DNA of 60,403 bases from Bacillota bacterium (GTDB lineage: Bacteria; Bacillota; Sulfobacillia; JAJYWN01; JAJZPE01), in contig JAJYMC010000065.1 in assembly GCA_021787335.1 (NCBI GenBank), positions 1 through 60,403 on the forward strand, in the 5' to 3' direction. This document shows positions 1 to 60,403 of the stretch, piece by piece. Below the pieces are notes generated by a model. It was not told the DNA's origin. It ran no database searches and was given only the letters and a program-made list of their open reading frames with translations. The first letter of the stretch is position 1; each line of letters opens with the position of its first letter. The position numbers and the translations under genes were made by a program.

Positions 1-1
1 C

Positions 2-1438
2 GGCGACGAGGTGGCCGTCCTGCATAGCCGGTTATCCGATGGCGAACGTTATGACGAATGGCGGCGTATCTACGGCGGCAAGGTAAGGGTGGCCGTGGGG
101 GCCCGCTCCGCGGTCTTCGCCCCCTTCGCCGACCTGGGCCTGATCGTCCTCGACGAGGAGCACGAAGGCAGCTACAAGCAGGAGGAAGACCCCCGCTACC
201 ACGCGCGTGAAGTGGCCGAGTACCGCGCCGCGCGTCACGGGGCCGTCCTCCTCCTCGGGAGCGCGACGCCGTCGCTGGAGAGTTATCATGCGGCCACGGC
301 GGGCGGCGCCGGGGCGCTCCCCATGGCCGCCACGCCGCCGATGCAGTTGCTGTGCCTGCCGGAGCGGGTCGGCCACCGGCCGCTGCCCCCCGTGACCATC
401 GTCGACCTGCGGGAGGAACTCAAAGCCGAGAACCGCAGCGTGCTCTCGCGGCTGCTCCAGGAGAAACTGGCCGACCGGCTGGCCAAGCGGGAACAGGCCA
501 TCCTCTTCCTCAACCGGCGCGGTTTCTCGACCTTCGTCCTGTGCCGCGAGTGCGGGCACTCCATCCGCTGCCCGAACTGCGAGGTCTCCCTGACCTACCA
601 CAGCAGCGGCCCGGGCGGACCCGAACTGCGCTGCCACTACTGCGATTTCCGGCGACCGGTCCCGGACGTCTGCCCCCATTGCGGCAGTTCCTACATACGC
701 TACTTCGGGGCGGGCACCGAGCGCATCGCCGACGAGGTCAGGAAGGTCTTCCCGGATGCCCGCGTGACACGGCTCGACGCGGACGCCACCGCCCGCAAGG
801 GGGCCCACGCCACCATCCTGAAGGCCTTCCGCGACGGTGAGGCCGACATCCTCGTCGGGACCCAGATGGTCGCCAAGGGGCTCGACTTCCCGCGGGTGAC
901 CCTGGTCGGCGTGGTGGCCGCGGACACGGCCCTCAACCTCCCGGACTTCCGCGCCGCCGAGCGCACCTTCCAACTGCTCACTCAGGTCGCCGGGCGGGCC
1001 GGGCGCGGCGAACCAGGTGAGGTCATCTTTCAGACCTATCAGCCCGAGCACTATAGCCTGACCTTCGCCCGGGATCAGAACTTCGAGGCCTTCTTCGCGG
1101 CCGAACTGGAGAACCGCCGGGCCCTTCGCTACCCGCCGTTCTCACGGATCGGCGTCGTCATTGCCAGCGGGACCGACGAACGGGCGGTCATCGCCCTGGC
1201 CGAAGCGGTCAGCGCGAGGGTCAGGCAGGACGCCGCTCCGGGGACAGAGGTTCTCGGGCCGGCCCCCGCGCCCTTCGCCAGGTTGCGTGGCCGCTACCGA
1301 TGGCAGATCCTGGTCAAGAGCGGTGCCGGGGAAGACCTGGCCGTCCTCCTGCGCTCGGCGCAGGATGAAGCGAGGGGGCGCCGTGGACCCGGCGAGTTGC
1401 GCGTGACGGTCGACATCGACCCGCAGAACCTGCTCTAG
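2..1438 (+). CDS. priA: Primosomal protein N' (PriA helicase), 5'-truncated
   Basis: This is the C-terminal two thirds of PriA, the 3'-to-5' helicase that restarts stalled replication forks. The reading frame is already open at base 2, so the start lies upstream of the window. Visible are the DEEH Walker B box (about 151-162), GSATPSLES (about 259-285), and the PriA zinc-binding region with paired cysteines (CRECGH, CPNC, CHYC, CPHCG, about 541-690). Helicase motifs follow (VGTQMVAKGLDFPRV and TQVAGRAGRG). The zinc region inserted within the helicase core is diagnostic for PriA and separates it from RecG. It is followed by def and fmt, the usual Bacillota order. Confidence 0.97.
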   Translation, partial: GDEVAVLHSRLSDGERYDEWRRIYGGKVRVAVGARSAVFAPFADLGLIVLDEEHEGSYKQEEDPRYHAREVAEYRAARHGAVLLLGSATPSLESYHAATAGGAGALPMAATPPMQLLCLPERVGHRPLPPVTIVDLREELKAENRSVLSRLLQEKLADRLAKREQAILFLNRRGFSTFVLCRECGHSIRCPNCEVSLTYHSSGPGGPELRCHYCDFRRPVPDVCPHCGSSYIRYFGAGTERIADEVRKVFPDARVTRLDADATARKGAHATILKAFRDGEADILVGTQMVAKGLDFPRVTLVGVVAADTALNLPDFRAAERTFQLLTQVAGRAGRGEPGEVIFQTYQPEHYSLTFARDQNFEAFFAAELENRRALRYPPFSRIGVVIASGTDERAVIALAEAVSARVRQDAAPGTEVLGPAPAPFARLRGRYRWQILVKSGAGEDLAVLLRSAQDEARGRRGPGELRVTVDIDPQNLL

Positions 1439-1511
1439 ACGGTCTAGACAGCGGCCCCACCGGCTCCGCATCCCGCGGCCGGCCGCGCCGCTTGGAGGAA
1501 AGGACGCTTCG

Positions 1512-2090
1512 ATGGCCCTTCTTGAGATTCACAAGTTCGACGACCCCGTCCTCCGGCAGAAGGCCAAGCCCGTCAAGCGGGTCGGCGCGGCCATCCGGAA
1601 GACCCTCAAGGACATGTCCGAGGCCATGTACGAGGCCAAGGGCATCGGGCTGGCCGCCCCGCAGGTCGGGCTGGACCGGGCGATGATCGTCGTCGACGTT
1701 GGGGAAGGCCTGCTCGAACTGGTTAACCCGAAGATCGTCAGCTCCGAAGGCTCAGCGACGGCCGCCGAGGGCTGCCTGAGCCTGCCCGGCATGTGGGGCG
1801 AAGTCCCCCGAGCCGAGAAGGTCAAGGTCGAGGCGCTCGACGCCAACGGCCACCGCACCTGGATCGAGGGCGAGGGTATGCTCGCCCGCGCGCTGCAACA
1901 TGAGATCGACCACCTCTACGGCATCCTCTTCATCGACAAGGCCACCTCCATCACCATCGAAGAGGATGAGGACGGGGAGGACGGCGCCGAGGGCGAGGAG
2001 CCGGAGACCGCGGAAGGCCAGGGCGCGACGCCCAAAGCGGCCGGGGGCGAGACGCGGAAGGGCCCGGAAGGTGAAGGGCAATGCGAGTAG
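1512..2090 (+). CDS. def: Peptide deformylase with acidic C-terminal tail
   Basis: It removes the formyl group from the N-terminal methionine of new proteins and needs a divalent metal. The three family motifs are present: GIGLAAPQVG (residues 44-53), EGCLS (86-90) with the metal cysteine, and HEIDH (130-134) with two metal histidines and the catalytic glutamate. The ATG follows GGAGGAAAGG at a good distance. The protein is 192 aa, about 40 longer than typical. The extra C-terminal part is rich in Glu, Asp and Gly and looks disordered. The stop codon overlaps the fmt start by 10 bases, so translation is probably coupled to the enzyme that adds the formyl group. Confidence 0.97.
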   Translation: MALLEIHKFDDPVLRQKAKPVKRVGAAIRKTLKDMSEAMYEAKGIGLAAPQVGLDRAMIVVDVGEGLLELVNPKIVSSEGSATAAEGCLSLPGMWGEVPRAEKVKVEALDANGHRTWIEGEGMLARALQHEIDHLYGILFIDKATSITIEEDEDGEDGAEGEEPETAEGQGATPKAAGGETRKGPEGEGQCE

Positions 2091-3025
2091 TCTACATGGG
2101 CACTCCGCGGTTCGCGGTGCCCGTGCTGGAGGCCATCGCCGACGCCGGGCACGAAGTGGCCCTGGTCATCACCCAGCCAGACCGCCCGGGCGGGCGGGGG
2201 CTGAGGACCGGGTCCTCCCCGGTGAAGGCCTTCGCCGAGACGAGAGGGCTTTCGGTGGCCCAGCCGGCCACCGGGTCCGAACTATACAAAGTCTTGAAAG
2301 AGGCCCGGGCCGAGGTCGGGGCGGTGGCCGCCTACGGCCGCCTCATCGGGCCGAAGACGCTGGCCCTGCCGAAAGGCGGATGTCTGGCCGTCCATCCCTC
2401 GCTGCTGCCCAAGTACCGCGGGGCGGCGCCCATCCAGCGGGCGCTGATGGCCGGGGAGGAAATCACCGGGGTGACCATCATCCAGGTGACCCCGACCTTC
2501 GACGCCGGGCCAATCCTGGCCCAGGCGCCGCTGGCTGTGGAGCCGGATGAGACGGCCGGCTCACTGCATGACCGTCTGGCCCGGCTCGGCGCCGACCTGA
2601 TGGTCGAGACCCTGTCGGAACTCGCATCGGGGGCGCTGCGCCAGAGGGCCCAGGACGAGAGTAAGGTCACCTACGCGCCATTGATCGCGCCCGAGGACGA
2701 GCGGCTCGACTTCCACCGGCCGGGACGCGACCTGGCCAACCAGGTCCGCGCCCTCAACCCCTGGCCGGGGTGTCGGACAGTCCGGAGGGGCAAGGACCTG
2801 AAGGTCTGGCGGGCGGTCGCCCGGCCGCCGGGCGAGGGCCTGGCTCCCGGGACCGTGGCCGGCCTCGGACCGCACGGTCTCGAGGTGGCCTGCGGCGCGG
2901 GGACCGACCGGGTGGCCCTGACCGAGGTCCAGCCGGCCGGCGGCCGGCGGATGCGGGCCGACGAGTACGCCCGCGGCCACCGCCTCCAGGCTGGGGAAGT
3001 CCTCGGCGAGCCGCGCCCGGTCTGA
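2081..3025 (+). CDS. fmt: Methionyl-tRNA formyltransferase
   Basis: It transfers a formyl group from 10-formyl-tetrahydrofolate to initiator Met-tRNA. The 314-aa length is normal. The N-terminal transferase domain begins MRVVYMGTPRFAVPVLEA and carries the catalytic-region motif SLLPKYRGAAPIQRALMAG. The C-terminal OB-like domain (from about residue 205) includes the NQVRALNPWPG segment typical of Fmt. The ATG lies inside the 3' end of def in another frame, the common def-fmt overlap. Confidence 0.97.
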   Translation: MRVVYMGTPRFAVPVLEAIADAGHEVALVITQPDRPGGRGLRTGSSPVKAFAETRGLSVAQPATGSELYKVLKEARAEVGAVAAYGRLIGPKTLALPKGGCLAVHPSLLPKYRGAAPIQRALMAGEEITGVTIIQVTPTFDAGPILAQAPLAVEPDETAGSLHDRLARLGADLMVETLSELASGALRQRAQDESKVTYAPLIAPEDERLDFHRPGRDLANQVRALNPWPGCRTVRRGKDLKVWRAVARPPGEGLAPGTVAGLGPHGLEVACGAGTDRVALTEVQPAGGRRMRADEYARGHRLQAGEVLGEPRPV

Positions 3026-3093
3026 AGCCAGACAAACAACCAATCCGAAGAGCCGAGTGAATCCAAAGAGATGGGTGAGGAGGCGCTAGAGAC

Positions 3094-3783
3094 ATGTACT
3101 TCCTGGGAGACCCGACCTTCGTCCTGATCATCCCGGCGCTTATCCTGGCCTTTTACGCTCAGGCCAAGGTGTCGAGCGCGTTCAACCGGTACTCGCGGGT
3201 ACGGTCACAGCGTGGCGTGACCGGGGCCGAGGCGGCCCGCGGCATCCTCAATGAGGCCGGCCTTCAGGATGTCGCCATCGAGCGGACCAGCGGCCGTGGC
3301 CTGTCCGACCATTATGACCCGCGGCAGCGCGTCCTGCGGTTGTCCCCGGACGTCTACGATCGGCCGTCGCTGGCCGCCCTCGGGGTGGCCGCCCACGAGG
3401 CGGGTCACGCCGTCCAGCACAACGTGGGCTACGCCCCGCTGCGCCTGCGCAACAGCATCCTTCCCGTCGCCCAGATCGGCTCCCAGGGGGCCTTCATCCT
3501 CTTCCTGCTCGGCCTGTTCATCAACGCCCTGCCCCTGATGGACCTGGGGATCATCCTTTTCGCGGCGGCCGTGGTCTTCCAGATCGTCACCCTGCCGGTC
3601 GAGTACAACGCCAGCAACCGGGCCATCGCCCTGTTGCAGTCGGGCGGGTACATCACCGAGTCCGAGGTCGGGCCGACGCGCGCGGTCCTGTCGGCGGCCG
3701 GCCTGACCTACCTGGCGGCGACCCTCATGGCCGTCCTGCAGCTCGTGCGGTTATTGGCCCTTCGCTCCGAGCGGCGCGACTGA
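3094..3783 (+). CDS. Zinc metallopeptidase, YugP family (membrane)
   Basis: This is a 229-aa membrane protein with HEAGHAVQH near residue 102, the HExxH zinc-protease signature. Several hydrophobic segments flank it: one at the N-terminus (residues 5-20), two between about 120 and 170, and one near the C-terminus. This is the layout of the YugP/DUF zinc peptidases common in Bacillota, whose substrate is unknown. The start is an ATG behind GGAGGCGCTAGAGAC. It lies in the same direction between fmt and the next membrane gene, suggesting one transcript from priA through rsmB. Family assignment is firm; the physiological role is not. Confidence 0.88.
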   Translation: MYFLGDPTFVLIIPALILAFYAQAKVSSAFNRYSRVRSQRGVTGAEAARGILNEAGLQDVAIERTSGRGLSDHYDPRQRVLRLSPDVYDRPSLAALGVAAHEAGHAVQHNVGYAPLRLRNSILPVAQIGSQGAFILFLLGLFINALPLMDLGIILFAAAVVFQIVTLPVEYNASNRAIALLQSGGYITESEVGPTRAVLSAAGLTYLAATLMAVLQLVRLLALRSERRD

Positions 3784-3789
3784 AGCGGG

Positions 3790-4464
3790 GTGGGTGACGC
3801 CATTCTGCACAGCCTTGGTTGGCTCTGGGCGATCCTGCTCTTCGTCGCCCTGAACGTCGTCCTTCAGCCTGGCCCGCTCAGCTGGCGCTCGCCGCGCCGC
3901 TTCCTGGCGACCCTCCTCGGCCTGGCCCGGATGACGATGGACCGGCGGATGAGGGAGAACCATGCCCTCGAGCACGCGACCATCAACGTCCTCGAGCAGA
4001 GGTTCAGCCAGGGGCCGGTGTTCTTCGTCGGTCGGGCCCGTCCCGACGGGTTCTATCTCCGCGGCCCGGCCAACGTCGCCCTGGTCGAGGAAGCGGCATG
4101 GGAGGCCCTTCGCCGCCTATCGGCCGGCGAGGGGCGTCTGGCCCTGCGGCGCCAGTGTGGGACCAGTATCTTCGCGGCCAACCTGCTCTTATCGGCCGTC
4201 GTCCTCTTCGTTCTCCTGGGCCTCGGGCGGCGCGGTCCGCTCGAGGTCTTGTTGTGGCTGGCGGCGGCCAACCTGGCCGGGCCGGTCTTCGGGAGATTCG
4301 TCCAGAGCCACCTGACCACGACCCGACCCGGGCGGAACCTGTCCATCCGGAGGGTCATCGGTCAACCCGTGATGGCCGGCTTCTTCGGCCGGTCGGCCAG
4401 CGTCGTGCCGATGGACCTGTTCGTGGAGACCGTGCGGGGGAAGGCCGGGGAGGGAAAGCGATGA
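3790..4464 (+). CDS. Small integral membrane protein (DUF6391-like)
   Basis: The 224-aa protein has an N-terminal membrane segment (about residues 8-26) and two more hydrophobic segments in the second half (about 130-170). Between them is a soluble part with the motif RRMRENHALEHATINVLEQ. The ENHALEHAT motif recalls the uncharacterised DUF6391 family, but I cannot confirm this without a profile search. The GTG start is 6 bases after the YugP stop, and its TGA overlaps the rsmB ATG (ATGA), so it is co-translated with rsmB. No function is proposed. Confidence 0.7.
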   Translation: MGDAILHSLGWLWAILLFVALNVVLQPGPLSWRSPRRFLATLLGLARMTMDRRMRENHALEHATINVLEQRFSQGPVFFVGRARPDGFYLRGPANVALVEEAAWEALRRLSAGEGRLALRRQCGTSIFAANLLLSAVVLFVLLGLGRRGPLEVLLWLAAANLAGPVFGRFVQSHLTTTRPGRNLSIRRVIGQPVMAGFFGRSASVVPMDLFVETVRGKAGEGKR

Positions 4465-5831
4465 GCCGGGCGCCGCGGAAACCCAGAGAGGCGGCCCTCG
4501 AGGCCCTCCTCAGGGTCGACGGGGAAGGGGTGACCCCTCAGTCCGCCCTGGAGACCGAGTGGGCCGGGACCGAGACCCCCAAACGCGACCGGGCCCTGGC
4601 CACCGAACTGGTCTATGGCTCACTGCGCCGGCGGAACGCCCTCGATTGGGTCCTCGCCAAGCTGGCCCGGCGGCCGCTCGACGAGGTCCAACCCCGCGTC
4701 CTCTGGATCCTCCGGCTGGGTGCCTACCAGCTTCTCTACCTCGACCGCATCCCCGACCACGCGGCCGTCGACGAGGCCGTCAGGCAGGCTTCCGGCCACG
4801 GCCACAAGGGCATCACCGGTTTCGTCAACGGGGTCCTTCGGAACATGGCCCGCGGGCTGGCCGACGGCTCGCTCGCCCTCCCGGGGCGGGAGGACGGGCT
4901 GGAGACCTATCTGGCGGTCACCGAGTCGCACCCGGAGTGGCTCGTCCGGCGATGGCTGTCCGAACTCGGCCCGGAGCAGACCGAGGCCATCTGCCGGCTC
5001 GACAACGAGCCGGCCCCGACGTGTGTCCGGGCCAACCGGCTGAAGAACGACCGGGTGGAACTGGCCGCGGGACTGCGCTCCGAGGGCGTCACCGTGACCG
5101 AGATGGCTCTGGCCCCGGACGGGCTGACCATCGACGACTATTCGTCCCTGCCCGAACTGGCCACGTTCCGCGAGGGGCGCTTCTTCGTCCAGGATGAGGC
5201 GGCCATGCTGGTCGCGCCTCTCCTCGCCCCACGTCCCGGCGAGACCCTGGTCGACGCCTGCAGCGCCCCCGGGGGTAAGGCCACCCATCTGGCCGAACTC
5301 ACCGGTGACCAGGCCCGCATCGTGGCCGTCGAACTGGTCCGCGAGAAGCTGCCGCAGATCGCGGAGAACTGCCGTCGGCTCGGCCTCACCGGCGTGGCGC
5401 CGGTCCAGGGCGACGCCAGGCGCCTGCCCGAACTCGCCCCCGGCCCGATCGACGGGGTCCTGGTCGACGCCCCGTGCTCGGGTCTGGGCGTCCTCCGGCG
5501 CCGGCCGGACAGCCGCTGGCGAAAACGGCCCGAGGACCCGGCCGCCCTGGCCCCGCTGCAGCTGGCGTTGTTGGACGCGGCGGCGAAGACCGTCGTCGCG
5601 GGCGGGCGGATCGTCTACAGCACGTGCACCATCGCCGGGACCGAGAACGAGGAGGTCGTCCGGGCCTTTCTGGCCGCGCATCCCGACTTCCGGCCGGCCG
5701 ACCTGCGGCCATTTCTTCCGGCGGCGCTGCGCGAAGAGCCCGGCGCGGCCGCCGGCGCTCTGCAGCTTTTGCCTTCGAGGCACGGCACCGACGGCTTCTT
5801 CCTGGCGCGCTTCGACCGCGACCGCACCTGA
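4461..5831 (+). CDS. rsmB: 16S rRNA (cytosine-967-C5)-methyltransferase RsmB
   Basis: The 456-aa protein has an N-terminal NusB-like RNA-binding domain (about residues 1-140) and a C-terminal SAM-dependent RNA m5C methyltransferase domain. The SAM-binding motif is VDACSAPGGKATHLAEL. The catalytic cysteines lie in VDAPCSGLGVLRR and in the STCT segment (RIVYSTCTIAGTENE). The ATG overlaps the previous stop as ATGA, and the upstream extension of the open frame has no homology to RsmB. The gene ends inside a perfect 22-bp tandem duplication, which repeats the last residues and the stop in a shifted frame. Confidence 0.96.
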   Translation: MSRAPRKPREAALEALLRVDGEGVTPQSALETEWAGTETPKRDRALATELVYGSLRRRNALDWVLAKLARRPLDEVQPRVLWILRLGAYQLLYLDRIPDHAAVDEAVRQASGHGHKGITGFVNGVLRNMARGLADGSLALPGREDGLETYLAVTESHPEWLVRRWLSELGPEQTEAICRLDNEPAPTCVRANRLKNDRVELAAGLRSEGVTVTEMALAPDGLTIDDYSSLPELATFREGRFFVQDEAAMLVAPLLAPRPGETLVDACSAPGGKATHLAELTGDQARIVAVELVREKLPQIAENCRRLGLTGVAPVQGDARRLPELAPGPIDGVLVDAPCSGLGVLRRRPDSRWRKRPEDPAALAPLQLALLDAAAKTVVAGGRIVYSTCTIAGTENEEVVRAFLAAHPDFRPADLRPFLPAALREEPGAAAGALQLLPSRHGTDGFFLARFDRDRT

Positions 5832-5854
5832 ATTCGACCGCGACCGCACCTGAA
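5811..5854 (+). repeat. Perfect 22-bp tandem duplication over the rsmB stop codon
   Basis: Bases 5811-5832 and 5833-5854 are identical copies of a 22-base unit that starts TTCGACCGCGACC and ends CACCTGAA. The first copy encodes the last residues of RsmB (FDRDRT) and its TGA. The second copy is shifted by one reading frame because 22 is not a multiple of three. It probably arose by replication slippage. Confidence 0.95.
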
Positions 5855-5925
5855 CGAGTCGGCCGGCCGGCGCGCGGCCAAGGCATGGGAGCCCGCCCAG
5901 ATGCTGTCTAAAGGAAAACAAGAGG

Positions 5926-7089
5926 ATGGGGCGAATTATGAAAAGTACGCCTAAAAACGGGCAAAGCGGCGACGCGGCCGCCATCAGTGCGGCCGGACTG
6001 AGCGTCCCGGTCGAGTTCAAAGGGCTTTTCCTCGACGAAGCCGAGAAGGTCTTGGCCGCCCTTGGCGAACCGCGCTACCGCGCGCGACAGGTCCTCGAGT
6101 GGATCTACCGTCGCGACGCGCCCAGTTTCTCCGAGATGAGCAACCTGCCGGCCGAACTTCGCTCGCGGTTGACCGTCATCGGGCGCATCCTACGGCTCGC
6201 CCCGGCCACCAAGAACGTCTCGACCAGCGACGAGACGACCAAGTTCCTCTTCCGTCTGCGTGACGGGGAGGCCGTCGAGACCGTTCTCATCCGCTATCGC
6301 CAGTGGGCCAGCGCCTGCGTGTCCACGCAGGTCGGGTGCCGTATGGGTTGCTCCTTCTGCGCCAGCACCATCGGCGGCTTCGTCCGCCAGTTGACCGCGG
6401 GCGAGATCCTCGACCAGGTCCTGCGGGTGCAGGCGCTGACCGGGCAGGCGGTGGGGCGCGTGGTCGTCATGGGGACGGGCGAGCCGCTCGAGAACTATGA
6501 CGCCACGATCAAGTTCGTCCGTCTCCTCCATGAGCCATACTCGCTCGGCCTCGGCTACCGGCACATCACCATCTCCACGTCCGGGCTGGTCCCCGGCATC
6601 CAGCGGCTCGCGGCCGAGGGGCTGCCGGTGACCCTGGCGGTGTCGCTCCACGCCCCCCGCGACGAGCTGCGCCGCCAGCTGATGCCGGTGGCCAAGCGCT
6701 GGGACCTCGAGGAACTGGTCGGCGCGGCCGACGCTTACGGGGAGGCCACCGGACGACGCGTTACCTACGAATACACCCTCATCGACGGGGTCAACGACGG
6801 CCGGCGGGAAGCCCGCGAACTCGCCGACCTGTTGGCCGGACACCTCGCTCACGTCAACCTCATTCCCCTGAACCCGGTGGCTGAACGGGCTTTCCGCCCG
6901 TCGCCAGGAGCCGCCGTCCGTGAGTTCCAGCAGAGCCTGGAACGGAAGGGCGTGGCGGCCACCGTCCGCCGGGAGATGGGGGCGGATATCAACGCCGCCT
7001 GCGGGCAACTCCGCCGCGCGCGGGCGAAGGAGGGGGCCGCGCGCGGGGAAGGGGCAGGGCGGACCGACCGCCCGGTCAAGGGCAGGTGA
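5926..7089 (+). CDS. rlmN: Dual-specificity RNA methyltransferase RlmN (radical SAM)
   Basis: It methylates C2 of A2503 in 23S rRNA and of A37 in some tRNAs. The radical-SAM cluster motif CRMGCSFC is near residue 138. The second catalytic cysteine is in ADINAACGQLR near the C-terminus. MGTGEPLENYD and SLHAPRDELR are family motifs. Two ATGs are possible, 5926 and 5938. The upstream one has AAGGA ten bases before it, the second has GAGG twelve bases before it. The first 20 or so residues are poorly conserved, so the exact start is uncertain. Its TGA overlaps the next GTG. Confidence 0.96.
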   Translation: MGRIMKSTPKNGQSGDAAAISAAGLSVPVEFKGLFLDEAEKVLAALGEPRYRARQVLEWIYRRDAPSFSEMSNLPAELRSRLTVIGRILRLAPATKNVSTSDETTKFLFRLRDGEAVETVLIRYRQWASACVSTQVGCRMGCSFCASTIGGFVRQLTAGEILDQVLRVQALTGQAVGRVVVMGTGEPLENYDATIKFVRLLHEPYSLGLGYRHITISTSGLVPGIQRLAAEGLPVTLAVSLHAPRDELRRQLMPVAKRWDLEELVGAADAYGEATGRRVTYEYTLIDGVNDGRREARELADLLAGHLAHVNLIPLNPVAERAFRPSPGAAVREFQQSLERKGVAATVRREMGADINAACGQLRRARAKEGAARGEGAGRTDRPVKGR

Positions 7090-7895
7090 AGATGGCTCAG
7101 ATGGGCGCGAAGATCGCTAAGATGCAGACGGGCGCCAGGACGGACATCGGGTTGGTCCGCAAGGCCAACCAGGACAGCTATCACCTCGGCCCGGTGGGGA
7201 GCCGGGGTTACCAGCTGCTGGCGGTGGCCGACGGCATGGGTGGTTACGCCGGCGGCGAGGTCGCCAGCCGCGTGGCCATCGACACCATCCGGGAGGCCAT
7301 CGCCGGCCCGGGCCCATGGGACGCCGACCCGGTGGATCCGGGCGCGGTCCGCGAGGCCCTCGTCAAGGCCTTCGAGCAAGCCAACGAACGAGTCTTCCAG
7401 CTGGCCGAGCACCTGCCGGAGTACCGGGGCATGGGGACGACTCTGACGGCCATCCTCGTCCCTCCCGGTCCGGGGCGGTCGGCCGTCCTGTGCCATGTCG
7501 GCGACAGCCGGGCCTACCGGCTCAACGACGGTCGGGCGCGGCAGCTCACCGACGACCACTCGTTCGTCGGCGAATTGCTGAAGAACGGCGACCTGACCGA
7601 GGCCGAAGCGATGAACCACCCGCACCGGAACATCCTGACGAAGGCCCTGGGCACCGAGGACCGCATGCCCGTGGATTCGGGGACGGTCGAGGCGGCCGGC
7701 GGGGACACCTTCATGATTTGCAGCGACGGGCTCTCCAGCCTGGTCGCTCAGGACGAGGTGGCCGCCGTCATCGGCGCCGCCCGCGACCTGCAGGCGGCGC
7801 TTGACCGGTTGGTCGAACTGGCTAAGGAGAGAGGCGGACCCGACAATATCACCGTCGTGGCCGCTCGGTTCAGCGCGGAGGGGGGCGGACGATGA
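7086..7895 (+). CDS. prpC: PP2C-type Ser/Thr protein phosphatase (Stp/PrpC)
   Basis: This is a metal-dependent phosphatase that reverses phosphorylation by the downstream PASTA kinase. Family motifs are GLVRKANQDS at the N-terminus, ADGMGGYAGGEVAS, the metal-site block GDSRAYRL, and CSDGLSSLV with DNITVV near the C-terminus. It is 269 aa from the GTG at 7086, which overlaps the rlmN stop. An in-frame ATG at 7092 is also possible. Its stop overlaps the prkC ATG (ATGA), as usual for this kinase/phosphatase pair. Confidence 0.95.
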   Translation: MKMAQMGAKIAKMQTGARTDIGLVRKANQDSYHLGPVGSRGYQLLAVADGMGGYAGGEVASRVAIDTIREAIAGPGPWDADPVDPGAVREALVKAFEQANERVFQLAEHLPEYRGMGTTLTAILVPPGPGRSAVLCHVGDSRAYRLNDGRARQLTDDHSFVGELLKNGDLTEAEAMNHPHRNILTKALGTEDRMPVDSGTVEAAGGDTFMICSDGLSSLVAQDEVAAVIGAARDLQAALDRLVELAKERGGPDNITVVAARFSAEGGGR

Positions 7896-9769
7896 GCCAG
7901 AACATGCATGGTGAAGGCGCCCAACTCATCGGCAAGGTCCTCGGCCGCCGCTATGAGATCATCGAGCGCATCGGCGGAGGGGGCATGGCCATCGTCTACA
8001 AGGCCCGCGACGGCTTCCTCAACCGCCGCGTCGCCGTCAAGGTGCTGCGGGCCCAGTTCGCCGACGACGAGGACTTCGTCCGCCGCTTCCGGCACGAGGC
8101 CCAGGCCGCGGCCAGCCTGTCGCACCCGAACATCGTCTCCATCTACGATGTGGGTGAGGAAGACGGGATCTACTACATCATCATGGAGTACGTGGATGGG
8201 CAGACCCTGAAGGAGCGAATCACTGAGGCCGCCCCGCTCAGCGGGCAGGAGGTCGTCTCGATCGCCCTCCAGATCGGACAGGCCCTCAGCCACGCTCACC
8301 AGAACAAGATCATCCACCGCGACATCAAGCCGCACAACATCATGATCGGCAAGGACGGGCGGGTCAAGGTGACCGACTTCGGCATCGCCCGCGCCGCCAG
8401 CACCAGCACCCTGACGACCACCGGGAGCATCGTCGGGTCGGTCCACTACTTCTCGCCGGAACAGGCCCGTGGTGGGCTCATCGATGAGAAGTCCGATATC
8501 TATTCACTCGGCGTGGTCCTCTATGAGATGCTCACGGCCAAGGTGCCGTTCGAGGGCGAGAGCCCCATCTCGGTAGCCCTGAAGCACGTCCAGGAACAGG
8601 TCGTGCCGCCCAAGGAGATGAACCCGAAGGTCCCTGAGGGCCTGTCGCGGGTGGTCATGAAGGCCCTTCGGAAGACTCAGTCTGAGCGCTACCAGACGGT
8701 CGGCGAGTTCCTCGTCGACCTGCAGCGGGCGGCGCAGGGCGAGAAGATCCCGGAACTGCCGCCCGACCTGGCCCCGACCCTCGTCATGCAGGGCCCGTTG
8801 ATCCCGCGGTCGAAGGGGCGCCGGCTGCGTCCGGGCGCGGCCCGCGCGGTGCGCGTCGCCGCCATCGTCGTGGCCGCGGTGGCCCTCATCGTCGGGCTGC
8901 GGGTCGTGGCCGACTGGTTCAACGTGCCGACGGTCATCGTCCCGAACCTGGTGGGCCACAAGCCGACCGACGCCGAGTCGGCCCTGGGCCACCTCGGGCT
9001 GCAGATGAAGATCGTCGGCGACGGTGAGTATAACAAGGATGTCCCCTCGGGGTCCATCAGCCGTCAGGACCCGTCCTCCAGCGATCAGGTCAAGGAGGGC
9101 CGCACGGTCCAGGTCTGGCTGTCCCTCGGCCCGAAGCTGGTGAAGGTCCCGAACCTGACCGGCGGGACCGAGCGCCAGGCCGATGTCCTGCTGCAGGGGG
9201 CTAACCTGATCGTCGGCCAGCGGACGACCGACTACTCCGACGAGGTTCAGGAAGGCTACATCATCAGCCAGAGCCCGAACCCCGACACCGAACTGCGTGA
9301 GGGTGCCTCGGTCGACATCGTCGTCAGTCAGGGGCCAAAGCCGGCCGCCTTCCCGCTGCCTGACTACTCCGGTGAGACATGGCAGAACGTGCAGGTCCGG
9401 CTGGGCCAGGTGAAACTGGTCCCCGGTGACCTGTCGACCGAGATGAGCGGAAAGCCCATCAACACGGTGCTGCGCACGGTCCCGGCGGCCGGCTCGTCGG
9501 TCAGGCCGGGGGACAAGGTCTCGCTGGTCGTCAGCCGCGGCGGCTATAAGACGGTCCATAGCTACCAATACGTCTTCAGCGCGCCGACCGACGCGCCTCA
9601 ACAGCAGATCAAGGTCCTCCTCATCGACGCCCTCGGGACGCGGGCGATCTACGACCAGTTGAATGACGCCGGTGACCCGATCAAGATCGACGTGCAATGG
9701 GTCGGCACCACGGCCACCCTCAGGACGATGGCCAACGGCGCGGAGATCGGCTCGTTCCCCCTGAAGTGA
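7892..9769 (+). CDS. prkC: PASTA-domain Ser/Thr protein kinase PrkC
   Basis: The 625-aa membrane kinase has a cytoplasmic kinase domain (about residues 10-270) with the glycine loop GGGGMAIVYKA, catalytic loop HRDIKPHNIM and DFGIARA. A linker is followed by one membrane segment (about 320-340). Outside are three PASTA repeats (from PTVIVPNLVGHKP, LVKVPNLTGG and FPLPDYSGE) and a C-terminal domain of about 70 residues. The architecture matches B. subtilis PrkC, which senses peptidoglycan fragments and promotes spore germination. Downstream rsgA is a reported kind of target in related bacteria; that link here is inference. Confidence 0.96.
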   Translation: MSQNMHGEGAQLIGKVLGRRYEIIERIGGGGMAIVYKARDGFLNRRVAVKVLRAQFADDEDFVRRFRHEAQAAASLSHPNIVSIYDVGEEDGIYYIIMEYVDGQTLKERITEAAPLSGQEVVSIALQIGQALSHAHQNKIIHRDIKPHNIMIGKDGRVKVTDFGIARAASTSTLTTTGSIVGSVHYFSPEQARGGLIDEKSDIYSLGVVLYEMLTAKVPFEGESPISVALKHVQEQVVPPKEMNPKVPEGLSRVVMKALRKTQSERYQTVGEFLVDLQRAAQGEKIPELPPDLAPTLVMQGPLIPRSKGRRLRPGAARAVRVAAIVVAAVALIVGLRVVADWFNVPTVIVPNLVGHKPTDAESALGHLGLQMKIVGDGEYNKDVPSGSISRQDPSSSDQVKEGRTVQVWLSLGPKLVKVPNLTGGTERQADVLLQGANLIVGQRTTDYSDEVQEGYIISQSPNPDTELREGASVDIVVSQGPKPAAFPLPDYSGETWQNVQVRLGQVKLVPGDLSTEMSGKPINTVLRTVPAAGSSVRPGDKVSLVVSRGGYKTVHSYQYVFSAPTDAPQQQIKVLLIDALGTRAIYDQLNDAGDPIKIDVQWVGTTATLRTMANGAEIGSFPLK

Positions 9770-9800
9770 CCGCCGACCAAGGATGATATGGAGGCCTGGG

Positions 9801-10676
9801 ATGCCCACCGGAAGGGTTATCGCGTCACACTCCAACTTCTATGACGTGCAGGTCGGGGGGGCGGTCTATCGGTGCCGCCCCCGTGGCCGTTTCAAGTTGG
9901 AGGGGACCCGGGTCCTGGCCGGCGACATGGTCGTCTTCCGGGAGGCCGGCGCCGGCGAAGGTTACATCGAAGGCGTCGAACCCAGAAAGGTCGAGCTGAC
10001 GCGGCCCCCGATCGCCAACGTCGACCAGGCGGTGGTCGTCTTCACCCAGGTCCAGCCGGACAAGAACTACGCCCTCGTCGACCGTTTCCTGGTGATGGCC
10101 GAAGGTAAGGGGCTCGCGGTCACTCTTTGCCTGAACAAGCGTGACCTCCTCCCCGACGACGAGGTCACCGAGGCGGTCAGGTATTACCGGGCGGCCGGAT
10201 ACGAGGTCATCCCGGTCAGTGCCAAGCAGGCGATGAACATCGACGCCCTGCGGGCGGCGCTGGCCGGCAAGGTTTCTGTGCTGGCCGGCCAGAGCGGGGT
10301 GGGCAAGTCCACCATCCTCAACCGGCTCGTCCCTGGCGCCGAACTGGTCACCGGCGGGTTGAGCCGCAAAGTCCAGCGGGGGAAGCACACCACGCGCCAC
10401 GTGAGCCTGTTGGACACGGGCGATGGGTTGGTCGCCGATACGCCCGGGTTCACCAACATCGAGATCGGCGAGATCCGCCCGAATGAGCTGGCGGCCGATT
10501 TTCCCGAGTTCGAGAAGTACGACGGGAAGTGCCGTTTCTCCGGCTGTCTGCATGACCACGAGCCCGGCTGCGCGGTCAAAGAGGCCGTTGCCGCCGGGGC
10601 CATCGCCCCTACGCGGTATCAACACTACCTCGACTTCCTGGGGGAAGCCCGGGAGGCCCAGAAACACCGGTACTGA
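9801..10676 (+). CDS. rsgA: Ribosome small-subunit-dependent GTPase A
   Basis: This circularly permuted GTPase matures the 30S subunit. An OB fold (about residues 1-70) comes first, then the G4 motif NKRD ahead of the G1 P-loop GQSGVGKST (about residue 164) and DTPGF. A C-terminal zinc site follows (CRFSGCLHDHEPGC). I chose the ATG at 9801, with GGAGG six bases before it, over the in-frame ATG at 9783, which adds six unconserved residues. It is the fourth gene of the stp-prkC-rsgA-rpe run. Confidence 0.95.
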   Translation: MPTGRVIASHSNFYDVQVGGAVYRCRPRGRFKLEGTRVLAGDMVVFREAGAGEGYIEGVEPRKVELTRPPIANVDQAVVVFTQVQPDKNYALVDRFLVMAEGKGLAVTLCLNKRDLLPDDEVTEAVRYYRAAGYEVIPVSAKQAMNIDALRAALAGKVSVLAGQSGVGKSTILNRLVPGAELVTGGLSRKVQRGKHTTRHVSLLDTGDGLVADTPGFTNIEIGEIRPNELAADFPEFEKYDGKCRFSGCLHDHEPGCAVKEAVAAGAIAPTRYQHYLDFLGEAREAQKHRY

Positions 10677-10730
10677 GCACCGCCCTTCGCCCGGCCGACC
10701 GGCCGGGACATTGTTGTCCGGAGGAAGACG

Positions 10731-11390
10731 ATGGCCGTCAAGATCGCCCCCTCGCTGCTGTCCGCCGACTTCGCCAGGATCGCCGATGAGGTCGCCCGGG
10801 TCACCGCCGGCGGCGCCGATTGGCTTCACCTGGACGTGATGGACGGGCACTTCGTGCCCAACCTGACCTTCGGGCCGGCCTTGGTCAGGGCCGTCCGTCA
10901 GGTCACCGAGCTGCCGCTCGATGTCCACCTGATGATCGAGCGACCGGCCGATTTCATCGTCCCGTTCGCCAAGGCCGGGGCGGACTACCTGACCATCCAC
11001 GTCGAGGCGCAGGGGGACCTGACCCGCGTCCTGAAGGACATCCGTGGGCTCGGAGTGCATCCGGCCATCTCCATCAATCCCCCGACCCCGGTCGAGGCCC
11101 TCGAACCATACCTGTCCCTGGTCGATCTGGTCCTGGTCATGTCGGTCAATCCCGGCTTCGGCGGGCAGGGCTTCATCCCCGAGGTCGTGCCGAAGGTGAA
11201 GGCCCTGGCCGCCCGGCCTCGGTCGTACATCATCGAGATCGACGGAGGCATCAACGCCGAGACGGCCGGACCGGCCGCCGCCGCCGGCGCCGAGGTCCTG
11301 GTGGCCGGCTCGGCCGTCTTCGGGGCCCGCGACGCGGCCAAGGCCATCGCCGCCATCAGGGCCGCCGGCGACGCCTCCCGCCCCCGTTGA
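10731..11390 (+). CDS. rpe: Ribulose-phosphate 3-epimerase
   Basis: It interconverts ribulose 5-phosphate and xylulose 5-phosphate in the pentose phosphate pathway. The 219-aa TIM barrel is full length. It has PSLLSADF at the N-terminus, HLDVMDGHFVPNLTFG with the catalytic aspartate and metal histidine, VHLMIE, MSVNPGFGGQGF and EIDGGI at the second catalytic aspartate. The ATG follows GGAGGAAG. Its place after rsgA matches Bacillus. Confidence 0.97.
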   Translation: MAVKIAPSLLSADFARIADEVARVTAGGADWLHLDVMDGHFVPNLTFGPALVRAVRQVTELPLDVHLMIERPADFIVPFAKAGADYLTIHVEAQGDLTRVLKDIRGLGVHPAISINPPTPVEALEPYLSLVDLVLVMSVNPGFGGQGFIPEVVPKVKALAARPRSYIIEIDGGINAETAGPAAAAGAEVLVAGSAVFGARDAAKAIAAIRAAGDASRPR

Positions 11391-11473
11391 ACGAGCCGTA
11401 GCCGCCGACGAACCTCTCCCACCCGACCGAATATCATATACGGCAGATTGGCGGTGGGGGGGATGGGTCAGGC

Positions 11474-11632
11474 ATGCGTTGGGGAGCTCGGGGCCTTAAC
11501 TCCAAGATCCTTGGAGGGGTGCTCGTCCTGCTCGGCGTCGGCCTCATCGTCGCCTCCCTGCCGGGCTGGTTCTGGACCGCCCTCTGCGGCGTGGCCCTAG
11601 CCCTATGGGGTTGGTCCACGATCTCCGGTTGA
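11474..11632 (+). CDS. 52-residue hydrophobic membrane peptide
   Basis: This is a short open frame, ATG to TGA, encoding 52 residues. A basic N-terminus (MRWGARGLNSK) is followed by two hydrophobic stretches, ILGGVLVLLGVGLIVASLP and FWTALCGVALALW. A G-rich stretch upstream (about 11454-11463) could serve as a ribosome binding site. The amphipathic start, membrane span pattern and position between rpe and spoVM suggest a real small protein. I do not recognise a named family. A small hydrophobic protein expressed with spoVM could be spore-related, but nothing in the sequence proves this. Confidence 0.55.
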   Translation: MRWGARGLNSKILGGVLVLLGVGLIVASLPGWFWTALCGVALALWGWSTISG

Positions 11633-11664
11633 GACCGGTCAGCCGTTGACGGGGGGGAAGCCGG

Positions 11665-11745
11665 TTGAGGTTCTACGTGGTCAAGGTGCCCCGCGGTTTG
11701 GGCACGGTGGTCAAGCTGGTTCTCAGGGTTTTCGGCCGGCGGTAA
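11665..11745 (+). CDS. spoVM: Stage V sporulation protein SpoVM (26 residues)
   Basis: The frame starts at TTG 11665 and ends at TAA 11743-11745, giving a 26-residue amphipathic peptide. It begins MRFYVVKVPRGLG and ends VLRVFGRR. B. subtilis SpoVM is also 26 residues, begins MKFYTIKLPKFLGG and has the same pattern of basic and hydrophobic residues, including the helix-breaking Pro9. In the family it inserts on the convex face of the forespore membrane and anchors SpoIVA for coat and cortex assembly. A strong G-rich ribosome binding site precedes it. The rpe-spoVM-yloU-yloV neighbourhood is the Bacillus arrangement. Confidence 0.9.
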   Translation: MRFYVVKVPRGLGTVVKLVLRVFGRR

Positions 11746-11770
11746 CGGCGGCCGGAAACGAGCGTCGAGC

Positions 11771-11806
11771 GGGGGGCAGCCCGGTCTGGGCCGCCCCGTT
11801 TTATTA
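11771..11806 (+). terminator. Intrinsic terminator after spoVM
   Basis: GGGGC-A-GCCC pairs with GGGC-C-GCCCC around a GGTCT loop, one mismatch in the stem. GTTTTATT follows. It would end the priA-to-spoVM transcript. Confidence 0.8.
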
Positions 11807-11975
11807 CCTGGAATGACGGCCTGGTATCAATGAAGGCCCGAAAATGTGCGTCACTCAAGGAATTGCCGTCTCGGATGGGCGGTATCCCCTGGTTTCAAGG
11901 CAGGAAAAATAGACCTTGGCAGAGAAAGTCTGTTGCCGACCTATGGCGGCCGGCACGGCGCGGGAGGACAGGCCC

Positions 11976-12338
11976 ATGGGCAAAGAGATAACCACCGAGT
12001 TCGGTAAGATCGCCATCACCGATGAGGTCATCGCCACCATCGCCGGCGTGGCCGCCACCGAGTGCTATGGCATTGTCGGCATGTCCGCCCGTCGCCTGAA
12101 GGACGGTCTGGCCGAACTCCTCGGGCGTGAGAACCTGTCCAAGGGGGTCGACGTCGTCGTCGACCAGGAGAGCGTCGTGGTCAACCTCAACGTCGTGATC
12201 GGCTACGGCACGCGCATCTCCGAGGTCGCCCGGATGGTCCGCGAGAAGGTCAAGTACACCCTCGAGAATGCCACCGGGCTTTCGGTCTCGCAGGTCAACA
12301 TCACGGTCCAGGGTGTCAACTCCGCCACCGGAAAATGA
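11976..12338 (+). CDS. yloU: Asp23/Gls24 family envelope stress protein (YloU)
   Basis: The 120-aa Asp23/Gls24 protein has the family's KITTEFGKIAITDEVIATI-like start (here KEITTEFGKIAITDEVIA), GVAATECYGIVGM and the end VSQVNITVQGV. In relatives such proteins line the membrane and affect envelope homeostasis; the molecular role is unclear. The open frame extends to a TTG at 11916, but the ATG at 11976 has GGGAGGA seven bases upstream and gives the usual length. yloV follows after 13 bases. Confidence 0.93.
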   Translation: MGKEITTEFGKIAITDEVIATIAGVAATECYGIVGMSARRLKDGLAELLGRENLSKGVDVVVDQESVVVNLNVVIGYGTRISEVARMVREKVKYTLENATGLSVSQVNITVQGVNSATGK

Positions 12339-12351
12339 GGAGGACCCCGGC

Positions 12352-14010
12352 TTGAGTTTCGAGTACCTCGGCGGACCCGGCTTCCGGGCTATGCTCGTGG
12401 CCGCCGCCGAACACCTGGAACAGAACAAGGACTCGGTCGACGCCTTGAACGTCTTCCCCGTGCCGGACGGCGACACCGGGACGAACATGTCTTTGACCGT
12501 CCGCTCGGCGGTCAAGCACATGAACGGACTCGCCGGTGATAACCTGTCGGCAATCGCCGAGGCCGTGTCCTTCGGGTCCCTGATGGGGGCCAGGGGCAAC
12601 TCGGGCGTCATCCTGTCACAGATCTTCCGTGGCTTCGCCCGTGGCGTGTCCGGGAAGGACCGGGTCAACTCGGCCGAGCTGGCGTGGGCCTTCCAGGAGG
12701 CCGTCGACACGGCCTACAAGGCGGTCATGAAGCCGGTCGAGGGGACCATCCTGACCGTGGCCCGTGAATACGCCCGCGCGGCTGTCCATTCGTCCAGGGC
12801 CGGGTCCGATTGCCTGGGCGTCCTGCGGGCTGCCCTCGAGCACGCCGTGCGCGTCCTCGACCGGACCCCGGAGATGCTCCCCGTCCTCAAGCAGGCGGGC
12901 GTCGTCGACGCCGGGGGCAAGGGCTTCTGCGTCCTGATGGACGGCGCTCTGAAGGCTCTGGAGGACCCGTCGGCGGTCGAGGCCGCCGCGGTCAAGAAGG
13001 CGCCGGGGTTCAAGGTCTCCGAGGACCTCGGCGACATCAAGTTCATCTACGACACCCAGCTCCTCATCCACGGGCGCGACCTTCCTCAGGACGTCATCCG
13101 CGGCGCCCTCGAGCCATACGGCGACTCCCTCCTCGTGGTCGGCTCGGACCGAGTCCTGAAGGTCCACGTCCACACCAACGACCCCGACCGGGTCATCGGC
13201 TACTGCCTGAAGTTCGGGCAACTCACCGAGGTCACCATCGAGAACATGAAGGCCCAATACGATGGCCTGGTGACGGCGGCCGAGGGAGAGGGCGAGGATG
13301 TCGCCGACCCGCCGGCTTTCGAGCCCGGGCCGGCGCCCGAACCGGCCGAGGCCAAGGACGTCGCGGTGGTCTCGGTGGCCGTCGGAGAGGGACTGGTGAA
13401 GATCCTCCGGAGCCTCGGCGTCGATGAGATCATCGACGGCGGGCAGACGATGAACCCGAGCACCGAGGAGATCGTCAAGGCCTTGAACCGTGTGCCGGCC
13501 CGCCAGGTGCTGGTGCTGCCCAACAACGGCAACATCGTCATGGCCGCCGAACAGGCCCGCACATTGACGGACAAGGAAGTCTGCATCATCCCGACCAAGA
13601 GCGTACCGCAGGGCGTGGCCGCCCTCTTGGCGATGAACCCCGGACAGGACCTGACGGCCAACGCCGAGCGGATGAAGGACGCCCTCGGCCGGGTCAAGAC
13701 CGGCGAGGTCACCTATGCCGTCAGGAGCACCACCTATCAGGACGTGACCGTCAAGGAAGGGGACATCATCGGGATCACCGAGGATGCCATCGCTGCCGTC
13801 GGCGCCGATTGCGACGAGGTGCTCGAGAAGATGGTCCGGCAGCTGGTCGGTGAGGACGACGAGGTCATCACCATCTTCTATGGCAGCGACGTCGACAAGC
13901 CCCGGGCCGACGCGGTGGCCGACAAGCTCCGAGAGAGCCTTCCCGACCGCGAGGTCGAGATGCACTACGGCGGGCAGCCCCTCTACTACTACTTGTTGTC
14001 GGTGGAGTGA
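12352..14010 (+). CDS. fakA: DhaL-type fatty acid kinase subunit FakA (YloV)
   Basis: The 552-aa protein has an N-terminal DhaL ATP-binding domain with NVFPVPDGDTGTNMSLT and the glycine-rich segment SLMGARGNSGVILSQIFRG. Middle and C-terminal domains include VVSVAVGEGLVKILRSLG and IFYGSDV. This is the FakA/YloV layout. FakA phosphorylates fatty acids presented by a DegV-type FakB, and a DegV gene lies in this window in the fatty-acid operon. The start is TTG 12352 with GAGGAGGA ahead of it; the longer frame from 12268 would overlap yloU. The link to fatty-acid recycling is family knowledge. Confidence 0.92.
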   Translation: MSFEYLGGPGFRAMLVAAAEHLEQNKDSVDALNVFPVPDGDTGTNMSLTVRSAVKHMNGLAGDNLSAIAEAVSFGSLMGARGNSGVILSQIFRGFARGVSGKDRVNSAELAWAFQEAVDTAYKAVMKPVEGTILTVAREYARAAVHSSRAGSDCLGVLRAALEHAVRVLDRTPEMLPVLKQAGVVDAGGKGFCVLMDGALKALEDPSAVEAAAVKKAPGFKVSEDLGDIKFIYDTQLLIHGRDLPQDVIRGALEPYGDSLLVVGSDRVLKVHVHTNDPDRVIGYCLKFGQLTEVTIENMKAQYDGLVTAAEGEGEDVADPPAFEPGPAPEPAEAKDVAVVSVAVGEGLVKILRSLGVDEIIDGGQTMNPSTEEIVKALNRVPARQVLVLPNNGNIVMAAEQARTLTDKEVCIIPTKSVPQGVAALLAMNPGQDLTANAERMKDALGRVKTGEVTYAVRSTTYQDVTVKEGDIIGITEDAIAAVGADCDEVLEKMVRQLVGEDDEVITIFYGSDVDKPRADAVADKLRESLPDREVEMHYGGQPLYYYLLSVE

Positions 14011-14020
14011 GACGTCTCTC

Positions 14021-16090
14021 GTGACCATGGACTATCTGACGCGGCCCCTGACGGACCTCAAGGGCATCGGCCGGGCGAGATTGGCGACCCTCGAGAAGGC
14101 CGGCCTCGCCAACGTCGGCGACCTCCTGCGGAGGCTGCCCTATCGCTTCGAGGACCGGACATCGTTCAGGGCCATCGCCTCGCTCCAAGCGGGCGAGTGG
14201 GCCACCGTGCGGGGGACGGTCGCGGGGGTGCGGACCGACTACATCCGGCGCGGGCTGTCCCTCACCAGGGTGACCCTCTCCGATGGCGGCGGGTCCATCC
14301 AGATGCGCCTTTGGAACCAGCCCTATCTGGCCAAGACCTTCGTTCCCGGGGCCCGCTTCCTGATCTATGGTCTGGTGAGCGACGAGCGAGGGCTGCATCT
14401 GTCCCGCCCGGAGTGGGAGCCGGCCGACGATGAGGGAGACCCGATCCACCTCGGCCGCGTGGTGCCGGTGCACCGCGGCGTCGGCGGGCTGACCCCGCGC
14501 GTCCTGCGCCGGCTCATCTTCGAAGCCCTTCAGGGACTCCCCGCCGACCTCGCCGACCCGCTTCCGCCGGAGCTCCGCGGGCGGGACGAACTGCCCGACC
14601 TGGCCTGGGCCCTACGGCATGGCCATTTCCCCGATGACGTCGAGGAGGCCGAGCGGGCGCGCCGGCGGCTGGCCTTCGACGAGTTGTTCATCATCCAGGT
14701 CGGCCTGGCCCTCAGCCGAGCCGGTCGGGCGGCCCGGAGCGACGGCGTCCGCCATCGCCCGGAGGGTCCGCGCCTGCGGGCCTTCCTGGGCGCGCTGCCC
14801 TACGATTTGACCGCGGCCCAGCGCCGGGCGCTGGATGAGATCTTCGGCGACATGGAATCGCCGCGCCAGATGAGCCGGCTTCTCCAGGGCGACGTGGGCT
14901 CCGGGAAGACGGTCGTCGCCGCGGCCGCCCTGGTGAAGGCGGCCGAGGGCGGGTTTCAAGCGGCCCTCCTGGCTCCGACCGAGGTGTTGGCCGAACAGCA
15001 CTGGCGGCGGCTGCGCGAGTTGCTCGGCCCGGCCGACCTTGCCCCGGCCTTCCTCGCCGGCGGAACGCCGCGCGTCGAGCGCGAGCGGCTCCTCTCCGGG
15101 CTCGCCGACGGAAGCGTGCCGGTCGTCGTCGGCACGCACGCCCTCCTCGAAGAGGACGTCCGCTTCGCGCGGCTCGGCCTGGTGGTCGTGGACGAGCAGC
15201 ACCGGTTCGGAGTGGCCCAGCGGGCGAGCCTGCGGGAGAAGGGGTCCCACCCGGACATGCTGGTGATGACGGCCACCCCCATCCCCCGGACGTTGGCCCT
15301 GACCCTTTACGGCGACCTCGATTTGACGCTCATCGACGAGCTGCCCCCGGGGCGGCGTCAGGTGGTCACCCGGGTGGTCCCCCTGGCCCAGCGAGAGCGG
15401 GCCTACGCCTGGCTCCACGAACGGGTGGCCGGTGGCGGCCGGGCCTTCATCGTCTGCCCGCTCATCGAGGAGTCCGAGGAAAAGCAGGCCAAGGCGGCCG
15501 CGCGGCTCCACCAGGAGCTGCAGGTCGGCTGGCCCGACGTCCCGGTGGGGCTGCTCCACGGGCGCCTGTCGACGGCCGCCCGGGAGGAGGCGATGGGTGC
15601 CTTCCGCGACGGACGCTTGCGGGCGCTGGTGGCGACGACCGTCATCGAAGTCGGCATCGACGTCCCCGAGGCCACCGTGATGCTTATCGAAGGGGCCGAC
15701 CGCTTCGGCCTGGCCCAGTTGCACCAATTACGCGGGCGCGTCGGCCGCGGCGCCGACCAGTCGTACTGCCTGCTCGTGGCCGACCCGCGGACCGCCGAGG
15801 GACAGGCCCGGCTACGGGCCATCGCCTCCGCTCGCGACGGCTTCGCCTTGGCCGAGGAGGACCTGCGGCTCCGCGGCCCCGGCGAGTTCTTCGGGACCCG
15901 CCAGCACGGCCTACCCGACCTTCACGCGGCCGACCTCGTCCGCGACCGCGGACTCCTCGACCTGGCCAGATCGGCCGCGGAGGCCGTCGTGGCCGCCGAC
16001 CCAAGCCTCGCCCGGGCCGAGCATGGACCGCTCCGGGCCGAGGTTGACCGCGCCTTCGCGGGTCGCCCGGGCGCCGGGACCATCGGCTAG
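14021..16090 (+). CDS. recG: ATP-dependent DNA helicase RecG
   Basis: It remodels stalled forks and Holliday junctions. The 689-aa protein has the N-terminal wedge/OB domain (LPYRFEDRT, VRGTVAGVRT). Helicase motifs are GDVGSGKTVV (about residue 290), APTEVLAEQHW, DEQHRFGV (about 391), MTATPIPRTLALT, VIEVGIDVPEAT and QLRGRVGRG. A TRG-region signature is near the end (LRLRGPGEFFGTRQHGLP). GTG 14021 is closest to the upstream GGAG; ATG 14027 is an alternative. The open frame extending to 13784 overlaps fakA and is not used. Confidence 0.96.
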   Translation: MTMDYLTRPLTDLKGIGRARLATLEKAGLANVGDLLRRLPYRFEDRTSFRAIASLQAGEWATVRGTVAGVRTDYIRRGLSLTRVTLSDGGGSIQMRLWNQPYLAKTFVPGARFLIYGLVSDERGLHLSRPEWEPADDEGDPIHLGRVVPVHRGVGGLTPRVLRRLIFEALQGLPADLADPLPPELRGRDELPDLAWALRHGHFPDDVEEAERARRRLAFDELFIIQVGLALSRAGRAARSDGVRHRPEGPRLRAFLGALPYDLTAAQRRALDEIFGDMESPRQMSRLLQGDVGSGKTVVAAAALVKAAEGGFQAALLAPTEVLAEQHWRRLRELLGPADLAPAFLAGGTPRVERERLLSGLADGSVPVVVGTHALLEEDVRFARLGLVVVDEQHRFGVAQRASLREKGSHPDMLVMTATPIPRTLALTLYGDLDLTLIDELPPGRRQVVTRVVPLAQRERAYAWLHERVAGGGRAFIVCPLIEESEEKQAKAAARLHQELQVGWPDVPVGLLHGRLSTAAREEAMGAFRDGRLRALVATTVIEVGIDVPEATVMLIEGADRFGLAQLHQLRGRVGRGADQSYCLLVADPRTAEGQARLRAIASARDGFALAEEDLRLRGPGEFFGTRQHGLPDLHAADLVRDRGLLDLARSAAEAVVAADPSLARAEHGPLRAEVDRAFAGRPGAGTIG

Positions 16091-16161
16091 GCGAGACCCC
16101 TCGGACCGTCCGGGTTCGCCGTCAGACCACGCTGCCGCGCCACCATCGCTAGCGCCAGACC

Positions 16162-16188
16162 AGCCGGCCATAGGCCGGCTTTGGTTTT
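16162..16188 (+). terminator. Intrinsic terminator after recG
   Basis: A perfect 8-bp stem, AGCCGGCC and GGCCGGCT, closes an ATA loop and is followed by TTGGTTTT. It separates recG from the sporulation gene downstream. Confidence 0.85.
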
Positions 16189-16319
16189 GCCCACGTGGTT
16201 CGACTCATCCTCCCAAGGCAAATACTTCTAACATATCGCGTCCGCTCTGGGCCATAATAAACGCAGCTACATAATGGTCGGCAAGAAGCCTGACAAACCT
16301 GCTGTTGCCACAACCTACC

Positions 16320-16349
16320 TGCATACAGGCACTTTGCCTGAGGATACTA
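16320..16349 (+). promoter_or_regulatory. SigG/SigF-type forespore promoter for ssp
   Basis: TGCATA (16320-16325) and GATACTA (16343-16349) are separated by 17 bases. They match the forespore sigma consensus of GNATA at -35 and CATACTA at -10. The predicted start lies about 20 bases upstream of the SASP ATG, just before AAGGAGGTGAGC. SASP genes are typically SigG-dependent. Confidence 0.7.
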
Positions 16350-16377
16350 AACTCGGCTTTGAAAAGGAGGTGAGCGT

Positions 16378-16626
16378 ATGGCGCAGGGTCAGAGTTCCAA
16401 CAGGGCTCTCGTCCGCGGCGCTGAGCAGGCCCTCGATAACTTCAAGTATGAGGCGGCTCGCGAGATCGGAATCGAGAACCAGATCCAGGGCGGCTACTGG
16501 GGCGACCTGCCGGCCCGCCAGTGCGGGGCGGTTGGCGGCCACATGGTCAAGAGGATGATCGAGTTGGCCGAGAGGCAGCTCGCCGGGACCCGTGGCACGA
16601 CCGGTGGCGGCACGGCCACCCGGTAA
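16378..16626 (+). CDS. Alpha/beta-type small acid-soluble spore protein
   Basis: The 82-aa SASP binds and protects DNA in the dormant spore and is degraded at germination by GPR. It has both family signatures: FKYEAAREIGIE, which contains the GPR cleavage region, and GAVGGHMVKRMIELAERQL near the C-terminus. Unlike many SASPs it has a cysteine (ARQCGAVGG). The ATG follows a near-perfect AAGGAGGTG. The gene encoding its own protease, gpr, is next door in the opposite direction. Confidence 0.94.
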   Translation: MAQGQSSNRALVRGAEQALDNFKYEAAREIGIENQIQGGYWGDLPARQCGAVGGHMVKRMIELAERQLAGTRGTTGGGTATR

Positions 16627-16648
16627 GAAGAAGGACAACCTGCAAGAA

Positions 16649-16682
16649 GAGAGCGCACTCGTCAGAGTGCGCTCTTCATTAC
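16649..16682. terminator. Bidirectional terminator between ssp and gpr
   Basis: A perfect 11-bp stem, AGAGCGCACTC and GAGTGCGCTCT, closes a GTCA loop. TCATT follows on the + side and an AAGAAGAA stretch (TTCTTCTT on the minus strand) flanks the other side. It lies between two convergent genes. Confidence 0.8.
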
Positions 16683-16723
16683 AGGCGCCAAATAGCGAAA
16701 AGACCGGCGGCCGGAGCCACCGG

Positions 16724-17713
16724 TCAGGACAGGTAGCGCATGATCTCATCGAGGGCGACGCCCTCGTGCAGGGCGGCGTTGAGTCCGCCGGCGACCACTT
16801 TGGAGATGTCCTGGATGTAGACGTCGATCTCCTTCGGGGTCACCATCAGGTCGCCGTACGCCGGGGTCAGCACCTCCTGGATGACGGCCTCCTTGTCGTT
16901 CTGCCCCAGTTCGTCGAGCATTTCATAGAACTGGGCCTTGTCTTTGAGCTGATCGACCAGGATGTCAAGGGTGTCGTTGGCGATGGTCAGCGCGTGAACG
17001 ACGGTCGGCACGCCGACGGCCACCGTCCGGCAGCCCAGGGTGTCGCGGTTCAGGGCGACCCGCTTGTTGCCCACGCCGGAGCCGGGGTTGATGCCGGAGT
17101 CGGCCACCTGGACCGTGGTCAGGATGCGGTCGAGCTTCCGGGCGGCCAGGGCGTCCACGGCGATGACGACATCGGGCCGCAATCGGTCGACGATCCCCCG
17201 GATGATGTCCCCGGTCTCGATACCGGTCAGTCCCAGGACGCCGGGGGCGAGGGCGCTCACGGCGCGCAGGCGGCCGCGAAGGTCCTGGGGAACGTACTCC
17301 AGAAGGTGCCTCGTGACCAGGACGGCGTTGACCACTCGTGGACCGAGGGCGTCAGGGGTGGCGTTCCAGTTGCCGAGCCCGACGATGAAGACCGTCTCGT
17401 GCGGTTCGAGCTGTAGGATGTTCGTCAGTTCGCGGGCGAAGGTCGAGCCGACCCGCTCTTGGAGGGCCCGGTTCCGCTTCCTCAGGCCCGGCGCCTGGAT
17501 GGTCACGTAGTGGCCGGGCGCCTTGCCCATCCGCTGGGCCCCTTCTTCGGATCGGATGGCCACCCTGGAGACGATGACCCCGTCTTCCTCGAACTCCTCG
17601 GTGTCGACGCCCGGAACACGTTCACCCTCGGGACCCGAGAGATACTCATGGGTCTCGAGGGCCAGGTCCGTCCGGACGTCGCGGTGATGCCTCGGGGAAC
17701 CTTTCATGACCAT
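16724..17713 (-). CDS. gpr: Spore germination protease GPR
   Basis: The 329-aa aspartic-type protease degrades SASPs during germination. The N-terminus has VRTDLALETHEYL, the family's conserved start where the zymogen propeptide is removed. Other GPR motifs are VGLGNWNATPDALGPRVV, APGVLGLTGIET, VIAVDALAARKLDRI and INPGSGVGNKR. The ATG at 17713 and a second at 17707 are both possible. It is convergent with the SASP gene, so enzyme and substrate are neighbours. Confidence 0.96.
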   Translation of the reverse strand: MVMKGSPRHHRDVRTDLALETHEYLSGPEGERVPGVDTEEFEEDGVIVSRVAIRSEEGAQRMGKAPGHYVTIQAPGLRKRNRALQERVGSTFARELTNILQLEPHETVFIVGLGNWNATPDALGPRVVNAVLVTRHLLEYVPQDLRGRLRAVSALAPGVLGLTGIETGDIIRGIVDRLRPDVVIAVDALAARKLDRILTTVQVADSGINPGSGVGNKRVALNRDTLGCRTVAVGVPTVVHALTIANDTLDILVDQLKDKAQFYEMLDELGQNDKEAVIQEVLTPAYGDLMVTPKEIDVYIQDISKVVAGGLNAALHEGVALDEIMRYLS

Positions 17714-17743
17714 ATGTGCACCCTCTGCCGCCCCGTTTACCGC

Positions 17744-17773
17744 TATTGTCTACCCGCCACCGGGACCGTATGC
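17744..17773 (-). promoter_or_regulatory. Possible SigG/SigF-type promoter for gpr
   Basis: On the minus strand GCATA (17773-17769) is followed after 18 bases by GACAATA (17750-17744). The -35 matches the forespore consensus; the -10 matches CATACTA at only four of seven positions. The position, about 30 bases upstream of the gpr ATG, and the known SigF/SigG control of gpr in Bacillus are the main support. Confidence 0.4.
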
Positions 17774-17841
17774 GAGCAGCAGGCCCGCGCGGGCGGGGTG
17801 GGAGGAATTTGCGAAAGGTGCGACGAAGAATCGACCCGGGT

Positions 17842-17871
17842 CAAAAAAGAGGGCTGCGATCGCTCGCAGCC
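17842..17871 (-). terminator. Terminator-like hairpin on the minus strand, no gene upstream
   Basis: GGCTGCGA and TCGCAGCC form a perfect 8-bp stem with a 4-base loop (17852-17871). Read on the minus strand it is followed by CCTCTTTTTTGA, a good U-tract. No minus-strand gene is evident upstream of it, so its target is unknown. Confidence 0.6.
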
Positions 17872-18027
17872 AAGTTGGGAGAGGAGAAACCGGAGGAAGA
17901 GCCTATGGGGAGGGTTGAAACCGAACTTTCTGAGCCGTAGTATGAGTGCGCCGCCGTCGCATTATGCGCTACACGGCGTGGAATATTGTGGAAGGGTAGA
18001 TTAAGTGCCGGCTTAGGGGGAGCGGCC

Positions 18028-18594
18028 ATGCGCGTGATCGCCGGTTCGGCCAAAGGCCACAAGCTGAAGAGCCTAAAAGGGGACAATCCTCGACCGACCT
18101 CTGACCTCGTCCGCGGGGCCCTCTTCAACACTCTCCGCGAGTTCGTCGTCGACCGGTCGTGGCTCGACCTCTTCGCCGGGACCGGGGCGGTGGGCATCGA
18201 GGCCTTGAGCCGCGGCGCGGCCAGGGCGGTCATGGTCGAGGAAGACCCGCGTTGCCAGCGGCTGATCCAGGACAACCTCGACCACACCGGTCTGACGGCG
18301 GACGGCGTCGTCTTCAGGGGTCGTGTCGAGCATGGGCTGCGCTGGTTGGAGCACCACGACGGCCAGGGCTTCGACGTCATCTTCGTCGACCCGCCCTACG
18401 GCCGGGGTCTGGTCCTGGACACGGTGCGCCGTCTGGCGGCCAAGCCGAGTCTCCTGGCCCTTGGCGGGGTCATCGTCATCCAGCACAGTCGGGACGAGCC
18501 CATCGGCGCCCTCCCGCCGGGGCTGGTGAAGTCCCATGAAGCTTCATACGGACACACTCTCCTCAGCTACCTGCGGCGACCCGCCGGATCATGA
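18028..18594 (+). CDS. rsmD: 16S rRNA (guanine-966-N2)-methyltransferase RsmD
   Basis: The 188-aa SAM-dependent methyltransferase modifies G966 of 16S rRNA. Motifs are RVIAGSAKGHKL at the N-terminus, RPTSDLVRGALFN, the SAM loop DLFAGTGAVGIEALSRGA, and the catalytic DPPYGRG. The ATG at 18028 has GGGGGAG ahead of it. It is directly followed by coaD, the ylbH-coaD order of Bacillus. Confidence 0.95.
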   Translation: MRVIAGSAKGHKLKSLKGDNPRPTSDLVRGALFNTLREFVVDRSWLDLFAGTGAVGIEALSRGAARAVMVEEDPRCQRLIQDNLDHTGLTADGVVFRGRVEHGLRWLEHHDGQGFDVIFVDPPYGRGLVLDTVRRLAAKPSLLALGGVIVIQHSRDEPIGALPPGLVKSHEASYGHTLLSYLRRPAGS

Positions 18595-18642
18595 GCGGGA
18601 CGGACACCACTCGACCGACCAACGAAAAGGGGTAAGAACAGC

Positions 18643-19137
18643 GTGCGCACGGCCGTATGCCCGGGAAGCTTCGACCCGGTGACCAACGGACACCTCGACA
18701 TCATCGAACGAGCCGCCCAGATCTTCGATCGCCTCTACGTCGCGGTCTTCACCAACTCGGGCAAGGAGCCCCTCTTCACCCTCGAGGAACGGCTGGCCAT
18801 GCTGAAGACCGCCGCGAGGGACCTGCCCAACGTCATCATCGAGTCGTCCGACGGTCTGCTCCTGGATTACTGCCGGCAGCACGGCGCCAACGTCATCGTC
18901 AAAGGACTCCGCGCCGTTTCCGACTACGAGTACGAGTTCCGGATGGCGATGATGAACCGGAAGCTGGATGAGCGGGTGGAGACGGTTTTCCTGATGAGCC
19001 GGGTGGAATACTCCTACCTTAGCTCCAGCATCCTCAAGGACGTGGCCCGCTTCGGCGGGTCCATCGAGGGCCTGGTGCCGCCGGAGGTCGAGGTGGCCCT
19101 GAAGAAAAGGATAGAGGAGCGCGTGAAGGGCAAATGA
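18643..19137 (+). CDS. coaD: Phosphopantetheine adenylyltransferase
   Basis: It makes dephospho-CoA from 4'-phosphopantetheine and ATP, the next-to-last step of CoA synthesis. The 164-aa length is normal. The nucleotidyltransferase signature is CPGSFDPVTNGHLDII. KGLRAVSDYEYEFRMA and YSYLSSSILKDVA (the ISSS-like ATP site) follow. It starts at GTG and overlaps the next gene by four bases (ATGA). Confidence 0.97.
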   Translation: MRTAVCPGSFDPVTNGHLDIIERAAQIFDRLYVAVFTNSGKEPLFTLEERLAMLKTAARDLPNVIIESSDGLLLDYCRQHGANVIVKGLRAVSDYEYEFRMAMMNRKLDERVETVFLMSRVEYSYLSSSILKDVARFGGSIEGLVPPEVEVALKKRIEERVKGK

Positions 19138-19634
19138 AGGCACCGGAACGCAAGTCCGAGTTAGAGGCCCTCCTCGATGAACTGGAGTCGGCCCTGGGCG
19201 AGGGCCGGCGGGTCCCCCTGACCGACCTGGTGATGGTCGACGAAGCGACTGTCCTCGAACTGGTCGATCAGATCCGCCGGGCGTTGCCCGACGAGGTCCA
19301 GAAAGCCGCCTGGATCATCCGGGACCGCGAGAAGATCATGGCCGACGCGAGGGCCATCGCCGAGAAGACGGTCATCGAGGCCCAGGGGCGCGCCGGCCAG
19401 CTCATCACCCAGGACGAGGTCACCCGTCAGGCGCAGGCCAAGGCGGGGGAGATCGTCGCCGAAGCCCAGCGGAAGGCGGCCGAGATGAGGGACGGGGCCG
19501 AAGCCTATGCCGGCGATGTCCTGTCCCGTTTTGAGAACGAGTTGCTCAAGGTCCTCGAGATCGTCCGCCACGGGAAGGAACGGTTGAACCCGAAGGCCCG
19601 ACCGGGAGCCCAGAACAAGGGGCGGGCCTCTTGA
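19134..19634 (+). CDS. Coiled-coil protein of the coaD cluster, function unknown
   Basis: The 166-aa hydrophilic protein has an N-terminal acidic helix and a long Ala/Glu/Arg-rich helical region (about residues 60-150), for example RDREKIMADARAIAEKT and KAGEIVAEAQRKAAEM. This resembles ATP synthase subunit b or DivIVA-type coiled coils. No membrane segment or enzyme motif is present. Similar proteins in related Clostridia are often loosely labelled ATPase; no nucleotide-binding motif is visible here. Its ATG overlaps the coaD stop, so it is translated with CoaD. Confidence 0.75.
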   Translation: MKAPERKSELEALLDELESALGEGRRVPLTDLVMVDEATVLELVDQIRRALPDEVQKAAWIIRDREKIMADARAIAEKTVIEAQGRAGQLITQDEVTRQAQAKAGEIVAEAQRKAAEMRDGAEAYAGDVLSRFENELLKVLEIVRHGKERLNPKARPGAQNKGRAS

Positions 19635-19644
19635 TCACCGACCG

Positions 19645-20370
19645 ATGATCGCCCGCCGCGGTTCTCCCGGATTCGCCCGCCTCCGGTGGCTTGCCGTCCT
19701 GGTGGCGCTGGGGCTCGTCGCCGGCCTGGTCCCGACGGGCCTTTATGTTTTGAAGCCGGGACCGGTCCTGCCTCTTGCCGGAGCGGTCATCGTACCCGGG
19801 GGCGACCCGGCCGCCGGTGGTCGTTACCTGATGGTCACCGTGCGGGCCGACCGGGCCACCGCTCTGGTCGCGTTGGCGGCTGCTTTCCGACCGTCGTGGA
19901 CCGTCGTCCCGCGCTCGGCGCTCATCCCGGCCGACCTGACCGTCGAGGACTACCTCCGCCGGGCCGCCGCGCAGATGACCGAAAGTCAGCGGAACGCGGT
20001 CCGGGTGGCCTCGGCTTACCTGAGCCGTGATGTCGGCGCGGTCCGCTTCGAGGTCGGGGAGATCAGTGGCCCGTCGGCCGGGGGTATGTTTGCCCTCGAG
20101 ATAATCCGTCAGGCGGGGGGCGGAGGTCCGCCGCCCGGGGTGGTCGTGGCCGGCTCCGGGATGCTCCTCCCGGACGGCCGTCTGACCCGCGTCGGTGGCA
20201 TCGCCCAGAAGGTCGCCGCCGCTGAAGCGGCCGGCGCGACGTACTTCGTCGTCCCGCGCGAGGAGGCCGTCGCGGCGCGGTCCGCGGCCCGCCGGATCAA
20301 GGTCATCGAGGCCGACGATGTGCGCGAAGCCTTGCGGTCGGTCGCGACCGCTGCGGAAGCCCCGCGTTGA
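19645..20370 (+). CDS. YlbL/SepM-like Lon-type (S16) protease without PDZ domain
   Basis: The 241-aa protein has one N-terminal membrane anchor (about residues 14-36) and the YlbL-like segment LKPGPVLPLAGAVIVPGGD. A C-terminal Lon-type protease domain follows, with Ser144 in EISGPSAGGMFALEI and Lys189 in GGIAQKVAAAEAAGA, the expected Ser-Lys dyad. Standard YlbL/SepM is about 340 aa and has a PDZ domain between the N-terminal part and the protease domain; there is no room for it here. It lies where ylbL lies in Bacillus. Substrate unknown; an active protease is likely. Confidence 0.85.
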   Translation: MIARRGSPGFARLRWLAVLVALGLVAGLVPTGLYVLKPGPVLPLAGAVIVPGGDPAAGGRYLMVTVRADRATALVALAAAFRPSWTVVPRSALIPADLTVEDYLRRAAAQMTESQRNAVRVASAYLSRDVGAVRFEVGEISGPSAGGMFALEIIRQAGGGGPPPGVVVAGSGMLLPDGRLTRVGGIAQKVAAAEAAGATYFVVPREEAVAARSAARRIKVIEADDVREALRSVATAAEAPR

Positions 20371-20395
20371 CAGGGTTCACGGCGCTGGATATAAT
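20367..20395 (+). promoter_or_regulatory. Consensus SigA promoter for yceD-rpmF
   Basis: TTGACA (20367-20372) and TATAAT (20390-20395) are both perfect and 17 bases apart. The -35 overlaps the stop codon of the upstream protease gene. Transcription should start near 20402, about 25 bases before yceD. Confidence 0.9.
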
Positions 20396-20425
20396 GTACC
20401 ATGGTTCCCTGCGAGGTGGCGCCGT

Positions 20426-21013
20426 TTGAAAATCGACGTTTCCGAGTTAAAACAGAAGGCCGGTGCCGTCCAGCACTTCTCGTTCACCGAGCCTTTCCCG
20501 CCGCTGGAAGGCGAGGAAGGGCCGATCGACCTGAAGGGCCCGGTGAGCGCCGAGGGCGAGGCCTATAACTCGGGCTCCAGCGTGGTCGTCCGCGGGACGG
20601 CCCGGGCCCGGGTGGTACTGACCTGTGGCCGGTGCGCCAAAGTCTTCGAGCACCCGGTGCAGGCGGCCCTGCAGGTCGAGTTCGTCCCCGGTCGGACCGA
20701 TGGCGGCCCCATCGAGGACGACGAAGGACAGGAGAGAGCCCCTTACGAAGGGGAAGAGATCAACCTCGACGACGAGGTCCGGCAGCGACTCCTCCTGGCC
20801 CTACCGATGAAGCCCCTGTGCTCGGCCGACTGCAAAGGCCTGTGCCCCACCTGCGGTAAGGACCTCAATGAAGGACCTTGCGAGTGCAAGCCTCAGGTGG
20901 ATGTCCGTCTGGCCGGTCTGGCCGACTTTTTCAAGCAACCCGCGGTGAACAACCCGGACGATAGAGGGGGTGGAAACGATGGCCCAGCCAAAAAGAAAGA
21001 CCTCCCACGCTAG
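20426..21013 (+). CDS. yceD: YceD family protein (DUF177)
   Basis: The 195-aa DUF177/YceD protein is linked genetically to 23S rRNA accumulation and usually encoded beside rpmF. It has CGRCAKVFEHPV in the middle and the cysteine-rich end CSADCKGLCPTCGKDLNEG, typical of the family. TTG 20426 is preceded by GCGAGGTGG at a six-base gap; the open frame extends further upstream into the protease gene without homology. The 3' end overlaps rpmF by 35 bases. Confidence 0.92.
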   Translation: MKIDVSELKQKAGAVQHFSFTEPFPPLEGEEGPIDLKGPVSAEGEAYNSGSSVVVRGTARARVVLTCGRCAKVFEHPVQAALQVEFVPGRTDGGPIEDDEGQERAPYEGEEINLDDEVRQRLLLALPMKPLCSADCKGLCPTCGKDLNEGPCECKPQVDVRLAGLADFFKQPAVNNPDDRGGGNDGPAKKKDLPR

Positions 21014-21155
21014 GCAGGCCAGTCGGCGGGCGAACTGGAAGCTCACCGTGCCTGGTCTGGTCGAATGTCCCCAGTGCCACAAGCCTAAGCTACCCCACCG
21101 GGTCTGCCCTCACTGCGGATACTACCGTGACCGTGAAGTGCTCGAGATTGAATAG
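20979..21155 (+). CDS. rpmF: 50S ribosomal protein L32 (zinc type)
   Basis: The 58-aa protein has the family start MAQPKRKTSHARQ, then LVECPQCHKPK and RVCPHCGYY, giving two CxxC pairs, the zinc-binding form of L32. The ATG at 20979 follows GAGGGGGTGG and lies 35 bases inside yceD. A terminator follows immediately. Confidence 0.97.
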   Translation: MAQPKRKTSHARQASRRANWKLTVPGLVECPQCHKPKLPHRVCPHCGYYRDREVLEIE

Positions 21156-21178
21156 GGTCGCGAAAGCGGCCCTTTTCC
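21155..21178 (+). terminator. Hairpin directly after rpmF
   Basis: GGGTCGC pairs with GCGGCCC (one G-U pair) around a GAAA tetraloop, followed by TTTTCC. It begins at the last base of the rpmF stop. Confidence 0.75.
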
Positions 21179-21186
21179 ATTGCTTG

Positions 21187-21212
21187 GCCCCGGTTTCGGG
21201 GGCTTTTTGTTT
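21187..21212 (+). terminator. Second terminator after rpmF
   Basis: GCCCCG and CGGGGGC form a GC stem with a GTTT loop, followed by TTTTTGTTT. With the previous hairpin it makes a double terminator before the fatty-acid operon. Confidence 0.75.
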
Positions 21213-21213
21213 C

Positions 21214-21242
21214 TTGCCTGGGGTTGACCGGTGCTATATAAT
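21214..21242 (+). promoter_or_regulatory. SigA-type promoter for the fapR-fab operon
   Basis: A perfect TATAAT (21237-21242) lies 17 bases from TTGCCT (21214-21219). A TTGACC at 21224 is too close to the -10 to be its -35. A leader of about 70 bases separates it from fapR. I could not see a clear FapR operator palindrome here, although FapR normally represses its own operon. Confidence 0.65.
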
Positions 21243-21321
21243 AGCAGTAAGTCATAAGACGAGGTAGCATAGGGCGATATAAGTCCCTAACCGGAGGGAG
21301 GCAGGGGCCACGCGACGAGGA

Positions 21322-21918
21322 ATGGGCAAGCACGAACGATACGTCCAACTGGCCGAGAAGATCCGGGATAATCCTTTCCTCACCGACAACGAGCTGGCCG
21401 CGCACTTCGGGGTCAGTGTCCAGACCATCCGCCTCGACCGGCTCGCCCTGGGTATCCCGGAGCTGCGCGAGCGGATGAAGGTCGTGGCCGCCCGGACGTA
21501 CGGGCAGGTCAAATCCCTGGGCAGCAAGGAGATCGTCGGTGAGCTCATCGACATCTCCCTGGGTGAGCGGGGCATCTCCATCCTGGAGACGACCGAGGAC
21601 ATGGTCTTCGAGAAGACCAGGATCGTCCGCGGGCACTACATCTTCGCCCAGGCTGACTCGCTGGCCATCGCCCTCATCGATGCCGACGTCGTCCTCACGG
21701 GCTTGGCCAACATCAAGTTCAAGCGGCCGGTCCAGGTCGGCGAGAAGCTCGTGGCCAAGGCCGAGGTCCTGCGCAAGAAGGGGAAGAAGTTCGTCGTCCT
21801 GGTCCAGACCAGGGTCGGCCAGGAGCCGGTCTTCCGTGGGAAGTTCGTCGTGTTCGCCGTCGAACCCAAGGTGGCCGGGAGCGAACGGCCCGAGCGCCGG
21901 GGAGGTGCGGACCGATGA
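21322..21918 (+). CDS. fapR: Fatty acid and phospholipid synthesis regulator FapR
   Basis: The 198-aa repressor is relieved by malonyl-CoA. The N-terminal helix-turn-helix (DNELAAHFGVSVQTIRLDR) is followed by a hot-dog effector domain with GHYIFAQADSLAIALIDAD and VGEKLVAKAEV. Length and order are those of FapR. It heads the plsX-fabH-degV-fabD-fabG-acpP-fabF run. Its stop overlaps plsX by four bases. Confidence 0.96.
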   Translation: MGKHERYVQLAEKIRDNPFLTDNELAAHFGVSVQTIRLDRLALGIPELRERMKVVAARTYGQVKSLGSKEIVGELIDISLGERGISILETTEDMVFEKTRIVRGHYIFAQADSLAIALIDADVVLTGLANIKFKRPVQVGEKLVAKAEVLRKKGKKFVVLVQTRVGQEPVFRGKFVVFAVEPKVAGSERPERRGGADR

Positions 21919-22934
21919 TTCGCGTGGCTGTAGACGTGATGGGAGGCGATAACGCCCCCCGGGAGATCGTCAGGGGAGCGGTGGCCGCCGCCAAAGGGTC
22001 GCCGGACCTGGAGGTCATCCTCATCGGTCGAGCCGAGGACATCGACCGCGAGCTGGCCGCCGCCGGGGCGACGGATACGCCGCGCCTCAGCAAGGTGGCC
22101 GCGACCGAGGTCATCGGCGCCGATGAAGCGCCGGTCCAGGCGGTGCGGCGGAAGACGGACTCATCGACCAACGTCGGCTCTCGCCTCATCAAGGAGGGGC
22201 AGGCCCAGGCGTTCGTCTCCGCCGGGAGCACCGGGGCCTTCATGGCTTCGGCTCTGCTCACCGCGGGGCGGATCGAGGGCGTCGACCGGCCGGCCCTCTG
22301 CACGGTCATCAACACCATCGACGGGCGCGGCAGCGTCCTATTGGACGTCGGCGCCAACGTCGAGTGCACCCCGCGGAACCTCCTGACCTACGGTCTCATG
22401 GGGAGCATCTACGCCGAGCGCGTCCTCGGCCGCGCGCGGCCGAAGGTCGGGCTGATCAACGTGGGGGTCGAGGAGGTCAAGGGCACCAGCCTGACCAAGG
22501 AAGCCCACGCCCTCCTCAAGGCGGCCCCGATCAACTTCACCGGCAACCTCGAAGCCCGGGACATCCTCGAAGGTCACGTCGATGTCATCGTCTGCGACGG
22601 CTTCACCGGCAACACCATCATCAAGACGGCGGAGGGCGTGGTCCAGGGCCTCCTGGGGATGATCAAGGAAGAAATCACCCGGGGCACCACCACCAAGCTC
22701 GCCGCGGCCGTGCTCAAGCCGGCCTTCGGCCGGGTCAAAAAACGACTGGACTACGCCGAGTATGGGGGCGCTCCTTTCCTGGGGGTCAAGGGTATGTTCA
22801 TCAAGTGTCACGGTAGTTCCGGCACGCGGGCCATCGAGAACGGCATCCGCGTCGCCGCTGAGTTCGCCCGCACGGGGGCTCTGGCGGAGATGGAGCGGGC
22901 CATGTCGGCCCAGGGTCAGAAAGCCGATGCCTGA
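21915..22934 (+). CDS. plsX: Phosphate acyltransferase PlsX
   Basis: It makes acyl-phosphate from acyl-ACP, the first step of phospholipid synthesis in Gram-positives. The 339-aa protein starts VAVDVMGGDNAPREIV, and has SAGSTGAFMA, LLDVGANVEC, VCDGFTGNTIIK and YAEYGGAPFLGVKG. Its ATG overlaps the fapR stop, and its own stop overlaps the fabH start. Confidence 0.97.
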   Translation: MIRVAVDVMGGDNAPREIVRGAVAAAKGSPDLEVILIGRAEDIDRELAAAGATDTPRLSKVAATEVIGADEAPVQAVRRKTDSSTNVGSRLIKEGQAQAFVSAGSTGAFMASALLTAGRIEGVDRPALCTVINTIDGRGSVLLDVGANVECTPRNLLTYGLMGSIYAERVLGRARPKVGLINVGVEEVKGTSLTKEAHALLKAAPINFTGNLEARDILEGHVDVIVCDGFTGNTIIKTAEGVVQGLLGMIKEEITRGTTTKLAAAVLKPAFGRVKKRLDYAEYGGAPFLGVKGMFIKCHGSSGTRAIENGIRVAAEFARTGALAEMERAMSAQGQKADA

Positions 22935-23925
22935 ACGTCTCCGCCCCGTGGGCATCGTCGGGCTGGGGACCGCGGCCGGCGAGGACCTCCTCACCAACAG
23001 CGACCTCGAGAAGATGGTCGACACATCGGACGAGTGGATAAGGACCCGGACCGGCATCGGCACCCGCCATATCTCCAAACCCGAGACGGCCACGTCGGAT
23101 CTGGCCTACCGGGCCGCCGTCGAGGCCCTCGCCGACGCCGGGTTGACCGGCGCTGACCTGGACCTGATCATCGTCGGTACGGTGACGCCGGACATGCCCT
23201 TCCCGTCCACCGCCTGCCTCCTCCAGTCCAGGCTCGGCGCGGACCACGCGGCCGCGTTCGACCTCAACGCCGCGTGCTCCGGGTTCATCTACGGCCTGGC
23301 CGCCGGGAGGCAGTTCGTGGCCACCGGGATGTACGACACGGTGCTGGTCATCGGGGCCGAGACGCTGTCCAAGATCACCGACTACACCGACCGGTCGACC
23401 TGCGTCCTCTTCGGCGATGGGGCCGGCGCGGCGGTGCTCCGACCGGTTGGCGAGGGCGAAGGCATCCTCTCGACCGTCCTCGGGGCCGATGGCGGCGGTG
23501 GAGAACTGCTGATGCAACCGGCCGGCGGGTCCCGCAGGCCGGCCACCCACGAGACCGTGGACCAGCGGCTGCACTACATCCACATGAGTGGGGGCGACGT
23601 CTTCAAGTTCGCCGTCAAGGTCATGGGCGAAGCGGCCGACGCGGCCGTTGAGCGGGCGGGGCTGACCCGCGCCGACGTCGACGTCCTGGTTCCGCACCAG
23701 GCCAACCGGCGGATCATCGACGCCGCGGCCAAGCGCCTCGGGCTGCCTGAGGACAGGGTCGTCATCAACATCGGAGAGTTCGGCAACATGTCGTCGGCCT
23801 CGATCCCCGTCGCCCTCCACGAAGCGGTCCGCAGCGGGCGGATCAAGCGGGGGGACGTGGTCGTCCTGGTCGCCTTCGGAGCTGGTTTGACCTGGGGTTC
23901 AGCGGCGATACGCTGGAGCCGGTAG
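22927..23925 (+). CDS. fabH: Beta-ketoacyl-ACP synthase III
   Basis: It starts fatty-acid synthesis by condensing acyl-CoA with malonyl-ACP. The 332-aa protein has the catalytic Cys117 in NAACSGFIYGL, histidine in VPHQANRRI and asparagine in NIGEFGNMSSAS. The N-terminal TSDEWIRTRTGI is typical. The ATG at 22927 overlaps the plsX stop; the longer open frame upstream lies wholly inside plsX. Confidence 0.97.
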   Translation: MPERLRPVGIVGLGTAAGEDLLTNSDLEKMVDTSDEWIRTRTGIGTRHISKPETATSDLAYRAAVEALADAGLTGADLDLIIVGTVTPDMPFPSTACLLQSRLGADHAAAFDLNAACSGFIYGLAAGRQFVATGMYDTVLVIGAETLSKITDYTDRSTCVLFGDGAGAAVLRPVGEGEGILSTVLGADGGGGELLMQPAGGSRRPATHETVDQRLHYIHMSGGDVFKFAVKVMGEAADAAVERAGLTRADVDVLVPHQANRRIIDAAAKRLGLPEDRVVINIGEFGNMSSASIPVALHEAVRSGRIKRGDVVVLVAFGAGLTWGSAAIRWSR

Positions 23926-23978
23926 GCCCGGCGCGTCGCCGACCATAGAGACGCATTGATTCTGGTAGGGAGGGGATC

Positions 23979-24848
23979 ATGGTGGCCCGGATCAAGATCG
24001 TCACAGACAGCACGGCGGACATCCCGCCGGATGTCGCCCGGGAACTCGGACTGACGGTCGTGCCGCTTACTGTTTTCTTCGGCCCCGAAAGCTTCCTCGA
24101 CGGCGTCGAGATGACGCCCCCGGAGTTCTACGCCAAACTGGTCTCATCCCCGCACCACCCCAAGACGTCGCAGCCATCGCCGGCGGACTTCGCCGCCGTC
24201 TACGAAAGACTGAAGCCGGAAGCGGATACGATTCTCTCGCTCCACATCTCGTCCGCCCTGTCTGGGACCTTCCAATCGGCCATGCTGGCCAAGGGGATGG
24301 TCGAGGGGGCGGACATCGAGGTCGTCGACACCAAGGGCGCTTCGATGGTCTTCGGGGTGATGGTCATCGAGGCGGCCCGGGCCGTCCGCGCCGGCTGGTC
24401 CAAGGAGCAGGTCCTGGCCCTGGTCGACCGGATGGTGAAGGGCGTCAGCGTCTACTTCTGCGTCGACACCCTCGAGTTCCTGAGGCGGAACGGCCGCATC
24501 GGCAAGGCCTCGGCCCTGCTGGGCTCGATGCTGAACATCAAGCCCATCCTGACCCTCGAGGACGGCATCGTCGCGCCCTTCGAGAAGCTCCGCGGGCAGA
24601 ACCGCGTGACCGCGCGGCTCGTGGAACTGATGCAGCAGAAGATGGGGCCCGAGAAGCACATCCGGGTGGCCATCATCCACGCCGCCGCCAGGGAGCAGGC
24701 GGAGAAACTGCTGGCGGCGATTCGCGGGGCGTTTGAAGTCGATGAGGCGACCATGAGCGACATCGGCCCGGTCGTCGGGGCCAACACCGGCCCGGGCACA
24801 CTCGGGATCGTCTTCTACGGCGTGGGAGGTCTGCCCCCGCGCTCCTGA
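23979..24848 (+). CDS. DegV family fatty-acid-binding protein (FakB-like)
   Basis: The 289-aa DegV protein has TDSTADIPPDVARELGL, the fatty-acid-site segments HPKTSQPSPADFAAVYE and LSLHISSALSGTFQSA, and LEFLRRNGRIGKASALLGSML. DegV proteins hold a fatty acid and present it to the kinase FakA, whose homologue lies at 12.35-14.0 kb. Its location within the fab operon, between fabH and fabD, supports a role as FakB. A GGGAGGGG site precedes the ATG. Confidence 0.92.
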   Translation: MVARIKIVTDSTADIPPDVARELGLTVVPLTVFFGPESFLDGVEMTPPEFYAKLVSSPHHPKTSQPSPADFAAVYERLKPEADTILSLHISSALSGTFQSAMLAKGMVEGADIEVVDTKGASMVFGVMVIEAARAVRAGWSKEQVLALVDRMVKGVSVYFCVDTLEFLRRNGRIGKASALLGSMLNIKPILTLEDGIVAPFEKLRGQNRVTARLVELMQQKMGPEKHIRVAIIHAAAREQAEKLLAAIRGAFEVDEATMSDIGPVVGANTGPGTLGIVFYGVGGLPPRS

Positions 24849-24925
24849 GGCGGCCGCGCCTCGCCGCGGTACCTCTCGATGAACCACAGAGCCACGTCAC
24901 CATCTCCGGAGGTTCCCAAGTCCCT

Positions 24926-25867
24926 ATGAGCAGCGTCGGCTTGATCTTCCCGGGCCAGGGGGCCCAGTACGTCGGCATGGGAAAGGAATTGGCCGATCGT
25001 TACCCCAAGGCGCGTCAGGTCTTCGAGGAGGCCGGCGACAGCCTTGGCTTCGACCTGGGCCGGATGTGCTTCGAAGGGCCGGAGGAGGTCCTCCGGGAGA
25101 CGGTCAACACTCAGCCCGCCATCCTCGCCACCTCAGTGGCCTGCCTGGCCGTGCTCAAGGAGGAAGGCGTGGAAGCCCACGCCCTGGCCGGGCTGTCGCT
25201 CGGCGAGTACGCGGCCCTGGTGGCCGCCGGGGCGATTTCGTTCAGTGAAACAGTCCAGCTCGTCCGCCGACGCGGGCAATACATGCAAGAGGCCGTCCCC
25301 GCCGGCGAAGGGGCCATGGCCGCGGTCATCGGCCTCGGGCGGCCCGACGTCGAACGGGCCTGCCGGGAAGCCGCGGCCGCCGGCGTCGTCGAGCCGGCCA
25401 ACTTCAACTGCCCCGGGCAGATCGTCATCGCCGGAGTCACCGCGGCGGTCGAGAAGGCGGTGGCCCTGGCCCGCCAGATGGGCGCGGCCAAGGCCGTCAA
25501 GCTCGCCGTCAGCGGGCCGTTCCACTGCCGCCTGCTGCGGTCGGCCGGGGACCGTCTGGCCGTGGACCTCGACCGGATCGAGGTCAGGGAAGCCCAGGTG
25601 CCCGTGGTGGCCAACGTCTCCGCCGATTATGTGCGGGCTCCCGAGGACATCCGGCGCGCGCTGATCGATCAGGTCTCGCGGCCGGTCATGTGGGAGGATT
25701 CCATCCGCCGGATGACCACCGACGGGGTCGACACTTTCGTCGAGGTCGGACCTGGAAAGACACTATCTGGTTTCCTCAAGCGAATTGCGCCTGAAGCCCG
25801 TTCCCTCAATGTCGAGGATGGAAGCAGCCTGGAAAAATTCCTTGATTATTGGGGGGAGGTTTGCTAA
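24926..25867 (+). CDS. fabD: Malonyl-CoA:ACP transacylase
   Basis: It loads malonyl groups onto ACP. The 313-aa protein begins with [17 protein letters not shown], has the nucleophile motif [12 protein letters not shown], and GPFHCRLL with the catalytic histidine. The ATG is 12 bases after CCGGAGG. fabG starts two bases after its stop. Confidence 0.96.
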
Positions 25868-25868
25868 G

Positions 25869-26612
25869 ATGGGTCTTGAGGAACGCGCGGCCCTTGTCAC
25901 TGGCGCATCCAGGGGCATCGGGCGGGCCGCCGCGCTGGCCCTCGCCAGGGCCGGGGCGAAGGTGGCCGTGAACTACTCGACCAACGAGGAAGCCGCCCGC
26001 CGGGTGGTCGATGAGATCGCCCAGGGAGGCGGCGAGGCCTTTGCTGTCCAGGGTGACGTCAGCCGGTCCGAAGACTCGGCCCGCATGGTCTCGGAAGTGC
26101 TCGGCCGGTATGGCCGGCTGGATATACTGGTGAATAATGCCGGGATTGCGCGGGACAATCTACTCCTGCGCCTGAGTGAGGATAGTTGGGACGCCGTCCT
26201 TGACACCAACCTCAAGGGCGTTTATAACTGCCTTAGGGCCGCCGCGCGGCCGATGCTCAAACAGAGGTTCGGCCGGGTGGTCAACGTGGCCTCGGTGGCC
26301 GGCCTGATGGCCAGCCCCGGGCAGGCCAACTACAGCGCGGCCAAGGCCGGCGTCATCGCCTTGACCCGTACGCTGGCCCGCGAGCTCGGGTCGAGGAACA
26401 TCACGGTCAACGCGGTCGCTCCGGGGTTCATCGATACAGACATGACCCGGGAGCTTTCCGCCGAGGCCCGCGAGGCTTACCTGAAGCGCATCGCCCTCGA
26501 ACGCTTCGGGCGACCGGAGGAAGTCGCGGAGGTGATCGTCTTCCTGGCGTCACCCGCCGCGGGATACATCACCGGGCAGACCGTCGTGGTGGACGGCGGC
26601 CTTTCGATTTGA
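25869..26612 (+). CDS. fabG: 3-oxoacyl-ACP reductase
   Basis: It reduces beta-ketoacyl-ACP with NADPH. The 247-aa short-chain dehydrogenase has the Rossmann motif [21 protein letters not shown], the catalytic serine in VASVAG, and YSAAKAGV with the Tyr-Lys pair. [13 protein letters not shown] closes the protein. ATG 25869 has GGGGGAGG ahead of it; the longer frame reaches into fabD and is not used. Confidence 0.97.
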
Positions 26613-26659
26613 CCCGGAGCCGCTAAAAAGAGAGAGACCATATGAGGAGGTAGCCAACA

Positions 26660-26908
26660 TTGGCCGGTAAAGACGCCATCTTCGAAAAGGTCAAAGCCAT
26701 CATCGTCGATCAGCTCGGGGTCGGTGAGACCGAAGTGACCATCGAGGCCTCGTTCATCGATGACCTCGGGGCCGATTCGCTGGACCTCGTGGAACTGGTG
26801 ATGGCCCTCGAGGAGGAGTTCGATCTCGAGGTACCGGACGAGGACGCCGAGAAACTGGTCACTGTCGGGGACGCCGTGGACTACATCAAGCAGAACTCGG
26901 CGGCCTGA
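26660..26908 (+). CDS. acpP: Acyl carrier protein
   Basis: The 82-aa acidic carrier protein has the phosphopantetheine site Ser40 in [12 protein letters not shown]. It starts at TTG 26660 behind GAGGAGGTAG. It carries the growing acyl chain and lies between fabG and fabF as usual. Confidence 0.97.
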
Positions 26909-26955
26909 GGAGTGAACGGCCCCGTTAGGGCGCCGGAACAAGGCAATAGAACCAA

Positions 26956-26990
26956 AAGAAGTCCCGAGGGCATCCCCCGGGATTTCTTAC
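26956..26990 (+). terminator. Long hairpin between acpP and fabF, possible attenuator
   Basis: Bases 26956-26970 and 26974-26988 form a 15-bp stem with one A-C mismatch and one G-U pair around a CAT loop. The 3' side is rich in T (TTTCTTAC) but has no long U-tract. It could reduce read-through into fabF or act as an mRNA stabiliser. Confidence 0.5.
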
Positions 26991-27031
26991 ACTACGGGCG
27001 GTTGTACGCAGCCCATGATGATGGTGGGAGA

Positions 27032-28273
27032 ATGGAGAAAAAGAGAGTCGTCGTGACCGGTATGGGGGCCATCACGCCCCTCGGTACCGGGGTCAGCACG
27101 TTCTGGGATGGCCTCAAGGCCGGGCGGTCGGGCGTCGCCAGGATCACCCGTTTCGACCCGTCCGCCCTCGACAGCCAGATCGCCGGGGAAGTCAGGGACT
27201 TCGACCCGACGGCCTACATGGAACGCAAGGAAGCCCGTCATATGGACCGTTTCGCGCAGTTCGCCCTGGCCGCCTCCAAGATGGCGGCCGAGGATGCCCG
27301 CTTCGACCCGGCCAAGGAGGACCCGGAGCGGTTGGGGGTCTTCATCGGCAGCGGTATCGGCGGCATGGAGACCCTGACCGACCAGGCCGAGGCGTTGCGG
27401 GTCAAGGGACCGGGGCGGATCAACCCGTTCTTCGTCCCGATGATGATCGGCAACATCGCCGCCGGGAATGTCTCCATCTTTTTCGGAGCCAAGGGCCCCA
27501 GCCTCACCTTCGTCACCGCCTGCGCGTCGGGGTCCAACGCCATCGGCGAAGCGGCCCGCGCCGTGCAGCGGGGGGAGGTCGACGTGGTCATCGCCGGCGG
27601 CTCCGAGGCGGCCCTCGTCCAGCTCGCCGTCGGCGGGTTCTGCGCGATGAAGGCCCTATCGACCCGCAACGACCAACCGGAGCGGGCCTCGAGGCCGTTC
27701 GACAAGGACCGCGATGGCTTCGTCATGGGCGAGGGGGCCGGGGTGGTCATCCTCGAGTCATTGGAGCATGCCGTGGCCCGTGGGGCCACGATTCACGGCG
27801 AGGTCATCGGCTATGGGCTGACGGCCGACGCCCACCATATGGTCGAACCGGCCCCGGAGGGCGAGGGCGGACGCCGCTCGATGGCCGCCGCCATACGCGA
27901 CGCCGGCCTGCGGCCTGAGGACGTGGACTACATCAACGCCCACGGCACCTCGACCACCCTGGGGGACCTCGGCGAGACCCAGGCCATCAAGGCTCTCTTC
28001 GGTCCGCACGCCCACAAGCTCGCGGTCAGCTCGACCAAATCGATGACCGGCCACCTCCTCGGGGCGGCCGGGGCCATCGAGTTCATCGCCTGCGTCATGG
28101 CCCTCAAGGAGGGCGTCATCCCGCCGACGATCAACTACGAGCAGCCCGACCCCGATTGCGACCTGGACTACGTGCCCAACCAGGCCCGACGGGCCGACCT
28201 GAGGGTGGCCATGTCGAACTCGTTCGGCTTCGGCGGGCAGAACGCCACCCTGATCGTCAAGAAGTACGCCTGA
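27032..28273 (+). CDS. fabF: Beta-ketoacyl-ACP synthase II
   Basis: This elongating condensing enzyme has the catalytic Cys near residue 164 in [12 protein letters not shown], histidines in [11 protein letters not shown] and [14 protein letters not shown], and the C-terminal [12 protein letters not shown]. It is 413 aa from ATG 27032, which follows GTGGGAG. The open frame upstream of this ATG has no homology. It ends the fatty-acid operon. Confidence 0.97.
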
Positions 28274-28313
28274 GACGGACATATTATCACGAGAGCACTG
28301 AGGGGTGAGGCCT

Positions 28314-29309
28314 TTGCCTCCCGCGCCCGCGGCGACTGAACCAGTCGATTTCTCCTCCCCTGAGGAGAACCTGCGCCGGCTCCAAGAGAAGCTCGGCCTG
28401 CGCATGAAACGCCCACAGCACCTTTTGAACGCCTTGACCCACTCCTCGTTTGCCAATGAGCGGCGGGAGGGCCGGATCGACGACAACGAGCGCCTGGAGT
28501 TCCTCGGTGACGCGGTCCTCCAGGTCTCCGTCAGCGACTACCTCTACCGACGCTTCGCCGACCTGCCGGAAGGCGACCTGACGAGGATCCGCGCGGTCGT
28601 CGTCTGTGAGGCGTCCCTGGCCGAGAAGGCCCGCGAACTGGACCTGGGTCAACACATGTACCTGGGAAGGGGCGAAGAAGCCTCGGGCGGCAGGACCCGG
28701 CGGTCGCTCCTCGCCGACGCCTTCGAGGCCGTCATCGGCGCGGTCTACCTGGACCGCGGGCTGACGGCATCGAGGGACCTCGTTTTGCGCCTGCTGGGGC
28801 CGGCCCTCGAGGCGGCCGGCACCGGCGGACAGCCGTCCGACTACAAGACCGCCCTTCAGGAAGAGATGCAGAAGGAGGCGTCCGGCCTCAGCTATCAGCT
28901 CGTCGATGAGGGCGGCCCGGACCATGCCAAGGTCTTCACCGTCGGGGTCGTCCTCCATGGGCGGGTCATCGCCCGCGGCAAGGGGACCAGCAAGAAAGAG
29001 GCCGAGCAGGTCGCCGCCCGGAAGGCCCTGGAGAAGGCGCGAAAGGGCAAGGCGGCGGGCGCCGCGAAGCCCGGGCGCGGGAAGGCGGCCGCGGAACCGG
29101 CGATCGGGGCCCCGGCGATCAAGGGCCCGGCGATCAAGGGCCCGGCGGTCAAGGGCCCGGCGGTCAAGGGCCCGGCGGCCAAGGTGCCGGGCGGTCCGGC
29201 GCCGATACGGGCGGTTTCAGGCCCCAGCGCCCCCCCGGCGAAGGTCCCCGCCCACGAGCCTGTCCCGGCTGGGGCCGTGGTCGCGGCGGCCACCATCCCG
29301 CGTCCTTAG
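28314..29309 (+). CDS. rnc: Ribonuclease III with repeat-rich C-terminal tail
   Basis: It cleaves double-stranded RNA, including rRNA precursors. The catalytic domain has ERLEFLGDAVLQ (the RNase III signature) and SLLADAFEAVIGAVYLD. A double-stranded-RNA-binding domain follows (DYKTALQEEMQKE to SKKEAEQVAARKALEKA). After about residue 245 an Ala/Pro/Lys tail of about 85 residues contains the repeat PA[IV]KG. The start is TTG 28314 behind GAGGGGTGAGG; GTG 28305 is possible. Family RNases III are usually about 230 aa, so the tail is extra. Confidence 0.94.
   Translation: MPPAPAATEPVDFSSPEENLRRLQEKLGLRMKRPQHLLNALTHSSFANERREGRIDDNERLEFLGDAVLQVSVSDYLYRRFADLPEGDLTRIRAVVVCEASLAEKARELDLGQHMYLGRGEEASGGRTRRSLLADAFEAVIGAVYLDRGLTASRDLVLRLLGPALEAAGTGGQPSDYKTALQEEMQKEASGLSYQLVDEGGPDHAKVFTVGVVLHGRVIARGKGTSKKEAEQVAARKALEKARKGKAAGAAKPGRGKAAAEPAIGAPAIKGPAIKGPAVKGPAVKGPAAKVPGGPAPIRAVSGPSAPPAKVPAHEPVPAGAVVAAATIPRP
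29111..29185 (+). repeat. 15-bp tandem repeat in the rnc tail
   Basis: About five copies of a 15-base unit with the core ATCAAGGGCCCGGCG, differing at one or two positions, encode KGPAI/KGPAV/KGPAA. Copy number could vary by slippage without breaking the frame. Confidence 0.9.
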
Positions 29310-29337
29310 GCCCTCGGAAATCTGGAAGGGATTGGGG

Positions 29338-29359
29338 GTTTCGAGTCTCCCCTCGAAAC
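29338..29359. other. Hairpin downstream of rnc without U-tract
   Basis: GTTTCGAG and CTCGAAAC form a perfect 8-bp stem with a six-base loop. No T-run follows on the + strand, so it is not a standard terminator; it may mark the 3' end of the rnc transcript. Confidence 0.4.
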
Positions 29360-29412
29360 GCGTCGGTGCTGCTCCCTGACATTACCAACAATCGGCTTTA
29401 TTTTCAGACAGG

Positions 29413-29441
29413 GCAGGAATCAAGGACATCAGGTCGAATAT
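29413..29441 (+). promoter_or_regulatory. SigH-type promoter for spoVS
   Basis: GCAGGAATC (29413-29421) and GTCGAATAT (29433-29441) are 11 bases apart. They fit the SigH consensus RNAGGAWWW and RNNGAATWW at every conserved position. spoVS of B. subtilis is SigH-controlled, which supports the call. Confidence 0.8.
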
Positions 29442-29505
29442 TCTAGGCACAATCGCGGAAGGGCACATGGCTCCACATCGCGTTAAGGGAGGCAACCTAG
29501 GCGCA

Positions 29506-29766
29506 ATGGATGTTCTAAAAGTCTCCGCCCAATCCAAGCCAAAGTCCGTGGCCGGAGCGCTGGCGGCGGTGCTACGCGAGAAGGGGTCGGCGGAGGTGCA
29601 GGCGGTCGGGGCCGGAGCCGTCAACCAGGCGGTCAAGGCCATCGCCATCACTCGCGGATTCGTTGCCCCCAACGGCATGGACATCATCGCCATCCCAGCC
29701 TTCGCGGAGATCCAGATCGACGGGGAAGACAGGACGGCCATCAAGTTCATCGTCGAGCCCCGTTGA
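29506..29766 (+). CDS. spoVS: Stage V sporulation protein S
   Basis: The 86-aa SpoVS protein is the same length as in Bacillus and highly conserved: MDVLKVSAQSKPKSVAGAL, GAGAVNQAVKAIAITRGFV and IAIPAFAEIQIDGEDRTA. It affects septation and coat/cortex stages of sporulation; the fold is Alba-like and the biochemistry is unclear. ATG 29506 matches the family start; the open frame from 29467 adds 13 unconserved residues. GGGAGG lies 13 bases upstream, a rather wide gap. Confidence 0.96.
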   Translation: MDVLKVSAQSKPKSVAGALAAVLREKGSAEVQAVGAGAVNQAVKAIAITRGFVAPNGMDIIAIPAFAEIQIDGEDRTAIKFIVEPR

Positions 29767-29804
29767 ACGGGCCCATCACCAACTCGAGTGCACTGTGATC
29801 TACG

Positions 29805-29838
29805 AGGCCGGCCGCTTCCGCGGCGGGCCTTTTTGTTT
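29805..29838 (+). terminator. Intrinsic terminator after spoVS
   Basis: AGGCC-G-GCCGC pairs with GCGGC-G-GGCCT around a TTCC loop, one G-G mismatch, followed by TTTTGTTT. It isolates the spoVS transcript from smc. Confidence 0.85.
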
Positions 29839-29962
29839 GGGCCTGGGCCCGCCCCCTGTTCGAGGCAGGGAAGCCTATGGTAAAATCGTTAGAGGATAAT
29901 GACCGAGAAGCTGGCAGCCGGGGCGCTCAGGCTGCCATTCTCCTGGTATCGGGGGTGCCCCG

Positions 29963-32900
29963 GTGTTCCTAAAGCGTCTAGAGGTCTTCGGGTTCAAATC
30001 CTTCGCCGACAAGGTCGAGCTCAACCTGGAGCCCGGCGTGACGGCTATCGTCGGCCCCAACGGCAGCGGCAAGAGCAACATCGCCGACGCCATCCGCTGG
30101 GCCCTCGGTGAGCAGAGCGCCCGTCAGTTGCGCGGGACCAGGATGGAAGAGGTCATCTTCGCCGGGAGTTCGGAGCGACGTCCGTTGTCCATGGCCGAGG
30201 TCGGGCTGACCTTCGACAACGTGGACGGCGGTCTCGGCATCGACTACAGCGAGGTGACCGTCAACCGGCGCGTCTTCCGCTCGGGCGAGGGCGAGTACCT
30301 CATCAACAAGAACGATTGCCGCCTGAAGGACCTGACCGACCTCTTCGCCGACACCGGCGTCGGCAAGGAGGGCTATTCCATCATCGGCCAGGGCCAGGTG
30401 GAGAACGTCCTGTCGGGCCGCTGGGAGGATCGCCGCGGCATCTTCGAAGAGGCCGCCGGCATCGTCCGTTACAAGAACCGGAAGCGGGACGCCCAGAAGA
30501 AGCTCGATGAGACCCAGCAGAATCTGGTCCGCGTGGCCGACATCATCGCCGCGACCGAAGCCCAGATGGAACCGCTGGAGAAGCAGTATCAGGTGGCCCA
30601 GGTGTACCAGGAGTACCGGACGCGGCTGCAGGCCCTCGAGACGGAACTCTACGTGGCCGACGCGGCCGCCGGTCGCCGGCGCCTGGCCGAGTTGCAGGAG
30701 AAGTCCCAAACCCACCGGGAGCAGGCGGAACGTGCCGGGGAGCGGCTGGCCGCTCTGGAGGCCGAGGTCGACGAGGGCCGCGAGCGGCTGACCGCCGCCG
30801 AGGCCGGGGTGAGCGCCCGCCAGGCGGCCCTGGCCGGGACCAGCGAAGCCCTGGTGCGCCTGGAGGGACGGCGGGAGGTGGCCGCTGAGCGCCTGTCGGC
30901 CATCGACCGTGAGCGGGCGGCCAAGGGCAAGGAAGCCAAGGTCGTCCGGGGTAAGCTGGCCGAGGTCTCCGGGTCACTGGCGGTCGAGGACGAGCGCCAG
31001 GCCAGACTCACTGAGGAACTGCGGCTCGGCGAGGAAGAACTGGCCGTCAGGACGGCCGCCCTGGAGGAGGCCGACCGGGGCCTGGGCCAGGCCCGGGAGA
31101 CCCTGGAGAAGCTGAAGGGCGAGCTCATCGAGGCCCTCAACGAGGCGGCCGACGAGCGCAACCGGACCCGCGAGGCCGAACAGCTCAAGCAGGCCGCGGC
31201 GGTGCGCCGCGAGCGGCTGCAGGCCGACCTGGCCGAGGCCGACGAGGCCCAGCGGGCGGCGGATGAGAACGTCGTCGCCATTCGCGACGAGCTGGATACC
31301 GTCCACCGCGAACTGGTGGAAGGGCAGGCCGCCGTGGCCCGTTGGCGTCAGGACGGGGCGAAGGCCGCCGCCGGGCTTGAGGCGGCCGGCAAGGAGCTGG
31401 CCCGTCTGGAAGAGACCAGCCGCGGCCTGCGGACGCGGCTCAACCTCCTGCGGGAGATGGAGGCCGGCTACCAGGGTTACGGTGAGGCCTCCCGTCGCGT
31501 CCTATTGGCCAGGAAGGAGAACCGGCCGGCCGGGGCCGGCGTCGTCGGCAGCCTGGCCGAGTTGATCGAGGTCGAGCCGGGCCACGAACGGGCCCTCGAC
31601 GCGGCCCTTGGGGAACTGGTCCAGGCCGTGGTCGTCGAGACGACGGCCGACGCCGAACGCCTGGCGGTCGAGAGCTCGGGGCAAGAGGGACGCCTGCTGG
31701 TCATCCCGCTAGATCTGGTCAAGCGGCTGAACGCCGCGCCGGCCAGGCGCGAGGCGGCCGCGGCGGCTGCCCGTCTGGGCGCCGGCGAGGGTCTGGAGTC
31801 GTGGGTGAAGGCCAGGCGCGGCGGGGAAGACCTGGTGGCCTGGCTGGCCGACAGTTACGTGCTGACCTCGGACCTTTCCGCGGCCTGGCGGCTGGTCGGA
31901 GCCTTCGCCGGCCGGGCGGCGGTGACCAGGGGCGGTGAGGTGGTCGCTCCGGACGGCGTCGTCACGGCCGGGGCCGGGTCGCGTTCGCCGGCCGGAAGCC
32001 CCCTTGAACGGCGTCGTGAGCTGGCTGAGCTGTCCGACTCCCTGTCCCGTGAGGAACTGGCCAGGGACAAGGTCCAGACCGAAGTCAACGGCCTGGCTGC
32101 CGAACGGGAGAAGGCCGGGGCCGAACTGGCCAAGGCCCAGGAGGCCTGCCACCGCCTGGAGATCCGCCTGGCCACCGGCGACCGCGACCGGGCCAGGGCC
32201 GAGGACGAGGCGAAGAAGGGAGCCTACCACCGGCAGCTCCTCGGGCTCGAACAGGAGAAGCTCGACCGGCAGGAGGCCGAGGCCTCACGGACCGTGGACA
32301 AGGCCCGCCGGCGTCTGGAGGACCTGAAGAACGAGGAGACGGACATCCGCGAGCGGATCGCCGGCGAAGAGAAGGCCGTGGCCGACGCGACGACCGCCCG
32401 TGGGACCCTCAGCGCCCAGGTCGGCGACTGTCGGGTGGCCGTCGCCACCAAGCGCCAGGAACTGGTCGGGCTGACCAGCGCGGCCGCCGAACGCCGCCAC
32501 CGCCGCGAGGAACTGACGGTGGACCTCGGCGCCCTCGAGGCCCAGGGGCAGGCCCTGACCGCGCAGGCGGCCGAGGTGGTCAAGGCGCGCGAGGCCGACG
32601 AGGCCGAAGCCGCGCTCCTTGCCGCCAGGAAGTCGACCGAGGAGGCCGAGTTGGCCCGGGCCGAAGCTGAGCGCAAGGGCATCGAGGAGGGCCTCATCGC
32701 GGCCGAGAAGGAGAGCCGGACGCTGCGCCGCCAGTCGGACAACGCGTCCGCCCGGCTCCGCGCGGTCGAGGTTGAGCAGGCCAAGGTCGAAGCCGAGCTG
32801 CAGCGCCTGCGTGATCGCCTGTCGAGTCAGTATGGCCTCGACCCGCTGGGCCTGGAGACCGAGGCCGGTGAGGGCAAACCGCTGGCCGACCGGCCGGCGA

Positions 32901-33547
32901 TGGAGGCCGAGGCCGAGGAACTCAAGGCCCGCATCGACGCCCTCGGCCTGGTCAACCTGGCCGCCATCGACGACTTCCAGCGGGCCCGGGAGCGTCTGGA
33001 CTTCCTGAAGACCCAGTTCGCCGACCTGGAGCAGGCGAGGGGACAACTGCTCAAGCTGATCGACGAGATCGACGAGGTCATGAAGAAGCGCTTCCTGGAG
33101 CACTTCCTGCTCATCAAGGAGCAGTTCTCGCAGGTCTTCCAGAGGCTCTTCGGGGGCGGCCGGGCGGAATTGATCCTTCTGGACGAGGGCAACCTCCTGG
33201 AGACGGGCATCGACATCCTCGCCCAGCCGCCCGGGAAGACGTTGCAGAACCTTTCTCTCCTGTCCGGCGGCGAGAAGGCCCTGACGGCCATCGCTCTGCT
33301 GTTCGCGGTGCTCGAGGTTAAACCGAGCCCGTTCTGCCTGCTGGACGAGATCGACGCGGCCCTCGACGAGAGCAACGTCGAGCGCTTCGCCCGCTTCCTC
33401 CGGGAGACGGCCCGGAAGACGCAATTCCTCATCATCACCCACCAGAAACGGACGATGGAGGTGGCCGACGTCCTCTACGGCGTGACCATGGAGGAAGGCG
33501 GCGTTTCCAAGCTCGTCTCGGTGAAGCTCGAGGCCAGGGCCAGTTGA
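29963..33547 (+). CDS. smc: Chromosome segregation ATPase SMC
   Basis: The 1194-aa condensin subunit is full length. The N-terminal Walker A is [18 protein letters not shown]. Two long coiled coils flank a hinge (about residues 525-650, starting [19 protein letters not shown]). The C-terminal signature [16 protein letters not shown] and Walker [17 protein letters not shown] complete the ATPase head. The GTG at 29963 lies 13 bases after a short G-rich site (GGGGGTG). ftsY follows and overlaps the stop region. Confidence 0.97.
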
Positions 33548-33570
33548 CGACCGGGAGGTCTAAGGCGCCG

Positions 33571-34536
33571 GTGAGCGAAAAAGAGGGCTGGTTCGGCCGC
33601 TTCAGCCGCGGCCTGTCGAAGATGAGACAGGGCCTGACCGACAAGGTTCAGGCCCTCGCCGCGCGGGCCGGGCGGGTCGACGAAGACCTCCTGGAGGAAC
33701 TGGAGGCCATCCTCATCCAGGCCGACGTGGGTGTCGCCGGGGCGACGGCCATCGTCGAGAACATCCGGGAGCGCTGTCGGAAGGACGGCATCGCCTCAGC
33801 CGGCGCCGTCAGGGACCTTCTCCGCGAGGAACTCCGCCGGCGGCTTGCGCTGGCCGAGGGTCCGAGCGTCGAAGGGGCCGCGGGTGCCGGGCGAGGGGCC
33901 GCGAAGCCGCTGGTGATCATGGTCGTCGGGGTCAACGGGACGGGCAAGACCACGACCATCGGCAAACTCGCCCACCGCCTGCGGGACGAGGGGAAGCAGG
34001 TCGTCATCGCTGCCGGCGACACGTTCCGGGCGGCCGCCGCGGAGCAGCTGGCCATCTGGGGCGAGCGGGCCGGCGCCACGGTGGTCCGCCACCAGGAGGG
34101 CGGGGACCCGGCCGCGGTGGCCTTCGACGCCGTCAAATCGGCGCAGGCTCATGGGGCCGATGTGGTCATCGTCGATACGGCCGGGCGGCTGCACACCAAG
34201 GTCAACCTGATGGAAGAGCTCAAGAAGGTCCAGCGGGTCCTGGCCCGGGAGGTGCCCGGGGCGCCGCACGAGGTGCTCCTCGTGGTCGACGCCACCACCG
34301 GCTTGAACGCCGTTCAGCAGGCCAAGGTCTTCCGCGAGGCGGTCGGGGTCACCGGGGTCGTCCTGACCAAGCTCGATGGGACGGCCAAAGGCGGCGTGGT
34401 CGTGGCCATCGCCGGCGAACTCGGCCTGCCGGTCAAGTACGTCGGCCTCGGTGAGACCGCCGAGGACCTCCAGCCGTTCTCGGCCGACAAGTTCGTCGCC
34501 GGGCTCTTTCCCGACGCCGCGCCGCCGGAAAGCTGA
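33571..34536 (+). CDS. ftsY: Signal recognition particle receptor FtsY
   Basis: The SRP-receptor GTPase docks ribosome-nascent chains at the membrane. The NG domain has [40 protein letters not shown] and [11 protein letters not shown]. The N-terminal A region is short. I use GTG 33571 (321 aa, [11 protein letters not shown]), which follows GGGAGG and TAAGG. A TTG at 33544 would add nine residues and overlap smc. A perfect terminator follows. Confidence 0.96.
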
Positions 34537-34579
34537 AGCCGGCTGAACCGCTCCGGCGCTGAAGGCCAGCGTGTCCTGT

Positions 34580-34614
34580 CCGGCCGCGGAAGCGCGGCCG
34601 GTTCGCTCTTTTTG
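34580..34614 (+). terminator. Intrinsic terminator after ftsY
   Basis: CCGGCCGCG and CGCGGCCGG form a perfect 9-bp stem with a GAAG loop, followed by TTCGCTCTTTTTG. Confidence 0.85.
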
Positions 34615-34624
34615 CACGGGTGAC

Positions 34625-34653
34625 TTGACGTCGCCCCGGCCGTCGTTTAGAAT
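34625..34653 (+). promoter_or_regulatory. SigA-type promoter for ylxM-ffh
   Basis: TTGACG (34625-34630) and TAGAAT (34648-34653) are 17 bases apart, each one mismatch from consensus, directly after the ftsY terminator. Confidence 0.8.
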
Positions 34654-34741
34654 AGGTCCGTAAAGGATTTGTCCTTGACACCGTCAGATGGCGGCGCGAT
34701 GCCGTGAAATGGCGGACGCCGCGATGGAAGGCGGGTCGCGC

Positions 34742-35116
34742 ATGGACAAGCGAGTTTCGACGGGCGGCGTAAGCCGGCTCGAGCGGGCCAACCGGGTCAT
34801 CCTCCTCGGCGACTATTACGGTCAACTTCTGACCGAGCGGCAACGAGACATCCTGTCGCTGCACTACGAGGACGACCTCTCCCTCGGGGAGATCGCGGAG
34901 AGGCTCGGGGTCAGCCGGCAGGCGGTGCACGACCTACTCTCCCGGTCCGAGGAGGCCCTCGAGGACTACGAAGCCCGTCTCGGGCTGGTGGCCCGCGACG
35001 GCGAGGCCAGGCGGCTGGTGGCCGCGCTGGCCAGGGCGGTGGCCGCGCTCGAACCCGGGAATCCCCAGAAGCCGCGGATGGAGCGCTTCATCAAGCGGCT
35101 CAAGGCGAGGTTCTAG
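34742..35116 (+). CDS. ylxM: YlxM family SRP-associated helix-turn-helix protein
   Basis: The 124-aa protein contains a sigma-70-region-4-like helix-turn-helix: GDYYGQLLTERQRDILSL and LSLGEIAERLGVSRQAVHDLL. YlxM sits upstream of ffh in Bacillota; in streptococci it modulates SRP GTPase activity. I use ATG 34742 (GGAAGG upstream). An ATG at 34688 would add 18 unconserved residues. ffh starts two bases after its stop. Confidence 0.94.
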   Translation: MDKRVSTGGVSRLERANRVILLGDYYGQLLTERQRDILSLHYEDDLSLGEIAERLGVSRQAVHDLLSRSEEALEDYEARLGLVARDGEARRLVAALARAVAALEPGNPQKPRMERFIKRLKARF

Positions 35117-35118
35117 AG

Positions 35119-36468
35119 ATGTTCGAAAACCTCAGCGAAAAACTGCAGGAGACCTTCAAGCGCCTGCGCGGCCGGGGCAAGTTGACGCCGAACGACGTCA
35201 AGGAAGCCACCCGCGAGGTGCGACTGGCCCTGCTCGAAGCTGATGTCAACTACAAGGTGGCCAAGGACTTCATCGACCGGATCAACGAGCGGGCGGTGGG
35301 GGCCGAGGTCCTCGACAGCCTGACCCCGGCCCAGCAGGTCATCAAGATCGTCAGCGAGGAACTCACGGAGCTCATGGGCGGCACGGTGGCCCGTCTGAAC
35401 CTGGCCCCCAAGCCGCCGACGGTGGTCATGGTCATCGGGCTGCAGGGCTCCGGCAAGACGACGACCGCCGGCAAGCTTGCCAACCAGTTGCGCTCCGGCG
35501 GGCGGCGCCCGCTCCTGGTGGCGGCCGACATCTACCGGCCGGCGGCCGTGGAGCAACTGCGCATCCTCGGCCACCAGCTCGACCTGCCGGTCTGGACCGG
35601 CGGGCCCGGGGAGGACCCGGTGGCCATCGCTTCGGCCGGCCTCGAGCAGGCCGACAAGCAGGCCCGTGACGTGGTCATCATCGACACCGCCGGCCGCCTG
35701 CATGTCGACGACGAGCTCATGGATGAGCTCGTGCGGATGAAGGCCGCCGTGGGCCCTCACGAGGTGCTCCTGGTGGTCGACGCCATGAGCGGCCAGGACG
35801 CCGTGACCGTCGCCGAGTCGTTCAACACGCGGGTCGGCATCGACGGGGTCATCCTGACCAAGCTCGACAGCGATGCCCGCGGCGGCGCGGCCCTCTCGGT
35901 CCGGGCCGTCACCGGCAAGCCGATCAAGTTCGTCGGGGTCGGCGAGAAGATGCAGGCCCTCGAGCCGTTCCACCCGGAGCGCATGGCTTCGCGCATCCTG
36001 GGCATGGGCGATGTCCTGACCCTCATCGAGAAGGCGCAGGCCAACTTCGATGAGAAGAAGGCGGCCGAGCTCGAGAAGAAGCTACGGGCCGCCGAGTTCA
36101 CCCTGGAGGACTTCGTCGACCAGCTCCGGCAGGTCCGCAAGATGGGGCCGCTGGACCAGATCATGTCGATGTTCCCGGGGGCGGCAAAGATGAAGGGCGC
36201 CCTCCCCAAGGAAGTCGACGAACGTCAACTGGACCGGGCCGAGGCGATCATCAACTCGATGACCTCGGAAGAACGCCGGCGGCCGGAGATCATCGACGGT
36301 TCGCGGCGGCGCCGCATCGCCGGCGGCAGCGGGACCAGCGTGAACCAGGTGAACCAGCTGTTGAAGCAGTTCGAGACCACCCGGCGGATGATCAAACAGG
36401 TCATGAACATGGGTGACAAGGGTGTGAAATGGGGTCCGGCCGGTCCCGGTCGGTTGCCCCGTTCATAA
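35119..36468 (+). CDS. ffh: Signal recognition particle protein Ffh
   Basis: The 449-aa SRP54 GTPase binds signal peptides and SRP RNA. N domain ([19 protein letters not shown]), G domain ([42 protein letters not shown]) and methionine-rich M domain ([35 protein letters not shown]) are all present. It pairs with FtsY and YlxM encoded just upstream. Confidence 0.98.
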
Positions 36469-36539
36469 TCGGGCACCGCGAGAAGCGGTCCCCGAGGCCG
36501 CGCCTGGCGCGGCAATTCACGGTGGAGGTGTCGAACGGA

Positions 36540-36836
36540 GTGGCGGTCAAGATTCGTCTGAAGCGTGCCGGGGCCAAGAAGAGCCCGAGTTACCGAGTGG
36601 TCGTGGCGGACTCCAGGTCGCCGCGGGACGGCCGGTTCATCGAGGAACTGGGTTACTATGACCCGACCAAGGAACCGGCGATCTTCAAGTTGAAGGAAGA
36701 CCGGGTCAAGGAGTGGCTCGCCAAGGGCGCGCAGCCGTCGGAGACGGTCAAGGCCCTTCTGGTCAAGGCCGGGCTCAAGAAAAAGGCGGCCGAAGGAACC
36801 GGCGCGGCCGAGGCGGCCGTTCCCGACAAGGTCTGA
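36540..36836 (+). CDS. rpsP: 30S ribosomal protein S16
   Basis: The 98-aa S16 protein begins [19 protein letters not shown] and has [23 protein letters not shown] 36540 lies nine bases after GGTGGAGGTG; the longer open frame overlaps ffh. The C-terminal 20 residues are Ala/Glu-rich. It leads the rpsP-khpA-ylqD-rimM-trmD run. Confidence 0.96.
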
Positions 36837-36868
36837 TGGCCTGAGCTTTGACCGTTGGAGGTGTTACC

Positions 36869-37099
36869 GTGAAGGAACTGGTTGAGGTCCTCGCCAGAGC
36901 CCTCGTTGACAAGCCGGACGCCGTCCGGGTCACCGAGACCGGCGGCACCAGCACGGTCGTCCTCGAGGTGCGGGTCGACCCTGACGACATGGGCAAGGTC
37001 ATCGGGCGACAGGGTCGGGTGGTCAAGGCCATCCGCACGGTGGTCAAGGCGGCCGGCATCAAGCAGGGCAAGAAGGTCTCCGTCGAGGTCGTCCAGTAG
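36869..37099 (+). CDS. khpA: KH-domain RNA-binding protein KhpA (YlqC)
   Basis: The 76-aa single KH domain has the RNA-binding GxxG loop in VIGRQGRVVKAIRTVVKA. KhpA partners with KhpB in Gram-positives and affects cell division and small RNAs. GTG 36869 has TTGGAGGTG ahead of it; TTG 36848 is less likely. Its stop overlaps the next start by one base. Confidence 0.95.
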   Translation: MKELVEVLARALVDKPDAVRVTETGGTSTVVLEVRVDPDDMGKVIGRQGRVVKAIRTVVKAAGIKQGKKVSVEVVQ

Positions 37100-37497
37100 T
37101 GGCCGTCTTCATCCAGCGACCGGTGACCGTCAAGGCCAAGGTCACCGAGGCCTTGAAGAAACGGCTCGCGGCCGAGTTCCAGGAATCGCTGCGCCAGGCC
37201 GAGGCCGAACTGGCCCAGCTGGAAGCGCAGCTGAAGCGCCTCTCGGAGCAGTCCGAAGGCGGCCCGGAGCGGCGCGCCGCGGTGGAACGTCTCGAGGCGG
37301 AGCGCCAGAAGCGGGCGGACCAGAAGAACCGGCTCCTCGACAATATCAAGGAACTGGCTCGGCTGGAGCCCGGCGCGGAGATCACCCAGGGTACCGTCCA
37401 GGGCCTGGTCCAGGTCAAGGCGGGCGATGACTGGGACCGCGTCTTCGAAGCGGAGATCGTCGTCGAGGATGGTCGCGTCGTGGCCATCCGCGAATAG
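37099..37497 (+). CDS. ylqD: YlqD family protein
   Basis: The 132-aa protein is of the YlqD family, known only by its place between khpA and rimM. A central coiled coil rich in Glu, Gln and Arg (about residues 25-85, AELAQLEAQLKRLSEQ) is followed by a small beta-rich domain (VQGLVQVKAGDDWDRVF, EIVVEDGRVVAIRE). The GTG start overlaps the khpA TAG. Function unknown; location suggests a ribosome link. Confidence 0.9.
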   Translation: MAVFIQRPVTVKAKVTEALKKRLAAEFQESLRQAEAELAQLEAQLKRLSEQSEGGPERRAAVERLEAERQKRADQKNRLLDNIKELARLEPGAEITQGTVQGLVQVKAGDDWDRVFEAEIVVEDGRVVAIRE

Positions 37498-37508
37498 GAG
37501 GGGCTCAG

Positions 37509-38033
37509 GTGAGCGCTGGGTCACCTCAGGACAAGCTGGTGGACATCGGCAAGGTCGTCGCCATCCACGGCCTCAAGGGGCTCCTTCAGGTCCTGCCCTT
37601 GACCGATTTCCCGGAGCTCTACGCCGACCGGCGGCATGTGTACGCTGAGCGGTCGGACGGCTCGCGGGTGCCGGTCAAGGTCACCCGGGCCGTCCCGCAC
37701 AAATCGCATTACCTCGTGGCCCTCGCCGGGGTGAACACGCGGAATGAGGCCGAGACCTTCGCCGGCGCCGTGTTGAAGGTGCCTGAGGCCGAGGTCCCAC
37801 CGCTCCCCGAGGGGTCGTATTACCACTTCCAGCTCGTCGGCCTGAAAGTGACCGACGAGGCCGGTCAGGAACTGGGGCGCCTGCGGGAGATCGTCAGTGG
37901 GCCGGCCAACGACATCTATGTCGTCGACGGCGGCCCGCGTGAACTGCTCCTGCCGGCCACCAAAGAGGTTGTCAGGCGGATCGACCTCGCGGCCGGGGTC
38001 ATCGTCGCCCGCCCCCTGGAGGAGTGGAAATGA
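37509..38033 (+). CDS. rimM: 16S rRNA processing protein RimM
   Basis: The 174-aa 30S maturation factor binds S19. It has the RimM start [18 protein letters not shown], a beta-barrel, and the PRC-barrel part [12 protein letters not shown] to [10 protein letters not shown]. It starts at GTG. Its stop overlaps the trmD ATG. Confidence 0.96.
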
Positions 38034-38812
38034 GCGCTCTCCGGGTCGACATCATCACTCTTTTCCCGGCCATGTTCACGGGCCCTTTCAACGAGAGCAT
38101 GACCAAGCGGGCCATCGACCGCGACCTCTTGGACATCCGGCTGCATGACCTGAGGGATTACACCCACGACCGTCACCGCACGGTGGACGATTACCCGTAC
38201 GGCGGCGGGGCCGGGATGGTCCTGAAACCCGAGCCCGTCTTCGAGGCGGTTGAGGCGGTCGCCGGCCCGGACCGTTCGGCCGAACGCCCGCGGATCATCC
38301 TGCTCACCCCCCAGGGCCAGCGGTTGACCCAGGAGACAGTCGTCCGCTTGGCCGCCGAGAAGTGGCTGCTCCTGGTGTGCGGCCACTACGAGGGGATCGA
38401 CGAGCGGGTCCGGTCGGCGCTCGTCGACGAGGAGGTCTCCATCGGCGACTTCATCCTGACCGGCGGCGAACTGCCGGCGATGGTCCTCGTCGACGCCGTG
38501 TCCCGGTTGATCCCGGGAGTGCTCGGCGAGGAGGAGTCGGTCCGCGAGGAGTCCTTCGCCGAAGGCCTCCTGGAGTATCCGCAGTTCACGCGCCCGCCAG
38601 AGTTCCGCGGCCTGACCGTGCCAGAGGTGCTCATCTCGGGGCACCACGAGAAGGTCAGGCTCTGGCGACGACGGGAGTCCCTATGCCGGACGCTCAGCCG
38701 ACGCCCCGAGCTTTTGGCGACGGCCGACCTGACTGATGAAGACCGGCGGCTGCTCGAGGAGTTGCGCCGGGAGGCCCCCGGCGGGGAGCCCCCGGAGAAG
38801 GAGTCCCGATAG
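38030..38812 (+). CDS. trmD: tRNA (guanine-37-N1)-methyltransferase
   Basis: The 260-aa SPOUT methyltransferase protects against frameshifting. Knot motifs: [45 protein letters not shown] and [18 protein letters not shown] 38030 follows GGAGGAG with six bases; GTG 38024 is less likely. rplS follows from its own promoter. Confidence 0.97.
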
Positions 38813-38833
38813 CCTGTCCAGGGCCTGCTCAGG

Positions 38834-38862
38834 TTGTCTTTTGCGGGGCCCTATGCTATAAT
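38834..38862 (+). promoter_or_regulatory. SigA-type promoter for rplS
   Basis: TTGTCT (38834-38839) and a perfect TATAAT (38857-38862) are 17 bases apart. The transcript would start near 38869 with a small hairpin (GGACC/GGTC region, 38869-38887) just before AAAGGAGG. That could be a short ribosomal-protein leader, but I cannot assign it to the known L19 leader. Confidence 0.8.
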
Positions 38863-38900
38863 TCTGGCTTGGACCGTTCATGGTCAAAGGAGGAAGTTCC

Positions 38901-39260
38901 GTGGACCTCATCAAGTTGGTCGAACAGGAGAACATGCGGCAGGATATTCCCGCCTTCAAGCCCGGCGACAGCGTCCGCGTGCTGGTCAAGGTGGTCGAGG
39001 GTGGCCGTGAGCGGACCCAGGCCTACGAAGGTATCGTCATCGCCCGCAGTGGTGGCGGGGCCAGGGAGACCTTCACCGTCCGCCGGATTTCCTACGGAGT
39101 CGGGGTCGAGCGTATCTTCCCGCTCCACTCACCCCGGGTCGAGAAGATCGAAGTCGTCCGGCGGGGCAGTGTGCGCCGGGCCAAGCTGCACTACCTGCGG
39201 AACCTGACCGGCCGCGCGGCCAAGGTCAAGGAGAGCAACGTCAGGGTGACCAGGGACTGA
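38901..39260 (+). CDS. rplS: 50S ribosomal protein L19
   Basis: The 119-aa L19 protein has [38 protein letters not shown] and KVEIVRRG-like ([17 protein letters not shown]). GTG 38901 follows AAAGGAGGAAG. A terminator hairpin overlaps its stop codon. Confidence 0.97.
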
Positions 39261-39282
39261 GGATTCAGTCCCTGTTCTCATT
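39251..39282 (+). terminator. Hairpin overlapping the rplS stop
   Basis: CAGGGACTGA and TCAGTCCCTG form a perfect 10-bp stem with a GGAT loop, followed by TTCTCATTG. The stem contains the stop codon. The U-tract is weak. Confidence 0.65.
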
Positions 39283-39327
39283 GTCGCAGCGTCTCATGGC
39301 CATGGGAGCTAGGGGGAAGCATAGCGA

Positions 39328-39852
39328 ATGCCCGAGCGCGCCGAACGCAAGAGTCTGCTCCAAGACCTCGTGGAGACCATCGTCTTTGCGTTCATCGTGG
39401 CCATGCTCATCCGGACCTTCGTCATCGAGCCGTTTCTCATCAACGGGCCCTCGATGCAGCCCGAGTTCCACACCGGTGAGCGCCTCTATCTGAACCGGGC
39501 CGTCTACCATCTGCGCCAGCCGCGCCGGTTCGAGGTCATCGTCTTCCGCTATCCTTTCAACCCGTCGAAGGACTACCTGAAGCGAGTCATCGCCCTGCCG
39601 GGTGAGCGGATCGCCCTCAAGGGCGGCGTGGTCTACATCAACGGCCAGCCGCTGGCGGAGGACCATCCGATGGTTCATCAAGCCTTCGATTTCGCCGAGA
39701 CACTGGTCCCGCCGGGCACCGTCTTCGTCCTCGGCGATAACCGGCCCAACAGCGAGGACAGCCGGATATTCGGGCCGGTCCCGCTGAAGAACATCAAGGG
39801 CAAGGCCTTCATCCGTTTCTGGCCGCTGAACACGGTCGGGCTGATCAAGTAG
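39328..39852 (+). CDS. lepB: Type I signal peptidase
   Basis: It cleaves signal peptides on the outer face of the membrane. The 174-aa Gram-positive form has one N-terminal membrane anchor (about residues 15-34), Ser42 in NGPSMQP, Lys85 in YLKRVIALPG, and GDNRPNSEDSR. A homologous fragment with an internal stop lies beyond rbgA. The rplS-lepB-rbgA-rnhB order is common in Bacillota. Confidence 0.97.
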   Translation: MPERAERKSLLQDLVETIVFAFIVAMLIRTFVIEPFLINGPSMQPEFHTGERLYLNRAVYHLRQPRRFEVIVFRYPFNPSKDYLKRVIALPGERIALKGGVVYINGQPLAEDHPMVHQAFDFAETLVPPGTVFVLGDNRPNSEDSRIFGPVPLKNIKGKAFIRFWPLNTVGLIK

Positions 39853-39900
39853 GGCGACCGAGGGCTGGGCCCGGGCGCCCGGATCACCGGGAGCTGAACG

Positions 39901-40725
39901 ATGAAGGGGCAGTGGTACCCCGGGCACATGGCCCGGACGAAGCGCGTCGTCAAGGACCTCCTGAAGCACGTCGACGTGGTCATCGAGGTCATCGACGCCA
40001 GGGTTCCGGCGAGCAGTCGCAACCCGGACGTCGACGCCCTCGTTGGCGGGAAGCGTAGGATCATCGCCATGAACAAAGCCGATCTGGCGGCGGTCGCCGA
40101 GACCGCCCGCTGGTCGGCTTTTTTCGCCCGCCAGGGGCACCAGGCGGTGGTCCTGACGGCGACCGAAGGGAAGGGCATCCACGAACTGGCCGCGGCCGTC
40201 CAGGCCTCGGCGGGCGCGCGGGCAGGTGGACGGGCCCGCCGGGCGATGCTCCTGGGCATCCCGAACGTCGGCAAGAGTTCGCTCATCAACCGCCTCGTCC
40301 GGCGGGCGAAGACTCGCACGGGCGCCCTTCCCGGGGTGACCCGCGGACAGCAGTGGGTCCGGGTCGGCTCGGCCTTCGAACTCCTGGACCTGCCGGGGAC
40401 TCTGCCTCCGCGCCTGAACGACCCGGACGTCGTCTTTCGCCTCGCGGTCACGGGCGCCCTGGAGGCCGGGGCTTTCGACGAGGTCGAGGCGGCGCGCAAG
40501 TTGATCGAGTACCTCCAGTCCGAACGGCCGGAGGTCCTCCAGGAGCGCTACGGGGTCGCGCCCGGGTCCCCTCAGGGGGTCCTGGACGGCATCGCCGCGG
40601 CCCGGGGGTTGCTGCGGGCCGGGGGAGGGACGCCTGACGCCACCCGCGCGGCCCAGGTGGTCTTGAGTGAGTTCCGGTCTGGGCGCCTGGGCCGCTTCAC
40701 CCTCGACCCCGCGCCAAGCGCTTAG
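39901..40725 (+). CDS. rbgA: Ribosome biogenesis GTPase RbgA (YlqF)
   Basis: The 274-aa circularly permuted GTPase is needed for late 50S assembly. G4 (MNKADL) comes before G1 (GIPNVGKSSLINRL) and G3 (DLPGTL). The N-terminal WYPGHMARTKRVVKDLL is the family start. The C-terminal helical domain is present. ATG start, 48 bases after lepB. Confidence 0.97.
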   Translation: MKGQWYPGHMARTKRVVKDLLKHVDVVIEVIDARVPASSRNPDVDALVGGKRRIIAMNKADLAAVAETARWSAFFARQGHQAVVLTATEGKGIHELAAAVQASAGARAGGRARRAMLLGIPNVGKSSLINRLVRRAKTRTGALPGVTRGQQWVRVGSAFELLDLPGTLPPRLNDPDVVFRLAVTGALEAGAFDEVEAARKLIEYLQSERPEVLQERYGVAPGSPQGVLDGIAAARGLLRAGGGTPDATRAAQVVLSEFRSGRLGRFTLDPAPSA

Positions 40726-40740
40726 GCTCACGCACGTCGC

Positions 40741-40926
40741 GCGGTGGAAGCCGGGGCGAGGTCGTCGCGCGAGACCGAGGTACCGGCGGGGACGGTCTTC
40801 GTCCTCGGCGACAACCGGCCGGATAGCGAAGACAGCCGGAGGTTCGGCCCGGTTCCCCTGAGCGACCTGGTCGGTCGGGCTTTCGTGTGATACTGGCCCC
40901 TGAACGAAATCGGACCGGTCCACTGA
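40741..40926 (+). pseudogene. Remnant of a second signal peptidase I gene
   Basis: In the frame starting at 40741 the translation reads [20 protein letters not shown], then [16 protein letters not shown], a TGA at 40888-40890, then YWPLNEIGPVH and a final TGA at 40924-40926. This matches the C-terminal part of the lepB product at 39328-39852, including GDNRPNSEDSR, FGPVPL and WPLN. The N-terminal half with the catalytic Ser and Lys is missing, and the TGA sits where lepB has an Arg codon (CGA to TGA would explain it). A terminator overlaps its end, as for a once-working gene. Confidence 0.88.
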
Positions 40927-40946
40927 GGGACCGGTCCTTTCTTTTC
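40912..40946 (+). terminator. Intrinsic terminator at the end of the lepB remnant
   Basis: Two copies of the self-complementary GGACCGGTCC pair around an ACTGAG loop, followed by TTTCTTTTC. It would end the rplS/lepB-rbgA transcript. Confidence 0.85.
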
Positions 40947-41012
40947 GCCCAGCCTCTGCCGGGGCAGGAAGAACCCACCGCGAAAGCGTAGATGCACCAC
41001 AGGTGATGATTC

Positions 41013-41855
41013 GTGCGACCTTTTGACCGAATGAGCCTGGACGAAGTCCGCGCCGCCATCGCCGGCCTGGCGGCGGCGGAACGCGCCCGCGCCGCCGGGC
41101 GCCTGCGCCGAGACCCGCGGGCGGGGGCTCGCCGTCTGGCTGAGGTCATCCTCAACGAGGTGGCCCGAGAAGAGGCTGAAGAACTCCGCCTGACGGCCCT
41201 CGGGCGCTTCGAGGACGAGGCCCGGCGTGGCGGCGCCACGCTGGTGGCCGGGGTCGACGAGGTCGGGCGCGGGCCGTTGGCCGGCCCGGTCTACGCCGCC
41301 GCGGTCGTCTTCCCCCCGGGGGTCAGGATAGCCGGGATGGATGACTCCAAGCGCCTGACGCCCTCGGAACGTGAGAGCCTGTGCCCGCTGATCCGGGAGG
41401 CCGCCCTGGGCGTGAGCATCGGCCGCGCGGAGGTCGAGGAGATAGACACAGTGAATATCCGCCAGGCCAGTTTCCGGGCCATGCGCCGGTCCCTGGCCGG
41501 GCTCCCGGTGACCGCCGACTTCGTCCTCGTCGACGGCTTTCCCATCCCCGACCTGCACCTGGCCCAGCGGGCGATCGTCAAGGGGGATAGCCTCTCGCTC
41601 TCCATCGCCGCCGCTTCGGTCATCGCCAAGGTGGCCAGGGACGCCGTCATGGTCGAGTACGACCGCCGGTATCCGGGCTACGGCTTCGCCGAACACAAGG
41701 GTTATGCTACTGCCGAGCACATCGAAGCCTTGCGGCGCCTGGGTCCCAGCCCGATTCATCGCCGGAGTTTCAAGTGGGACGAGGATTCCCCACCCGAGCA
41801 GCTAAAGTTCGACGCCTTTATCTTCGATACTAAAGAAGAGGGGAGGGGCCGCTAA
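41013..41855 (+). CDS. rnhB: Ribonuclease HII
   Basis: It removes ribonucleotides from DNA and RNA primers. The catalytic motifs are GVDEVGRGPLAGPV (Asp-Glu pair), MDDSKRLTPSER, and DFVLVDGFPIPD. The 280-aa protein has an N-terminal helical extension of about 75 residues like B. subtilis RnhB. The start is GTG 41013 with AGGTGATG ahead; ATG 41031 is an alternative. Confidence 0.96.
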   Translation: MRPFDRMSLDEVRAAIAGLAAAERARAAGRLRRDPRAGARRLAEVILNEVAREEAEELRLTALGRFEDEARRGGATLVAGVDEVGRGPLAGPVYAAAVVFPPGVRIAGMDDSKRLTPSERESLCPLIREAALGVSIGRAEVEEIDTVNIRQASFRAMRRSLAGLPVTADFVLVDGFPIPDLHLAQRAIVKGDSLSLSIAAASVIAKVARDAVMVEYDRRYPGYGFAEHKGYATAEHIEALRRLGPSPIHRRSFKWDEDSPPEQLKFDAFIFDTKEEGRGR

Positions 41856-41889
41856 CCTCAGTCAGGGCACCGTAGCGGAGGAACGCTAG

Positions 41890-43017
41890 TTGAAACTGGT
41901 AACCGTAGATCGACTGCAACCCGGGATGGTCGTGGCCAAGACCGTCTTCGGCGCCGACCGCCAGGTCCTCCTGGCCTCCGGGATGGTCGTCAAGCCGCAG
42001 TTCATCAGCCAACTGCGGCGTCGCGGCGTGCCCTCCGTCTATATCGTCGACGAGCGCTTCCCAGACATCGAGACGGCCGACGTCGTCTCGGCGGAGACCC
42101 GCGTCGAGGCCATGGCCGCGGCGAAGGAAGTCCTCAGCGAGGTCAAGGACCGGGCCAAGTCCGGCCTGGGCAAGCTCACCGGCACCGAGGCCCGGAAGGT
42201 CAAGGACCAGGTCAACAACATCATCGACGAGCTCATCCAGAACCGCGAACTGGTCGTCAACCTGACCGACATCCGGGCCGCCGATGACTACACCTTCGGG
42301 CATTCGGTCAATGTCTGCATCCTCTCCCTGATGACGGCCATCGGTCTGGGGTACGAGCCCCAACGCCTGCGTGAGCTGGGGATCGGGGCGATCCTCCACG
42401 ACGTGGGGAAGACGCAGATTCCCGAGGAGATCCTGAACAAGCCCGGGGTCCTCTCGGCCGGGGAGTTCGAAGAGGTCAAGAAGCATCCCACCTATGGTTT
42501 CGAGATCGTCCGCCGCCAGGACGGTTTGAGCTCGCTCTCGGCCCACGTCGCCTACCAGCACCATGAGCGGAGTAATGGCGAGGGGTACCCGCGCGGGCTG
42601 ATCGGTACGGAGATCCACGAGTTCGCCAGGATCACCGCCGTTGCCGACGTTTACGACGCCCTCGTCGCCGACCGCGTCTATCGGCGGGGCTTCCTGCCGG
42701 CCGACGCTCTGGATATCATCGCCGGCAACGCCGGCCGGTTCTTCGACCCGAAGGTGGCCAAGGCTTTCGGGGACAACATCGCCCCGTACCCGGTGGGCAG
42801 CCTGGTCCAGATGAGCACCAAGGAGGTCGCCGTCGTGGTCAAGGTCCGCCGGGCCTATCCGCGTCACCCCATCCTCCGAGTGATCAAGGACGGCCGGGGG
42901 CACCCGGTCGGCGAACCATATGACCTCGACCTGACCCAGCACCGCGACGTCCGAATCGCCAGGGCCATCGACGAACGTGGGCCGGTGGACCCCCGCGACG
43001 TCAAACAGTTGCTCTAG
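41890..43017 (+). CDS. HD-GYP domain phosphodiesterase
   Basis: The 375-aa protein has an N-terminal domain (about 1-120) and an HD-GYP domain that in relatives degrades cyclic-di-GMP. Visible are GHSVNVCIL, the HD motif AILHDVGKTQIPEEIL (about residue 168), and HHERSNGEGYPRGL (about 220), which carries the GYP triad. A C-terminal segment of about 65 residues follows. No membrane segment is present. It starts at TTG behind CGGAGGAACG and is followed by a terminator. Target signal and output unknown. Confidence 0.93.
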   Translation: MKLVTVDRLQPGMVVAKTVFGADRQVLLASGMVVKPQFISQLRRRGVPSVYIVDERFPDIETADVVSAETRVEAMAAAKEVLSEVKDRAKSGLGKLTGTEARKVKDQVNNIIDELIQNRELVVNLTDIRAADDYTFGHSVNVCILSLMTAIGLGYEPQRLRELGIGAILHDVGKTQIPEEILNKPGVLSAGEFEEVKKHPTYGFEIVRRQDGLSSLSAHVAYQHHERSNGEGYPRGLIGTEIHEFARITAVADVYDALVADRVYRRGFLPADALDIIAGNAGRFFDPKVAKAFGDNIAPYPVGSLVQMSTKEVAVVVKVRRAYPRHPILRVIKDGRGHPVGEPYDLDLTQHRDVRIARAIDERGPVDPRDVKQLL

Positions 43018-43042
43018 CAGCGAAAGAAGAGCTGACAGCACG

Positions 43043-43070
43043 AATCCGGGCCGGAAGCCCGGATTTTTTG
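43043..43070 (+). terminator. Intrinsic terminator after the HD-GYP gene
   Basis: AATCCGGGC and GCCCGGATT form a perfect 9-bp stem with a CGGAA loop, followed by TTTTGTG. Confidence 0.88.
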
Positions 43071-43136
43071 TGTGCCCGGCAGGAGTGGCCGGCGAGGGGT
43101 CGAAAGCCCCCCCCGTCGCGGCAGGGGGTGTGAAGC

Positions 43137-43502
43137 GTGAACGCTCGGGAATACGGTCGCCTGGCCGAGGCTGTCGCCGCCGAGTTCCTTGCCGGGCGGG
43201 GATACCGGCTGGTCGCGGCCAACTACCGGTGTCGGGCCGGGGAGGTCGACCTCATCGCCTGGGACGGCCCGGTCCTTGTCTTCGTGGAGGTCAAGGCCCG
43301 GCGTCAGGGCCAAGCCGGGGCGCCGGTCGAGGCCATCGACGAGCGGAAGCTACGGCGCCTGCGGGCGGCCGCCGGTCATTACCTGGCGACGCACTTCCGG
43401 CGGGGAGAGCCACTCTGCCGGTTCGACGCGGTGTTGGCCGGCCCGGGTGCCGGCGGAGTCCGGTCTCCGGGCGCGCTGAGCCTCATCCGCGGGATAACCT
43501 AG
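43137..43502 (+). CDS. yraN: YraN family endonuclease-like protein (UPF0102)
   Basis: The 121-aa protein has the nuclease-like fold signature AEFLAGRGYRLVAANYR and GEVDLIAWDGPVLVFVEVK, matching the E...D...ExK pattern. It typically neighbours comM and rnhB, as here. The GTG start has GGGGGTGTGAAGC upstream. Its biological role is unclear. Confidence 0.93.
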   Translation: MNAREYGRLAEAVAAEFLAGRGYRLVAANYRCRAGEVDLIAWDGPVLVFVEVKARRQGQAGAPVEAIDERKLRRLRAAAGHYLATHFRRGEPLCRFDAVLAGPGAGGVRSPGALSLIRGIT

Positions 43503-43514
43503 GGGGGAGACCCA

Positions 43515-45122
43515 TTGCTGGCGATGGCCCGCGGTTACGCCCTGCGCGGCATCGAGGCCGTGGAGGTCCAGGTCCAGGTCGACGTGACCAACGGGCTGCC
43601 GACCTTCGATATCGTCGGTCTGCCCGACGTGGGGCTCAGGGAGGCCCGGGAGCGGGTCCGTTCTGCCCTGCGTAATTCAGGCTTCGAGTTCCCCCTGCGG
43701 CGGGTGACGGTCAACCTGGCCCCGGCCGACATGCGAAAGGAAGGGCCGGGTTTCGACCTTCCCATCGCCCTGGCCATCCTCTCGGCCACCGGGGTGCTGC
43801 CGGAGGCCTCCCTGGGAGGCCTGGCCGCCGCCGGCGAGCTCGGGCTGGACGGGTCGTTGCGGCCGGTGGCGGGGGTCCTGTCGATGGCCATGGCAGCCGG
43901 CGGCGCACGCCTGCGGGGCCTGCTCGTGCCGGCCGGGAACGGCCGGGAGGCCGCGCTCGTCAAGGAGGCTTCGGTCTACCCCTGCCCGGACCTGAGGCAG
44001 GCCGTCCAGGTGGCGGCCGGGCAGAACCGGCCGAGCGGACCTCTGTCCGACCTGAACGACGAGCCGGCGGTGCACCGGGCCACCGGCGGCCGCGCGGACG
44101 AGCCGCCCGAAGACGACGAGGCCTGGGCCGACATCAGGGGTCAGGCCCAGGCCAAACGGGCGCTGGAGGTCGCTGTCGCCGGGGGGCACAACATCCTGCT
44201 GGTCGGGCCGCCCGGGACGGGTAAGACGTTGCTGGCCCGGCGGGTCGCCGCCCTGCTGCCCGACCTGCCGGTGGCCGAAGCCATCCAGGTGACCAGGTTA
44301 TACAGCGTGGCGGGCCGGTTGCCCGGGGGGCGCCTGGTGGTCCGGCCGCCCTTTCGGGCCCCGCATCACACGACGTCCACGGCGGCCCTCATCGGTCGCC
44401 TCGGCACGCCGGGCGAGATCAGCCTCGCCCACCTCGGCGTGCTCTTCCTCGACGAACTCCCCGAGTTTCGGCGGGATGTCCTGGAGGCCCTCCGGCAGCC
44501 GCTGGAAGAGGGCTTCATCACGGTGGCCAGGGCCGGCGGCGCGGTGACCTTCCCGGCCCGCATGACCCTGGTGGCGGCGATGAACCCCTGCCGGTGCGGG
44601 CATCTCGGGGATCCTCGGCAAACCTGCGTGTGCACGCCCGGGCAGGTCCGGCGGTACCGGGCCCGCGTCTCCGGGCCCCTCCTCGATCGCCTGGAACTGC
44701 AGGTCGAGGTGCCGCGGCCGGATTTCGACGAACTGGCCCGGGGCCCGGGCGACGGGTCACTATCGGCCCTGCGGCGCCGCATCGCCGACGTCCATGACCT
44801 CGAACGTCGGCGCAACGGGGGAGTCCTCAACGCCCACCTGGACCGGCGGCGCCTGGGCCGGGTCGCCCGGCTCGAACCGGAAGCCGCCGACCTGCTGCGA
44901 CGGGCGTTCGCCCGCTTCGGGTTGAGCGTCCGCGCGTATGACCGATTGACCAGGGTCGCCCGGACCATCGCCGACCTCGCCGGCGCCGATGGGATCGGCC
45001 CCGGGCACATGGCTGAGGCCCTTCAGTACCGGCTCCATGAGTTCGGGCCGGCGGAAGGGCCGCAGGAGGGGCTGGACGATGGAGTTCAGACGCGTTGCCT
45101 GCCCCGGGCGAAGAGGCTGTAG
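43515..45122 (+). CDS. comM: YifB/ComM family Mg-chelatase-like AAA ATPase
   Basis: The 535-aa protein has an N-terminal Lon-protease-like domain (about 1-165), Walker A GPPGTGKTLLARR, Walker B GVLFLDELPEF, a Mg-chelatase/MCM core with NPCRCGHLGDP, and the C-terminal chelatase domain. In Gram-negatives ComM is a branch-migration helicase in transformation; dprA in this window is also a transformation gene. Start TTG 43515 or ATG 43524. The 3' end overlaps a small minus-strand gene by 37 bases. Confidence 0.95.
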   Translation: MLAMARGYALRGIEAVEVQVQVDVTNGLPTFDIVGLPDVGLREARERVRSALRNSGFEFPLRRVTVNLAPADMRKEGPGFDLPIALAILSATGVLPEASLGGLAAAGELGLDGSLRPVAGVLSMAMAAGGARLRGLLVPAGNGREAALVKEASVYPCPDLRQAVQVAAGQNRPSGPLSDLNDEPAVHRATGGRADEPPEDDEAWADIRGQAQAKRALEVAVAGGHNILLVGPPGTGKTLLARRVAALLPDLPVAEAIQVTRLYSVAGRLPGGRLVVRPPFRAPHHTTSTAALIGRLGTPGEISLAHLGVLFLDELPEFRRDVLEALRQPLEEGFITVARAGGAVTFPARMTLVAAMNPCRCGHLGDPRQTCVCTPGQVRRYRARVSGPLLDRLELQVEVPRPDFDELARGPGDGSLSALRRRIADVHDLERRRNGGVLNAHLDRRRLGRVARLEPEAADLLRRAFARFGLSVRAYDRLTRVARTIADLAGADGIGPGHMAEALQYRLHEFGPAEGPQEGLDDGVQTRCLPRAKRL

Positions 45123-45277
45123 ACGATGTAGCCGATGACGGCCAGGACGACCAGTCCGAGCAGCCCGCGGATGGCCCCGGCGGCCAGGAACCAGGCCAGG
45201 CCGAGGACGCTGGTCAACACCCAGCCCGCGGCGACGACGACGATGATGGCGATGATGGCGGCGGTCCATTTACCCAA
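45086..45277 (-). CDS. Small membrane protein, 63 residues
   Basis: The frame encodes two membrane spans, TAAIIAIIVVVAAGWVLTS and GLLGLVVLAVIGYIVYSLF, with a basic C-terminus (ARGRQRV). I place the start at TTG 45277, which has AGGAGGTGATC six to seven bases ahead; a GTG at 45286 would lie inside that site. It overlaps the end of comM on the other strand. No family recognised. The DUF1540 gene is upstream in the same direction. Confidence 0.7.
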   Translation of the reverse strand: MGKWTAAIIAIIVVVAAGWVLTSVLGLAWFLAAGAIRGLLGLVVLAVIGYIVYSLFARGRQRV

Positions 45278-45364
45278 AGAGATCACCTCCTCGCGGTCTT
45301 GTTGATGGCCTTGAGCACGGAAGCCGCCCCTGCCAGACGGGCGGCTTCTGCGTCTTCGGAAGGG

Positions 45365-45565
45365 TCAGAGCCCCTTTGGCTTGAAGGTCCTACAGGCGGT
45401 CTCGGCAGAGGTTCCCGCCTGCTCTTGGCGGCCCATCGTCCCGGCTTCCATGCTGACGCCGCCGCCGCCGACCGAGTTGACGACGTGGATGGATTCTGCC
45501 TCACAACGGTTTCCCTTACCCCAATAATTACAGGAGGACACTGAACACTTGACGTCGCTGGCCAT
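45365..45565 (-). CDS. DUF1540 domain protein
   Basis: The 66-aa cysteine-containing protein begins MASDVKCSVSSCNYWGKGN, then RCEAESIHVV and a later Cys (ACRTFKP). This is the CxxxxCxYWxxGNxCxAxxIxV pattern of DUF1540, a small domain frequent in spore-forming Bacillota and probably metal-binding. The ATG has GGGGGGAGTCAA ahead. No T-run terminator separates it from the small membrane gene downstream. Confidence 0.85.
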   Translation of the reverse strand: MASDVKCSVSSCNYWGKGNRCEAESIHVVNSVGGGGVSMEAGTMGRQEQAGTSAETACRTFKPKGL

Positions 45566-45657
45566 TTGACTCCCCCCTTTCAGAGAGAGTTTTCACCGAG
45601 GGCCGGTGGATTATGCGATGGGGCATCCACTTGTTGGTCTAGCTGGTAGGTTCTTGA

Positions 45658-45687
45658 TTGACGCTGGGCCAAGCCAGCATGTACAAT
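45658..45687 (+). promoter_or_regulatory. SigA-type promoter for tdk
   Basis: TTGACG (45658-45663) and TACAAT (45682-45687) are 18 bases apart. The -10 includes part of an ATG at 45686, so that ATG is probably not the tdk start. Confidence 0.7.
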
Positions 45688-45706
45688 GACCATGGGGGGG
45701 AGGGGC

Positions 45707-46348
45707 TTGGCACAAGACATCAAGACCGGGGGCAGACGGGGCCGGTCTCCGAAGGCCGTCCTCAAGGCCCGCAAGGAACCGGGCTATCTGGAGATCATCT
45801 GCGGCAGTATGTTCAGCGGCAAGTCGGAGGAACTCATCCGCCGGGCCAAGCGCGTGTTCATCGCCCGCAAGCGGGTCGTGGTCTGCAAGCCGAAGATCGA
45901 CACGCGCTACGGGCATCGTCGGGTCAGTTCCCACGACGGCAAGAGTCTCAGGGCCCACTCCATCGATCAGTCCCGGCCCGAAGACATCCTGACCCTCGCG
46001 GCGACCAAGGATGCCGATGTCATTGCCATCGACGAGGTGCAGTTCTTCGGGGCCGAGATCATCCCGGTGGTGCAGAGACTGGTGGAGGCGGGACGGCGGG
46101 TCATCGTCGCCGGCCTGGACATGGACTTCGCCGGGCGCCCGTTCGGCAGCATGCCGGTCCTGATGGCCCTGGCCGATGAGGTGACCAAGCTCAAGGCGAT
46201 CTGCGTCAAGTGCGGCGAACCGGCCACGTTCAACCAGCGCCTGATCAACGGGCGGCCGGCGGCCATCGACGACCCGATCATCGTCATCGGCGGTAAGGAG
46301 AGCTACGAGGCGCGGTGCCGCCGCTGCCATGAAGTCGCGCGGAAGTAA
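45707..46348 (+). CDS. tdk: Thymidine kinase
   Basis: It phosphorylates thymidine in the salvage pathway. The P-loop is [18 protein letters not shown], Walker B is IAIDEVQFF, and the zinc site cysteines are CVKCGEPA and CRRCHE. From TTG 45707 it is 213 aa. TTG follows GGGGGGAGGGG, and the in-frame ATG at 45686 lies within the predicted -10 element. The N-terminal 25 residues are basic and unconserved. It heads the run of SBP, MutL-like and KOW genes, though those may have other promoters. Confidence 0.94.
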
Positions 46349-46409
46349 CGCCAATGGGGGGCGGCCCGGTCGGGTCCACCCTCCTTCTGCTTTCAAGGGA
46401 AGGTGCGCC

Positions 46410-48047
46410 GTGAAACCATCCGTGGGGAAGACCGTGTTGACCGCCGCCGGGCTGGTCGCCGCCATCGGTGTCCTGGTCGGCCTCATCGTCGCCGGGTCCA
46501 GGGTGCTGGTGGCCCATGGGCGCCCCGCGGGCACGGTGGCCATCGGGGTGCCCTATCGCCTGAAGTCCCTCGACCCGTTGGGTCAGCCCCTTGACCTCAA
46601 CCAGCCGGAGGCCATCAGCCCGTTTCGCCTGGTCTACGATACCCTGGTCATCACCGGACCGGACGGCCGGCTCTATCCGCATCTGGCCTCGCGATGGGAG
46701 GTCTCGCCCGACGGGCGTGAGATCACCTTCCAGTTGCGCGAGGCCCGCTTTCACGATGGGCGGCCGGTGGACGCGGCCGCCGTCAAGTACACGCTGGCCA
46801 GGCTCATGTCCGACGACAAGGCCAAAGCCCTGGCCGCGGCGCTGGGGCCGCTGAAGGACATCGTCGTCCTGGCCCCGGACCGCGTCAGGCTGGTCTTCGA
46901 GCGGCCTTACCCGCCCATCTGGAGCGTCCTCTCATGGTCCGGCCTGGGCATCGTTGCCCCGCCGGCGGCCGGCCGCCCGGCCGCGGACGCCGTCCTGGGC
47001 CCCCCGGGGAGCGGCCCCTACGTCCCGGTGAGCTGGTCGGAAGACACCCTGGTCCTCTCGCGGAACCAGGACTACCACTGGCTGCCGCCGTTCGCCAGGG
47101 ACACGGACGGCCCCCGTCTCGAGAAGATCACCTTCCGGTTCCTGCCCGAGCCGGGCGCCCGGCTGGCGGCCTTTGAACATGGTCAGGTGGACCTGGCCGA
47201 GCTCGATCAGGCCGACTACGCGAAGGCCTCCACGTTCGCCGGGGCGGAGCTTCTCCTGGTCCCCCGGCCGTCCCTGACCTATCTGGGATTCAGGGTGACG
47301 GGTGGGAACGCGGTGGGAGAGGCCGTCCGTGAGGCCGCCGCGCGAGCCGTCGACCGGGTGGCCATCCTCAAGGCCGCGGCCGGTCCGGCCCGGGCGGAGA
47401 CGTCAATCCTGCCGGTCGGCATGTGGTCCGTCGAGACGGGGCGGGCCCCCCAATCCGTCCGCTACAGCCCGGAGAAGGCTCGGTCGGTCCTGGCCGCCGC
47501 GGGCTGGAAGGACCTGGACGGCGACGGCCGGTTGGAGAAGCCGGGCCCGGGCGGGTCGCAACCGGAGAAGTTGAAGCTGGAGATCCTGACATACGGCTAC
47601 GAGTGGGAGCGCAAGGTGGCCACCGAGGTGGCGGCCGAGCTGCAGGCGGTGGGTATCGACGCGTCGGTCACCCCCCTGGAGCCGAGGGAGGTCCTCGGAC
47701 GCACGCGGGACGGCCAGGCGGGCGCGTTCGTCCTGACCTACGGCTGGTATGACCCGGACATCCTCTTCTACCTGTTCCATTCGTCGCGCCTCGGGCAGAC
47801 CAACCGCTCGGGCCTGACCGACCCGGCCATCGACCGGGCCCTGGAGGAGGCCCTCCAGGTCGTCGAGCCGGCGGCGCGCTCGGAAGCCTACGCCTCCGTC
47901 GCCAAGGACATCCAATCGAGCTATGTCTGGGTACCGCTGGCCGGTCAGACGACGCCCGTGCTGGCGCGACGGAACCTGGCCGGCCTGTCCGTCGGCGGGG
48001 CCGACGAAGTGCTCCTCTACGGTGCCTATGCCCGGCCCGGGCGTTGA
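46410..48047 (+). CDS. ABC-type solute-binding protein (family 5), no permease nearby
   Basis: The 545-aa protein is of the DppA/OppA type. An N-terminal membrane segment (about residues 8-30) has no lipobox cysteine, so it is probably membrane-anchored rather than a lipoprotein. Family features include GTVAIGVPYRLKSLDPL, LVYDTLVITGPDGRLYP, LASRWEVSPDGREITFQL and FHDGRPVDAAAVKYTL. GTG 46410 has GGGAAGG upstream. No ABC permease or ATPase lies in the window. Substrate unknown. Confidence 0.9.
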   Translation: MKPSVGKTVLTAAGLVAAIGVLVGLIVAGSRVLVAHGRPAGTVAIGVPYRLKSLDPLGQPLDLNQPEAISPFRLVYDTLVITGPDGRLYPHLASRWEVSPDGREITFQLREARFHDGRPVDAAAVKYTLARLMSDDKAKALAAALGPLKDIVVLAPDRVRLVFERPYPPIWSVLSWSGLGIVAPPAAGRPAADAVLGPPGSGPYVPVSWSEDTLVLSRNQDYHWLPPFARDTDGPRLEKITFRFLPEPGARLAAFEHGQVDLAELDQADYAKASTFAGAELLLVPRPSLTYLGFRVTGGNAVGEAVREAAARAVDRVAILKAAAGPARAETSILPVGMWSVETGRAPQSVRYSPEKARSVLAAAGWKDLDGDGRLEKPGPGGSQPEKLKLEILTYGYEWERKVATEVAAELQAVGIDASVTPLEPREVLGRTRDGQAGAFVLTYGWYDPDILFYLFHSSRLGQTNRSGLTDPAIDRALEEALQVVEPAARSEAYASVAKDIQSSYVWVPLAGQTTPVLARRNLAGLSVGGADEVLLYGAYARPGR

Positions 48048-48164
48048 GGGGCCGCGGCAGGTGTCATCGCCGTGGGCGCGATGTTCGGTGGCCCGAAACT
48101 TTGGCCCCCTTCGCGCGTAGTACGGGGCGAACCCGCAAGGTGGATCAAGGAAGGTGACGTTTGG

Positions 48165-50006
48165 ATGGTCGACGAACGGCGAATCGGCTCGATTCTGGCG
48201 ACGGACGTCGGTAGCACCACGACCAAGGCCGTCCTCATCGAACAGAAGGACGGCGAATACCGGCTGGCCGCCAGGGGAGAAGCCCCTACGACCGTCGAGG
48301 CGCCGCACGAGGACGTCATGATCGGCGTGCTCGAGGCCATCCGCCAGGTCGAAGCGGAGACCGGCCGGGTCTTCCTCGAAGGGAGCCGGCTGATCACTCC
48401 GCGACAGGACGGCCGCGGCGTCGACGTCTTCGTGTCCACCTCCAGCGCCGGCGGGGGTCTGCAGATGACCGTAGCCGGCTTGGTCAAGGCGATGACCGGC
48501 GAGAGCGCCCAGCGGGCGGCCCTCGGTGCGGGGGCCATCGTCATGGACGTCATCTCCGTGGACGACTCCCGCCTCGTGGTCGAGCGCATCCGTCGCCTGA
48601 AGGAACTCCGCCCCGACATGATCCTGCTTTCCGGCGGCACCGACGAGGGGAACATCTCGGGCGTCGTGGCGCTGGCTGAATACATCGCCGCCGCTGGGCC
48701 ACGGCCCAGACTGGGCGGCGATTTCCGCGTTCCCGTCATCTACGCCGGCAACGAGAAGGCCCGCGACTATGTCCAGGACACCCTGGAGGGCGTCTGCGAC
48801 GTCCACTTCGTCGAGAACATCCGGCCGAGCCTCGACCGGGAGAACCTCGAGCCGGCGAGGGCGGAGATCCACCGGCTCTTCCTGGAACATGTGATGGCCA
48901 AGGCGCCGGGCTACGCGGCCCTCCTGGACTGGACGGCCCACCGGATCCAACCGACCCCGATGGCCGTCGGGAAGATGATGCGGCTGGCCTCGGATCGCTA
49001 TGGCGTCAACATCCTGGGGGTCGACATCGGCGGCGCGACCACCGACGTCTTCTCCATCGTCAACGGCGTCTTCAACCGGACGGTCAGCGCCAATATCGGG
49101 ATGAGCTACAGCCTGGCCAACGTCCTCGTCGAGGCCGGTCCGGCCAACATCGCCCGCTGGGTGCCGGGGGCCGCCTCCGAGCGAGACCTCCGCAACTGGG
49201 CGGCGAACAAGATGATAAGGCCGACGACGCTCCCGGAGGACCAGGAGGAACTGCTCCTCGAGCACGCCACGGCCCGCGAGGCCCTGCGCCTGTCCCTCGG
49301 GCAACACCACCAACTGGCGGTCACCCTCAAGGGCGTCCAGCAGAAGCGGACCTTCGACGATGCCCTGGAGCAGAAGATGAACGGCCAGCCTCTGGTCAGG
49401 ACGGGGGTCGTCGACGTCATCATCGGCAGTGGCGGAGTGATCTCCAACGCCCCACGGCGTTCGCAGGCGGCCCTTATGCTGCTCGACGCCTTCGAGCCGG
49501 GCGGCATCTGCCGGCTGTATGTCGACAGCATCTTCATGATGCCGCACCTGGGCGTGCTGTCCGAGGTTGATCCGGCGATCGCCCTCGAGGTCTTCGAGAA
49601 GGACTGCCTCGTTCCCCTGGGCACCTGCGTCGCCCCCATCGGCCGGGCCCGTCCCGGCGACGTCCTGGCCACCATGACCGTGACCATGCCCGACGGGAGC
49701 AGCCGCAAGGAAGAGATCAAGGGCGGGACGCTCAAAGTCGTCCCCCTGGCGACCGGGCAGCAGGCCAAGGTGGTCATCGACCCGGCTCGCGGGATCGACC
49801 TCGGGCGAGGCCCCGGGCGCCGGATCGAGGGAGAGGTCGGCGGTGGCGTGGTCGGGCTCATCCTCGATGGACGCGGCCGGCCGCTGGCCTTGCCGCCGGA
49901 CGCGGAGCGCCGGAGCCAGGCCCTGCTTGAATGGTGGAAGGCCCTCGAAGCGTATCCGGCCGACCGCGTGGGCCGGAACGAGGGCCCGGAAGGGAGGGCT
50001 CACTGA
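48165..50006 (+). CDS. MutL/GlmL family ASKHA ATPase
   Basis: The 613-aa protein has two actin-like phosphate loops, ATDVGSTTTKAVLIE (about residue 12) and GVDIGGATTDVFSIV (about 285). They and the rest (SAGGGLQMTVAGLVKAMT, LLSGGTDEGN, VDVIIGSGGVISNAP) match the MutL family of glutamate mutase. In clostridia GlmL helps B12-dependent mutases, possibly as a reactivase. No mutase subunit (glmS/glmE or similar) is present in the window. ATG 48165 follows GGAAGGTGA; a GTG at 48072 would add 31 residues. Its stop overlaps the next ATG (ATGATG-type coupling). Confidence 0.88.
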   Translation: MVDERRIGSILATDVGSTTTKAVLIEQKDGEYRLAARGEAPTTVEAPHEDVMIGVLEAIRQVEAETGRVFLEGSRLITPRQDGRGVDVFVSTSSAGGGLQMTVAGLVKAMTGESAQRAALGAGAIVMDVISVDDSRLVVERIRRLKELRPDMILLSGGTDEGNISGVVALAEYIAAAGPRPRLGGDFRVPVIYAGNEKARDYVQDTLEGVCDVHFVENIRPSLDRENLEPARAEIHRLFLEHVMAKAPGYAALLDWTAHRIQPTPMAVGKMMRLASDRYGVNILGVDIGGATTDVFSIVNGVFNRTVSANIGMSYSLANVLVEAGPANIARWVPGAASERDLRNWAANKMIRPTTLPEDQEELLLEHATAREALRLSLGQHHQLAVTLKGVQQKRTFDDALEQKMNGQPLVRTGVVDVIIGSGGVISNAPRRSQAALMLLDAFEPGGICRLYVDSIFMMPHLGVLSEVDPAIALEVFEKDCLVPLGTCVAPIGRARPGDVLATMTVTMPDGSSRKEEIKGGTLKVVPLATGQQAKVVIDPARGIDLGRGPGRRIEGEVGGGVVGLILDGRGRPLALPPDAERRSQALLEWWKALEAYPADRVGRNEGPEGRAH

Positions 50007-51391
50007 TGGCCATCGCCCGTCAGCTTCGCCCGCTCAAGGGCACGATCATCCGGCGTGAACGGCTGCTGCCGTTGCCCGGCGACGTCCTCGTCACGGAAGG
50101 CCAGGACGTGGCCGCCGACACGATCATCGCCAGGACCGAAGAACTGCCGGGGGAGCCCTATGTCATCGACCTTCGGGCCGAGCTGAAGGCCCCGAAGTTG
50201 GCGGCCGAAGACGTCGACCGCGCCGTCCTGAAGAAGGTCGGGGAGCAGGTCAAGGCCCAGGAGGTCATCGCTCGGCACAGCCACGGCTTCTGGGGCGAGG
50301 TGGCCACCTGCAAGTCCCCGGTGAGCGGGACGGTCGAGTTCATCTCCCGCTCGTTCGCCCGGATCCTGATCCGGGAGGACCCCCGTTCCGCCCAGCCGAC
50401 GGCCATCGTCGCGGTGGCCAGGAAGCTGGATGTCTGGCCGTCCAGCCTGAAGACCTACATGCGTTTCCGCGAAGGCGATGAGGTCCGCCAGGGGATGGTC
50501 CTGGCGGCCAGCCCATCGACGGCCGGGATGGACTACGCCTATTCGCCCATCAGCGGGATCATCGAGAAGGTCTGCACGAAGACGGGGACGGTGACCATCG
50601 TCCGACCGGTGAAAGAGACGACCGTTGACGCCTACTTCGCCGGCCGCGTCGAATCGGTCATCCCCGAGCGCGGGGCGGTCATCGCCGCCACCGGGACGCT
50701 CATCGAGGGCGTCTTCGGGATCGGCTTCGAACACCACGGGCCGCTGGCCGTTCTGACCCGCAGCCCGGAGGAGGACCTCGACCCGGCGGCGATCACGGAC
50801 GCCCACGAGGGCAAGATCATCGTCGCCGGCCGGCGCGTGACCCTCGAAGGCCTGCGACGGGCGGTCGATGCCGGCGCCTGCGGGGCCATCTGCGGGGGAG
50901 TCGACAACCTGGACCTCGTCGAGTGGTTGGGCCAGGAGATCGAGGTCGGCATCACCGGCCAGGAGGACGTGGACTTCACCCTCATCCTAACGGAAGGCTT
51001 CGGGGCGACGCCGATGGACGAAGCGGTCTTCGCGACGCTGTTGGCCGCCGACGGCCGGGTCTCCTCGGTCAATGGCTCGACGCACGTGCGGGCCGGGGTC
51101 ATCCGTCCGGAGGTCGTCATCGTCGGCCCACCGGCGGGCCTCGGCGAGTCGGGCACGGCCGAGGCCGGGACCGCCGAATGGGGCGGTGCGGCGCGGCTGG
51201 AGCCGGCCCTGGTCGAGGGGGCTGCGGTCAGGTTGGTCGGGCCGCGGCGGTTCGGCCAGCGCGGACAGGTGGTCGAAGTGCCGGCGGAGCGACAGGCCCT
51301 CGGCACCGAGGCCCGCGTCAAGGTGGTCCGCGTGCGGCTTGAAGATGGGACGGTCATCAGCGTGCCGCAGGCCAATGTCGAGGTGCTCTGA
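50006..51391 (+). CDS. Uncharacterised multi-hemimotif/KOW protein paired with MutL-like ATPase
   Basis: The 461-aa protein is soluble by appearance. The N-terminal half repeats lipoyl/barrel-sandwich-like pieces, for example LKGTIIRRERLLPLPGDV, SPVSGTVEFIS and YSPISGIIEKV. No biotin/lipoyl Lys motif (such as MKM) is seen. A middle part (GRRVTLEGLRRAVDAGACGA to TEGFGATPMDEAVF) is alpha/beta-like. A C-terminal KOW-like stretch ends the protein (VRLVGPRRFGQRGQVVEV to ISVPQANVEVL). The ATG overlaps the MutL-like TGA and has AGGGAGGG ahead, so the two should be made together. Function unknown. Confidence 0.85.
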   Translation: MAIARQLRPLKGTIIRRERLLPLPGDVLVTEGQDVAADTIIARTEELPGEPYVIDLRAELKAPKLAAEDVDRAVLKKVGEQVKAQEVIARHSHGFWGEVATCKSPVSGTVEFISRSFARILIREDPRSAQPTAIVAVARKLDVWPSSLKTYMRFREGDEVRQGMVLAASPSTAGMDYAYSPISGIIEKVCTKTGTVTIVRPVKETTVDAYFAGRVESVIPERGAVIAATGTLIEGVFGIGFEHHGPLAVLTRSPEEDLDPAAITDAHEGKIIVAGRRVTLEGLRRAVDAGACGAICGGVDNLDLVEWLGQEIEVGITGQEDVDFTLILTEGFGATPMDEAVFATLLAADGRVSSVNGSTHVRAGVIRPEVVIVGPPAGLGESGTAEAGTAEWGGAARLEPALVEGAAVRLVGPRRFGQRGQVVEVPAERQALGTEARVKVVRVRLEDGTVISVPQANVEVL

Positions 51392-51414
51392 GTCGCCGCT
51401 TGGTCGCCGCTTCC

Positions 51415-51444
51415 TTGACGAGCTTTCGCGGGGCGTGGTAAAAT
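51415..51444 (+). promoter_or_regulatory. SigA-type promoter for rpmB
   Basis: TTGACG (51415-51420) and TAAAAT (51439-51444) are 18 bases apart. A leader of about 115 bases separates them from the rpmB ATG; I recognise no known ribosomal-protein leader in it. Confidence 0.75.
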
Positions 51445-51565
51445 GTACTCGTTGTGCGTGCTGGCCCGATGTTTCTGGGCTGGCTAAGGTCATACTTGCG
51501 GGCCCGACGACGGAGAATAGGGACACGATTGATCTCGTCGGCGCCAAGATATGGAGAGTTGTGGC

Positions 51566-51811
51566 ATGGCGACACGTTGTGACATCTGCGGTAAAGGCCC
51601 CATCACCGCTCGGAGGATCATCCGTCGCGGCGCGGCCAAGCGGCGCGGCGGGGCCGGTCAGAAGATCACCGGTTCGACCCTTCGGCGCCAGTATCCGAAT
51701 GTGCAGACGGTGCGGATCGTGGTCAATGGGACGCCACGAAAGCTGACCGTCTGTACGAGTTGCCTCAAGGCCGGTAAAGTTGAACGGCTCCGGATGGGAG
51801 CCAAGGTCTGA
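51566..51811 (+). CDS. rpmB: 50S ribosomal protein L28
   Basis: The 81-aa L28 protein starts MATRCDICGKGPITARRI and has TVRIVVNGTPRKLTVCTSC. Two CxxC pairs (CDIC and CTSC) indicate a zinc-binding form. It is about 20 residues longer than B. subtilis L28, with an Arg/Gly-rich insert. ATG 51566 follows GGAGAG; ATG 51551 would add five residues. In Bacillus the gene is beside spoVM; here it is 40 kb away. Confidence 0.96.
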   Translation: MATRCDICGKGPITARRIIRRGAAKRRGGAGQKITGSTLRRQYPNVQTVRIVVNGTPRKLTVCTSCLKAGKVERLRMGAKV

Positions 51812-51817
51812 GGGCCG

Positions 51818-51842
51818 AAAAGGACCGCAAGGTCCTTTTTTG
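51818..51842 (+). terminator. Intrinsic terminator after rpmB
   Basis: AAAAGGACC and GGTCCTTTT form a perfect 9-bp stem with a GCAA loop, ending in a run of six T. Confidence 0.9.
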
Positions 51843-52084
51843 ATGCCCAAACCCGCAGGCCGACCAGTGAGGCGTTTTATGTAAAGCGACAAAAGGCTTC
51901 TTTCGCCGTCACATAACGCGGACCAGGATGCCCGCAAAAACCAGTTATAGCTGCGCGTTCGGGCTGCGACGGGGCCGACCTCCAGGCCGTCTCACTGGGG
52001 GAAGAAGGAAAAAGAGCCACGCCGTAGAAAGCATGCCGCCCGCACCATTGAGGGTCATCGGGACCCGGTGCGGGAGGCGATCTA
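51843..52084. other. Intergenic region before dprA
   Basis: The 242 bases contain an imperfect palindromic stretch (TTATGT at about 51877 to ACATAA at about 51916, with an inner GCGA/TCGC) but no gene I trust. A possible ATG frame (51928-52158) has no homology and overlaps dprA. No clear promoter is visible. Confidence 0.4.
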
Positions 52085-53191
52085 ATGGCGGTCAAGGAGC
52101 TTCTGGCGCTGGCGAGCGTCCCCGGCATCGGGGCGCGCCGGGTGGCTTGGATTCGTGAGCGCTTCGGCTCGGTCGAAGCGGCCATGCGGGTGTCCCCGGC
52201 GCAACTTGCGGAGGCGGCCCGCGTGGGCGAGGCCCTCCTTCAGCCGGCGGGCTGGCCGGCCCGCTTGGAGGAAGCCGAGCGCGAACTGGCCCGGCTGAAG
52301 GCCTTCGGTGGATGGGCCCTGGGGGTGGACGAGCCCGGCTACCCTGAACTGCTGCGGTGCATCAGTGACCCGCCACCCGTCCTCTTCGGCTTGGGCGACC
52401 CGGGATGTCTCGGGGAGATTTCGGTGGCGGTGGTCGGGACTCGCCGGGCGACGGCGTACGGTCTCGAGGCCACGCGGCGGATCGCCGGCGGCCTTGGCCG
52501 GAGCGGGGTCGTCACCGTCAGCGGCCTGGCCTACGGCATCGATGGGGAAGCCCATCGGGCGGCCCTGGCGGCCGGCGGGAAGACGGTCGCCGTCCTAGGC
52601 TCAGGCCTCCGCCACGTCTATCCAAGCGAGAACCGTCCTTTGGCTGAGAGGATGACCAGGACGGGGGCCGTCGTCAGCGAGCACCCCCTGGACACCAAGC
52701 CGCGACCCGGTCATTTCCCAGCCCGCAACCGCGTCATCAGCGGTCTTTCGCGGTGCGTCGTGGTGGTCGAATCAGAAGAGCGGGGTGGGGCCATGATCAC
52801 CGCCGACTGCGCCCTCGAACAGGGTCGCGAGGTCATGGCCGTGCCCGGCCCGATCACCAGCCGCTTCAGCCGAGGCCCCAATAGCCTCATCAAGCAGGGC
52901 GCGACGGTGGTCACCGAGGCCGCCGACATCCTTGAGGCCATCAGCTGGGGGGACGGCGGACGGAGCGTCGCGGCCGCGGGCCGGCCCGCCCGCGACATCC
53001 GCGGGCTCCTGGGCCCTGACGCCGAACTGGTCTACAGATCCCTCACCGGGCTTCCGACCGGGCCCGACGAGATCATCCAGGCGACCAGCCTGGATCCGTC
53101 GGCGGTGGCGGCGGCCCTCGGCGCCCTGGAGGTCGAAGGCCTCATCCGGCGGGCGCCTGGACCCAGTTACATGCGTCTGGCCGAAGACTAG
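52085..53191 (+). CDS. dprA: DNA processing protein DprA
   Basis: It loads RecA on single-stranded DNA taken up during transformation. The 368-aa protein has a SAM-like N-terminal domain (VPGIGARRVAWIRERFG). The Rossmann-like DprA core follows with VVGTRRATAYGLEA, VLGSGLRHVYPSENR, HFPARNRVISGLSR and GRNREVMAVPG-like (EQGREVMAVPGPIT). A winged-helix C-terminus ends it. ATG start. It is followed by topA as in Bacillus. Confidence 0.96.
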   Translation: MAVKELLALASVPGIGARRVAWIRERFGSVEAAMRVSPAQLAEAARVGEALLQPAGWPARLEEAERELARLKAFGGWALGVDEPGYPELLRCISDPPPVLFGLGDPGCLGEISVAVVGTRRATAYGLEATRRIAGGLGRSGVVTVSGLAYGIDGEAHRAALAAGGKTVAVLGSGLRHVYPSENRPLAERMTRTGAVVSEHPLDTKPRPGHFPARNRVISGLSRCVVVVESEERGGAMITADCALEQGREVMAVPGPITSRFSRGPNSLIKQGATVVTEAADILEAISWGDGGRSVAAAGRPARDIRGLLGPDAELVYRSLTGLPTGPDEIIQATSLDPSAVAAALGALEVEGLIRRAPGPSYMRLAED

Positions 53192-53214
53192 GACAACGTC
53201 TAGGAGGTAACCCC

Positions 53215-55323
53215 TTGGCGAAGCCCCTGATCATCGTGGAATCACCCGCCAAAGCGCGGACCATCGAGAAGTTCCTCGGCCGGCGCTACGCGGTCAAGGC
53301 GTCGATGGGTCATGTCCGCGACCTGCCCAAGAGCCAGTTCGGGGTGGACGTGGACCAAGACTTCACGCCGAAGTACATCACCATCCGCGGCAAGGGGGAT
53401 GTCCTGAAATCGCTGCGCGAGGGGGCTCGCAAGGCCTCCAAGGTCTTCCTGGCCACTGACCCTGACCGTGAGGGCGAGGCCATCTCCTGGCATCTCGCCA
53501 AGGTCCTCGGGCTCGACCCAGATGGGCAGTGCCGCATCGAGTTTCATGAGATAACCAAGGACGCCATCGGTAAGGCCATCAAGAAGCCGCGGGCCATCGA
53601 CGCCAACTTGGTCGACGCCCAGCAGGCTCGGCGCATCCTGGACCGCATCGTCGGCTATCGCCTGTCGCCGCTGTTGTGGCGCAAGGTCAGGCGAGGGCTG
53701 TCGGCCGGCCGCGTCCAGTCGGTGGCCGTCCGCCTGATCACCGACCGCGAAGAAGAGATCAGGGCCTTCATCAAGGAAGAGTACTGGACCATCGAGGCCC
53801 AGATGAAGACGGGCGATCAGGGCCAGCCGTTCGTGGCCCGCTACGTCGGTCCGAGCGGGCAGAAGGTCGACCTGAAGACCGAGGACGAAGTGAACCGGAT
53901 CCTGGCGCGGGTGCGTCCCCAGCCGTTCACCGTCGGCAACGTCAAGAAGCGTGAGCGCCATCGCACGCCGCCCCCGCCCTTCACCACCTCGAGCCTCCAG
54001 CAGGAGGCCTCGCGGAAACTCGGCTTCACGGTCCGGCGGACGATGTCCATCGCCCAGCAGCTCTACGAAGGCCTCGACCTCGGATCGGCGGGAACGGTCG
54101 GTCTCGTGACCTACATCCGTACCGACTCGACCCGGGTCGCCGACGAGGCTCGGCGTGAGGCCCGGGCGTACATAAAGGAGAAGTTCGGGGCCGACTATGT
54201 CCCGGAGCAACCGCGTGTCTACGAAGAGAAGCGCGGCGCCCAGCTGGCCCACGAGGCCATTCGGCCGACGAGCCTGGAGCGGGGCCCCGAGGTCGTCAAG
54301 GAGTTCCTCACCGCGGAACAGCTCAAGCTGTACCGGTTGGTCTGGGAGCGTTTCCTGGCCAGCGAGATGAGCCAGGCCGTGCTGGACACGGTGGCCGCCG
54401 ACATCGCCGTCGGGGACGAGACCTTCAGGGCCAGCGGCTCGACGGTCCGGTTCGCCGGCTTCATGGCCATCTACACCGAGGGCCAAGACGAGGAGAAGCC
54501 GTCCGAGGAGGAGGGTTTCCTCCCCGACTTCCAGGAGGGCCAGCGGTTGGAGGTGCTGGGCGTCGAGGGCAAGCAACATTTCACCCAGCCGCCGCCGCGC
54601 TACACCGAAGCCATGCTGGTCAAGACCCTGGAGGAGAAGGGCATCGGCCGGCCCAGCACCTATGCCCCGATCATCGAGACCATCCAGTACCGCGGGTACG
54701 TGTTCAAGGAAGACCGCCGGTTTGCCCCGACCGAGCTGGGCATCCTGGTCTTGGACCTCTTGAAGGAGCATTTCCCGAAGATCATCGACGTCGCCTTCAC
54801 GGCCAGCCTCGAGGAGGAACTCGACGGGATCGAAGAGGGCGACCGGCGCTGGCAGGCCGTGGTCGGCCAGTTCTACGAACCATTCGCGGCCGACCTCAAG
54901 CGGGCCGAGGAAGTCATCGGGCCGCTGGAGATCCCCGAGGAAGAGAGCGACGTCGTCTGCGACAAGTGCGGGCGGAAGATGGTCGTCAAGTACGGCCGCT
55001 TCGGCAAGTTCCTCGCCTGCCCGGGGTTCCCTGAATGCAAGAACACCAAGCCCATCGTCGAAGTGCTGAAAGCCAAGTGTCCGGCCTGCGGGGGCCAGAT
55101 GGTCGAGCGAAAGAGCCGCAAAGGCCGGCGCTTCTATGGCTGCAGCAACTACCCGGAATGTACCTTCGTCTCATGGCAGAAACCCATGGACCGGAACTGC
55201 CCGACCTGCGGCGCCTTCCTGGTCCAACGGAAGAGCAAGACGGAGGGCGTCTCCTACCAATGCTCGCGCGAGGGTTGCGGCTACACTGAGTACGGCGAGC
55301 CGGAGGGCGACGAGCCCAGCTGA
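53215..55323 (+). CDS. topA: DNA topoisomerase I
   Basis: This type IA topoisomerase relaxes negative supercoils. The 702-aa protein has the Toprim domain (LIIVESPAKARTIEKFLG, ATDPDREGEAISWHL) and the active-site tyrosine near residue 300 in TYIRTDSTRVADEA. RPSTYAPIIETIQ follows. Three C-terminal zinc fingers begin CDKCGRKM, CPACGGQM and CPTCGAFL. Start TTG 53215 follows GGAGGTAACCCC. Confidence 0.97.
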   Translation: MAKPLIIVESPAKARTIEKFLGRRYAVKASMGHVRDLPKSQFGVDVDQDFTPKYITIRGKGDVLKSLREGARKASKVFLATDPDREGEAISWHLAKVLGLDPDGQCRIEFHEITKDAIGKAIKKPRAIDANLVDAQQARRILDRIVGYRLSPLLWRKVRRGLSAGRVQSVAVRLITDREEEIRAFIKEEYWTIEAQMKTGDQGQPFVARYVGPSGQKVDLKTEDEVNRILARVRPQPFTVGNVKKRERHRTPPPPFTTSSLQQEASRKLGFTVRRTMSIAQQLYEGLDLGSAGTVGLVTYIRTDSTRVADEARREARAYIKEKFGADYVPEQPRVYEEKRGAQLAHEAIRPTSLERGPEVVKEFLTAEQLKLYRLVWERFLASEMSQAVLDTVAADIAVGDETFRASGSTVRFAGFMAIYTEGQDEEKPSEEEGFLPDFQEGQRLEVLGVEGKQHFTQPPPRYTEAMLVKTLEEKGIGRPSTYAPIIETIQYRGYVFKEDRRFAPTELGILVLDLLKEHFPKIIDVAFTASLEEELDGIEEGDRRWQAVVGQFYEPFAADLKRAEEVIGPLEIPEEESDVVCDKCGRKMVVKYGRFGKFLACPGFPECKNTKPIVEVLKAKCPACGGQMVERKSRKGRRFYGCSNYPECTFVSWQKPMDRNCPTCGAFLVQRKSKTEGVSYQCSREGCGYTEYGEPEGDEPS

Positions 55324-55352
55324 TAAAAGCGCCGTGACGGGGGGCTGACGCC

Positions 55353-56657
55353 GTGGATCGAGTGACCGTCATCGGCGGTGGCCTGGCCGGGGCGGAGGCC
55401 GCCTGGCAGGCCGCCGAACGCGGAGTGCCGGTCTACCTGTTCGAGATGCGCCCCCTCAAGTCCACGCCGGCCCATCACACGGGACTCCTGGCCGAGTTGG
55501 TCTGTTCCAACTCCCTCGGGGCGGATGGGCGGGAGAACGCCTCCGGCCTTCTGAAGCATGAACTGAGGTCCCTGGGGTCGATGGTCATGCGGGCGGCCGA
55601 TGCCAGCCGGGTACCGGCCGGCGGCGCCCTGGCCGTCGACCGGGAGGTCTTCGGCCGGGCGGTGACGGCCGCCGTCGAAGGCCACCCCAGGATCACCATC
55701 ATCCGTGAAGAGGTCACGTCCCTACCTGAGACCGGGCCGGTGATCGTGGCCACCGGGCCGCTCACCTCGGAGGCCCTGGCCCAGGCCATCGCCAGCTTTA
55801 CCGGCAGTGAGGCTCTGTTTTTCTTTGATGCGGCGGCGCCCATCGTCACCCTCGAGAGCGTCGACCTCGGCCGGGTCTACCGGGCTTCGCGCTATGGCAA
55901 GGGCGGCGGGGAGGACTACCTCAACTGCCCGCTCTCGGTGGAGGAGTACCGGGCCCTGCGGGAGGCCCTGATCACCGCCGAACAGCACCCGCGCGAGGAA
56001 TTCGAGAAGACGGCGTTCTTCGAGGGCTGTCTGCCCGTCGAGGAACTGGCCCGCCGCGGCGAGGAAACCCTCCGCTACGGACCATTGAAGCCGGTCGGCC
56101 TACCTGACCCACAGACCGGCCGGCTACCCTATGCCGTGGTCCAGCTGCGTCAGGACAACCGGGAGGGGACCCTCTACAACCTCGTCGGTTTTCAGACCAG
56201 CCTGCGGTTCCCTGAGCAACGCCGGGTGTTCCGCCTCATCCCCGGCCTCGAGAAGGCGGAGTTCGCCCGTTACGGGGTCATGCACCGCAACACCTACCTG
56301 CGTTCGCCCGGGCTCCTGGAGGCGACGATGATGACCCGCTCGCGGACCGACCTCCTCTTCGGCGGGCAGATCACCGGGGTCGAGGGCTACCTGGAGTCGA
56401 CCGCGACCGGACTGGTCGCCGGGATCAACGCGGCCCGGCTGGTCGCCGGCCTGATCCCGTTGACTCTACCCCGGGAGACGATGATCGGGGCCCTCTGCCG
56501 TTACGTCTCCAAGGCAGACCCGGCCCACTTTCAGCCGATGAATGCCAATTTTGGGATATTGCCACCGGCTCCGGGCATACAAAAGAAACTGAAGAAACAA
56601 TTCTTGATATTGCGCGCTGTGAAAACCCTTGAAGAGTTCATGAATATTGCGAATTGA
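55353..56657 (+). CDS. trmFO: tRNA uracil-54-C5 methyltransferase TrmFO
   Basis: This folate- and FAD-dependent enzyme makes m5U54 in tRNA. The 434-aa protein begins with the FAD motif VIGGGLAGAEAAWQAAERG, and has LLAELVCSNSLGADG, FFDAAAPIV and the end KPMNANFG-like (FQPMNANFGILP). GTG 55353 start. It lies between topA and xerC as in Bacillus. Confidence 0.96.
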   Translation: MDRVTVIGGGLAGAEAAWQAAERGVPVYLFEMRPLKSTPAHHTGLLAELVCSNSLGADGRENASGLLKHELRSLGSMVMRAADASRVPAGGALAVDREVFGRAVTAAVEGHPRITIIREEVTSLPETGPVIVATGPLTSEALAQAIASFTGSEALFFFDAAAPIVTLESVDLGRVYRASRYGKGGGEDYLNCPLSVEEYRALREALITAEQHPREEFEKTAFFEGCLPVEELARRGEETLRYGPLKPVGLPDPQTGRLPYAVVQLRQDNREGTLYNLVGFQTSLRFPEQRRVFRLIPGLEKAEFARYGVMHRNTYLRSPGLLEATMMTRSRTDLLFGGQITGVEGYLESTATGLVAGINAARLVAGLIPLTLPRETMIGALCRYVSKADPAHFQPMNANFGILPPAPGIQKKLKKQFLILRAVKTLEEFMNIAN

Positions 56658-56660
56658 ACC

Positions 56661-56689
56661 TGGACACCGCGAAAGCGGGGTGCTACAAT
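56661..56689 (+). promoter_or_regulatory. Putative promoter at the 5' end of xerC
   Basis: TGGACA (56661-56666) and TACAAT (56684-56689) are 17 bases apart. The -10 abuts the ATG at 56690, so a transcript from here would start at or just past the start codon. Confidence 0.5.
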
Positions 56690-57610
56690 ATGGTGACGGA
56701 TGGGGAAAGAGGCAGAACAGAAGTCGAAACGCTCACCGAGGGTTTCTTCTTCCACCTGAGGGCAGAGCGCAACGCTTCGCCTCGCACTCTTGAGGCCTAC
56801 GGGCACGACCTGGCACAGTTCTTTTCCTTTGTTGAGCAAGCACTCGGAGGGCACCGAGCCCTCGAACCCATCAACCACCTTCTGATCAGGTCGTACCTGG
56901 CTGACCTGCAACGCCGCCGCTACAGCCGTCGAAGCATTGCCCGGAAGATGGCCGCCGTGCGGTCGTTCTTCAAATACCTGTGCCGCGAGGAGATCATCGA
57001 GCAAAGCCCGATGGTCGGCGTTTCCACGCCGCGGCTGGAGAAGAAGCTGCCGGCCTTCCTCTACACCAACGAGATCGAGACCCTGCTGGCCCAGCCGGAC
57101 ACGCGGACCCCGCGCGGGATGCGCGACCGAGCCATCCTCGAGATGATCTACGGCTGCGGGCTGCGGGCCTCGGAGGCGGTCGGGCTGAACCTCGACGACC
57201 TGGACTTCGAAACCGAGTACGTCCGGGTCTTCGGCAAGGGCTCCAAGGAGCGGCTCGTGCCCATCGGAACGGGGGCCCTCCGGGCCATGGGCGGGTACCT
57301 CAAGGTCGGACGGAAGGCCCTCGGGGCCGCGGACAAGGCGGTCTTCGTCAACAGGTACGGCCAGCGTCTCAGCGACCGCGGCCTGCGCCGGCTCCTCCAG
57401 AAGTACATCCGCCAGACGGCCATCGCCCGACGGATAACGCCGCACGCCCTCAGGCATTCGATGGCTACGCACATGCTGGAGAACGGGGCCGACCTGCGGA
57501 CCATCCAGGAACTCCTGGGCCACGCCAGTCTTTCGACCACGCAGATCTACACCCATGTGGGTCGCCAGACGATCAAAAAGCAATACGACCGGGCCCACCC
57601 GCGGGCTTAA
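56690..57610 (+). CDS. xerC: Tyrosine recombinase XerC
   Basis: It resolves chromosome dimers. The 306-aa tyrosine recombinase has the N-terminal core-binding domain ([19 protein letters not shown]-like) and catalytic residues: Arg in [12 protein letters not shown], Lys in [22 protein letters not shown], and [14 protein letters not shown] with the last His and Tyr. I use ATG 56690. A TTG at 56654 overlaps the trmFO stop; both starts are in frame. Its neighbours hslV-hslU-codY match the B. subtilis codV operon. Confidence 0.94.
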
Positions 57611-57623
57611 GGAGGGACTGCCG

Positions 57624-58166
57624 GTGGAGGAGAACCTCCGGCTGATGGGAACGACCATCGTCGCCGCCAGGCGAGGCGGGCACGCGGCCATCGCCGGCGA
57701 CGGCCAGGTCACCCTGGAACGCACGGTCCTCAAGCACCGGGCCAAGAAGGTCCGGCGGATCCACGACGGCAAGGTCCTGGCCGGGTTCGCCGGGTCGGTG
57801 GCCGACGCCCTGGCCCTCTTCGAACGGTTCGAGGCCAAGCTGGAGGAGTTCCAGGGGAACCTCCCCCGGGCGGCCGTCGAAGTGGCCAAGGAGTGGCGGA
57901 CGGACCGCGCTCTTCGCCGGCTGGAGGCGCTCCTCGTGGTCGCCGACCGTGACCACCTTCTGGTGGTCTCGGGCAACGGCGAGGTCATCGAGCCGGATGA
58001 CGACCTGGTGGCCATCGGTTCGGGCGGGCCCTACGCCCTGGCCGCGGCCCGGGCGCTGGTCGCCCACACCGACCTGCCGGCCCGTGACCTGGTCCGCGAG
58101 GCGCTTCAGATCGCCGCGACCATCTGTATCTATACCAACGACCAGATCACCATCGAGGAGCTTTGA
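57624..58166 (+). CDS. hslV: ATP-dependent protease subunit HslV (ClpQ)
   Basis: This is the proteolytic subunit of the HslUV complex. The 180-aa protein has the mature N-terminal threonine in [10 protein letters not shown] after a short propeptide, [30 protein letters not shown] and [17 protein letters not shown] 57624 follows AGGAGGG; ATG 57645 is an alternative start with a shorter propeptide. It ends three bases before hslU. Confidence 0.95.
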
Positions 58167-58169
58167 ACA

Positions 58170-59588
58170 ATGCCGAACGCCGGTGAGGACCTGACCCCGC
58201 GGCAGATCGTCAAGGAACTCGACAAATACATCGTCGGACAGCAGAAGGCCAAGCGCTCGGTGGCAATCGCTTTGCGCAACCGCTACCGCCGTCGCCATCT
58301 CGAGGGGGCCATCCGCGATGAGATCGTCCCGAAGAACATCTTGATGATCGGCCCGACGGGCGTCGGCAAGACCGAGATCGCCCGGCGCCTGGCCAAGATG
58401 GTCCGGGCCCCCTTCGTCAAGGTCGAGGCGACCAAGTTCACCGAGGTCGGCTACGTCGGCCGCGACGTCGACTCGATGGTCAGGGACCTGGTCGAGACGG
58501 CCATCCGGATCGTCCGGGCGGAACGGATGGAATCCGTCCAGGACAAGGCGGCGCAGGCGGCCGAGGCGCGTCTACTGGACGTGGTCGCTCCGTTGCCGCG
58601 CCGGGAGGTGGCCCCGCGTAACCCGCTGGAGGCGCTCTTCGGCAGCCTGTCCGGCCAGCGAGACGAGCGGGATGACGACGAGGACTTCCGGGAGCAGCAG
58701 GTCGAAGCCGGCCATCACCGGGATACGGCGCGCCGTCGCCTGGCCGCCGGGGAACTCGAGAACGACATGGTCGAACTCGAGGTCGAAGCCGGCGGGCCGT
58801 CGACGGTGGACATCCTCTCCGGGGCGGGGATGGAGGAGATGAGCATCAACCTCCAGGGCCTCTTCGGCGGGATGCTCCCGAAGAAGAAGCGGAAGCGCAA
58901 GGTGACGGTGGCCGAGGCCCGGAAGATCCTGGCCCAGGAAGAGGCGGCCAAGCTCATCGACATGGACGAGGTCACCGCCGACGCCGTGACCAGGGCCGAG
59001 CAGACCGGCATCATCTTCATCGACGAACTCGACAAGGTGGCCGGGCGCGAGGGCGGACACGGACCCGACGTTTCTCGGGAGGGCGTCCAACGCGACATCT
59101 TGCCGATCATCGAGGGTTCGACGGTGATCACCAAGTACGGGCCGGTGAAGACGGACCACATCCTCTTCATCGCCGCCGGGGCCTTCCACGTCTCCAAGCC
59201 ATCCGACCTCATCCCCGAGTTGCAGGGGCGCCTGCCCATCCGGGTGGAACTCGACGCGCTCTCCCGGGATGACTTCAAGCGCATCCTGACCGAGCCGGAG
59301 AACGCCCTGACCAAGCAGTACTCGGCGTTGCTCGGCGCGGACGGGGTCAACCTGAGGTTCACCGAGGACGCCATCGACGAGATCGCCGGCCTGGCCGAGA
59401 AAGTCAACCAGCAGGCCGAGAACATCGGCGCGCGACGGCTGCACACGGTGATGGAGCGTCTCCTGGAGGACCTGTCCTTCGAGGCGCCGGAGGTCGCCCG
59501 GCCGCAGATGGTCGTCGACCGCCAGTACGTGCAGACGAAGTTGTCCGATATCGTCAAGGATGAAGACTTGAGCCGCTACATTCTGTAG
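58170..59588 (+). CDS. hslU: ATP-dependent protease ATPase subunit HslU (ClpY)
   Basis: This unfoldase feeds substrates to HslV. The 472-aa protein has Walker [16 protein letters not shown], Walker [13 protein letters not shown], an I-domain (about residues 110-240) and the C-terminal [15 protein letters not shown], whose last residues dock HslV. ATG start three bases after hslV. Confidence 0.97.
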
Positions 59589-59644
59589 AGGGCGGCTCGA
59601 GATGAAAACCGGTTACAGGCAAGCACATGCGGGAGGGGAATCAG

Positions 59645-60403
59645 ATGCGTAGCCTACTGGAGAAAACACGTCAAATCTCGAAGCTGGTCCAACGGACAGT
59701 CGGACATCCCGTGCAGTTCGAAGAGATGTCCACGGTCCTTTCGGACCTTATCTCAGCCAACATCTACTTGGTCTCCAACCAGGGGCAAGTCCTGGGTTAC
59801 GCCCTGGTCCATGAATTCGAGTGCGAGATCATGCGGGACGAGGTCCTCAAGACCGGGCGTTTCCCGGCCGAGTACACCCAGGGCCTCCAGCGGGTCGACG
59901 AGACCCTGCCCAACGTCACCCAGGAACAGCAGCGGTGCGCCTTCAAGAAGAACGAGGACTGCATCGCCTCCCTGAAGGTCACCACCCTGGTGCCGGTCTA
60001 CGGCGGCGGGGAACGCCTCGGCACGCTCATCCTGGCCCGTTTCGGGACGAAGTTCAGCGAAGAAGACCTCATCCTGGCCGAGTACGGGGCCACCGTGGTC
60101 GGCATGGAGACCATGCGGGCCAAGGCTGAGCGCGTGGAGGAAGATGCGCGCAAGAAGGCCGCCGTCCAGGTGGCCATCGGGACGCTGTCCTACTCCGAGT
60201 TGGAGGCGGTCCAGCACATCTTCGACGAGCTCCAGGGGAACGAGGGGCTGCTCGTGGCCAGCAAGATCGCGGACCGCGTCGGCATCACCCGCTCGGTCAT
60301 CGTCAACGCCCTGCGCAAGTTCGAGAGCGCCGGGGTCATCGAGTCCCGGTCGCTGGGGATGAAGGGCACCCACATCAAGGTCCTCAATGACCGGCTGATC
60401 AAA
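59645..60403 (+). CDS. codY: GTP-sensing transcriptional regulator CodY, 3'-truncated
   Basis: The frame is open to the window end; about 253 residues are visible of the usual 259 or so. The N-terminal GAF domain binds branched-chain amino acids (MRSLLEKTRQISKLVQ, TLVPVYGGGERLGTLIL). The C-terminal winged helix binds DNA (VASKIADRVGITRSVIVN, SLGMKGTHIKVLND). ATG 59645 follows GGGAGGGG. It represses metabolic and sporulation genes when nutrients are plentiful. Confidence 0.97.
   Translation, partial: MRSLLEKTRQISKLVQRTVGHPVQFEEMSTVLSDLISANIYLVSNQGQVLGYALVHEFECEIMRDEVLKTGRFPAEYTQGLQRVDETLPNVTQEQQRCAFKKNEDCIASLKVTTLVPVYGGGERLGTLILARFGTKFSEEDLILAEYGATVVGMETMRAKAERVEEDARKKAAVQVAIGTLSYSELEAVQHIFDELQGNEGLLVASKIADRVGITRSVIVNALRKFESAGVIESRSLGMKGTHIKVLNDRLIK

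Follow-up and report, generated by a model that had tools for sequence, protein, structure and literature searches.

Background

In the glycerol dehydratase reactivase an ASKHA ATPase domain is coupled to a swivelling domain, by which a subunit is bound and, on ATP hydrolysis, released (PMC7674605). In the diol and glycerol dehydratase reactivases (DdrAB, GDR; PDB 1NBW) an ASKHA ATPase acts with both a swivelling domain and a further subunit (PMC7674605). The other systems to be compared are GlmL (NF040745) and Or-4 (NF040744) of the MutL family, which is named for mutase accessory factors. In the literature searched we found no relevant paper on a function of GlmL outside mutase metabolism, and none on DUF6754 or on the pair of genes described here, which does not prove that there is none.

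By the window we mean the whole stretch of DNA that was analysed (60,403 nucleotides of a Bacillota bacterium). It carries an ATPase which resembles GlmL and Or-4 in its ASKHA core (residues 10-481) and nucleotide motifs, whereas its score falls short of half of either equivalog cutoff, and it has an extra C-terminal domain and a partner protein of the family named here F0, has no mutase nearby and belongs to a separate clade.

Results and Discussion

The ATPase and its junction with the partner gene

The features of the first gene and of the junction are the following.

48165..50006, forward strand: ATPase gene, 613 aa GlmL/MutL-family ASKHA ATPase, ATG at 48165 and TGA at 50004-50006 (ORF, Pfam and NCBIfam profile searches)
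48204..48227, forward strand: phosphate-1 motif D14-V-G-S-T-T-T-K21 (homologue alignment)
49023..49052, forward strand: phosphate-2 motif DIGGATTDVF, residues 287-296 (homologue alignment)
49425..49436, forward strand: adenosine motif GSGG, residues 421-424 (homologue alignment)
49990..49998, forward strand: ribosome-binding-like run AAGGGAGGG ahead of the partner start (read from sequence)
50004..50008, forward strand: stop/start overlap TGATG with one common base, the A at 50006 (read from sequence)

The first-pass annotation had taken the first protein for a GlmL-like ASKHA ATPase, and the profile searches bear this out. Pfam MutL (PF13941) is matched with 410.6 bits against a cutoff of 27 (1e-122) over positions 1-450 of the 450 of the model, and this full-length score, together with all three ASKHA motifs, places the protein in the family, although it stays below the cutoffs of the GlmL equivalog NF040745 (224.7 against 475) and of the Or-4 equivalog NF040744 (216.1 against 600). 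The phosphate-1 residues D14, G16, S17, T18, T19 and K21 are present in 32 of 32 aligned homologues. GGATT of the phosphate-2 motif is kept in 35 of 35, with D287 and D294 in 29 of these 35, and G421, G423 and G424 of the adenosine motif in 35 of 35. Moreover, the protein carries a C-terminal extension of about 130 aa which, judged by the contrast in length, is absent from mutase-linked GlmL proteins; partner-linked ATPases have a median length of 613 aa, the remaining MutL proteins being mostly of 453-487 aa. The overlap of the two genes by one base, with a ribosome-binding-like run just before it, was read correctly at the outset.

The partner protein

The second gene encodes a protein of several domains:

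50006..51391, forward strand: partner gene, 461 aa, family F0, in no curated family, ATG at 50006-50008, stop ending at 51391 (ORF, profile searches)
50144..50392, forward strand: barrel-sandwich domain like RnfC/NqrA, residues 47-129 (model comparison)
50399..50629, forward strand: second barrel-sandwich-like repeat, residues 132-208 (NQRA_N match at 147-189; alignment gap)
50630..51130, forward strand: swivelling beta/beta/alpha domain, residues 209-375 (model comparison)
51203..51388, forward strand: KOW domain, residues 400-461 (model comparison and profile)

No Pfam or NCBIfam cutoff was reached by the partner in profile searches, and the 461-aa protein could be assigned to no known family, in keeping with the earlier remark that no described family was recognised. 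In the structure predicted by AlphaFold2 with 55 homologues (mean pLDDT 89.6) the partner consists of barrel-sandwich, swivelling and KOW domains; the barrel-sandwich repeats, alpha/beta middle part and KOW end first proposed from the letters are found again in the model, the first and the last also in profiles. In the model comparison residues 47-129 gave a VIA Z of 8.7 to RnfC 8ahx_C (71 aa, rmsd 2.9) and of 7.9 to NqrA 8acw_A, and the KOW region 8.2 to NusG 1m1g_C and about 8 for NusG and Spt5; a VIA Z near 8 can by itself reflect a common arrangement, and the barrel-sandwich and KOW calls are nevertheless backed since the sequence profiles agree. The partner profile matches the KOW domains of SPT5 and NusG (SPT5 at E 9e-5), and RnfC_N is matched by 45 of the 55 homologues (E up to 0.01) and Biotin_lipoyl by 33; the window protein itself misses the Pfam cutoffs of NQRA_N (23.4 against 25) and RnfC_N (22.0 against 25.6). 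The likeness to the N-terminal barrel-sandwich of RnfC and NqrA is thus one of fold and weak profile matches over residues 47-129, with no other domain matching, and the Rnf/Nqr equivalogs of NCBIfam gave no match beyond this domain. A search of a viral library with the partner returned small KOW matches only.

The hairpin repeat is visible in the protein sequence itself (GEQVKAQEVIA...SPVSGTVEFIS and GDEVRQGMVLA...SPISGIIEKVC), and family members of a short form (about 375 aa) have a single barrel-sandwich copy, the region of residues 132-208 being missing. A role as covalent biotin or lipoyl carrier was rejected, there being no conserved acceptor lysine in the family alignment: K17, K77 and K270 are the only columns with at least 60% lysine, and none of them is in the hairpin between the two half-motifs. 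Residues 209-375 have the fold of RraA and of swivelling phosphohistidine domains (VIA Z 9.8 to RraA 1j3l_A over 133 aa; 10.3 to the swivel of rifampin phosphotransferase, 5fbu). As the alignment of the partner family shows no conserved histidine, a phosphohistidine relay is not to be expected, and this candidate was also set aside.

Pairing and distribution

The ATPase lies directly upstream of the partner gene and on the same strand in 82 of the 91 cases with a called upstream neighbour. This adjacency is far from chance, and the proposal that the two genes are made as a unit agrees with it. When 104 partner loci were searched by tblastn, from which the main locus counts are taken instead of from called genes, MutL was found in 94, DUF6754 in 38 and an FtsX-type ABC system in eight records (seven distinct places). 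Neighbour counts are lower bounds owing to metagenome contig ends and a home-made gene caller, in which some true genes, such as the partner genes of L150 and L153, lost their place to antisense ORFs of the GC-rich DNA. Where MutL was missing from the fetched stretch it was present elsewhere in the genome (10 of 10). Since all ten genomes have one, the partnership is likely to be obligate.

Membership in PF13941 could be explained by an ordinary, mis-annotated GlmL gene with a fortuitous neighbour, but such a gene would account neither for the fixed adjacency and the co-occurrence of the unlinked genes nor for the separate clade and the extra C-terminal domain. The adjacency statistics refute this explanation, which we consider scarcely credible.

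The scan used one genome per species and gave at least 577 confirmed partner loci, of which 79 were retained. These belong to Bacillota, Elusimicrobia, Armatimonadota, Planctomycetota, Nitrospira, Cloacimonadota, Bathyarchaeota, Culexarchaeum and others. Of 398 genomes from the phylum as a whole, 31 have the partner (E up to 1e-20).

Relation to mutases

The genome that contains the window has six MutL-family genes. Five of them are each followed by a partner homologue, one in the window (contig C50) and four on contig C7, at 54 kb, 77 kb, 82 kb and 112 kb. The sixth, on C17, has no partner and is placed in an ornithine degradation cluster with Ord, OrtA, OrtB, OraE and Or-4, all above cutoff; it is the true Or-4 of this genome (633.2 bits) and stands beside OraE. 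A mutase set linked to the pair from elsewhere would have spoken against the first-pass annotation, and the OraE set of this genome uses another GlmL without a partner. The absence of an adjacent mutase also held, with none among the matches listed on C50 and no OraE, methylmalonyl-CoA mutase or MutE detected by tblastn within the 104 partner loci. In addition, the genome gave no match to PF06368, the glutamate mutase MutE.

Among 61 relatives, whose match lists were compared by eye, MutL lies within about 120 bases of 23 of the 24 long OraE matches, and a partner match stands beside none of these OraE-adjacent genes. In a tree of 74 MutL proteins a single branch (SH-aLRT 100) splits 55 partner-linked proteins from 19 mutase-linked or related short ones; the tree was made by a quick method, and its tool warns of a long row, L017, which meets the other side. 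The partner-linked ATPases therefore form a clade separate from the mutase-linked GlmL proteins, and there is a strong case for assigning the pair to a branch of the GlmL/MutL ATPases that is not tied to mutases.

The pair might still reactivate an unrecognised cobalamin or radical enzyme encoded elsewhere in the genome, as the name of the MutL family would suggest. A B12-binding radical SAM gene does occur shortly after the pair in three loci of Bathyarchaeota type (L070, L073, L106), and at one of these loci it comes immediately ahead of the quartet of membrane proteins described below. B12-binding domains (PF02310) were found in 61 of 61 relatives, but as they are present in all of them they give no association with the pair. 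Moreover, no mutase is encoded in the partner loci, the mutase-linked MutL proteins are those of the clade without partner, and one genome that is 93% complete (G028) has pair and quartet with no match to methylmalonyl-CoA mutase or MutE and, for OraE/KamD, only a weak match through the B12 domain. We regard a client of this kind as quite improbable.

The membrane quartet

Clustering of the neighbours revealed a recurrent gene order, namely F8, F3, ATPase, partner, DUF6754 (F4), F7, F6 and F5. The two small proteins ahead of the ATPase in this widespread module, F8 and F3, reached no Pfam family. The last four proteins are membrane-like, and among them DUF6754 (PF20539) alone is in Pfam, where no function is given. 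The order DUF6754-F7-F6-F5 is kept in 27 of 30 cases. DUF6754 and partner occurred together in 24 of the 61 relatives, the partner alone in six, DUF6754 alone in none and neither in 31 (Fisher p 1e-11; 3e-9 by family). Gene order and co-occurrence show that pair and quartet are linked. DUF6754 stands beside the pair in the 38 loci mentioned and on C7 of this genome, and not beside the window copy.

In its anatomy the quartet looks like a transporter, two of its proteins being multi-TM and the other two carrying soluble domains on a TM anchor, and quartets adjoin genes for SBP_bac_5, M20/M24 peptidase-like and D-aminoacylase-like proteins; it is from this topology and these neighbours that transport can be read. 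The pair could then be the energising part of a transport system, its ASKHA ATPase driving substrate through the quartet or regulating its opening, and pairs are indeed found in FtsX-type ABC operons. These operons already encode their own ATPase, and ASKHA ATPases are not known as transport motors. In addition, the quartet often stands alone, with as many as 27 matches to DUF6754 in a single genome and far fewer partners; because of this excess the quartet copies cannot each need a dedicated pair. The structures similar to the DUF6754 model, a TM region plus a Rossmann-like fold, include RCK/KTN gating domains and transhydrogenase domain III, but the predicted likeness is spread over many Rossmann proteins and the fold as modelled gives no function. 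Direct energising of transport therefore seems unlikely.

Foldseek returned nothing at E up to 1e-3 for the DUF6754 model, and a search of PDB sequences with the F6 and DUF6754 profiles gave nothing useful. A ClpP/crotonase fold for DUF6754 was rejected, as the model matched Rossmann-type proteins instead, and hhalign found nothing to support DUF6754 and F6 as paralogues (probability 1.4%). Some DUF6754 proteins (e.g. L103, L100) have an N-terminal extension that resembles a signal peptide and an extracellular domain before the first TM helix. As we read the sequence, this resemblance points to a cytosolic DUF6754 domain, which the pair could reach.

A proposed role for the pair

The swivelling domain and the two contact-type domains of the partner, taken with the fixed link to membrane genes, lead us to propose a membrane complex as client. 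Barrel-sandwich and KOW domains commonly make protein contacts. The two genes may encode a two-part, ATP-driven remodelling machine of reactivase type for such a complex, a reading by analogy to which we give about even chances. We infer that the partner would be the arm that grips the client, that the ASKHA subunit would move this arm as it binds and hydrolyses ATP, and that its movement might assemble, reset or gate the membrane complex, much as the ATPase and swivelling domains of a reactivase move a client subunit. The likeness to DdrAB and GDR is drawn from the parts rather than from sequence: here it is the partner chain that carries the swivelling domain, alongside barrel-sandwich and KOW domains, all three folds are common, and no dehydratase was found near the pair in the gene lists inspected.

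More tentatively, and with somewhat more doubt than belief, a membrane system common to bacteria and archaea can be envisaged, in which an ASKHA ATPase and its barrel-sandwich/swivel/KOW adaptor would power or assemble a set of four conserved membrane proteins (DUF6754 and three more), the pair in the window being a duplicated and re-deployed engine. If true, this would be the first ASKHA-driven membrane machine of its kind, and one would then have to ask what an ATPase of reactivase type does at the membrane. A large and ancient mutase-free branch with its own partner and an association with four membrane proteins would bring several domain-of-unknown-function families of bacteria and archaea into one testable system. 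The family name MutL, which derives from glutamate mutase, would mislead metabolic reconstruction for this branch.

The window copy and its neighbours

In the window the pair stands alone, as a paralogue placed between comM and dprA-topA. It is not adjacent to DUF6754-F7-F6-F5, and a paralogue on C7 is. Two further genes flank it:

46410..48047, forward strand: SBP_bac_5 solute-binding protein, directly upstream of the ATPase; the start could be 46329 (profile match)
51566..51811, forward strand: rpmB (ribosomal protein L28), after the pair; not a conserved neighbour of the pair family

The KOW end and the neighbouring rpmB had been taken as a hint to ribosomes, and a chaperone for ribosome or RNP assembly would suit a KOW domain like those of NusG, SPT5 and L24. 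The gene rpmB is next to the pair here and in the order-level relative L149, but not in L150-L152, L154-L163 or the loci of the widespread module. KOW domains also serve protein contacts, and five paralogous pairs in one genome fit such a chaperone poorly. An RNP client is thus very improbable. The idea of an ATP-driven chaperone survives as the remodelling pair proposed above, and its client would be a membrane complex rather than a soluble enzyme or RNP, because the genes conserved beside the pair are those of membranes or of transport.

Relatives have this pair between a YifB/ComM-type ATPase gene and dprA-topA, beside SBP_bac_5 (L149) or EtfBA (L151, L152). L150 has both SBP and EtfBA before the pair and dprA-topA after it, and L156 has kept both the ComM-type gene and SBP. 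The SBP_bac_5 gene is in the same place in L149 and L156, near the pair in L150 and present in L159. Sister pairs end FtsX-type ABC operons in seven genomes of five families, including the pair at 112 kb on C7. As its relatives adjoin a solute-binding protein, EtfBA or an FtsX-type ABC system, the window copy is presumably a duplicated pair that serves a transporter or a membrane electron-transfer unit, a link drawn from neighbours (SBP, Etf, ABC) that vary between genomes. One paralogue of this genome, C7:112356, has degraded nucleotide motifs.

Full module and diverged pair in the same genome

On contig C7 of the genome from which the window derives, the full module was found with its genes in a single row: the small protein F8, DUF6754, F7, F6, F5, the MutL/GlmL-family ATPase, its partner, the small protein F3, a second ATPase and a second partner. 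The same contig carries a diverged pair, in which the nucleotide motifs of the ATPase are degraded and read ELGRAVTRAG and DIGAAGVDV.

G000:C7:73964-84958 (L015 11839-19461 plus L016 885-4562), full module
G000:C7:112350-115333 (L017 12350-15333), diverged ATPase-partner pair closing an FtsX-type ABC operon

Some genomes have strongly amplified the quartet of putative membrane proteins that includes DUF6754; the amplified quartets adjoin SBP_bac_5, D-aminoacylase-like, peptidase-like and other genes, and frequently lack an adjacent ATPase pair. DUF6754 matches numbered 27 in G016, which belongs to the same class as the source genome, 10 in G049 and 9 each in G033 and G030.

Pair and partner loci in other lineages

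In three Bathyarchaeota-type loci (L070, L073 and L106) the pair is followed by an unnamed protein of 357-365 aa and a B12-binding radical SAM protein, after which, in L073, comes the quartet. At two Fimbriimonadales loci the partner gene directly follows tatC and precedes a response regulator, and the sole MutL of the genome sits elsewhere.

L080 1447-3394, stretch with the partner gene
L099 9180-11089, stretch with the partner gene

Aminomutase-like matches and antisense frame

On contig C9 of the source genome, where no MutL match was found, the matches to OraE, the ornithine aminomutase component, fall into two parts, which resemble lysine 5,6-aminomutase alpha and beta.

G000:C9:40009-41852, OraE matches in two pieces
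Window 47403-50003, minus strand, open frame of 866 aa lying opposite the ATPase gene

Frames opposite MutL genes recur in this GC-rich DNA (cluster F14) and, the 866-aa frame included, look like a codon-bias artefact.
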